Virus record (IMG/VR): IMGVR_UViG_3300023301_000055 | Span: 1 to 33,215 of that record | Reading direction: 5' to 3' (one strand) | DNA from: a virus | Length of the DNA: 33,215 nt | In this document: piece by piece, positions 1 to 33,215 of the stretch | Layout of the letters: each line of letters opens with the position of its first letter | Position numbering within the stretch: the stretch's first letter is position 1 | Program-made: the position numbers and the translations under genes | Notes under the pieces: model-generated | The model's input: the letters and a program-made list of their open reading frames with translations, nothing else | The model's database searches: none | What the model was told of the DNA's origin: nothing

Positions 1-1
1 A

Positions 2-85
2 ATAACTTCTGATGATTCAAATAGATGTATTAATTGTGGTGCTAGGACAGGTCATAAATGCGAAATAAATAATGAAACTAACTAA
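2..85 (+). CDS. 3' end of an unidentified gene with a Cys/His cluster
   Basis: An open frame enters from the left edge and stops at 83-85, giving the last 27 residues of a protein whose start lies outside the window. The visible tail has a Cys-x2-Cys followed by His-x-Cys within 12 residues (CINCGARTGHKC), which looks like a small zinc-binding knuckle. Only the C-terminus is visible, so no function is assigned. The chance that this is an accidental frame is real given its shortness. Confidence 0.4.
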   Translation: MTSDDSNRCINCGARTGHKCEINNETN

Positions 86-152
86 AACAAATGAGGTATT
101 AAGAACCTTTGAAGTAAATGTACAGAAAGTAGTAAAGGATAATAAAATTTAA
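72..152 (+). CDS. possible 26-aa small ORF
   Basis: An ATG overlaps the end of the preceding frame by 14 nt and opens a 26-codon lysine/valine-rich reading frame. No recognisable domain and no clear ribosome binding site are visible. The overlap with the upstream stop would be consistent with translational coupling, but a chance ORF is equally likely. Confidence 0.2.
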   Translation: MKLTKTNEVLRTFEVNVQKVVKDNKI

Positions 153-180
153 AACTAAATTTACGTTTGGGAAATTTTTA

Positions 181-190
181 TATATTTATA
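181..190 (+). promoter_or_regulatory. TATATTTATA late-type promoter box
   Basis: The 10-bp box TATATTTATA lies 34 bp upstream of the ATG at 225. The same box precedes most structural gene units in this window. No Bacteroidota -33 element sits 20 nt upstream: the nearest TTTG, at 166-169, is only 11 nt away. That fits a T4-late-like promoter with no upstream element. Confidence 0.55.
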
Positions 191-224
191 TACACAACAA
201 CTTAATAATCAAATACATATCAGA

Positions 225-545
225 ATGACAAAAAGCACAAAAAGCACAGTTACAAAGGGTGAAATTAGATTTTCAGAAGTAGAAATCCAAAGAATTAACG
301 ATTTGAGAATCGCCGTATCAGGAGTATTCACTCAATTAGGACAAGTTTCAATTGAAAAATTAAGACTCGCAACTGAGTATGGTAAAGCAACCAATGATAT
401 TGAAACTAATAAGGAGTCACTATTAAAAAAACACGCTGAACTTGTAGAGACAGAACAAACTCTATACAAAGAGTTGAATGAAAAATACGGTAATGGTAAT
501 TTTGATCCTGAAACCGGAATCTTTACTCCAACCGAAGAAAGTTAA
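225..545 (+). CDS. small coiled-coil protein, unknown function
   Basis: The 106-aa protein has a basic/polar N-terminus and a long predicted helical stretch (about residues 20-88) rich in Glu, Lys and Leu, consistent with a coiled coil. It ends in a short turn-rich tail with the pattern Y-G-x-G-x-F-D-x-E-T-G. Similar tails occur, from memory, in small conserved proteins of marine T4-like phages, but no function is known to me. It has its own late-type box and is followed by a terminator hairpin, so it forms a single-gene late unit just before the sheath gene. A minor virion or assembly role is an inference from position only. Confidence 0.75.
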   Translation: MTKSTKSTVTKGEIRFSEVEIQRINDLRIAVSGVFTQLGQVSIEKLRLATEYGKATNDIETNKESLLKKHAELVETEQTLYKELNEKYGNGNFDPETGIFTPTEES

Positions 546-577
546 TTATAATTTTCACACAATTTGTATTAAAACAG

Positions 578-605
578 AAAAAAAGTAGTTTATGAAAACT
601 ATTTT
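578..605 (+). terminator. intrinsic terminator after the small coiled-coil gene
   Basis: TAGTTT (586-591) pairs with AAACTA (596-601) around a 4-nt loop. The stem extends outward through a G-T wobble and A-T pairs, with an A tract before and T tract after. It abuts the TATATTTATA box that starts at 605. Confidence 0.5.
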
Positions 606-614
606 ATATTTATA
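605..614 (+). promoter_or_regulatory. TATATTTATA late-type promoter box of the sheath gene
   Basis: A copy of the TATATTTATA box lies 44 bp upstream of the sheath ATG. The leader between them carries a purine-rich AGGAG at 646-650, a recognisable Shine-Dalgarno sequence. Confidence 0.6.
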
Positions 615-658
615 TGTGTAATTTTACACGAAAACATAATTAATTAGGAGTAAATAAA

Positions 659-2941
659 ATGGCAGAAAAGATTGTATCACCTGGTGTATTTACAAAGGAA
701 AATGAAGTATCATTTTTAGCACAAGGGATTGGAAATATTGGGGCGGTAGTAATCGGACCATTCAAAAAAGGACCAGCGTTCTTACCAATTGTTGTAAATA
801 CGCAATCGGAATTTGAAGAAATCTTCGGTACACCCGATGGAACATATTATTCAGGATATACCGTACAAAACTACTTACGAGAAGCTGGAACAGTAACTAT
901 CGTAAAAGTAGGACATGTTGGTGGTTATAAACATGAAACACCATTAGGGATCACAGTAAGTGGTTCTAGTGGAGTTAAATTGATATCATCACTATTATCA
1001 ACTACAACCGCAAATGAATCCGTAGGGTTCTCAACATCAACAATAGAATCAGTTGCATCGGCAAGTGTATTCTCAATTGAAGTAACAGGATCGACCGCAA
1101 TATCAGCATCAGTACTTCCGACCGCAGGAAACGATATCGTAGATGTATTTGGAAGTGGTGTAACTGGAAACAAATCAGTTTATGCATACAACTATTTTGA
1201 AAATGCTGCAACAACCGATACTATTATTAGTGCTGGTGGTTCAGTAGAATTAGTTGAACTGGAAACACAAGATTTCGCATATGATAGCACAATTGCATCA
1301 ACACCGTGGATTCAATCACAACTTATTAGTGGTGAAAGACAACCATTATTCAGATTTCACAGTTTAGGATTTGGTAATGTGTATAATAAAGAATACAAAG
1401 TTGGTATTTCTAATATCAAATTTAACATCTATTCAGACTTTCCATCATTCTCAATTACATTAAGAGATTATGATGATACTGATAAAAGAAAAACGGTAAA
1501 AGAAACATTTAACAATGTAAACTTAAATCCAACATCACCAAATTATCTACCAAAAATTGTTGGTGATATAAATACTACAATTGATGCATCTGGAAAAATT
1601 TCAGAAGTAGGTGATTACCCAAGTCGTTCTAAATATGTAAGAGTAGAAGTGGCAGTTGGTTTTTCTGATACAGCAGTACCATACGCACATGGGGCATATA
1701 CCAATCCGATTTTTGTTGGTGGTGATGAAGCAATTGTACCAGCAGTGATATTCACAACAGGTTCAGCATCAAATACCTTATCAACAAGAACTAAATTTAG
1801 TGGTATTGATTTAGAGACAAATGTTATTAAAATTGATAATAACAACTATTTATCACCAATTCCAAACGGAGCAGAAACTGGATCAAATACTTCATTCAAT
1901 TTGGATACTATATTGAGTTTAGATACACCAAGCGAAGCTGAAACTTCTGCTGATGTAAACAAACGACAATTCATAGTAGCATTTCAAGGTGGATTTGATG
2001 GTGTTTCACCAACAGTTTCAATTGATAAAGGAGTAGCTATGGAAGCTGGCACATCACAAGGATTTGATTTATCATCATCAACTTCAAGTGGTTCAGTAGC
2101 ATATAAACAAGCTATAAACGCAATATCTAACCCAGATGATTATGATATCAATTTAGTTGCAGCACCAGGTATAATTAGAAGATTACACCCAGCAGTATTT
2201 GATACAATCGTGGAAATGGTTGAATCACGAGAAGATGCATTCTTCATCGGTGATGTTACTGCTATAAATGATAGTATTGATTTGGCAGTTGAACAAGGTG
2301 CAGCAGTTGATTCAAATTATGCAGCAACCTATTATCCTTGGGTAAAGGTAATTGATGCAAACACAAATAAACTTACATCAGTACCACCATCAGTATTGAT
2401 GCCAGCAATTTACGCATCAAATGATGCAATCGCAGCAGAATGGTGGGCGCCAGCCGGTTTAAATCGTGGTGGAATTGTAGGGGCAGTTAGTGTTCTTAAC
2501 AGATTAACACACGCAGAACGTGATACGTTGTATGAGGGAAAAATAAATCCAATTGCAACTTTCCCAGGAGAAGGTATCGTGGCATTTGGACAAAAAACTT
2601 TACAAGAGCAACCATCGGCATTAGATAGAATAAATGTTAGAAGATTACTTATTAAAGTTAAAAAATTCATCGCATCAACATCAAGGTACTTAATTTTTGA
2701 ACAAAATACAGCAACAACTCGTAATAAGTTCACGAATACAGTTAATCCATATTTAGAAGGCATACAACAAAGACAAGGTTTGTATACATTTAAAGTAGTA
2801 ATGGATGAAACCAATAACACACCTGATGTAATTGATAGAAACATAATGGCTGGTCAAATATTTTTACAACCAACCAAAACTGCTGAATTTATTATTTTAG
2901 ATTTTTCAATAATGCCAACAGGGGCAGCGTTTACTGGATAA
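659..2941 (+). CDS. gp18: contractile tail sheath protein (T4 gp18-like)
   Basis: This 760-aa protein is the tail sheath subunit that polymerises around the tail tube and contracts during DNA injection. The N-terminus has the family signature: a short strand with PGVFTKENE, then an S-F-x-A-x-G-x-G-x-x-G-A region and a G-P-F-x-K-G-P segment. The C-terminal third has the conserved sheath core, with NPIATFPGEGIVAFGQKTL, a run of R-I-N-V-R-R, and the final N-x-x-D-x-I-D-R-N-x-x-x-G-x-I-x-L-x-P-T segment. The central part is a Ser/Thr/Val-rich variable region, as expected for surface-exposed insertions. T4 gp18 is 659 aa, so this one is somewhat longer. The start is set by the AGGAG ribosome binding site about 10 nt upstream of the ATG. 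A terminator follows directly. Confidence 0.97.
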   Translation: MAEKIVSPGVFTKENEVSFLAQGIGNIGAVVIGPFKKGPAFLPIVVNTQSEFEEIFGTPDGTYYSGYTVQNYLREAGTVTIVKVGHVGGYKHETPLGITVSGSSGVKLISSLLSTTTANESVGFSTSTIESVASASVFSIEVTGSTAISASVLPTAGNDIVDVFGSGVTGNKSVYAYNYFENAATTDTIISAGGSVELVELETQDFAYDSTIASTPWIQSQLISGERQPLFRFHSLGFGNVYNKEYKVGISNIKFNIYSDFPSFSITLRDYDDTDKRKTVKETFNNVNLNPTSPNYLPKIVGDINTTIDASGKISEVGDYPSRSKYVRVEVAVGFSDTAVPYAHGAYTNPIFVGGDEAIVPAVIFTTGSASNTLSTRTKFSGIDLETNVIKIDNNNYLSPIPNGAETGSNTSFNLDTILSLDTPSEAETSADVNKRQFIVAFQGGFDGVSPTVSIDKGVAMEAGTSQGFDLSSSTSSGSVAYKQAINAISNPDDYDINLVAAPGIIRRLHPAVFDTIVEMVESREDAFFIGDVTAINDSIDLAVEQGAAVDSNYAATYYPWVKVIDANTNKLTSVPPSVLMPAIYASNDAIAAEWWAPAGLNRGGIVGAVSVLNRLTHAERDTLYEGKINPIATFPGEGIVAFGQKTLQEQPSALDRINVRRLLIKVKKFIASTSRYLIFEQNTATTRNKFTNTVNPYLEGIQQRQGLYTFKVVMDETNNTPDVIDRNIMAGQIFLQPTKTAEFIILDFSIMPTGAAFTG

Positions 2942-2965
2942 GTAAATATACAAAATAAATTTATT

Positions 2966-2993
2966 AAAACCACTCTACTAGGGTGGTTTTTTT
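2966..2993 (+). terminator. intrinsic terminator after the sheath gene
   Basis: ACCACTC pairs with GGGTGGT (one T-G wobble) around a TACTA loop, flanked by an A run before and seven T after. It is the clearest terminator in the window. Confidence 0.85.
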
Positions 2994-2994
2994 G

Positions 2995-3159
2995 TGTCAA
3001 ATACAATTTGATACGAAAAAAAATCTTTTACATATTTATAGTAGTATAAACGAAGCGGCACTTGATAATAAAATTAGTATCAGTTCAATTTCAGCAGTCT
3101 GTAATCCATCCAGGATAAATAAAACAGCAGCAGGATTTATATGGAAACTTGAAAATTAA
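2995..3159 (+). pseudogene. remnant of a homing endonuclease C-terminus (NUMOD1/IENR1-like repeat)
   Basis: An open frame without an ATG runs from the sheath terminator to the stop at 3157-3159. It translates to a recognisable intron/intein-encoded-nuclease repeat: a strand pair with F-D-x-K-K-N-L-L, then YSSINEAAL, then S-I-S-S-I-S-A-V-C-N, ending TAAGFIWKLEN. This is the NUMOD1/IENR1 pattern (query-like strand, S-I-x-E-A-A helix, S-x-I-S-x-V helix, A-G-G-F-x-W-K end), normally a DNA-binding module at the C-terminus of HNH or GIY-YIG homing endonucleases. The catalytic part is absent. The only upstream start in frame is a GTG inside the terminator stem, so I call it a remnant left by deletion of a former endonuclease gene between sheath and tube. 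Confidence 0.7.
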
Positions 3160-3176
3160 TCAAAAAAATATTTGTT

Positions 3177-3186
3177 TATATTTATA
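3177..3186 (+). promoter_or_regulatory. TATATTTATA late-type promoter box of the tail tube gene
   Basis: An exact copy of the box lies 35 bp upstream of the tube ATG, with an AAAGGA ribosome binding site in between (3209-3214). Confidence 0.6.
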
Positions 3187-3221
3187 GATATAACAATAAT
3201 TAATTAAAAAGGAAAATTATT

Positions 3222-3713
3222 ATGGCAGAGGTGCTAGAGTACAATGACATGTTCTACACGAACTTCGATCCTAAGATGAAAAATAATTTCATCATGGAAA
3301 TTGATGGTATCCCATCATATATGGTGAAAACAGCCGGTAGACCAAATATAACATTTGAGGTGGTTACTTTAGACCACATGAATCTTAAACGTAAATTAAA
3401 AGGTAAAGGTGAGTGGCAAGATGTAACAATTACATTATATGATCCAATCGTTCCAAGTGGTGCACAAGCTGTAATGGAGTGGGTTAGATTATCACACGAA
3501 TCATTAACCGGTAGAGATGGATATGCAGGAATGTATAAAAAAGATATAGATATTTATCTTACAGGTCCTATTGGTGATAAAATTGAACAATGGAAATTAA
3601 AAGGTGCATTTATCAACTCAACCGATTTTGGTGAGGTTGACTGGTCAGCTGGGGCAGATGTAGTAGAAATCAGTTTGACACTTTCTTATGATTTCGCTGT
3701 GCTAGAGTTTTAA
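3222..3713 (+). CDS. gp19: tail tube protein (T4 gp19-like)
   Basis: The 163-aa protein matches the length of T4 gp19 (163 aa) and forms the inner tube of the contractile tail. Features visible are the N-terminal F-D-P-K-M-K-N-N-F, the IDGIPSYMVKTAGRP segment, the KLKGKGEWQDVTITLYDP strand pair, and the C-terminal Y-L-T-G-P-x-G-D-K-I-E-Q-W-K-L-x-G-A-F-I-N followed by the alternating strand V-E-I-S-L-T-L-S-Y-D. This is the beta-sandwich tube fold found across gp19-type proteins. It sits directly after the sheath (with only an endonuclease remnant between), the canonical order. The start is supported by a purine-rich site 8-13 nt upstream. A structured GC-richer segment and terminator follow. 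Confidence 0.95.
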   Translation: MAEVLEYNDMFYTNFDPKMKNNFIMEIDGIPSYMVKTAGRPNITFEVVTLDHMNLKRKLKGKGEWQDVTITLYDPIVPSGAQAVMEWVRLSHESLTGRDGYAGMYKKDIDIYLTGPIGDKIEQWKLKGAFINSTDFGEVDWSAGADVVEISLTLSYDFAVLEF

Positions 3714-3742
3714 TTATAAAAAAATATACATATTTGTAATTG

Positions 3743-3812
3743 TACTTATTGAAGTATAGTTGCAGACACCGACTAAGTGCTACCTTAGTACTACGGCAAA
3801 TTAGCCTTAGGT
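3743..3812 (+). ncRNA. candidate structured RNA segment after the tail tube gene
   Basis: The gap after the tube gene is richer in G+C than other intergenic regions here and folds into consecutive short hairpins. TACTT/AAGTA (3743-3756) has an ATTG loop. ACTAAG/CTTAGT (3772-3789) has a 6-nt loop. GGC/GCC (3795-3806) has an AAATTA loop. The terminator hairpin follows. A second CTTAG at 3806-3810 could compete for pairing with CTAAG at 3773-3777, so two folds are possible. No tRNA cloverleaf or T-loop is present. It may be a 3'-UTR-derived RNA or simply a processed 3' end. Confidence 0.35.
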
Positions 3813-3840
3813 AAGAGGATTCTAACGGATCCTCTTTTTT
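3813..3840 (+). terminator. intrinsic terminator after the tail tube unit
   Basis: A perfect 8-bp stem AAGAGGAT/ATCCTCTT with an 8-nt loop is followed by a T run. Confidence 0.85.
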
Positions 3841-3859
3841 ATGTCTTTTTTATTTTTTA

Positions 3860-3869
3860 TATATTTATA
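3860..3869 (+). promoter_or_regulatory. TATATTTATA late-type promoter box of the gp26-like gene
   Basis: A copy of the box lies 28 bp upstream of the ATG at 3898, immediately after the preceding terminator. Confidence 0.6.
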
Positions 3870-3897
3870 TACACAATAGTAACTAAAATTTTACAAT

Positions 3898-4656
3898 ATG
3901 GCAGAACTAGATTTCCCAACGGAAATAATAACGTTACCATCAGGCGGAAAATGCTACCCTGATGATAATCCATTATCTTCGGGAACAATTGAAATTAAAT
4001 ACATGACTGCAAAGGAGGAAGAAATTCTTACTTCGCAGAATCTTATTAGAAGGGGGGTGGTACTTGATAAGCTATTTGAGTCCATTGTGGTTGACCCTAA
4101 AATAAATATAGATGATATCATACTTGGTGATAAAAACGCAATTATGTTGGCAACTCGTGTATTGGGTTATGGATCTGAATACGCAATTGAAATTGAAAAT
4201 GAACTCGGTGAAAAGGAAAAAATAACAGTTGATTTGACAAAAGTTCAAATTAAAGAAGTTGATATGACTAAAATATCATCTGATAACAAATATACCTTTG
4301 TAACACCAACAGGTAAGAATACCATTGTATTTAAATTATTAACTCACGGTGATGAAATGCGTATAGATGCAGATGTGAAAGCATTAACCCGACTTAATAA
4401 GAATGGTACTTCTCCAGAATTAACTACACGATATCGTCATATGATACTATCTGTAGATGGTAAAGATGATGTAGGTTCAATAACGAGTTTTATACAAAAC
4501 CAATTCAGAACATTAGATACAAAGGCATTTAGAAAACATCTAAAGGAGATACAACCAGATGTTATAATGGAGTATGAATATGAAAATCCATCAAATGGAA
4601 TAGTTGAGGTAAAGCCCATTCCAATGGGCGTGGGGTTTTTTTGGCCTGCCGAGTAA
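3898..4656 (+). CDS. gp26: gp26-like baseplate/tail assembly protein (short product of a frameshifted pair)
   Basis: The 252-aa product matches the T4 gp26-like baseplate family of T4-like phages. Near the N-terminus are T-L-P-S-G-G-K-C-Y-P, then E-I-K-Y-M-T-A-K-E-E-E-I-L-T and D-K-N-A-I-M-L-A-T-R-V-L-G-Y-G, the family's most conserved stretch. It lies between the tail tube and the tape measure, the position where tail-assembly chaperones (lambda G/GT type) are encoded. The zero-frame C-terminus is MGVGFFWPAE, ending at a TAA just after a GGGG-T7-GG run. Directly beyond, the +1 frame stays open for about 70 codons without a usable start, so this is probably the short form of a G/GT-like pair. 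The family assignment is firm; the chaperone role is inferred. Confidence 0.85.
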   Translation: MAELDFPTEIITLPSGGKCYPDDNPLSSGTIEIKYMTAKEEEILTSQNLIRRGVVLDKLFESIVVDPKINIDDIILGDKNAIMLATRVLGYGSEYAIEIENELGEKEKITVDLTKVQIKEVDMTKISSDNKYTFVTPTGKNTIVFKLLTHGDEMRIDADVKALTRLNKNGTSPELTTRYRHMILSVDGKDDVGSITSFIQNQFRTLDTKAFRKHLKEIQPDVIMEYEYENPSNGIVEVKPIPMGVGFFWPAE

Positions 4657-4855
4657 CTATTCAACGATTGTACATGGTCAAATATCTGAAATGTGTTATT
4701 ATGGAAATGGTTATGGGTTTAGTGAAATCTATGCAATGCCAATCCACATACGAAGATTCCATTATAATAAATTGATTGAATATAAAAAGGCAGAGAAAAA
4801 AGAAAACGGTAGTGGTACAAAACCACCAACACCAAAAACAAAAGTGAGGAAATGA
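4640..4855 (+). CDS. +1-frame C-terminal extension of the gp26-like protein (probable programmed frameshift)
   Basis: This frame has no plausible start codon of its own: the first ATG is deep inside conserved-looking sequence. It joins the upstream gene in phase if ribosomes move +1 on the seven-T run at 4636-4642. Zero-frame TTT codons at 4636-4641 re-pair perfectly on TTT one base downstream. The fusion would read G-F-F-G-L-P-S-N-Y-S-T-I-V and be about 318 aa. The extension has aromatic and helical content (S-E-M-C-Y-Y-G-N-G-Y-G-F-S-E-I-Y-A-M-P) and a Lys/Glu-rich tail, as in the T extension of G/GT chaperones that contacts the tape measure. A homopolymer sequencing error (one T too many or two too few) is the main alternative. 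The stop lies inside the terminator stem. Confidence 0.65.
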   Translation, partial: FGLPSNYSTIVHGQISEMCYYGNGYGFSEIYAMPIHIRRFHYNKLIEYKKAEKKENGSGTKPPTPKTKVRK

Positions 4856-4874
4856 TTTTCTTCACTTTTTTTTT
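4841..4874 (+). terminator. intrinsic terminator after the chaperone extension
   Basis: AAAGTGAGGAAA pairs with TTTCTTCACTTT (one G-T wobble) around a short loop, followed by nine T. The stop codon of the +1 frame is in the loop, which supports that frame as the real end of the gene. Confidence 0.8.
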
Positions 4875-4878
4875 ACTC

Positions 4879-4888
4879 TATATTTATA
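4879..4888 (+). promoter_or_regulatory. TATATTTATA late-type promoter box of the tape-measure unit
   Basis: A copy of the box lies 19 bp upstream of the ATG at 4908 and only a few bases after the terminator T run. A CGAGGAATT ribosome binding site lies between. Confidence 0.6.
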
Positions 4889-4907
4889 GGTATAAATACG
4901 AGGAATT

Positions 4908-5159
4908 ATGAAAATAGATGAATCACATAGAAGGGCTTTAAAAGAGGTAGTTCAAAAGCATAAAATAGTCAAGGAAGGGATTGTTGCTAATTTATTTAAA
5001 CGGTTGTTGAAATCAAAACTTGCATCTAGTTCCGATTTAATGCAGGCTATTAACAAAACCGATGCATCTATGGCAAGGTTAAATAAATCAATAGCAAAGG
5101 CAGAAAATAACGGTATGGTTATTCCAGATGAACTAAAGCAATATTTAGGGATAAAGTAA
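4908..5159 (+). CDS. small helical protein preceding the tape measure
   Basis: This 83-aa, Lys-rich, mostly helical protein contains a central S-S-S-D-L-M-Q-A-I-N-K-T-D-A-S-M-A-R segment. I do not recognise a family. It is the first gene of the unit that continues through the tape measure and baseplate genes. Its stop is one base before the tape-measure ATG, which indicates translational coupling. The start is supported by an AGGA site 5-8 nt upstream. A role in tail assembly is inferred from position only. Confidence 0.75.
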   Translation: MKIDESHRRALKEVVQKHKIVKEGIVANLFKRLLKSKLASSSDLMQAINKTDASMARLNKSIAKAENNGMVIPDELKQYLGIK

Positions 5160-5160
5160 A

Positions 5161-7698
5161 ATGGCAAAAAAATCAAAAGCGGAAGTTGAATCAGAATACC
5201 AAGATGTACTGAAAGTAAGTCAATCTATGGTTGCAGGTATTAAAAGACTACTTGATGGCACAGAAAAGACACAATCCAAGATCTCTAAAGGACAACTTGC
5301 GCAAAATATAAAATTAAAATCCATTCTATCAAGTATAACAAAATACGAAGATATCAATGAGGCTATTTTAAAAGTAGATAAGGTTAAAGCGAATGTCTCT
5401 AATAGATATTGGGGTATGAATAAAAAACTTATATCATCTAAAAAAGAAGAATTAAGTGTCATAACTGATATTTTAAAACTTGAAAAAGACAGAGGTGCTG
5501 TAATTTCCCAAGTTGATACTATCGCCAGTGATTTGGGTAATAGCATGAATGGGATACTTGATGAGTTTTTGTCTAAAGTAGGTAGTGTTCCAGTACTGGG
5601 TGATATTTTTACTTCTATTCTAAACGGACCTGTTAACAAGTTAAAATCAGGATTAACCGAAATGTCCCAACAATTCACAGTTGGATTTACAAAATCATTT
5701 TCCCAGGCAGCATTAACGGGTGGTGGTACAATGAAAGCATTCGCAACAAGTACGAAGGCTGGTTTTGCATCAATGACCGCATCTGCTGCGACATTTTGGA
5801 CAGTAGCAATGGGACCAGTTGGGATAGCAATCGCAGCAATAGCGGCAGTTGTGGCAGTTTTAGCTATGGGTGTAATTAGAATGACTCAAATAGATGATGC
5901 CGTTCATCGTGTAGAGGGGAGCACTGGATTATTACATTCTCAATTACATGGCGTGGGTGATATGATTAGTACCGTTCATGCAAATACAGCAGGACTTGGG
6001 GCATCATTTGAAGATGTATCAAGTGCAGTTTCAGATTATAGTAATGCATTTGAGGGAACGCAGGCAATATCCAAAGAAGTATTAAATTCAATGGTAGTAT
6101 TGAATAAAAACTTCGGTGTAAGTACTGAAACTGCATCAAAATTAAATAGAGTTTTTCAAAACATTGGTGAACTTACTGCGGAACAATCACAGCATTTAAT
6201 AGGACAAACGGTTGAACTTGCAAAACAATCTAACGTCGCACCAGATAAGGTGATAGAGGATATCGCAACTAATTCAGGAATAGCATATACGTTCTTCAAG
6301 GGGAACGTAAAGGAATTAGCAAAAGCCGCAGTTGAAGCTAGAAGGTTGGGTACTAATATAGGAGATTTGGCAAAAACAGCTGAAACTCTATTAGATTTTG
6401 AAGGTAGTATCACCGATGAATTAGAGGCTGGTGCGATGATGGGAACTAATTTCAATTTCCAACAAGCACGGACTCTTGCATATAGTGGTAATTTACTTGA
6501 TATGCAAAAATCAATTTTAGATGAAATCCAAGCTAAAACCGATATAACCAAATTAGATATATTCCAACAAAAAGCATTAGCAAAAGCTAGTGGAATGGAA
6601 TTTGAAGATTTGAATAAGCAAATTGAAGTTAGAAAACGTTTTGGTTCACTTGGTAAGGAAAATCTAGCAACAGCATTGGCATTATTCGATGCAGGTGAAG
6701 ATATATCTAAAATATCTAAACACGATTTAGAGATTCAGACAGCTCAAAATAGATTGGACCAAGATAGACAGACTAGAATGGAAACTATGATGAATTCATT
6801 AAAAAGTGTAGGTTCTACTCTTATGGATGCATTTATGCCACTTGGAGAGTTACTTATCAATGTTCTTATTCCAGTTATCAAAACGGTGATGGCGATTTTT
6901 ACACCACTTATTACACAAATTGGTAATTCATTTAAACGATTATTAGAACCATTTGATGATTTATTTGGTGGAAAATCTACAATGATATTTATGACCGCTT
7001 TAAAATTGATAGCAGCATATTTTATAGGACCTCTTTTATGGGGAATTCACATGGTGTTGGATATTATAGATGGGATTGTAACTTCCGTAGTTGGTATATT
7101 TAATGTATTTAAAGGCATTGGTCAGGTCATACAGGGAATTGCCACAGGTGATATGAAATTATTAAATACGGGATTTGAAAATATATTTGGAGGCATTACT
7201 TCATTCTTTGACGGGCTATTGGAGATTTTGATATCACCATTTACCGCATTAATTGAAACGGTCCGTGATATATTTGGTGATGTGTTCATTTGGATTGGAA
7301 ATCAATTTAAAGATATTGTTCCTGACTGGATAATGAATTGGTTAGCTGGTGGGGGTAGTATAACCCAGACAGTAAAAAATGAAATGTCCCCAGGTGGAGC
7401 AGGTAAATCAACGGCAGGTAGTATTCATGATGGTATTGTTCAGAATGGTAAAATTATATCAACTAATCCTAAAGATACTTTAATAGCAACACAAACACCT
7501 GAAACACTATTGAATGGTACAGCCCCTGTGAACAATTATGCAGTTGATAATAGTGAACTTATATCAAAAATGGATGAAATGATAGCAGCAATACGTGGTG
7601 GCAAAGATGTCTTTTTAGATAAAGAAAAAGTTACCAATTCAATAATGAAACAAAGAGAAAAATCAAATGGTAATATATTTGGATTAGGAGTGGCGTAA
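5161..7698 (+). CDS. tail tape measure protein (gp29-like role)
   Basis: The 845-aa protein has the usual tape-measure make-up: a charged helical N-terminus (residues 1-130), then long helices with hydrophobic segments at about 205-240 (a run of A/I/V with G-P-V-G-I-A-I), 555-590 and 605-655. It ends in a Gly/Ser/Asn-rich region and a short helical tail. Length sets tail length; at about 1.5 angstrom per residue this predicts a tail of roughly 125 nm, longer than that of T4 (gp29, 590 aa). It follows the gp26-like chaperone pair and a small gene, and precedes the tube-cap-like gene, matching the order in myoviruses. Sequence similarity to gp29 itself is not evident, so the call rests on length, composition and position. 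Confidence 0.88.
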   Translation: MAKKSKAEVESEYQDVLKVSQSMVAGIKRLLDGTEKTQSKISKGQLAQNIKLKSILSSITKYEDINEAILKVDKVKANVSNRYWGMNKKLISSKKEELSVITDILKLEKDRGAVISQVDTIASDLGNSMNGILDEFLSKVGSVPVLGDIFTSILNGPVNKLKSGLTEMSQQFTVGFTKSFSQAALTGGGTMKAFATSTKAGFASMTASAATFWTVAMGPVGIAIAAIAAVVAVLAMGVIRMTQIDDAVHRVEGSTGLLHSQLHGVGDMISTVHANTAGLGASFEDVSSAVSDYSNAFEGTQAISKEVLNSMVVLNKNFGVSTETASKLNRVFQNIGELTAEQSQHLIGQTVELAKQSNVAPDKVIEDIATNSGIAYTFFKGNVKELAKAAVEARRLGTNIGDLAKTAETLLDFEGSITDELEAGAMMGTNFNFQQARTLAYSGNLLDMQKSILDEIQAKTDITKLDIFQQKALAKASGMEFEDLNKQIEVRKRFGSLGKENLATALALFDAGEDISKISKHDLEIQTAQNRLDQDRQTRMETMMNSLKSVGSTLMDAFMPLGELLINVLIPVIKTVMAIFTPLITQIGNSFKRLLEPFDDLFGGKSTMIFMTALKLIAAYFIGPLLWGIHMVLDIIDGIVTSVVGIFNVFKGIGQVIQGIATGDMKLLNTGFENIFGGITSFFDGLLEILISPFTALIETVRDIFGDVFIWIGNQFKDIVPDWIMNWLAGGGSITQTVKNEMSPGGAGKSTAGSIHDGIVQNGKIISTNPKDTLIATQTPETLLNGTAPVNNYAVDNSELISKMDEMIAAIRGGKDVFLDKEKVTNSIMKQREKSNGNIFGLGVA

Positions 7699-7700
7699 TT

Positions 7701-9251
7701 ATGGCAAGAACATTAAGAGATTTATTCACAAAATCAGAGTTTGATACTTCGGTTAAACAGGAAACAGAAACCTTTTTAGAAGAAGAAACAACTGGAATCC
7801 GTATCAAAAGTTTGGTGGATATAAACAATCCATTGATTTATGGTAACGAGGCAACTCGTATTGCATTACGGACTACACCAACACTTGATAGTATGAAATC
7901 TGCTACAGGTGGGGAACTTAGCTCAGGTGGCTTAATAGATAAAGGTTTAAATAAATTAACAGGTGGTAAAGTTGTATCATTATCAGGTATACGAGACACG
8001 GTAAATACTACATTAGGTATTCCAGTTCCATTGATTCCAACACGAGTTGCTGCAAAAATGGAAGAGGGTTTAACGGCTCAACAAGTACTGGATTTAAAAA
8101 ACGGTACTGAACTTGGTAAAATACTAAAAGAATCCGGTGGAAAACCAAAAACCATAATAACACAAGGTATCGGTGGTGGTCTTAACTTCGCCAAAGATGT
8201 ATTAAGAGATACACTTTTTGGTAAAAAAATCGCCCTTGGTGAAGCAGATGGCAACCTTAATGGATTTAATGGGCATATATACAATTCCGAAAATACATAC
8301 GAAGATGAGGCACGTAATATGGGTATCACCGATCCCATAGAAACAAAAGAAGATTTTAATGCATTTACTCATGTTAGACATAATCATGTAAAGCAGATTG
8401 ATTTGTCTGATTTTTCACCAATATATGGAGTTGACAGAAAGAGTAATTTATGGAATTCCAAGTTGGGTACATCTATTAGAGATAAACAATCTCCAGATGC
8501 GGCAGCAGGGGAGGAACTTTCAAAATACTCACCAGTTGATAAATACACAGGCGAATTTGGTGATATTGAAAAACATGATAGTAAAGCAATAGACAGTTTA
8601 ACATACGGAATCGGTTATAAAGATCCAGAAACCGGTGAGTTTTCAGATTCATTAAACTTAACAGATGCTATAATCCCAAACGCTGATACTGAAAAATACG
8701 AAGGTATGGATTTAGTTCCTTTTTGGATTGGATTTGTTGGTAGTAGTGGTAAAACTCACTTTAGAACATTGTTGACTGGAATTTCAGAAACGGTTACGCC
8801 ATCTTGGAATGAGTCTAACTTCTTTGGTAATCCATTTTCATTCCGCACATATAGCACAATTGCCCGTTTAGTTGTATTTTCATTACAAATATATTGTATG
8901 AGTAAAGCTGAATTGGATAAAAATTGGGCACGAGTAGAGCAATTAACACAATATTCCTATCCGAGATTTGAAACGGTAAATGGAACAGAAATTGTAAAAC
9001 CACCAATAATTGAATTTAGAATTGGTGATGTGTATGTTAATAAAGTTGGTATTATAGATAGTTTAAGTTACACCTTTCCAGATAACGGAACTTGGGAATT
9101 GGAAAAGGGAAGTATAAAGCCAAAATTCATTGATATAAGTCTATCTATTACATTCATTGAACAGCCAGATGTATTAACAAATGGATTATATGGAGTTCGT
9201 AAAAAACCAGAATCAACATATTCAGGAGATTCAAAAACTCAACCAGCATAA
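7701..9251 (+). CDS. baseplate tail-tube cap/initiator-like protein (gp48/gp54 role)
   Basis: The 516-aa product begins 2 nt after the tape-measure stop. Residues 1-330 are polar with a Gly-rich middle. Residues 335-500 form a beta-rich domain with P-F-W-I-G-F-V-G-S-S-G-K-T-H-F-R, T-P-S-W-N-E-S, S-F-R-T-Y-S-T-I-A-R and the paired strands I-E-F-R-I-G-D-V-Y-V-N and P-K-F-I-D-I-S-L-S-I-T-F. That domain is like the tube-related domain of proteins that sit on the baseplate and start tube assembly. Position right after the tape measure agrees with T4 genes 48 and 54. I cannot separate the gp48 from the gp54 role, and only one such gene is present here. Confidence 0.65.
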   Translation: MARTLRDLFTKSEFDTSVKQETETFLEEETTGIRIKSLVDINNPLIYGNEATRIALRTTPTLDSMKSATGGELSSGGLIDKGLNKLTGGKVVSLSGIRDTVNTTLGIPVPLIPTRVAAKMEEGLTAQQVLDLKNGTELGKILKESGGKPKTIITQGIGGGLNFAKDVLRDTLFGKKIALGEADGNLNGFNGHIYNSENTYEDEARNMGITDPIETKEDFNAFTHVRHNHVKQIDLSDFSPIYGVDRKSNLWNSKLGTSIRDKQSPDAAAGEELSKYSPVDKYTGEFGDIEKHDSKAIDSLTYGIGYKDPETGEFSDSLNLTDAIIPNADTEKYEGMDLVPFWIGFVGSSGKTHFRTLLTGISETVTPSWNESNFFGNPFSFRTYSTIARLVVFSLQIYCMSKAELDKNWARVEQLTQYSYPRFETVNGTEIVKPPIIEFRIGDVYVNKVGIIDSLSYTFPDNGTWELEKGSIKPKFIDISLSITFIEQPDVLTNGLYGVRKKPESTYSGDSKTQPA

Positions 9252-9264
9252 AACAACATAAATT

Positions 9265-9555
9265 ATGGCAAGTAGATACGATAATAATAGTATTAAAAAA
9301 TTAGATAATGGGAGACATGTATATAAATCAAAAATATATCCGAATATACCGTTAAAAAATGATGATGAGTATGTTGTAACCCAAACCGGTGATAGGTTAG
9401 ATGCACTTGCATATCAATTTTATGGAGATCAATCATTATGGTGGATAATCGCATCTGCTAATAATATACATGATGCCGTATTCGCATTGGATGATGGTAC
9501 AATTTTAAGAATGCCCAAAGATTCTGCCAATATATTAAATAATTTTAAATTATAA
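9265..9555 (+). CDS. LysM-domain baseplate protein (gp53/gpX-like)
   Basis: The 96-aa protein is almost entirely one LysM-like module: Y-V-V-T-Q-T-G-D-R-L-D-A-L-A-Y-Q-F-Y-G-D, then S-L-W-W-I-I-A-S-A-N-N-I, then a D-D-G-T-I-L-R-M-P segment. This arrangement (T-x-x-G-D-x-x-x-x-L-A-x-x-x-Y-G-D then L-W-W-I-I-A) is characteristic of small baseplate proteins such as T4 gp53 and P2 gpX, where the module binds other baseplate proteins, not peptidoglycan. It sits between the tube-cap-like and hub-like genes with short spacers. The domain call is firm; which T4 protein it replaces is inferred. Confidence 0.85.
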   Translation: MASRYDNNSIKKLDNGRHVYKSKIYPNIPLKNDDEYVVTQTGDRLDALAYQFYGDQSLWWIIASANNIHDAVFALDDGTILRMPKDSANILNNFKL

Positions 9556-9559
9556 ATGT

Positions 9560-11983
9560 ATGCAATTATATACATCACTTGGAGTAATAGATACTGAAAT
9601 TGAAAAAACTATACGCTCACGAACAGGTACAAATAATGTAAATGTTAGTAATTTAATTCCTTGGATTCGAGTAGCGTCTGCCGTAAAAGACGGAATGGTA
9701 TTGGAAAGTACAAATTCATCCAACACATTTAAAACGGAATATGGACAAAGTGGAGAATCTGGAAAAATCGGTAGAAATTTCAAAGGTGTTGAAGTTTACG
9801 CACCAGGAACAGATAGGAGTTTTAGACCATCACCGGTTATTGAGTCATTGTCCGTAGAAAATGGTAATCAGGGATTATCCAGAAAATCTAAATTTCAAAT
9901 AACCTGTTTCACATTAGCACAAGCCGATGAACTTGCTAAATATTTCTACGAACCTGGATATACTGTATTGGTTGAATGGGGTTGGAATATAAGGGATTCT
10001 GTAGAACATCGTGCAAATCTAAAAGATGGAGGTGCCCAGGCAATAGCAGATTATAATAAATATAAACATATTTTTGAAAAAAGAAATCTATCAAAGGGAA
10101 CGTATGATGGATTTATGGGATATATTACTGGCGGCGGATTTTCTAACGGTGATAATGATACATATGTGATGGATGTTGAATTAACTACCATTGGCGAAAT
10201 TCCATTATATTTACAGATTCAAAAGGCAGGTAATTTTACCAATCCAGAGGAACATAAAGAGGAATCCAAAACCGGCTTGATTTACGATTTAGATGCCATT
10301 TCTGCTGAAAGTGATATCGGTAAATCGTTATTTATGCAAATGGTGAATAAGTTACCACCAGAAAAGCAAACCGAATCGGTGAAGCGTTTACTAACAGATA
10401 CCGTTGGTGATGTAAATGGTAACCCCTGGACTGAACAATACAACTATGTTAATATGGATTCACTTGTTCCAGAAATATTATCTAAAAAAATAGAGGATGG
10501 TGCATTACCTATCAAAGAACAAAATGTAAAGATCCCAAAAGGATTGGAAATTATATCAACATCAGGATATATTAGGGCAGAACTTGCATTTAAAATTTTA
10601 AATTCATATATTGTGGATTTGGAGCCAGATAAAAATAATACAAAGGGTCAATATAGTTTTATAATAAATACAAATGATACACTATTAAGAGCACATCCAT
10701 ATATGTTCTCAACTGATGGTTCAAAGGTATTTATACCAAATACAAAGCACCCGTCATTTAACATAGACCGAGTAATTAAGACTACTCAACAAACACCTGC
10801 TGAATTCGTAGGGAAATCTGATGGGGTTTCCTTTAAAATTATTGACCAGTGTCCATGGCCAAAATCAGATAAACCTAAATACGCATTTCCATCCACAATT
10901 CCAATTGGACCTGGAACAGGAGACATTAAAATAAGAACATATCCTGAACTTGGTACTGCACCAAAACAAGCAGATGCCGAAACCTTTGGATATTTAAGAA
11001 ATTTATATATTAATTTTGATTGGTTTCTTGATATTATAACAAGGCCAAATTATGTAGCTAAAGATATTTACTATGATTTATTAAATGGAATCTCAATGGC
11101 AGTTAACTCACATTGGGAGTTTGAATTATTGGAACAAAGTACAGATGATGAAAACAGAACAATTCATATGGGTGTGGTTGATACTACATTTATGGGTAAG
11201 GTTAATATACAATCAAAAGATGGGGAAACTTCAATAGGTGGTAATTTTAAAATACCCTTGTTTAGTACTAAAGGAACTAATACTCCATTTATAACGAGTA
11301 ATTTGGATATGAATATACCTGCGGTTATGCGTAATTCAATTTTAGGAAAACGGAGCGTGGCGGGACTTTCATTTGAACATCAAACAGATGGTGTCACATT
11401 AGAAGATAAAAGTTACCAACGATTTTTTAGTAACGAACCAGATCCAGTAATGGTAATTCTTAATACTATTAAACCCAATACCGGAGAAACCACCGGCGTT
11501 TACGGTCCGTGGTACACCAACATAAAAGCGTCACCCAATCCCGCAAATACCCAAACCACATCAACAGATGAAATACGAGAACAAAACTTAACATTATTTT
11601 TAAAATTGGCTACAATTGTACCAACAATACAAGATAGACGGAAAGCCAATTTAGAAGATATTGATGTATCAAGTGTGTTAATGGTAGTTGCGTGGAAAGA
11701 TACTGCATTTTTAAAATATGTGGAACAATACGCAAAGAAATTAGCAAAAACAGAAACCAGTAAATCCGAGGGAACACGTACAGTAACAAACCCAGCAATA
11801 TTGGGTATTGAATTTTCATTTGATATATTAGGAGTATCCGGTTTAAAAGTAGGTGATTTATTCCAAATACAGGATATTCCAGGTCAATTTAAAAATGGGA
11901 TATTTCAAATATTCACCACATCACATTCATTGTCATCAGGTATGTGGCTGACATCAGTAACCGCTAGAATGAGAAATATGTAA
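9560..11983 (+). CDS. large baseplate hub-like structural protein
   Basis: This 807-aa protein starts 4 nt after the preceding stop. The N-terminal 150 residues contain P-S-P-V-I-E-S-L-S-V-E-N, S-R-K-S-K-F-Q-I-T-C-F-T-L and Y-F-Y-E-P-G-Y-T-V-L-V-E-W-G-W. From memory this region is typical of large baseplate proteins in marine and jumbo myoviruses. The last 60 residues (V-G-D-L-F-Q-I-Q-D-I-P-G-Q-F and a final G-M-W-L-T-S-V-T-A-R-M-R) resemble the end of hub proteins of the gp27/gpD type, where an H-x-L-S-x-G-M-W motif closes the domain. The protein is about twice the length of T4 gp27 (391 aa), so extra domains are present. Hub identity is inferred from the ends and from position. Confidence 0.65.
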   Translation: MQLYTSLGVIDTEIEKTIRSRTGTNNVNVSNLIPWIRVASAVKDGMVLESTNSSNTFKTEYGQSGESGKIGRNFKGVEVYAPGTDRSFRPSPVIESLSVENGNQGLSRKSKFQITCFTLAQADELAKYFYEPGYTVLVEWGWNIRDSVEHRANLKDGGAQAIADYNKYKHIFEKRNLSKGTYDGFMGYITGGGFSNGDNDTYVMDVELTTIGEIPLYLQIQKAGNFTNPEEHKEESKTGLIYDLDAISAESDIGKSLFMQMVNKLPPEKQTESVKRLLTDTVGDVNGNPWTEQYNYVNMDSLVPEILSKKIEDGALPIKEQNVKIPKGLEIISTSGYIRAELAFKILNSYIVDLEPDKNNTKGQYSFIINTNDTLLRAHPYMFSTDGSKVFIPNTKHPSFNIDRVIKTTQQTPAEFVGKSDGVSFKIIDQCPWPKSDKPKYAFPSTIPIGPGTGDIKIRTYPELGTAPKQADAETFGYLRNLYINFDWFLDIITRPNYVAKDIYYDLLNGISMAVNSHWEFELLEQSTDDENRTIHMGVVDTTFMGKVNIQSKDGETSIGGNFKIPLFSTKGTNTPFITSNLDMNIPAVMRNSILGKRSVAGLSFEHQTDGVTLEDKSYQRFFSNEPDPVMVILNTIKPNTGETTGVYGPWYTNIKASPNPANTQTTSTDEIREQNLTLFLKLATIVPTIQDRRKANLEDIDVSSVLMVVAWKDTAFLKYVEQYAKKLAKTETSKSEGTRTVTNPAILGIEFSFDILGVSGLKVGDLFQIQDIPGQFKNGIFQIFTTSHSLSSGMWLTSVTARMRNM

Positions 11984-11987
11984 TATT

Positions 11988-12380
11988 ATGACAGATTCAA
12001 AACAACGATATAACGAACTTACCAATTTCAATTCTAAAAACTTGAATATAGCACCACGTATAGTTATTCCAAAATTAAAAGAAACTGATTACAATCGTGG
12101 GTATATCGTTAGATATTTTGCTCAAAAGGCAAATGATATATCCAATCCCATATCCGAAATATCGGAATCCGAGCAAAATAAATTAAAAGGTTCGGCTATG
12201 TATGCTACTACCAATTTACGGTGGAGGATATCAGGTCCTAAAGATCCAGTATATGACACCAACGGTAAAATAAAGGATAGGGGAGTTAGGGAATCTAACA
12301 AAATTTCCATAAAATTGGCATCGGATATGATACCCAATTTAAAATTTTATTTACCAAATTTAACACAATTTAATCGTTAA
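11988..12380 (+). CDS. conserved phage structural-module protein, unknown function
   Basis: The 130-aa protein begins 4 nt after the hub-like gene. It has a conserved-looking core R-G-Y-I-V-R-Y-F-A-Q-K-A-N-D, I-S-E-I, L-R-W-R-I-S-G-P and a C-terminal R-E-S-N-K-I-S-I-K-L-A-S, ending in L-P-N-L-T-Q-F. From memory, similar small proteins with Y-x-x-R-Y-F-x-Q-K-x-N-D occur in baseplate clusters of T4-like phages of marine bacteria. It is the last gene of the tail operon: the next gene has its own host-type promoter. A virion role is inferred from operon membership. Confidence 0.7.
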   Translation: MTDSKQRYNELTNFNSKNLNIAPRIVIPKLKETDYNRGYIVRYFAQKANDISNPISEISESEQNKLKGSAMYATTNLRWRISGPKDPVYDTNGKIKDRGVRESNKISIKLASDMIPNLKFYLPNLTQFNR

Positions 12381-12383
12381 TAC

Positions 12384-12414
12384 TTGTTTAGTTCAATTTC
12401 ATTACGTACATTTA
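12384..12414 (+). promoter_or_regulatory. Bacteroidota-type promoter (TTG-N20-TACATTTA)
   Basis: TTG at 12384-12386 is followed by exactly 20 nt and CG-TACATTTA (TACATTTA at 12407-12414). The 17-bp string CGTACATTTACTATGTA (12405-12421) recurs at 13302-13318 upstream of another gene. Confidence 0.7.
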
Positions 12415-12457
12415 CTATGTAATAAAAAGGGAGTTAAATACTTAAAACGATTAAATT

Positions 12458-12943
12458 ATGAAAAAGTTATTCAAAACACATTTCAACAACGGATTAGTTC
12501 ATTATGGTATTGGTGTAGTTTCCACACCAGATTCTTACTTGAAAGGACATATTCAATTGGCTAAATTCCATTTAAATAATCCACACATTCATACAATTAC
12601 TTCATTTGAAAAATTGATTTTAAACGAATTACCAGTAGTGAGTTTGGTATTTGAAGGTTTGGATGAGGAAGTTAGATTAAAAAGGGATGTGTTGATTGAT
12701 GATGATAACTGTATGAATTCCAAAAAATCAATTGATGTTAGTGGTGAGAGAGTAAAAATTACACCAACCTTAATAAGTAAAACTTTCAGTAAATTATTGA
12801 AATCCGCAAGTGGAAATATCGTTAATTACATTGAGAAAGAATATGGTCTAAAAAATGGATTTAAGGATGGTATGAGGTATTCAAATCAACATCCCATTAA
12901 CAATTCTTATGTTGAATATGTTGGGGTTTTAGAGAGAGTTTAA
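12458..12943 (+). CDS. unknown protein
   Basis: The 161-aa soluble protein is of unrecognised family. It has a basic N-terminus (M-K-K-L-F-K-T-H-F), a mixed alpha/beta middle, an acidic D-D-D-N patch near residue 85 and a C-terminal P-I-N-N-S-Y-V-E-Y-V-G strand. It is a single-gene unit with a host-type promoter about 44 bp upstream and a terminator downstream, so it is probably expressed earlier than the tail genes on its left. No signal peptide or membrane segment is visible. Confidence 0.75.
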   Translation: MKKLFKTHFNNGLVHYGIGVVSTPDSYLKGHIQLAKFHLNNPHIHTITSFEKLILNELPVVSLVFEGLDEEVRLKRDVLIDDDNCMNSKKSIDVSGERVKITPTLISKTFSKLLKSASGNIVNYIEKEYGLKNGFKDGMRYSNQHPINNSYVEYVGVLERV

Positions 12944-12984
12944 AAAAAACCTCCCCAAATCAGTAAAACTTATTTAATACATCT

Positions 12985-13023
12985 AAAAAGGTGGGGACTC
13001 ATTAGGATTTCCCACTTTTTTTT
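12985..13023 (+). terminator. intrinsic terminator
   Basis: GTGGG (12991-12995) pairs with CCCAC (13011-13015), extended by A-T and G-T pairs on both ends. It is preceded by an A run and followed by eight T. Confidence 0.7.
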
Positions 13024-13037
13024 GGTATATTAACTAT

Positions 13038-13259
13038 ATGAAAAAATTAGAAGAACCCACCGACATTTTTGATAATACTTTATTTGACCCACACAATACT
13101 GTAAATGGTATGTCATACGATGAATTTGCAGAATGGGTAGGTGAGGCAACTATATCTGAAATAGAAGAAAGTATATTATTATTCGCAAACGCACAGATGT
13201 ATCAGCATGTGGATATTATGAAGATATGCGCAAACGGAAAACGATTAGAGGAAGAATGA
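13038..13259 (+). CDS. unknown small acidic protein
   Basis: The 73-aa acidic protein has Y-D-E-F-A-E-W-V-G-E-A-T near the middle and a helical C-terminus ending in R-L-E-E-E. No family is recognised. The ATG is only about 15 nt after the terminator T run, in a TATATTAACTATATG context, so the leader is very short. The next gene has its own promoter. Confidence 0.65.
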   Translation: MKKLEEPTDIFDNTLFDPHNTVNGMSYDEFAEWVGEATISEIEESILLFANAQMYQHVDIMKICANGKRLEEE

Positions 13260-13279
13260 AAAAAATAAATCCAACGATA

Positions 13280-13311
13280 TTTGTATAATCAAAATTTATT
13301 CCGTACATTTA
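13280..13311 (+). promoter_or_regulatory. Bacteroidota-type promoter (TTTG-N20-TACATTTA)
   Basis: TTTG at 13280-13283 is followed by exactly 20 nt and CG-TACATTTA (13304-13311). It shares a 17-bp identical -7 region with the promoter at 12384. Confidence 0.75.
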
Positions 13312-13354
13312 CTATGTAGTGAGAGAGAGAGAGTTAAACCTTAAAATATAAATT

Positions 13355-13699
13355 ATGACTTTAATTGAAGCGGGGTTATCGGATAAATTAGCACATTGTT
13401 TAAATGAAAATAAATTTTATACTACAACGGATGTGGTAGACCTTTATAGAAAATACGGGATTGATTGTTTTTGGAAACTTCGATTATTCGGAAAGGGGAA
13501 GATGGATGAGCTTAAATTAAAAATTAACAAGTTGGATATTCTTGTACCCCGCAATCCAACCGTCAGTAAATTGATACTTGATTCGGAATTAAAGAGAATT
13601 GGTAGAGCAATCCATACTATACTGTTTTTTGATGATGTTATTGATTATGGAAAATTAATTGAATTAAATAAAGAATTAGAATTATTGTTATCGAAATAG
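13355..13699 (+). CDS. small protein with an alpha-CTD-like helix-hairpin-helix domain
   Basis: The first 60 residues of this 114-aa protein read L-S-D-K-L-A-H-C-L-N-E-N-K-F-Y-T-T-T-D-V-V-D-L, then a loop and L-F-G-K-G-K-M-D-E-L-K. This is the pattern of the RNA polymerase alpha C-terminal domain and related HhH folds: L-S-x-R-A-x-N-x-L, T-V-x-D-L, then a turn G-K-K-S-L-x-E-I. The C-terminal 50 residues are helical and acidic. A DNA-binding or polymerase-modifying role would fit a phage, but is inference. It has a strong host-type promoter, so it is expected early or middle. Confidence 0.6.
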   Translation: MTLIEAGLSDKLAHCLNENKFYTTTDVVDLYRKYGIDCFWKLRLFGKGKMDELKLKINKLDILVPRNPTVSKLILDSELKRIGRAIHTILFFDDVIDYGKLIELNKELELLLSK

Positions 13700-13736
13700 T
13701 TGTGATTTTAATTTAATAAATTAAAACTTAAAACGA

Positions 13737-13768
13737 TTAGGTTAATCTAATTAAATTTCGTATATTTG
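13737..13768 (+). promoter_or_regulatory. Bacteroidota-type promoter (TTAG-N20-TATATTTG)
   Basis: TTAG at 13737-13740 is followed by exactly 20 nt and CG-TATATTTG (13761-13768). The -7 element is a perfect TAnnTTTG; the -33 element has one mismatch. Confidence 0.75.
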
Positions 13769-13793
13769 TAAAAATATAAAACAATCAAAAAAT

Positions 13794-14345
13794 ATGACGT
13801 GTATAGTAGGTATGATTTCCAATAATAGTGTCACATTGGGTGCTGATTCGGCTGGTGTTAGTGGTTTGGATGTGGTTATAAGAAAAGACCCAAAGATATT
13901 TAAAGTTGGTGAATTTGTAATCGGGTGTACATCAAGTTTTAGAATGTTGCAACTTTTACGATTTTCCCTTAAACTTCCAGATATAGGATCAAAAGATGTA
14001 TATGAATACATGTGTACTGATTTTATAAATTCTGTCCGAAAAACATTTAAAAAGGGCGGATACTTACAAACGGTAACAAAGGGTGATGAGCGTGGCGGTA
14101 CATTCTTGGTAGGTGTACGTGGTAGATTATTTAAAATATGTGAAGATTTCCAGGTGGGAGAATCTGTGGATGAATTTGAAGCAATTGGTAGTGGTGAAGA
14201 TTATGCAAAGGGATCATTATATGATACTTGTCCAAGTAGAAATTCATCAACTTTCTTGACAAAAGATCGAATTATTAGAGCACTTGAAGCAGCCGAAAAA
14301 TTTAACGCGGGTGTGGTTGCACCCTTCGTATTAGAAACAATTTAA
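13794..14345 (+). CDS. proteasome beta/HslV-like Ntn-hydrolase
   Basis: The 183-aa protein has the hallmarks of the self-compartmentalising peptidase subunit fold. After removal of the initiator Met, Thr is residue 1 (M-T-C-I-V-G). Asp17 follows in the motif L-G-A-D-S-A-G and Lys33 in K-D-P-K-I-F-K-V, exactly the Thr1/Asp17/Lys33 spacing of proteasome beta subunits and HslV. A later A-I-G-S-G-E-D-Y-A-K-G-S-L matches the conserved glycine-serine loop and helix, and A-L-E-A-A-E-K-F-N-A-G-V-V-A-P-F matches the final helix-strand. Length fits HslV (about 175 aa) with no propeptide. No HslU-like ATPase is present in the window. It has its own host-type promoter and is followed closely by two small genes and the polymerase gene. 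Substrate is unknown. Confidence 0.85.
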   Translation: MTCIVGMISNNSVTLGADSAGVSGLDVVIRKDPKIFKVGEFVIGCTSSFRMLQLLRFSLKLPDIGSKDVYEYMCTDFINSVRKTFKKGGYLQTVTKGDERGGTFLVGVRGRLFKICEDFQVGESVDEFEAIGSGEDYAKGSLYDTCPSRNSSTFLTKDRIIRALEAAEKFNAGVVAPFVLETI

Positions 14346-14349
14346 AATA

Positions 14350-14562
14350 ATGAAAACATATAGAATCAAGGAATGTAATTACCAATATAGTAAGAAGCAA
14401 TTTAAAATTGAGCGAAAGTCGATATTTGGATTTTGGTATAATCCAGATAATATTGATGGTGAAATTACTGGGTATCATGATACTTTAGAATCGGCTGAAA
14501 GGAGAATTCAAAGTAAATTAGATAAATGTCTAACCAAAGTGATTAAAATAATATCACAGTAA
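14350..14562 (+). CDS. small unknown phage protein
   Basis: The 70-aa basic protein begins 4 nt after the Ntn-hydrolase stop. It reads Y-R-I-K-E, then K-Q-F-K-I-E-R-K-S-I-F-G-F-W-Y, a central D-T-L-E-S-A-E-R-R-I-Q helix, and a hydrophobic end. Small proteins of this type (Y-x-I then an aromatic F-W-Y strand then an E-A helix) are common in Bacteroidota phages, but no function is known to me. It probably shares the promoter at 13737. Confidence 0.7.
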   Translation: MKTYRIKECNYQYSKKQFKIERKSIFGFWYNPDNIDGEITGYHDTLESAERRIQSKLDKCLTKVIKIISQ

Positions 14563-14572
14563 ATATAAAATA

Positions 14573-14938
14573 ATGAAACGACCAACAAAAACCGATTTTG
14601 TAATCAAATCCTTTGGATCATTTGGAGAATATGAAACTTCAACAAATTTCCGTGGGTATGCAAAGGCATTAAACGAATATGTAGAGTATTTAGAAAGTGA
14701 ACCAAACCTTGTACGATATACACTTGTTCGTAATGACGTTATAGTAGTAAAACAAGGATATAATGCATTAACATCCGCTCCATATGAATCCCTTTATGAA
14801 TTTGGTTATTATACTGATTATGGATGTGTGGTATATAAGAGAGGTGAGCGTAGTCTACAAGATGCATATTCATTAAAATTGGAACATATCCGGTTGGCAA
14901 CTGATATTGAATTAAAAACTAAAAATTGGGGATTTTAG
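14573..14938 (+). CDS. unknown protein
   Basis: The 121-aa soluble alpha/beta protein is rich in Tyr and has no recognised motif. It lies 10 nt after the previous stop and its own stop is 1 nt before the polymerase ATG, so it belongs to the 13794-16241 operon and is probably translationally coupled to the polymerase gene. Confidence 0.7.
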   Translation: MKRPTKTDFVIKSFGSFGEYETSTNFRGYAKALNEYVEYLESEPNLVRYTLVRNDVIVVKQGYNALTSAPYESLYEFGYYTDYGCVVYKRGERSLQDAYSLKLEHIRLATDIELKTKNWGF

Positions 14939-14939
14939 T

Positions 14940-16241
14940 ATGCAGATAGTGGAAACCTACGAACAAAAAGAAATATTCCTTAATTATTGGAATACCGAAT
15001 CCTGTATCATTTTTCCAATATGGGTTGATTTGGAAAAGCACCCATTAAATAACGAACTTTCATTTTTATATATTCGATTTCGTGATGATGAAACGGATCA
15101 GGGTTCATATAAAATGGATTGGATATTGCCATTTAAGCATAATGATTGCGAACACCTTGAAATTGATTTAAGTAGTTCAACCCAGAATAAGAAAGTTTAC
15201 AATAAAAAGGGACTTATGCAGATGAATCTAAAAATTCAGAAGATGTATGATTTCCAGTTAGATTATTTTACAAAAAACAATTCATTACCATTACTTGAAT
15301 CATTTACAGAGGGTTTAACGAACTTTTATAGTAAATTGGGATTACGTGTTGATTTAGGTAATAGTATCTCTATAATGAGGTGGGGTAGTGTTCTACAAGG
15401 GGTTACAGACCAATATGTTGATACACATGAGATAGACTTTACAGACAGTTGGGTTGATGATAGGTTGATACCCACATTATCGAGAGTAGAACAAATCGGA
15501 CTTCGGGTCGTCCAGAAAAAATTTATTGATAAGTGGCCTTCTGCCGAAAAACAACTAAAAGATGATATAGTTTTCACAGAGTACAACCCATACACAGTTA
15601 CATCAAGACCATCCAACCGTCATGGGGGGGTGAATTATGGTGCTTTGAATAAAAACGATGGTACACGAGAAATAATCATACCGAGAGAGAATAAGATATT
15701 CTTACAATTGGATTATGATGCATATCACGTTAGGATTATTGGAAAGATGATCAATTATGAATTGCCCAAAACGTCCGCTCACCAATGGTTAGCAGATATG
15801 TATGGGTGTGATTATGATGAATCAAAGAGTAGAACATTTCAAATTATATATGGTGGGGTTTCAATTATAGATAAGAGGATTCCATTTTTCGCAAAGGTTG
15901 ATGAATACATTCAAACCATGTACAAGGAAGTACTGACACTTGGATATGTAGAAACTCCAATTGGAAAACGTAGAATTCCGTTGGAATATATAGAAAATCA
16001 CAATGCACAAAAGGTATTCAATTACCTATTACAAGCAACTGAAACTGAACTGAACATAGAAATTATACGGAAATTACATGAGGCTGGTATTGAAACGATG
16101 TGTTTATATTCGTATGATGCGTTCCTATTTGAGTATGATAATTATGGCTCGTCAGATGAAGCAAAACAAATTAAAGAGATTATAGAATCATTCGGATTTC
16201 CTGTGAAAGCATCATGGGGAACTGATTATTCTAAATTGTAA
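14940..16241 (+). CDS. divergent family-A DNA polymerase (Pol I-like catalytic domain)
   Basis: The C-terminal half of this 433-aa protein carries Pol I landmarks. A T-V-T-S-R-P-S-N segment corresponds to T-G-R-L-S-S-x-x-P-N. Motif A is L-D-Y-D-A-Y-H-V-R (Asp258). The O-helix is K-S-R-T-F-Q-I-I-Y-G (Lys296, Phe300, Tyr304). Motif C is S-Y-D-A-F-L-F-E (Asp393). Both metal-binding aspartates and the O-helix Lys/Phe/Tyr are kept. The steric-gate Glu of motif A is His, the O-helix Arg is Tyr, and the H-D-E of motif C is Y-D-A. The N-terminal 200 residues are a separate domain that I cannot match to an active 3'-5' exonuclease. The protein is shorter than Pol I or T7 polymerase. Polymerase and exonuclease on separate genes are reported, from memory, for Rhodothermus phage RM378. 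Confidence 0.8.
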   Translation: MQIVETYEQKEIFLNYWNTESCIIFPIWVDLEKHPLNNELSFLYIRFRDDETDQGSYKMDWILPFKHNDCEHLEIDLSSSTQNKKVYNKKGLMQMNLKIQKMYDFQLDYFTKNNSLPLLESFTEGLTNFYSKLGLRVDLGNSISIMRWGSVLQGVTDQYVDTHEIDFTDSWVDDRLIPTLSRVEQIGLRVVQKKFIDKWPSAEKQLKDDIVFTEYNPYTVTSRPSNRHGGVNYGALNKNDGTREIIIPRENKIFLQLDYDAYHVRIIGKMINYELPKTSAHQWLADMYGCDYDESKSRTFQIIYGGVSIIDKRIPFFAKVDEYIQTMYKEVLTLGYVETPIGKRRIPLEYIENHNAQKVFNYLLQATETELNIEIIRKLHEAGIETMCLYSYDAFLFEYDNYGSSDEAKQIKEIIESFGFPVKASWGTDYSKL

Positions 16242-16249
16242 TATTTATA
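16240..16249 (+). promoter_or_regulatory. late-type box (AATATTTATA) upstream of the 716-aa protein gene
   Basis: The box overlaps the polymerase stop codon and lies 17 bp upstream of the ATG at 16267. It differs from TATATTTATA only at the first base. No terminator precedes it, so read-through from the polymerase operon is likely as well. Confidence 0.5.
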
Positions 16250-16266
16250 TAAAAAGAAAAACGTTT

Positions 16267-18417
16267 ATGAACATTGAAGAATTATTTAATGAAATAGTAG
16301 TTGAGGTATCGTATCGTTGTAAGGATGGTAAACCAAACTGGAAAAACCCTGAACACATATCAATATTATCTGAACTATTATCAGAATCTGCTTTATTGAT
16401 TCCAATAAAAGATGATTTGATTCAGTTATTAAGTGAAGCCAAAAATCCAAAGGATGATGATTATGAACATGTGGGGGGTTCTGCATATGTAAGAAAGTCG
16501 GATTATGATGAAACAAAACAAACTGGAAAAGAGGGTGCTAAACATTATAAAAAAGATCCAAAGACTGGAAATTACCATCCAATGAGCGATGATGAATATC
16601 AGGATGAAAAGGAAAAGCAAGGAGAAGAAGGTGGAGAAAATAGTAACCCGGGAAATCAAGAGAAAACACCAAATGATTCTGGAGACCAGAGTGATGGTGC
16701 TGATGAAGCTGAACCTGAAACAGGGACCTCACTTAAAGATAAGGAAACCCAAGATAGATTCGAAGAAGAAGAAGATGCTGCGGCTGGTCGACCTAACAAA
16801 TCCCAATTGGTCACTCAAACTGGCGAATTATATAGTATAGGTGGTGGGTATTATGCCGTTAAGCCTGATGGACCGGCAGCATTTAAATCCGTTAGTGAAT
16901 CTCGTGAATTTGTTACAGAAGCAGGAAAAAACAAAAAGGGTATGACTATGAAAACCAAAACCGGTAAATCTGTACGGGTTGTACCAATGGAAACTCCTGA
17001 AAGTTTAACTAAAGCTGAACAAGATGCAACGGATGATGATATTGCAGATAGCCAATTACATATGACTAAAAAACAGGCGAAACTTCAAGCTAAAGAAACG
17101 GGTACTAAAAATGTTGGAATGGGTACTGCGGAATCACGAGCAGGGGAAGCAATGGTACATAAAGGAATTCGTGAATTAAAAGCGGGTACATCATTGGAAG
17201 ATTTACAACAATCGTTTATAGACCTTGTTAATTCACCAGATCATATTTTAAATTCAAAACACGGAAAAGTTTGGGTAGATTCCACTTTAGCTACTTTACA
17301 TAGAGTAGATTCTGAAATTGGCATTGATAATGTAGAAACTATCTCGTGGGATACTGATTACGGTAGAACTTCAATTGGGGTTTCTACGACCTTAAAAACA
17401 TCATCTGATATTTTTGTTAAAACGACTGATGGTAAAAACATCGGCTTATCTTTGAAGAAAGACGGAGTTGTATTTTTAAACAATGGTGGTTGGGCTAAAC
17501 AAAGTGATATTATTTTAGATTCATTTAAAGATGATAATATGCCTGAAATTGAATTTGATAAATTGAAAAAGGCTATGTCCATTAAGACATTTGATGAAGA
17601 TTTAACTGAACGGTATAAATCAACAACAAAAACTGTAACGGATGAAATGCTAACTAAATCATTTAAACGTCTTATGCGTTCCCCGGCTTCGGTTAAACGT
17701 AAAGTAATTGGTGCAATTGGTAATAATATATTTACTGAAATTATGAGTAATCCTAAACGGTTACTGAGAAAGATTGATGTAAATCCAGAAGATTTATCCA
17801 GTAATGAAAAAAAGGCGTACGCAAAAATACTTAAAACGTATCATCCAGATGAATACAATCATTTACGGGATGCTGATAATGCTTTGACAAAACGAACATT
17901 CGATGCTATTAAGAGTTCCACTGCCGCACAGGAAGGTATGAAGCAGTACATAGTAAAAGCAATGCATATTAAAGAAACCGTTGGTTTGAATGAGGCAATC
18001 AAAGAGGGTGGGGTAGATTCATTTATGACAGTATATGGAATCCCACCTTCGGGAGCAGTACTTAATGAATCAACATTAGTTACATTATTGGGTAAAGAAT
18101 TTAAAGATACGTTAGCCGAAGTTAGAGCGGAAACCAAACATACAGATGATTTATTAAATTTAATCAGTAAATCAATTCAAATAGATTTTGAATCTGGTGA
18201 GATTCTTTTTAAGCATGAATCAAATAATATATACCCGTTGTTTAAAATGACAGGTCGTTCACGTTCAATCGGTGCTGCACCAACAATGGAACTTATGCAA
18301 ACTCCATTTATGGCACATGCATTAAAAGAAGGTACGTTTGATATTAGAGAATGGAATGATAAATCCCTTAAAAAATTCAAAAAAGATATCATAGATACTG
18401 ATAAAAAGGATGATTAA
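16267..18417 (+). CDS. large acidic protein with N-terminal module shared with its neighbour and a D...SLK core
   Basis: This 716-aa protein has three visible parts. Residues 1-42 (F-N-E-I-V-V-E-V-S, K-P-N-W-K-N-P-E-H-I-S-I-L-S-E-L-L) match the N-terminus of the protein at 18503. Residues about 65-180 are a highly acidic, low-complexity linker rich in Glu, Asp, Lys and Gly. Residues 330-420 contain S-S-D-I-F-V-K-T-T-D-G-K-N-I-G-L-S-L-K-K (Asp381, Ser395, Lys397) followed by F-L-N-N-G-G-W, resembling a PD-(D/E)xK nuclease core with Ser in place of the acidic residue. The rest is helical and basic. The late-type box suggests a virion or internal head protein; a nuclease function is a tentative inference. 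Confidence 0.75.
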   Translation: MNIEELFNEIVVEVSYRCKDGKPNWKNPEHISILSELLSESALLIPIKDDLIQLLSEAKNPKDDDYEHVGGSAYVRKSDYDETKQTGKEGAKHYKKDPKTGNYHPMSDDEYQDEKEKQGEEGGENSNPGNQEKTPNDSGDQSDGADEAEPETGTSLKDKETQDRFEEEEDAAAGRPNKSQLVTQTGELYSIGGGYYAVKPDGPAAFKSVSESREFVTEAGKNKKGMTMKTKTGKSVRVVPMETPESLTKAEQDATDDDIADSQLHMTKKQAKLQAKETGTKNVGMGTAESRAGEAMVHKGIRELKAGTSLEDLQQSFIDLVNSPDHILNSKHGKVWVDSTLATLHRVDSEIGIDNVETISWDTDYGRTSIGVSTTLKTSSDIFVKTTDGKNIGLSLKKDGVVFLNNGGWAKQSDIILDSFKDDNMPEIEFDKLKKAMSIKTFDEDLTERYKSTTKTVTDEMLTKSFKRLMRSPASVKRKVIGAIGNNIFTEIMSNPKRLLRKIDVNPEDLSSNEKKAYAKILKTYHPDEYNHLRDADNALTKRTFDAIKSSTAAQEGMKQYIVKAMHIKETVGLNEAIKEGGVDSFMTVYGIPPSGAVLNESTLVTLLGKEFKDTLAEVRAETKHTDDLLNLISKSIQIDFESGEILFKHESNNIYPLFKMTGRSRSIGAAPTMELMQTPFMAHALKEGTFDIREWNDKSLKKFKKDIIDTDKKDD

Positions 18418-18418
18418 A

Positions 18419-18450
18419 TTTGGTTATATCGTATAGTTTTCGTATATTTG
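18419..18450 (+). promoter_or_regulatory. Bacteroidota-type promoter, perfect consensus (TTTG-N20-TATATTTG)
   Basis: TTTG (18419-18422) is followed by exactly 20 nt and CG-TATATTTG (18443-18450). It is the best match to the Bacteroidota housekeeping promoter in the window. It lies just after the previous stop codon. Confidence 0.8.
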
Positions 18451-18452
18451 TT

Positions 18453-18487
18453 AAAACATAAAACATAAAACATAAAACATAAAACAT
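18453..18487 (+). repeat. five tandem copies of the 7-bp unit AAAACAT
   Basis: Five perfect head-to-tail copies lie in the 5' leader between the promoter at 18443 and the ATG at 18503. The probable transcription start falls within or just before the array, so copy number would change the length of the untranslated leader. Slippage during replication is the likely origin. Confidence 0.9.
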
Positions 18488-18502
18488 AAAAACCCGTTAC
18501 AG

Positions 18503-20350
18503 ATGAAAACATTTTTTAATGATGTTATAAAAGAGGTTGCCGTTCGTTATGGGCAACCGATTACATTACAGAGTACCGAAGAAGTATCCATTCTCAAAAA
18601 CATTTTATCTGAATATGAGGCTGGCACATTAGGGAAAAAATTTGAAAAGACTAAGAAACGTCTGGCAAAGAAAACCCCCAGTATACCAACAGAACCAGAA
18701 GAAGAACCAATTGATTTACTCACAGAATATTATTCTGATGTGAAACTTCATTTGGATTCACCCGATGCACTCCAATTGATTGAATTGGGATTTAGAAAGG
18801 GAGCATTATATAATGCCCCTGGAAACGCAGGGGGTGCATTTAACGAGACCATTTCCAATGAAGGTGTAATGATAATAGATAAGTTTAATATACCTATAAA
18901 TGATTTGGCATTGGTTCTATATTATAGAACTTTGAACACCGAACTGGGTAAGCAACAAAAAGATTATCCAAGAAATGGTGTTGAAATCCCAAATGAGATA
19001 CCAAGGGTTCATCAAGATTTATATTTGGCAAATTATTTGGCTGCCCGTTCTGCTAAAAATAAACACAATCGTTCTGTAATCGGTACTAATAAATTAGAAA
19101 AAACACTTGGGTTTAAATTATCAAGTAGAATGGCATACGGTGGTTCGCCAGGTGATTTACGCACTCTATCAAACAAAATCATATCAGCTAATATTTGTTA
19201 CATATATGATGTTGATTTGGATGCGGTGGTAGAAGTGCCAAGATTGAAAATGTTGAATTGGGCAATGTCAGCTGGTGGGAAATCAAATACAGGTGATACC
19301 GTAGTATTGGTTACAGACACAAACGGTAATATTTTATATGATGGGTGGTCAGACAAAAAATCACTAATGGATATACAAGCAAATGGTACATTAAATGATG
19401 ATTTCACAAAAATCGTTACTCGTATCAAAGAATTTGTTAGTTCCGGTATGTTTGAACACGATAGTACATCCATTGCTGCTATTGATACGGTTAATAGGTA
19501 TCAGAAAGAAGTCAATGAAATTGAAGAGGGGTATAAAAATGCGGCAATCGGCGAGGCTAATTATATAAAATCATTATCACCAGAGGGAATGCATCTAATA
19601 TCATTGTGGATGGATATGCAGGAAACATTCTATAAAAAGAATGGCACTTCCAATCACATATCCGATTCTAAAAAACTGGATGACTACATTGGAGTATCAA
19701 ATATAAAATATATTGATTGTTTGGTAAGTGGTGTTCACAAAAGTGCTACACGTTGTAAGGTGGTTAATCGAATCGCAATTATGGAAAGGTTGTGGTTTAA
19801 TTATAATAAAAAAGAATTACCAATTACATTAGATACGCAGGGAATTATCAGTCTGGCTCGTGAAAGCGTGATGGGTAAGCACGGTGAATGTATTACGAAA
19901 TTAAATTCACACATGGTTAATTATCATGGTTCAACATTACCATTGGGTAATATACTGTCATTTTATGATACCGTTGATATGTTGCAGATTTCTAAAATAG
20001 AAGTTCCAACATCTGATGATGATTTTGCTCAGTATTTGAAACGGAATACCAACTTAATTATGGGTGGGGTTATGATAACTCCAAACCTTATCAAAGCGAG
20101 TTTGGGCATTTCTAATTTGGAATCGTATATATCTACACATAAATTGGTAACTGAAAACAGATTGATGTATGATGCCAAGAAAAAATACGTTACAGGTAAA
20201 GTTACTCAATTAGTTAGTGTAAGTCCTGATGGTGTGCATACACGAATTGGTGAAAAGACATATAGGTCAAAACAGGGATTTTCCGGAAAGACTTCAAACA
20301 CCATACAATGGTCGCCTGAAATGCAAAATAGTTTTAAATCAAACCAATAA
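18503..20350 (+). CDS. large unknown protein, N-terminal module shared with the 716-aa neighbour
   Basis: The 615-aa protein starts with F-N-D-V-I-K-E-V-A-V-R-Y, a Pro-containing turn, and E-E-V-S-I-L-K-N-I-L-S-E. These first 40 residues align with the start of the protein at 16267. A basic, Pro-rich linker follows (residues 45-70). In the middle, G-D-T-V-V-L-V-T-D-T-N-G-N-I-L-Y-D-G-W-S-D-K-K (Asp265, Ser283, Lys285) resembles the D...SLK core of the neighbour and is followed by Q-A-N-G-T. The C-terminal half is alpha/beta with no motif I recognise. Transcription appears to start at the perfect host-type promoter, unlike the neighbour. The pair looks like diverged paralogues; function is unknown. 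Confidence 0.75.
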   Translation: MKTFFNDVIKEVAVRYGQPITLQSTEEVSILKNILSEYEAGTLGKKFEKTKKRLAKKTPSIPTEPEEEPIDLLTEYYSDVKLHLDSPDALQLIELGFRKGALYNAPGNAGGAFNETISNEGVMIIDKFNIPINDLALVLYYRTLNTELGKQQKDYPRNGVEIPNEIPRVHQDLYLANYLAARSAKNKHNRSVIGTNKLEKTLGFKLSSRMAYGGSPGDLRTLSNKIISANICYIYDVDLDAVVEVPRLKMLNWAMSAGGKSNTGDTVVLVTDTNGNILYDGWSDKKSLMDIQANGTLNDDFTKIVTRIKEFVSSGMFEHDSTSIAAIDTVNRYQKEVNEIEEGYKNAAIGEANYIKSLSPEGMHLISLWMDMQETFYKKNGTSNHISDSKKLDDYIGVSNIKYIDCLVSGVHKSATRCKVVNRIAIMERLWFNYNKKELPITLDTQGIISLARESVMGKHGECITKLNSHMVNYHGSTLPLGNILSFYDTVDMLQISKIEVPTSDDDFAQYLKRNTNLIMGGVMITPNLIKASLGISNLESYISTHKLVTENRLMYDAKKKYVTGKVTQLVSVSPDGVHTRIGEKTYRSKQGFSGKTSNTIQWSPEMQNSFKSNQ

Positions 20351-20379
20351 TAACTTGAATTTTTTCTGATGTAATTTGT

Positions 20380-20391
20380 CCGATTTTTCGG
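20380..20391 (+). terminator. weak hairpin, possible terminator
   Basis: CCGA/TCGG with a TTTT loop lies in the gap after the 615-aa gene. The nearest T run is about 10 nt further on, so this is a weak candidate. It precedes a late-type box at 20409, as terminators do elsewhere in the window. Confidence 0.25.
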
Positions 20392-20408
20392 TGGATTGTT
20401 ATTTTTTC

Positions 20409-20418
20409 TATATTTATA
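20409..20418 (+). promoter_or_regulatory. TATATTTATA late-type promoter box
   Basis: An exact copy of the box lies 25 bp upstream of the ATG at 20444, with AAAGGAA (20417-20423) as a nearby purine-rich site. Confidence 0.55.
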
Positions 20419-20443
20419 AAGGAACTAATTACACAAATCACCG

Positions 20444-20845
20444 ATGAAATCACAATTATTATGCACATTTGCATCAAAACTAAATATTGAATCGTCATTA
20501 GATGACATCCAAGATACATATAAACTGGTGTACAATTACATATATGTACTACAAAATAAAGCAAATTTAGATGAAGTTTATATTACATACAACATAGATA
20601 CTGATTTTATACCGGCTATACCACTTATCAATACTATTTTGGTACATAGAAAAAAGGAAACGAATACTCTATATACCATTAACGCATTGAATCAAATGGT
20701 TAAAGATGAAAACGAAGGTGTATTGGATAAGGGATTTGTGGTTGATTGGGCAAATTATAGAAATTCAATCATAGTCACATCTACAGATGGAACTCGTAAA
20801 TTATCAACACGAATTTTCCAGATAATAGAATTAGAGCAAAACTAA
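20444..20845 (+). CDS. conserved small phage protein, unknown function
   Basis: The 133-aa protein contains Y-N-Y-I-Y-V-L-Q-N-K, E-V-Y-I-T-Y-N-I, the striking run H-R-K-K-E-T-N-T-L-Y-T-I-N-A-L-N and a closing D-W-A-N-Y-R-N-S-I-I-V-T. From memory, the N-T-L-Y-T-I-N-A-L-N run is conserved in small proteins of marine T4-like phages, but I do not know a function. It has its own late-type box, so it is probably expressed with the structural genes. Confidence 0.7.
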   Translation: MKSQLLCTFASKLNIESSLDDIQDTYKLVYNYIYVLQNKANLDEVYITYNIDTDFIPAIPLINTILVHRKKETNTLYTINALNQMVKDENEGVLDKGFVVDWANYRNSIIVTSTDGTRKLSTRIFQIIELEQN

Positions 20846-20866
20846 TAAAATAAATACGTTGAATTG

Positions 20867-20898
20867 TTTGGACAATCCAAACAATTTCCGTATCTTAG
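20867..20898 (+). promoter_or_regulatory. Bacteroidota-type promoter (TTTG-N20-TATCTTAG)
   Basis: TTTG (20867-20870) is followed by exactly 20 nt and CG-TATCTTAG (20891-20898). The spacer contains the palindrome-like TTTGGACAATCCAAA. It decides the start of the next gene, because an upstream in-frame ATG at 20859 lies ahead of the promoter. Confidence 0.65.
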
Positions 20899-20918
20899 TT
20901 AAAATAAAAAAAAGTTAC

Positions 20919-21266
20919 ATGAATAAAGAACAAACTGCGGTTGAATTCTGCGAAGAAGTCTACCCTGAAACAACAGAAGAATTTAAAAAAATCGTTGGTG
21001 AAATGTATGTTACATTCTGCAAAAAACAACGAAATTACGGCCCTGGAAATATATCGGTGGGTACACCACTAAAAACCAAAGAAGAAGTTAAATTAGCGTT
21101 GACTGGGATTTGGTTTAGAATGAATGATAAAATCCAGAGATTACTACAAATGGTTGTAATGGGTCACCCCGATGAAGTGGGTGAACCAATCCAAGATACT
21201 TACGAAGATTTATCGGTTTATGGTATAATTGCACAAATTGTGCAACGCGGTAAATGGGCTAAATAA
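20919..21266 (+). CDS. DUF1599 (nucleotide-modification-associated domain 1) protein
   Basis: The 115-aa protein shows the DUF1599 pattern: F-C-K-K-Q-R-N-Y-G-P-G-N-I-S, then T-G-I-W-F-R-M-N-D-K-I-Q-R-L, then E-P-I-Q-D-T-Y-E-D-L-S-V-Y-G-I-I-A-Q-I-V. These proteins are frequent in phages, look like MazG-type all-helical folds, and are associated with modified-base metabolism. The exact reaction is unsettled. A frame upstream to 20859 is open, but the promoter at 20867-20898 lies inside that extension, so the ATG at 20919 is chosen. The stop overlaps the next start by one base (TAATG). Confidence 0.8.
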   Translation: MNKEQTAVEFCEEVYPETTEEFKKIVGEMYVTFCKKQRNYGPGNISVGTPLKTKEEVKLALTGIWFRMNDKIQRLLQMVVMGHPDEVGEPIQDTYEDLSVYGIIAQIVQRGKWAK

Positions 21267-21733
21267 TGAAAACAACTAAAGGTGTACAAAGTGGTAGTTT
21301 AAATGATACTGACTCCATTGAACCGTTGAGTATACTTCCCGGTCCAGGTATATTCACCACTCGTAATTCAATAGATAATTCATACACGATATCGGCACTT
21401 GCAGGAATAGATAATACTGTATCAATAAAATCCGGACCAGGTATTGTATCATCGTTTGATAGCAGCACAAACGAATATTTTATTGATACAGCTCCACCAA
21501 TTACACGACATGATTCAAAACCAATTTTTATGGTGGGATTGCCAATTTCAACACCATTTGATACTGTGGAACAATCCACTATACATTTACGAGAAGTGAT
21601 GTCAGATTATCATGTAATAGTATTACGAAATTCAACTGATGATTATACAGCAAAATTGTTTTCTGAACAGAGTACAGAGACAATGGATATTAAAGATATT
21701 AAACGATATATTGACCAAAAAATGAAGTCATAA
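21266..21733 (+). CDS. unknown beta-rich protein with an internal GPGI repeat
   Basis: This 155-aa protein is translationally coupled to the DUF1599 gene by a 1-nt overlap. The N-terminal half has two related units of about 45 residues: L-S-I-L-P-G-P-G-I-F-T-T-R-N-S-I-D-N-S-Y and V-S-I-K-S-G-P-G-I-V-S-S-F-D-S-S-T-N-E-Y, each followed by a short strand. Such G-P-G-I...N-x-Y units are typical of beta-rich fibre or decoration proteins. The C-terminus has a helical D-I-K-R-Y-I-D-Q-K tail. Its location beside a DUF1599 gene does not explain it; function is unknown. Confidence 0.65.
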   Translation: MKTTKGVQSGSLNDTDSIEPLSILPGPGIFTTRNSIDNSYTISALAGIDNTVSIKSGPGIVSSFDSSTNEYFIDTAPPITRHDSKPIFMVGLPISTPFDTVEQSTIHLREVMSDYHVIVLRNSTDDYTAKLFSEQSTETMDIKDIKRYIDQKMKS

Positions 21734-21878
21734 AATTGTTAATAACTTTTAAAAAAAAAGTACCACTTTCACGGTAAACTTGATACTTATATGAACACAC
21801 CGCGTGTAGGTAAAAGACACGTAAATAAAACCATAAACGAATACTTACTAAAAATTAACATTTAAAACAAAACGCATT

Positions 21879-22718
21879 ATGGCATTAAACATTGACGCAA
21901 TCCGCGGCAGACTGAACAAACTGCAAAACACTCAAAAAAAATCTGATATGTTGTGGAAACCAACCGCTGGTAAACAACAAGTTAGAATTGTTCCTTACAA
22001 AATTGATTTGGAAAACCCTTTCATTGAATTGTTATTTCACTACAACATTAACAACAAAACTTACCTATCACCGCAATCCTTTGGTCGGCCAGACCCTATT
22101 CTTGAATTTGCAAATAAACTTAAAAATTTAGGTGATAAAGATGATTGGAAAGCTGCAAAAGCAATGGAGCCGAAATTACGTACTTTTGTACCTGTAATTG
22201 TCCGTGGTGAGGAAGAAAAGGGTGTAAAATTCTGGGGATTCGGAAAAACCGTTTATCAAGATATCCTTGGTTACATTGCAGATCCTGATTATGGTGATAT
22301 CGCTGACATTAAAACTGGTAGAGATATTACTATTGAATACGTTACAGCCGAAGCAGGTGGAACTCAATTCCCCGTTACGAACATTCGTATTAAACCAAAT
22401 CAATCACCACTACTACAAGATGCTGATGCATCACAAGAGTTGATTGATAAACAAACTCCAATTACTGATATGTATTCAGAGTTATCTTACGATGAATTAA
22501 AAGCAGTTCTTGAAGGTTGGTTAAAACCGGAAGATGATACACCATTGGCAACTCCACCAAAATCGGAAAGTCAAAATATGACTACACCAACTAAACCAAA
22601 AGATGAACCAGTTAAGGAATCTAAACCAGTTGAACCTGTAACCCAACCAACCACACAAGCCCCAAGTGCAAAATCTGATGCAGTAGGGCAGGCCTTTGAC
22701 GATTTATTTAATAACTAA
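21879..22718 (+). CDS. gp32: single-stranded DNA-binding protein (T4 gp32-like)
   Basis: The 279-aa protein fits gp32 (301 aa in T4). It has an N-terminal basic helix for cooperative contacts and a core beginning W-K-P-T-A-G-K-Q-Q-V-R-I-V-P-Y, as in gp32 homologues of marine T4-like phages. L-F-H-Y-N-I-N-N-K-T-Y-L-S-P follows, then a Pro/Lys/Thr linker (about residues 225-265) and an acidic tip A-F-D-D-L-F-N-N of the type used by SSBs to recruit partners. The zinc-binding Cys cluster of T4 gp32 is absent. The next gene, uvsX, begins at the base after the stop, giving the natural SSB-recombinase pair. The 145-bp leader upstream contains an A9 tract but no promoter I can support. Confidence 0.92.
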   Translation: MALNIDAIRGRLNKLQNTQKKSDMLWKPTAGKQQVRIVPYKIDLENPFIELLFHYNINNKTYLSPQSFGRPDPILEFANKLKNLGDKDDWKAAKAMEPKLRTFVPVIVRGEEEKGVKFWGFGKTVYQDILGYIADPDYGDIADIKTGRDITIEYVTAEAGGTQFPVTNIRIKPNQSPLLQDADASQELIDKQTPITDMYSELSYDELKAVLEGWLKPEDDTPLATPPKSESQNMTTPTKPKDEPVKESKPVEPVTQPTTQAPSAKSDAVGQAFDDLFNN

Positions 22719-23864
22719 ATGGCTAAAGCTAAAGCTAAAGGCAAAGAGAGTGAACATGTTGACTTAGCAAGTACACTTGCGGACGAGTTAAACAAATTAT
22801 CCAAAACACAAAAAGTAGCATTCTTCTTGGATGCTGATGATACACCTACAAACGTGGATCATTGGATTTCCTTCGGGTCTGCTATTTTAGATGTGGCGGT
22901 ATCTAATCGAGCAAATGGCGGTGCACCAGTTGGAAGAATCGTAGAAATTACGGGTCTTGAACAAAGTGGTAAATCACTTGTATCAGCACATTTACTCGCG
23001 GAAACACAGAAAAAGGGTGGAGTAGCAGTACTCATTGATACTGAAACATCTGTTAGTAGGGAATTTTTGGAAGCAATCGGTGTGGATGTTTCAAAACTTC
23101 TTTATATTTCAGCAGATACAGTAGAAGATATTTTTGAATATGCAGAAACTATTATAGCAAAAGTCCGTGAAACGAGTCGAGATAAAATTGTTACAATAGT
23201 TGTGGATTCAGTAGCTGCGGCATCTACTAAAGTAGAATTAGAGGGTGATTATGACCAAAGCGGGTACGCAACCCAAAAGGCAATTATCATTTCTAAAGCT
23301 ATGAGAAAAATTACCAATTTAATTGGGAGACAGAACATTTTGATGGTATTCACAAATCAACTTCGTGCTAAAATGAACGCAATGTTTGGTGACCCTTGGA
23401 CAACAAGTGGTGGCAAGGCGTTAGCTTTCCATTCATCAGTCCGTTTACGATTGAAAAATATGGGTCAAATCAAAGTTGGTAGTAAACCGAATGAGAGGAT
23501 TATTGGAATGAAAGTCCGTTGTCAAGTAATTAAAAACAGGATGGGACCACCATTAAGGTCGGCTGATTTTGATATATTCTTTGACAGTGGAATTGATAAT
23601 CTTGGTTCATGGTTAAAAGTAATGAAGGAAAACGGATTAGTTAAACAGGCTGGTGCTTGGTATACTTACGTTGACACGGAAACTGGTGAGGAACATAAGT
23701 TTCAAGCCAAAGACTTTAAAGAGTTAGTGGAAGCACATCCAGATTTACAGTTGCAGATGTACATACGTATCTGCGATTCAATGGTTTTATCTTACAAGTC
23801 TAAATCTTCGTACGATCCTGATGAAATTACGATTGAAACAAATACTCCAGGAATGGACGAGTAG
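22719..23864 (+). CDS. uvsX: UvsX/RecA-family recombinase
   Basis: The 381-aa protein is close in length to T4 UvsX (391 aa) and catalyses strand exchange for recombination-dependent replication and repair. Seen are the Walker A G-L-E-Q-S-G-K-S (Lys85), then V-A-V-L-I-D-T-E-T-S-V-S, the Walker B I-V-T-I-V-V-D-S-V-A-A, and the RecA-like N-I-L-M-V-F-T-N-Q-L-R with T-S-G-G-K-A-L-A-F-H-S-S-V-R-L-R. An alanine/lysine-rich start (M-A-K-A-K-A-K-G-K) is unusual but follows the SSB stop directly, so the start is secure. It is followed by an intergenic region full of inverted repeats. Confidence 0.96.
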   Translation: MAKAKAKGKESEHVDLASTLADELNKLSKTQKVAFFLDADDTPTNVDHWISFGSAILDVAVSNRANGGAPVGRIVEITGLEQSGKSLVSAHLLAETQKKGGVAVLIDTETSVSREFLEAIGVDVSKLLYISADTVEDIFEYAETIIAKVRETSRDKIVTIVVDSVAAASTKVELEGDYDQSGYATQKAIIISKAMRKITNLIGRQNILMVFTNQLRAKMNAMFGDPWTTSGGKALAFHSSVRLRLKNMGQIKVGSKPNERIIGMKVRCQVIKNRMGPPLRSADFDIFFDSGIDNLGSWLKVMKENGLVKQAGAWYTYVDTETGEEHKFQAKDFKELVEAHPDLQLQMYIRICDSMVLSYKSKSSYDPDEITIETNTPGMDE

Positions 23865-23870
23865 AGTACC

Positions 23871-23928
23871 ATAATGTTAAATATAGTTTACATATCAACT
23901 ACATATTGTAAACTATATTTAACATTAT
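23871..23928. repeat. perfect 22-bp inverted repeat downstream of uvsX
   Basis: Arms at 23871-23892 and 23907-23928 are exact reverse complements separated by 14 nt. It starts 6 bp after the uvsX stop codon. The arms are very AT-rich and there is no T run after the second arm, so it is not a typical terminator. It could extrude as a cruciform or be a protein-binding or replication site. Confidence 0.9.
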
Positions 23929-23936
23929 TATTATAC

Positions 23937-24004
23937 AATAATAGATAATATGTTATCTATTTTGTACAAAATGTTCCATTATAGACAATATATTATCTAT
24001 TATT
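23937..24004. repeat. second inverted repeat with nested palindromes upstream of the 5' nuclease gene
   Basis: A 15-bp arm (23937-23951) is an exact reverse complement of 23990-24004. Inside lie a small hairpin AGATAA/TTATCT (loop TATG) and the 14-bp palindrome ATTTTGTACAAAAT. Together with the repeat at 23871 it fills nearly the whole 162-bp gap. Confidence 0.85.
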
Positions 24005-24026
24005 ATAAAATAATTAAAAATGTTAC

Positions 24027-25070
24027 ATGAGAGAGCTTTATAAGAATATTTTAAATTCAGTTGAAGATGATCATTCCCAAAATATTGATACACACCGTAA
24101 TTCACGTGTACTCATTATTGATGGGTTGAATACCTTTATCAGATGTTGGTCATCAATCCCTACAATGAATGAGGATGGTGATCACGTAGCTGGTGTTACA
24201 AATGTACTATTATCAATTGGTTATGCCATAAAACAAACAAATCCCACCCGAGTTATCGTGGTTTTTGATGGGAAAGATGGTGCTTCCGGCAGAAAGAAGA
24301 TTTATTCCGGATATAAAGCCAAACGAGGAAAAAACAAATTAAGAGTAAACCGCTCATATGCAGATATGATGAATGTTGAGGACGAGAGGGAATCAATGAA
24401 GCGGCAATTTATGTGGCTAACAGAGTTTTTACATAATCTACCTGTTACTACAATGATATATGATGGAGTAGAGGCAGATGATGTAATGGCGTATATCACA
24501 ACTCACCTTTTAAAAGAGGGAGAGCAGGGGGTACTAATGTCAACTGACAAAGATTTCCTACAATTGGTGAATGATAATACAATCGTATGGTCACCTACAA
24601 AAAAGAAAATATACAATACTAAAACCGTTTATGAAAATTTTGGGATTCATTCCCGAAACCTACTATTATACAGAGTATTAGATGGTGATACATCAGATGA
24701 AATACCTGGTATACGAGGGTGTGGTCTAAAGACGGTTCACAAACGATTTCCAGAACTCACAGAGGATGTAAAACTTACCGTTGATGATTTATTAAGGTTA
24801 GCCAATGAAAAGAGTGGCAAGGTTAAATTATACGATGATATTTTAAAATCAAAAGACCAGATACTAATGAATCGCCGGTTGATGCAATTGGAAGATCCTG
24901 AATTAAGTGGTAGTACTAAAATGAATATATTAACAAAATTCGATGAAGTACCAAACTCAATCAATAAGTTAAATTTTATGAAAGTGTGTTTAAAATATAA
25001 AGTTACTGACAAGTTTACAAAAGATATACATGGTTGGTTAGGTGCTACATTCGGAACTTTAATTACGTAG
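24027..25070 (+). CDS. rnh: 5'-3' exonuclease / RNase H (T4 Rnh, FEN-like)
   Basis: The 347-aa protein has the FEN/5'-nuclease acidic cluster in order: I-I-D-G-L-N-T-F-I-R near residue 30, V-V-F-D-G-K-D-G-A-S-G-R-K-K near 80, G-V-E-A-D-D-V-M-A-Y near 150, S-T-D-K-D-F-L-Q-L near 173, and L-D-G-D-T-S-D-E-I-P-G-I-R-G-C-G near 220. The last is the helix-hairpin-helix DNA-binding segment. T4 RNase H (305 aa) removes RNA primers and processes lagging-strand flaps; it is a little shorter. It lies after uvsX and before the helicase, within the replication module. The start is the first ATG after the palindromic region. Confidence 0.93.
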   Translation: MRELYKNILNSVEDDHSQNIDTHRNSRVLIIDGLNTFIRCWSSIPTMNEDGDHVAGVTNVLLSIGYAIKQTNPTRVIVVFDGKDGASGRKKIYSGYKAKRGKNKLRVNRSYADMMNVEDERESMKRQFMWLTEFLHNLPVTTMIYDGVEADDVMAYITTHLLKEGEQGVLMSTDKDFLQLVNDNTIVWSPTKKKIYNTKTVYENFGIHSRNLLLYRVLDGDTSDEIPGIRGCGLKTVHKRFPELTEDVKLTVDDLLRLANEKSGKVKLYDDILKSKDQILMNRRLMQLEDPELSGSTKMNILTKFDEVPNSINKLNFMKVCLKYKVTDKFTKDIHGWLGATFGTLIT

Positions 25071-25077
25071 TTGAAAT

Positions 25078-25212
25078 ATGAAACTAATACTAGGAGATAG
25101 CAAAATAAAACTAAAAGATTTACCTGAAAATTCGGTAGATAGTGTAGTTTTAGATGGAGAAATTTACATTGGACCGAAACAAAAGGAAATAATAGATAAA
25201 TTCTTTAAATAA
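25078..25212 (+). pseudogene. internally deleted DNA methyltransferase remnant (44 aa)
   Basis: The open frame starts M-K-L-I-L-G-D-S, then L-K-D-L-P-E-N-S-V-D-S-V-V-L-D. That is the standard opening of small N4/N6 DNA methyltransferases of the type G-D-x-x-x-x-L-x-x-L-P-x-N-S-V-D-x-I-V-T-D-P-P-Y. It then breaks exactly where D-P-P-Y should follow and continues G-E-I-Y-I-G-P-K-Q-K-E-I-I-D-K-F-F-K to a stop. The catalytic P-P-Y and the SAM-binding C-terminal half are missing. I infer an internal deletion that kept the frame and the stop. The stop abuts the helicase ATG, so the residual ORF may still serve for translational coupling. Confidence 0.6.
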
Positions 25213-26517
25213 ATGGACACATTAGAAAGATATGGTCACAGTTTTCAAACCAAAGCAATAACAGCATTAATATTTGATAAAAAGTTTTTAGATACACTTT
25301 CTGATATTGTATCACCTACACATTTTGAATCAGATGTAGATAAGTGGATAGTTGGCGAAATTATTGACCACCATTTACAATATAAAAAGCCACCAGACAT
25401 TGATGTATTCAAAGTAAAGGTTTCAGAGTTAACGAATCCTGTTTTAAAATCAAATGTGGTTTTACAACTTAAACAAGTATTCACTCAACTCGGAACAACA
25501 GATTTAAAATTCATTAAGGATGAATTTAAGTCATTTTGTATCAATCAGAATTTAAAACAGGTAATTTTAAAATCGGTTGATTTATTAAACGCAGGTAGTT
25601 ATGATAAAATAAAATCCCTGGTTGATGATGCGATGAAAGCTGGTGTTGATCTTGATTTAGGTCATGATTATCAACTTGATTTTGATAAACGGTTTTTAGA
25701 TGAAGATAGAATCGTTATACCTACTGGTTGGGGAGCGGTTGATGAACTGATGAACGGTGGATTGGGAGCAGGGGAACTTGCAGTAGTAGTTGCACCAAGT
25801 GGTGTAGGTAAGACTTGGTTACTAACTTGTATCGGTGCTAACGCTGTAAAAGAGGGTAAAAGTGTAGTACACTATTCAATGGAACTTTCAGAATATTATG
25901 TTGGGGCTAGGTATGATACTGTATTTACACATATACCAAGTTCGGAATTAAAAGATAAAAATGCCGAAGTAAAATCTAAAGTACAAAATCTAAAGGGAAA
26001 TCTATTGATAAAATATTTTCCACCAAAAGGGATTACAGTTGCGAAAATTCAACAACATATTGAACAACTAACTGCGGCAGGAAATAAACCAGATTTAATT
26101 ATTTTGGATTATGCTGATTTAGTGCTACCAAAAAACGGTGGTGGTGATTCTGCATATCAAGAGCAAGGTGGAGTTTATATTGAACTTCGTGGTATGGGTG
26201 GTGAATTACAAATGCCAATTTGGACAGCATCTCAGACCAATAGATGTTTTTCGTTGGATACTCCCGTTGAGACACCAGCTGGTAAAATTGCAATTGGTAA
26301 GATAAAAGAAAATGATGAAATCTTAACACACGATGGTTACAAAAAAGTAAGTCACGTATTTCCAGTTGAAACACAACCTGTATATGAAATCACATTAAAA
26401 AGCGGGAAAAAAGTAAAATGCTCATTGAGACATGAATTTCCTGTTAATTATGGTAAACTAAAATCACTAGAAAGTGGATTAAAGGTTGGTGATAAATTAT
26501 TTACAAAAAAATCATAA
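25213..26517 (+). CDS. gp41: replicative helicase (gp41/DnaB) N-terminal part fused to split-intein N half
   Basis: Residues 1-344 are the N-terminal domain plus most of the RecA-like motor of a DnaB-type helicase: Walker A A-P-S-G-V-G-K-T (Lys200), S-M-E-L-S-E for H1a, L-I-I-L-D-Y-A-D for Walker B, and the run W-T-A-S-Q-T-N-R ending at the H3/Q-x-N-R motif. At residue 345 the frame enters an intein, C-F-S-L-D-T-P-V-E-T-P-A-G. It continues through the block B region (L-K-S-G-K-K-V-K-C-S-L-R-H-E-F-P) and stops after G-L-K-V-G-D-K-L-F. The missing 105 residues of the helicase are encoded at 27607-28065. Together the exteins make about 449 aa, near T4 gp41 (475 aa). Confidence 0.93.
   Translation: MDTLERYGHSFQTKAITALIFDKKFLDTLSDIVSPTHFESDVDKWIVGEIIDHHLQYKKPPDIDVFKVKVSELTNPVLKSNVVLQLKQVFTQLGTTDLKFIKDEFKSFCINQNLKQVILKSVDLLNAGSYDKIKSLVDDAMKAGVDLDLGHDYQLDFDKRFLDEDRIVIPTGWGAVDELMNGGLGAGELAVVVAPSGVGKTWLLTCIGANAVKEGKSVVHYSMELSEYYVGARYDTVFTHIPSSELKDKNAEVKSKVQNLKGNLLIKYFPPKGITVAKIQQHIEQLTAAGNKPDLIILDYADLVLPKNGGGDSAYQEQGGVYIELRGMGGELQMPIWTASQTNRCFSLDTPVETPAGKIAIGKIKENDEILTHDGYKKVSHVFPVETQPVYEITLKSGKKVKCSLRHEFPVNYGKLKSLESGLKVGDKLFTKKS
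26245..26514 (+). other. split intein, N-terminal half (IntN, about 90 aa)
   Basis: The first residue is Cys1 directly after the helicase Q-T-N-R. Block A is C-F-S-L-D-T-P-V. Block B is represented by K-V-K-C-S-L-R-H (catalytic His present, with Cys-Ser-Leu in place of the usual Thr-x-x). The half ends with L-K-V-G-D-K-L-F-T-K-K-S and a stop. From memory it is close in pattern to the gp41-8 type of split intein found in metagenomic gp41 genes. Confidence 0.9.
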
Positions 26518-26553
26518 AAAGTTTGTGTATCCGTTCTGTTTTTATAAAAATCT

Positions 26554-26563
26554 TATATTTATA
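26554..26563 (+). promoter_or_regulatory. TATATTTATA late-type box of the homing endonuclease gene
   Basis: An exact copy of the box lies 13 bp upstream of the endonuclease ATG, in the gap after the IntN stop. All the other copies precede tail, late or unassigned large-protein genes, so the endonuclease appears to be expressed on the late schedule independently of the helicase. Confidence 0.6.
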
Positions 26564-26576
26564 ATAAAGAGATACT

Positions 26577-27620
26577 ATGGAATTATATTATAAAAACACG
26601 GAGCATATTTTAAGAGTAAAACCTTTTAATGAATTTGAAAACATAACGGATAACATTGTAGAACAATTAAATAAAATTGCAATACAATTTACTAAACGAG
26701 AAATTCAAAGTAAAGCTTTACAAGTCATATCATTAATTAAATATAATGTAGGTGAGGACTGGGTGACATTGATACATAATAGTAAACAGTTCAAACGGGA
26801 TAGTATAACATTAAATAGTTATATCGGTAGGTATGGTGATGTAGTAGGTACACAGTTACACACAGAACGTATTAACACATTTACGAAATCCGTGAGTAAA
26901 GATGCGTATGTTAAGAAACATGGCAAGAAAAAATGGCAAAAGTTATGTAAATCAAAGATTAGTTTTTCGGAACAACATTTTGTAGAAAAATACGGTGAAA
27001 CCATTGGCATGGTAAAATGGCAGGAAACATTAACCAAAAAAATAAAAACTCAAAAAGAGAATTTTAAGAATAAAAAATGGAAAAACGGACGAACACTCAC
27101 CGAATATCAGGATCGACATGGTATAGAAGATGGGTATAAACGATGGAAGTTACGAAATGATAAGCAACGATATAGATTATCTCGTGAATATTATATAGAT
27201 AAATTTGGATTAGAACGTGGTTCGGTTGAGTATAGATTATATGTGGAACAAAATATCAGAAACTTCCAGTCACCAGGTGGATATAGTAAAATATCACAGA
27301 GATTATTTAATTCCATATATAAACAATTAGATATTAAATATCAAGCAAAATGTAAATATGCAACAAATGCAGGAGAAGAGAGGTTTTTTATGAATAATGA
27401 TAAACTTATTTTAACTGATTTTAAATGTGGTAATAAAATTATAGAATTTGATGGTGATTATTGGCATATTCGTGATGAAACTAAACAAAAAGATAAAGTT
27501 AAACAAGAATTTTTAGAAAGTAAGGGGTATTTTGTTTTAAGAATAAAAGAATCAGAATACAATAAGAATAAAAATGAAGTTATAAACAAATGTATAAATT
27601 TTATAAATGAAACAACATAA
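26577..27620 (+). CDS. free-standing Vsr-like homing endonuclease within the split intein
   Basis: This 347-aa protein has two parts. Residues about 75-240 contain five degenerate repeats of about 27 residues built around [Y/H/F]-G-x3-G/K-x4-[W/Y], e.g. V-E-K-Y-G-E-T-I-G-M-V-K-W and Q-D-R-H-G-I-E-D-G-Y-K-R-W. These are probable DNA-binding units. Residues 265-347 form the nuclease: A-G-E-E-R-F-F, I-L-T-D-F-K, K-I-I-E-F-D-G-D-Y-W-H, then V-L-R-I-K-E-S-E-Y. This is a Vsr/very-short-patch-repair-like PD-(D/E)xK fold typical of endonucleases found with gp41 split inteins. It would cut intein-free helicase genes at the insertion site to spread the element. It overlaps the IntC start by 14 nt. Confidence 0.85.
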   Translation: MELYYKNTEHILRVKPFNEFENITDNIVEQLNKIAIQFTKREIQSKALQVISLIKYNVGEDWVTLIHNSKQFKRDSITLNSYIGRYGDVVGTQLHTERINTFTKSVSKDAYVKKHGKKKWQKLCKSKISFSEQHFVEKYGETIGMVKWQETLTKKIKTQKENFKNKKWKNGRTLTEYQDRHGIEDGYKRWKLRNDKQRYRLSREYYIDKFGLERGSVEYRLYVEQNIRNFQSPGGYSKISQRLFNSIYKQLDIKYQAKCKYATNAGEERFFMNNDKLILTDFKCGNKIIEFDGDYWHIRDETKQKDKVKQEFLESKGYFVLRIKESEYNKNKNEVINKCINFINETT

Positions 27621-27747
27621 TTTAAACCCGAAAGATTTTGAAATGGATGAAATCGTTTCAATTAAGTTAATCGGTGAACGAGAAACTGTAGATATAACAG
27701 TAGAGGATACACATATGTTTTATGCAAATGGAATATATAGCCATAAT
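27607..27747 (+). other. split intein, C-terminal half (IntC, 47 aa)
   Basis: It ends in F-Y-A-N-G-I-Y-S-H-N, with the His-Asn pair needed for Asn cyclisation, followed by extein Ser. All chemical residues for trans-splicing (Cys1, block B His, penultimate His, terminal Asn, Ser+1) are intact across the two halves. Confidence 0.9.
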
Positions 27748-28065
27748 TCAGGCATAGATTCAGAGGTAATAGAAGCAGATAAAATAGCAGATTCATATGC
27801 AAAAGTTATGAACGCTGATTTTATTATGAGTTGGAGTAGAAAGTCAAAAGATAAATTAAATAATACTGCAAGGGCGCATATAATGAAAAATAGATTCGGT
27901 CCTGATGGTATTACATTTCCATGTAAAATGGACACAAATACAGGCTTCGTTGAAGTATATGACGGCAATTCTGCCGATGGTATTTCTTCAAAAAATGATT
28001 CAGCACAAGGTGCGGTAGTTGAAAAGCAATTGTTGCACAAAAAGTATTTGGAGAATATGGGTTAA
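27607..28065 (+). CDS. gp41: split-intein C half fused to the helicase C-terminal part
   Basis: Residues 1-47 are IntC: a short lead, M-D-E-I-V-S-I-K-L-I-G-E-R-E-T-V-D-I-T-V (block F strand), D-T-H-M-F-Y-A-N-G-I, and the terminal S-H-N with penultimate His and final Asn. Residue 48 is Ser, the +1 nucleophile. The following 105 residues finish the DnaB/gp41 motor: G-I-D-S-E-V-I-E-A-D-K-I-A-D-S-Y, D-F-I-M-S-W-S-R-K, A-R-A-H-I-M-K-N-R-F-G and a C-terminal F-V-E-V-Y-D. Trans-splicing with the product at 25213 would restore a continuous helicase. The ATG lies in the end of the endonuclease gene, so translation is probably coupled to it. Confidence 0.92.
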   Translation: MKQHNLNPKDFEMDEIVSIKLIGERETVDITVEDTHMFYANGIYSHNSGIDSEVIEADKIADSYAKVMNADFIMSWSRKSKDKLNNTARAHIMKNRFGPDGITFPCKMDTNTGFVEVYDGNSADGISSKNDSAQGAVVEKQLLHKKYLENMG

Positions 28066-28074
28066 AATATAAAC

Positions 28075-28089
28075 AATTAAACTATAAAA
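28075..28089 (+). repeat. 15-bp leader repeat, copy 1 (AATTAAACTATAAAA)
   Basis: The string lies 1 nt upstream of the nuclease ATG at 28091. The identical string at 28629-28643 lies 2 nt upstream of the helicase-methyltransferase ATG. Confidence 0.7.
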
Positions 28090-28090
28090 C

Positions 28091-28597
28091 ATGAAAACAA
28101 TTTTAAAAGAATACATGAATGGTGTTGAAACTGATTTACAAAAGCGAATTAAGCAATTAAAAGTCGCAATTGAATGGGATAAATTATCAACTAAATTAAA
28201 ATCTGAATTAATTTCCAATGCGTTGGAAGCTGCAATGAGTAAAGTTATACCAAATTGTGAAGCCCCCACAGTAGATTCTAAATCAGATGTATATATAAAT
28301 GGAGTGGCGTTAGAAATAAAAACAACTTCAACAAGTTATACATGGCAAGGTGGTGAGTTTTCAAAAAGACCAGCGGATTATTTATTAGTTGGATATACTG
28401 ATGATGGTGTCGGTAATAATATTAAGTTATTTGTACTACATACCAAATTAAAAGAATCGGATTGGATATCTTCTAAATCCGATAATTACTATGCAACGAG
28501 TATTCAATTGAAATATATTTTAAAAAATAATAAATATACGGTATTAACTGGTAATATTCAACAAAAGCGAACACATCCTCATATGGTATGTGTATAA
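28091..28597 (+). CDS. PD-(D/E)xK restriction endonuclease-like protein
   Basis: The 168-aa protein contains S-K-S-D-V-Y-I-N-G-V-A-L-E-I-K-T-T, with Asp66 and Glu75-Ile-Lys77. That is the D-x(n)-E-x-K metal site of the PD-(D/E)xK nuclease fold. After it come G-G-E-F-S-K-R-P-A-D-Y-L-L-V and a late W-I-S-S-K...Y-Y-A-T-S-I-Q-L-K, a layout like that of small type II restriction enzymes. The N-terminal 60 residues are helical. It lies directly upstream of a helicase-methyltransferase gene that lacks an obvious PD-(D/E)xK domain, and both genes carry the same 15-bp leader. I infer it supplies the cleavage function of that system; it could alternatively act as a free-standing nuclease. Confidence 0.78.
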   Translation: MKTILKEYMNGVETDLQKRIKQLKVAIEWDKLSTKLKSELISNALEAAMSKVIPNCEAPTVDSKSDVYINGVALEIKTTSTSYTWQGGEFSKRPADYLLVGYTDDGVGNNIKLFVLHTKLKESDWISSKSDNYYATSIQLKYILKNNKYTVLTGNIQQKRTHPHMVCV

Positions 28598-28628
28598 ATA
28601 TATTATTACAATTAGGTAAACTTAAAAT

Positions 28629-28643
28629 AATTAAACTATAAAA
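28629..28643 (+). repeat. 15-bp leader repeat, copy 2 (AATTAAACTATAAAA)
   Basis: Identical to the string at 28075-28089 and placed almost the same distance from its start codon. It may be a shared leader for co-regulation or a by-product of how the two genes were assembled. Confidence 0.7.
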
Positions 28644-28645
28644 GA

Positions 28646-31600
28646 ATGAGTAATATTTTAACAAAAGGAAAGCGTAAAAATAACTTCAAACCATTAAAGT
28701 TAGAATTAAAACTTCCACTTTGGATTTATGTTGGTGTCAATACGGATATCAACGGAAAGTGGTATTCTAAAATGGGACAGCATATTTGTGAAACCCGTGA
28801 AGAAGCTATCAAATATGCAATTAAAGAAACATTCGGAAAAACTACTGGATTGTTTAATAGAGAACAAATTGTTTATTGTGTAAATCATACTGAACATGCT
28901 AATACTCACAAAAAATTTAGAGAATTACAAAATTACGATAAATATGATGATTTTATCAGAACCGACTCACTTTTACCAAAATGGGCAGGTGTTGTTACAA
29001 ATGATATTGGGCAAAAATCCCAAGAAATCCACTTCCATGATTCAGATGATACATTAGAAAGTATAAGAACACGCTGGATTGCTGGTATGGAATCTATTTT
29101 AAATAAAGATATAGTTCAAGCTACCGATGTATATACGTCTCGACCATTCATTTCTGATAGTTTTGTTAAAATTACAAATAATAAACAACTTAACATACAC
29201 CAACATTTATTAGCAGGTTGTCCTGGTTCAGGAAAGGAAACGGGAACACTGAGTATTATTTTACATACACATGATTTGTATTATGATACAGATTTCAACG
29301 AAAATACAATACATGTATTAACTGCCACAATACCAAGTACGGCATTAGAATTAATAAAAGAATTAACTAATGTTAAAGGTATGGTAGATGGTCCAACTTA
29401 TTACGATTATACTCGATTTAAAGTATATGTTCTTAGTAAATTTGAAAAATCATATAAAAGTACATTAACTGGTGATTCTAAAGACTGGTTTAACAAATAT
29501 GTTGAAGTTATATCTGATATATCGGAAATACCACTACATCCGGATAAAAATGTCGTTCCTATTTTGATTGGTAGTTTTATTGATATGGGATTAAAAGCAA
29601 GTGGTGAAGTAAGTACATCCAATAAACTAAAAGACGTATATAGAGGACTTGAAGAACGAATTGGAATTCTTAGTATTGGTGAAGCACATCAATTTTTATC
29701 TAAAGAGGATAATAAAATTTGGAATCGTGTTAATAGTTTAAAAAGAAAATTTCTTCTATTGGTTACGGGAACTCCATATGATTATATTTTTAATGAGGAA
29801 CAGCAACTATATTTCCCAGCATCACAAACATCACTATTTACAGTAAATGATTTGTTAGATGAAAAGGCAAGTGGGAATCCAGTATTTCAAAATTATCCAA
29901 ATCCAAAATACTTTTCAATTAAATTTATTTTCAATGAAATTGAAAAGGAATTAAGAAAGTATGGAAAAATTGTTGATGATGATAAATTTACATGGAAGAA
30001 ACTACTAACATCGGTAAATGATGCTGGTGATTTCAAATATAAGTGGGCTATTATCAAAACATTCAAACGTTTGTTGGATGTAACAGTTAATCCAATGACA
30101 GGTAAGCCAGATGGATTGAGTATTGAGTCGGCTGATTTATGTGATGCAGCTAAAAGACATTTAATTTTCGCATTACCAAGTGGTAGTAAAGATTTTTCTG
30201 TAAATGTATATATTCCAAAGCTTGTTAAATTATTAGAAGATAACAACGCTCTTGGTAAATACCAACCACTTGTTGTTTATGATAAAACGGATTCATTAAG
30301 TACTATAAAAACAACAATCGAAGGGAATTTAACTCCAACGGTAACATTTACATGCAACCGATATTTAACAGGAACCGATATTCCAAGATGGGGAAGTGTT
30401 GTATTTTTAAGACCCATTGGTGATAGTATCAAATTATTCGAACAAATTAGAGGTCGAGTAATGAGAGCTCTTGTTGGGGGTGTAAAGCCTGATTGTGGTA
30501 TTTTTATTGGAGAATTGGATGAAGCAATGATATTGGAAGTAAAAGCACAATATCAATTATCATTAAATAAAGGATTAAATTTATCACATAAAGCAGTTTT
30601 AACTAAAACATTACAAAACTATTCATATTTCCATGAAAAAAATGGAGAATGGTCCGAAATAGAATTTCCCGATTTGGTTTCTCAAATTGAAGAAGCATCA
30701 AAAACAGGAACATACGGTGTACGTTGGTGTATTGATAACTTAAAAACACCTAAAGATTTTGATTATAAATTTAAAACCAAAAGTGGTAAAGTTGAAGTAA
30801 TTATTTCAGATAATGGAAACGCAGGTGGTAAAAATAAGAAAACAGTAGTTATTGGTAAGCAAACCTATTTGAAATTATTTGATAAAGAACAAGATAGAAT
30901 TAAAAACTATCGTGAAATGGTTAAGAGACACTTAGCTAGATTGCGTTTTTTAAGTTATATCAACGGATATCAAACAATCCAAGAAGTAATAGAAGTTGTT
31001 ACAGTTGCAATTGAAAATAACGATACTAATATAACCGATATGATTGGAATTGGTGTTGAATTTGTACCTACATATTTAGATGGTGGTCAATTAGATATTC
31101 AATATACAAATAGTTGGATTCACAAATTAAATACGGATGATATAACAATAAATGAGGTATTGGAATTATTGGGTTCGAAAGAATTACACGATGAAGAAAC
31201 TGCATTTTATGGAACACCGCAATGGTTATTTGAAGAAATGATTCAAAAATTGTTGGGAATTGAAACTATCGTTAATCCAACGGTATTAGACCCTTCTGCT
31301 GGTAGAGGTACATCATTAATTACCATGATTCAGTTGTATAAAAAACTTGGCATTGAAATTGATACTACTAATATTTATTATAACGATATTGATACTACTT
31401 TATATAAATTGTTTTTGAAATTAAACAAGCAATATAATTTAGGTATTCCTGAAAAAAATATATTTAATGATGATGCACTTGAACCATCAAATAAATTTAA
31501 AAAAATACTTATGAAAAAATTTGATGTAGTAGTGGGGAATCCACCTTACTCTAAAAAAGTCGGGCTGGTGAAAAATGAACCAATTTGGCATGAGTTTGTT

Positions 31601-32359
31601 AAAAAATCTTTGGAATTATGTAGTGAAGGTGGGTATATATCATTAATACATCCATCTGGTTGGAGAAATGTAAGTGGAAAATTTAAAGAAACCCAAAACG
31701 TAATAAAGAATAATAACTTAATATATCTTAACATAAATGACGTCCAAACAGGTAAACTATTATTTAATGTAACAACCCCATTTGACTGGTATATCTTACA
31801 GAAATCAATTTATAATGGTAAGACACTGATTAACTTTGATAATAATGTTAATAATATTGTTGATATATCACAAATGGAATATATACCAAATTCTAATATG
31901 GATAAGATCAATAAATTAATGGTGACCGAATTTGGTGACACTGTAAATGTTTTATATAGTAGAACTTCATATGGTTCTGATAAATCTAATATGAATCGTG
32001 AAAAAACTAATGAATTTAAGTATCCATGTGTATATAGTATTGTTGGTAATGATGAACCAATTCTTTTTTATTCAAATGTAAATGATAAAGGTCACTTTGC
32101 GATTCCAAAACTAATTTTAGGTAATGGCGCAAATCCAAAATGTTTTATAGATTATAATGGAGATTATGGATTAACTCAATTTGCGTTTGGTATTATAGAT
32201 GAACCAGAAAATTTAGAAAAAATAAAAATTGTTTTGGAGAGTGAAGAATTTCAAAAAATAAATTTATCTACTAAATTTGTTGCAACAGGAGGAAACCCAT
32301 TAGTATATCCAAGAATAATATCAACATTCAGAAAAGATTTTTGGAAGGAATTTATATAA
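28646..32359 (+). CDS. SF2 helicase-N6-adenine methyltransferase fusion (type ISP/type I-like RM protein)
   Basis: This 1237-aa protein is built in the order N-terminal domain (1-160), SF2 helicase (about 185-620), linker (620-840), gamma-class N6 methyltransferase (850-1000), target-recognition-like domain (1050-1237). Helicase motifs: G-C-P-G-S-G-K-E-T (Lys197), S-I-G-E-A-H (345-348), V-T-G-T-P (374-377), Q-I-R-G-R-V-M-R (600-607). Methyltransferase motifs: D-P-S-A-G-R-G-T-S (882-890) and N-P-P-Y (965-968). The order matches single-chain type ISP enzymes minus their nuclease, which may be the separate gene at 28091. The N-terminus (I-Y-V-G-V-N...Y-S-K-M-G-Q-H) weakly resembles a GIY-YIG/T5orf172 domain. 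Walker A has Glu after Lys and the DEAH box reads GEAH, so ATPase activity is uncertain. Confidence 0.88.
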   Translation: MSNILTKGKRKNNFKPLKLELKLPLWIYVGVNTDINGKWYSKMGQHICETREEAIKYAIKETFGKTTGLFNREQIVYCVNHTEHANTHKKFRELQNYDKYDDFIRTDSLLPKWAGVVTNDIGQKSQEIHFHDSDDTLESIRTRWIAGMESILNKDIVQATDVYTSRPFISDSFVKITNNKQLNIHQHLLAGCPGSGKETGTLSIILHTHDLYYDTDFNENTIHVLTATIPSTALELIKELTNVKGMVDGPTYYDYTRFKVYVLSKFEKSYKSTLTGDSKDWFNKYVEVISDISEIPLHPDKNVVPILIGSFIDMGLKASGEVSTSNKLKDVYRGLEERIGILSIGEAHQFLSKEDNKIWNRVNSLKRKFLLLVTGTPYDYIFNEEQQLYFPASQTSLFTVNDLLDEKASGNPVFQNYPNPKYFSIKFIFNEIEKELRKYGKIVDDDKFTWKKLLTSVNDAGDFKYKWAIIKTFKRLLDVTVNPMTGKPDGLSIESADLCDAAKRHLIFALPSGSKDFSVNVYIPKLVKLLEDNNALGKYQPLVVYDKTDSLSTIKTTIEGNLTPTVTFTCNRYLTGTDIPRWGSVVFLRPIGDSIKLFEQIRGRVMRALVGGVKPDCGIFIGELDEAMILEVKAQYQLSLNKGLNLSHKAVLTKTLQNYSYFHEKNGEWSEIEFPDLVSQIEEASKTGTYGVRWCIDNLKTPKDFDYKFKTKSGKVEVIISDNGNAGGKNKKTVVIGKQTYLKLFDKEQDRIKNYREMVKRHLARLRFLSYINGYQTIQEVIEVVTVAIENNDTNITDMIGIGVEFVPTYLDGGQLDIQYTNSWIHKLNTDDITINEVLELLGSKELHDEETAFYGTPQWLFEEMIQKLLGIETIVNPTVLDPSAGRGTSLITMIQLYKKLGIEIDTTNIYYNDIDTTLYKLFLKLNKQYNLGIPEKNIFNDDALEPSNKFKKILMKKFDVVVGNPPYSKKVGLVKNEPIWHEFVKKSLELCSEGGYISLIHPSGWRNVSGKFKETQNVIKNNNLIYLNINDVQTGKLLFNVTTPFDWYILQKSIYNGKTLINFDNNVNNIVDISQMEYIPNSNMDKINKLMVTEFGDTVNVLYSRTSYGSDKSNMNREKTNEFKYPCVYSIVGNDEPILFYSNVNDKGHFAIPKLILGNGANPKCFIDYNGDYGLTQFAFGIIDEPENLEKIKIVLESEEFQKINLSTKFVATGGNPLVYPRIISTFRKDFWKEFI

Positions 32360-32898
32360 TGATGAAAGAATATATAGAACATAGTAGAAATTTTGATTAC
32401 ATGAGTGGTATCCAACGTGATAAATTACGTGTAAAGGAAACCGCAGAAGTATTTACACCAACCTGGTTGGTACAACAAATGTTGGATAAATTAGAATCTG
32501 AAAATTCAGAACTCTTTACAAATCCAAATAAAACATTCTTAGACCCAAGCTGCGGTGACGGACAATTCCTTTCAGAAGTAATAATACGCAAGATGGAACG
32601 TAGTGGGTGCTCATTAGAACAGGCACTATCCACAACATACGGGGTTGAACTAATGGAAGATAACGTAAAGATGTGTAAAGAACGTTTAGCAGGACCGTTG
32701 CCAACAAAAGAAATATTAGATATTTTAGATAAAAATATAATATGTCATGATGCACTCACATACCATTATAGATTTGATGGTACACACGGTTCTGTAACGG
32801 CAGGGGCAATAAAATTAAATCAGTTTTTTAACCACGCTACTGGTTCATGGGAAACTAATTCAACAGAGAAAATATATGATAAAACACGAAAAATTTAG
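32359..32898 (+). CDS. short N6 methyltransferase-like protein without NPPY
   Basis: The 179-aa protein starts with a 1-nt overlap (TAATG) with the preceding stop. It has the motif X region E-V-F-T-P-T-W-L-V-Q-Q-M-L, motif I F-L-D-P-S-C-G-D-G-Q-F-L (Asp62 onward) and the motif II-like Y-G-V-E-L-M-E-D-N-V-K-M-C-K. It stops after I-I-C-H-D-A-L-T-Y before any N-P-P-Y, so the SAM-binding half is present and the catalytic loop is absent. A TTG 18 nt upstream is in frame, but the coupled ATG is preferred. It could be a truncated methyltransferase, a SAM-binding accessory subunit, or one half whose partner lies to the right. Confidence 0.75.
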   Translation: MMKEYIEHSRNFDYMSGIQRDKLRVKETAEVFTPTWLVQQMLDKLESENSELFTNPNKTFLDPSCGDGQFLSEVIIRKMERSGCSLEQALSTTYGVELMEDNVKMCKERLAGPLPTKEILDILDKNIICHDALTYHYRFDGTHGSVTAGAIKLNQFFNHATGSWETNSTEKIYDKTRKI

Positions 32899-33215
32899 TG
32901 AATTTGTGGAGTATGACAATTTGTCATTAGAGTATGACAAAGTTACACATAATATAGATGAACAGACTGATATTGAGTATGCATTGGATGTAATTTTTCA
33001 GTATCATAGGGAAATTGGATTTCCACATTACACCGTTCATGAGCATAAAAAACAAAGTGATTTGCGTTCTTTGAAAAACTTCGATGAACAATCAATTTTC
33101 AAAGATAAGAAAGTAGACCAAACTATGCATGGGTTATCGTTGGCATGGTCATATCACCCACATTGGGTAGATGTGGCATGTGGCTCACAAACCGAAAGTC
33201 CAATAGAACGATGGA
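32876..33215 (+). CDS. unknown gene, running off the right edge
   Basis: The ATG lies inside the end of the methyltransferase-like gene (23-nt overlap), and the frame stays open to the edge, giving at least 113 residues. The visible part is charged and helical at first, then R-E-I-G-F-P-H-Y-T-V-H, K-K-V-D-Q-T-M-H-G-L-S-L-A-W-S-Y-H-P-H-W and a V-A-C-G-S-Q-T-E-S-P segment. The overlap suggests translational coupling with the methyltransferase-like protein. I do not recognise a family, and the C-terminus is not visible. Confidence 0.7.
   Translation, partial: MIKHEKFSEFVEYDNLSLEYDKVTHNIDEQTDIEYALDVIFQYHREIGFPHYTVHEHKKQSDLRSLKNFDEQSIFKDKKVDQTMHGLSLAWSYHPHWVDVACGSQTESPIERW

What the first reader, a model, noticed from the sequence alone, without database searches (positions are those of the whole stretch)
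25213..28065. Replicative helicase gene fractured by a split intein with a free-standing homing endonuclease between the halves
The gp41/DnaB coding sequence stops after a complete IntN half and restarts with a complete IntC half 1.1 kb later, with an independent Vsr-like endonuclease gene between. All splicing residues are present (Cys1, block B His, terminal His-Asn, Ser+1), and the joined exteins make a full helicase of about 449 aa. An essential enzyme would depend on trans-splicing. The pattern corresponds to the 'fractured gene' class known mainly from metagenomes; a complete genomic context with promoter boxes and the nearby restriction genes is valuable. IntN block B reads C-S-L-R-H, unlike the usual T-x-x-H.
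Basis: partly seen in the sequence, partly recalled or inferred. Interest (0 to 1): 0.8.

Follow-up and report, generated by a model that had tools for sequence, protein, structure and literature searches.

The report
Phage helicase split by trans-splicing intein
In this uncultured tailed phage the only replicative helicase gene found is broken in two by a selfish protein-splicing element carrying its own DNA-cutting gene, so the working enzyme must apparently be stitched from two proteins; this is a new member of a class described in 2009, although several close relatives have the same helicase broken twice.

Summary
ExtN-IntN (25213-26517), an endonuclease ORF (26577-27620) and IntC-ExtC (27607-28065) form a fractured DnaB/gp41-type helicase; the joined exteins give 449 aa. 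The closest relative, L082 (sister in the helicase tree), has an intact, intein-free helicase of exactly 449 aa. Cys1, block-B His, His-Asn and Ser+1 are present. The intein resembles gp41-1 (PDB 6QAZ), and the endonuclease domain resembles I-Bth0305I (3R3P, Vsr-like/EDxHD family). This is a known kind, the 'fractured genes' of Dassa et al. 2009. Block B CSLRH is not unusual: gp41-1 has CSEEH. The window is a 33-kb linear fragment, not a complete genome. Promoter-like matches are at chance level.

New here: (1) the H4-motif site is fractured in 33 distinct helicase lineages, scattered among intact ones (11 label changes on the tree, at least 8 forced), with Cys1, HN and Ser+1 in 33 of 33; (2) in 7 of these the gene is fractured again at the P-loop, giving three pieces; (3) endonuclease-deleted alleles stay split, one in an otherwise identical phage; (4) the IntC start codon lies inside the 3' end of the endonuclease gene in 23 of 28 lineages. 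Trans-splicing and homing are inferred, not shown.

The parts
25213..26244 (+). ExtN: N-terminal 344 aa of a DnaB/gp41-type replicative helicase, with Walker A (PSGVGKT) intact, ending at motif H4 ...TASQTNR
   Evidence: PHROG 19 E=3.7e-60; Pfam DnaB_C E=8.4e-16; 69% identical to intact L082
26245..26517 (+). IntN half of a class-1-type split intein (90 aa, Cys1, block B CSLRH), ending in TAA
   Evidence: PDB 6QAZ gp41-1 intein E=1e-20 for IntN+IntC; Pfam Intein_splicing E=3e-5
26518..26576 (+). 59-nt leader between IntN and the endonuclease, conserved in L002, L003 and L007; possible control element, function untested
   Evidence: alignment A4; no excess of sigma-70-like matches in the region
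26577..27620 (+). Free-standing homing-endonuclease-like gene, 347 aa: helical N-terminal part with tandem [YF]xxKYGxxxGxxxW-like units, then a C-terminal Vsr/EDxHD nuclease domain
   Evidence: 3R3P E=6e-4 by sequence; 3R3P best Foldseek hit, probability 1.00; DUF559 E=1.2e-7; AF2 pLDDT 85
27351..27608 (+). Nuclease domain of the endonuclease, with conserved E267, D281, H297 and D306
   Evidence: alignment A1 of 19 homologues: D281, H297, D306 invariant, E267 at least 90%
27607..27747 (+). IntC half of the split intein (47 aa, ends ...YSHN); its ATG lies inside the 3' end of the endonuclease gene (14-nt overlap)
   Evidence: 94% identical in L002 and L003
27748..28065 (+). ExtC: C-terminal 105 aa of the helicase, beginning with Ser+1
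   Evidence: PHROG 19 E=1e-6 for the ORF, residues 51-129; aligns with L082 without a gap

Best explanation
This is a mobile 'fractured gene' element at DnaB intein site a (motif H4, DNA-binding loop). It consists of a gp41-type split intein with a Vsr-like (EDxHD) homing endonuclease gene between the halves. ExtN-IntN and IntC-ExtC are translated separately, the intein halves associate, and class-1 trans-splicing (Cys1, penultimate His/terminal Asn, Ser+1) joins TASQTNR to SGIDS to give the 449-aa helicase. The endonuclease is thought to cut the uninterrupted SQTNR|S coding site of related phages in mixed infections, so that repair copies IntN, endonuclease and IntC as one unit. Shown here: anatomy, conserved residues, intein-free sister allele, scattered distribution, purifying selection, endonuclease-loss alleles. 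Inferred: splicing activity, cleavage specificity, homing.
For: Intact 449-aa helicase in sister phage L082 (window and L082 are sisters, support 98). Same element at the same residue in 33 distinct lineages, all 33 with Cys1, HN and Ser+1. The fractured/intact label needs 11 changes on the helicase tree, at least 8 forced by starred branches. Intein similarity to gp41-1, E=1e-20. Endonuclease similarity to I-Bth0305I by sequence and fold. dN/dS about 0.05-0.3 for IntN, endonuclease and IntC. Fourfold-site identity of window and L003 is 60% in the element against 35% in the flanks, p=1.7e-4. Group I intron excluded at Rfam thresholds. Only one DnaB in each related record.
Against: No splicing or cleavage assay. 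The element-versus-flank signal is strong only for the window against L003 (p=1.7e-4 with the neighbouring exonuclease gene included, 0.0022 without it) and weak for L002 (0.034 / 0.055) and L086 (0.058). It is absent against L091 and more distant relatives, and 28 pairs were compared. Record incompleteness leaves room for a second helicase.
Confidence: 0.9

Rival explanations
1. The split halves do not splice: the helicase is a decaying pseudogene or works by non-covalent association of the two fragments.
For: No biochemical data; endonuclease remnants in some relatives show that parts of these loci do decay (L056, L064, L091).
Against: Cys1, HN and Ser+1 kept in 33 of 33 lineages; strong purifying selection on IntN and IntC; helicase motifs intact and co-linear with intact L082; the intein halves stay intact even where the endonuclease is deleted.
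Confidence: 0.05
2. The fracture is ancestral and vertically inherited in this clade; L082 and other intact alleles are losses, and the endonuclease is no longer active.
For: Tree changes cannot tell gain from loss; most fourfold-site comparisons among other fractured relatives show no element-versus-flank difference.
Against: The window's element is closer to L002, L003 and L086 than its flanks are; endonuclease dN/dS is about 0.2 with the catalytic residues kept; precise loss of a split intein from an essential gene without a donor copy is hard, so repeated losses are less likely (general knowledge).
Confidence: 0.2
3. Group I intron, programmed frameshift or sequencing/assembly error rather than a split intein.
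For: Free-standing HEGs also occur in introns; the 3' end of IntN has a run of A.
Against: No Rfam match; both halves carry complete intein motifs; same structure in independent contigs; IntN and IntC are separated by a 1.1-kb gene in another frame.
Confidence: 0.01

Closest known systems
Fractured genes with gp41-type split inteins (Dassa et al. 2009, Nucleic Acids Res 37:2560; full text not held, known from citations and memory)
   Same: Phage replication gene broken by a split intein with a free-standing Vsr-like endonuclease gene between the halves.
   Different: Here with a matched intact sister allele, within-population loss of the endonuclease, relatives fractured at two sites, and endonuclease/IntC overlap counted across lineages.
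gp41-1 split intein (PDB 6QAZ)
   Same: Homologous over nearly the whole length (E=1e-20), C-S-x-x-H block B, HN end.
   Different: IntC is longer (47 aa) with a divergent N-terminus. From memory the insertion site corresponds to gp41-8 (NR|S) rather than gp41-1; this was not tested.
M. smegmatis DnaB inteins DnaBi2 (site a, H4) and DnaBi1 (site b, P-loop) (PMC6195587)
   Same: Helicase interrupted in the same two motifs; site a class 1 with Cys1.
   Different: Mycobacterial inteins are contiguous; those here are split, with separate endonuclease genes.
Shigella phage ESh36 gp41 (ON528746)
   Same: Cultured T4-type phage with fractured gp41: IntN end, 335-aa endonuclease-like ORF, IntC start.
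   Different: Different insertion point (SDIAE|SAGLP); annotated only as primase/helicase and hypothetical protein.
I-Bth0305I (PDB 3R3P), EDxHD homing endonuclease
   Same: C-terminal nuclease domain by sequence and fold.
   Different: I-Bth0305I is a group I intron endonuclease (PMC3943268); this one is free-standing in a split intein with an array of helical units.

Membership tests
Fractured gene (split intein plus free-standing endonuclease) | Conserved enzyme gene broken into two ORFs, each fused to one intein half | tested here: met
Fractured gene (split intein plus free-standing endonuclease) | Endonuclease gene as a separate ORF between the halves | tested here: met
Fractured gene (split intein plus free-standing endonuclease) | Trans-splicing restores the host protein | not testable with these tools
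   Cys1, HN and Ser+1 present in 33/33 lineages; no assay
gp41-type class 1 split intein | Cys1, block B His, penultimate His/terminal Asn, Ser/Thr/Cys+1, similarity to a solved intein | tested here: met
gp41-type class 1 split intein | Same insertion point as gp41-8 (NR|S) | not tested
   gp41-8 sequence not held; recalled from memory only
EDxHD (Vsr-like) homing endonuclease | Vsr-like catalytic domain with conserved E, D, H, D | tested here: met
   3R3P by sequence and fold; E267 D281 H297 D306 conserved; that these four are the EDxHD residues is inferred
EDxHD (Vsr-like) homing endonuclease | Cleaves the intein-free allele and drives its own transfer | tested here: inconclusive
   scattered distribution and partial synonymous-site signal; no cleavage assay
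Contiguous intein with nested endonuclease | One open reading frame through extein, intein and endonuclease | tested here: not met
   stop after IntN, endonuclease in another frame, new start for IntC
Group I intron | Catalytic intron RNA around the insertion | tested here: not met
   no Rfam match in the window

The most novel reading that the evidence does not exclude
Split inteins have colonised both DnaB hot spots (P-loop and H4) of one phage helicase family, so that some phages must assemble their replicative helicase from three polypeptides by tandem trans-splicing with two different split inteins; and because the IntC start codon lies inside the endonuclease gene, translation of the essential C-terminal half is coupled to the homing endonuclease, which ties the phage to the selfish element.
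Probability: 0.25. Interest if true: 0.65.

Novelty: new member of a known kind. Interest (0 to 1): 0.42.

Why it matters
It adds a well-bracketed case to a class known mainly from metagenome data: a fractured allele, an intact sister allele of equal length, and alleles of relatives that lost the endonuclease but stayed split. Together these look like the stages of a homing cycle acting on a split intein. Relatives with a three-piece helicase would be natural examples of tandem trans-splicing and a source of new, possibly orthogonal split inteins. None of it has been shown biochemically.

Tried and rejected
Helicase protein scan with a single sequence found only L082; an alignment query was needed. 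Group I intron and other structured RNA: none in Rfam. Promoter boxes: no excess over shuffles, and the leader motif TATTTATAATAAAG is not enriched in the window (32 matches, 27.8 expected). Host assignment through genome contigs: only distant nuclease-domain matches. The 168-aa ORF downstream has no relatives in viral contigs, so no structure was predicted. Claim that block B is unusual: rejected. The Dassa 2009 full text is not held; the literature searches made here found no description of a doubly fractured helicase, but most subscription papers are missing. Multiply interrupted phage nrd genes are described (PMC3653736).

Full report
Observation. The window is a 33,215-bp linear virus record of a contractile-tailed phage (tail sheath, tail tube and baseplate hub) with a replication block: SSB, RecA-like protein, 5'-3' exonuclease, helicase. 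The helicase lies in two ORFs. ExtN-IntN is 25213-26517 and IntC-ExtC is 27607-28065, with a 347-aa ORF at 26577-27620 between them. The intein boundaries are SQTNR|CFSLD and YSHN|SGIDS. Joined exteins are 449 aa. The best extein relative, L082, has an uninterrupted helicase of exactly 449 aa that reads SQTNRSAIDS across the site.

Intein. Cys1, HN and Ser+1 are present in all 33 distinct lineages fractured at this site. The site corresponds to DnaB insertion site a, the H4 DNA-binding loop; site b is the P-loop (PMC6195587). The correspondence rests on the motif, not on an alignment with the mycobacterial protein.

Endonuclease. The C-terminal domain matches the catalytic domain of I-Bth0305I by sequence (3R3P, E=6e-4), and 3R3P is the best Foldseek match of the model (probability 1.00, although E=0.03 for the whole multi-domain model). 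E267, D281, H297 and D306, which would fit an EDxHD motif, are conserved among 19 homologues. The N-terminal part is an array of helical units (AF2 pLDDT 85, pTM 0.37).

Distribution. Across 183 loci (115 clusters at 95% amino-acid identity), 109 representatives gave a helicase tree. Of these, 33 are fractured at H4 and 76 are intact there. The label needs 11 changes, at least 8 forced by starred branches. The window and intact L082 are sisters (98). Seven lineages are fractured at both H4 and the P-loop (L002, L003/L084, L007/L089, L064, L091, L094, L096/L098), and seven carry a contiguous intein at the P-loop plus a fracture at H4. L083 (Shigella phage ESh36) shows a fractured gp41 at another point in a cultured T4-type phage.

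Mobility and decay. Synonymous divergence between the window and L002/L003 is lower in IntN, endonuclease and IntC (dS 0.5-1.0) than in the flanking exteins (about 2 or more, or saturated). At fourfold sites the contrast is 60% against 35% for L003 (p=1.7e-4) and 64% against 49% for L002 (p=0.034) when the exonuclease gene is included; without it p=0.0022 and 0.055. Composition explains part of the level but not the contrast. It is absent against L091 and more distant relatives, so it supports, without proving, a recent transfer into this lineage. L089 carries the same exteins and intein halves as L086 (100% amino-acid identity over the shared parts) but lacks the endonuclease; the deletion lies between TTACAAAAAA repeats, and the intein remains split. 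L056 has lost most of the endonuclease present in L039, and L091 and L064 keep only remnants. In 23 of 28 lineages with an endonuclease ORF the IntC ATG lies inside that ORF, most often by 8 or 14 nt. This may couple translation of the helicase's C-terminal half to the endonuclease; no test was possible.

Dependence on splicing. One DnaB-type match was found in the window and one in each of 13 related records, so no spare helicase was seen, within incomplete records.

Verdict. It is a new member of a known kind. The surrounding comparative picture (intact sister, loss alleles, double fractures, overlapping reading frames) is the part a specialist might find fresh. Splicing, cleavage and homing remain to be tested.

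Noticed in passing
L002:2102-6486; L003:2090-6537; also L007, L064, L091, L094, L098: Helicase fractured twice (P-loop GVGK|T and H4 SQTNR|S), giving three polypeptides; where checked, the middle one carries IntC of one split intein and IntN of another.
   Followed up: partly
L093, L095, L120, L126 against L115, L121, L125: At the P-loop, contiguous mini-inteins of 187-193 aa look homologous to atypically split ones (short IntN, about 136-aa IntC). L120/L126 lie inside a clade of split forms, suggesting either re-fusion of a split intein or repeated fracturing.
   Followed up: partly
L089 against L086; L056 against L039: Endonuclease presence/absence among otherwise identical or near-identical helicases; the intein stays split after loss.
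   Followed up: yes
L053:2375-6642: Ribonucleotide-reductase-like gene that appears fractured twice by split inteins; a related endonuclease lies between two of the halves.
   Followed up: no
window 25078-25212: 44-aa ORF that looks like the joined ends of an internally deleted DNA methyltransferase; compare the start of L002:6490-7398.
   Followed up: no
window 28646-32359 and 32341-32898: 1237-aa helicase plus N6-adenine methyltransferase fusion followed by a methyltransferase-like ORF, possibly a phage modification or type IIG-like system.
   Followed up: no
window 28091-28597: 168-aa ORF with no Pfam match at E<=0.01 and no relatives in viral contigs; DVYINGVALEIK could be a PD-(D/E)xK nuclease motif (by eye).
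   Followed up: partly
window 26811-27266 and homologues in alignment A1: Tandem helical units in the endonuclease whose number differs between homologues at the same target site (347 to about 418 aa); possible modular DNA-reading array.
   Followed up: no
window 26518-26576: Leader before the endonuclease conserved in L002, L003 and L007 but not a recognisable sigma-70 promoter.
   Followed up: partly
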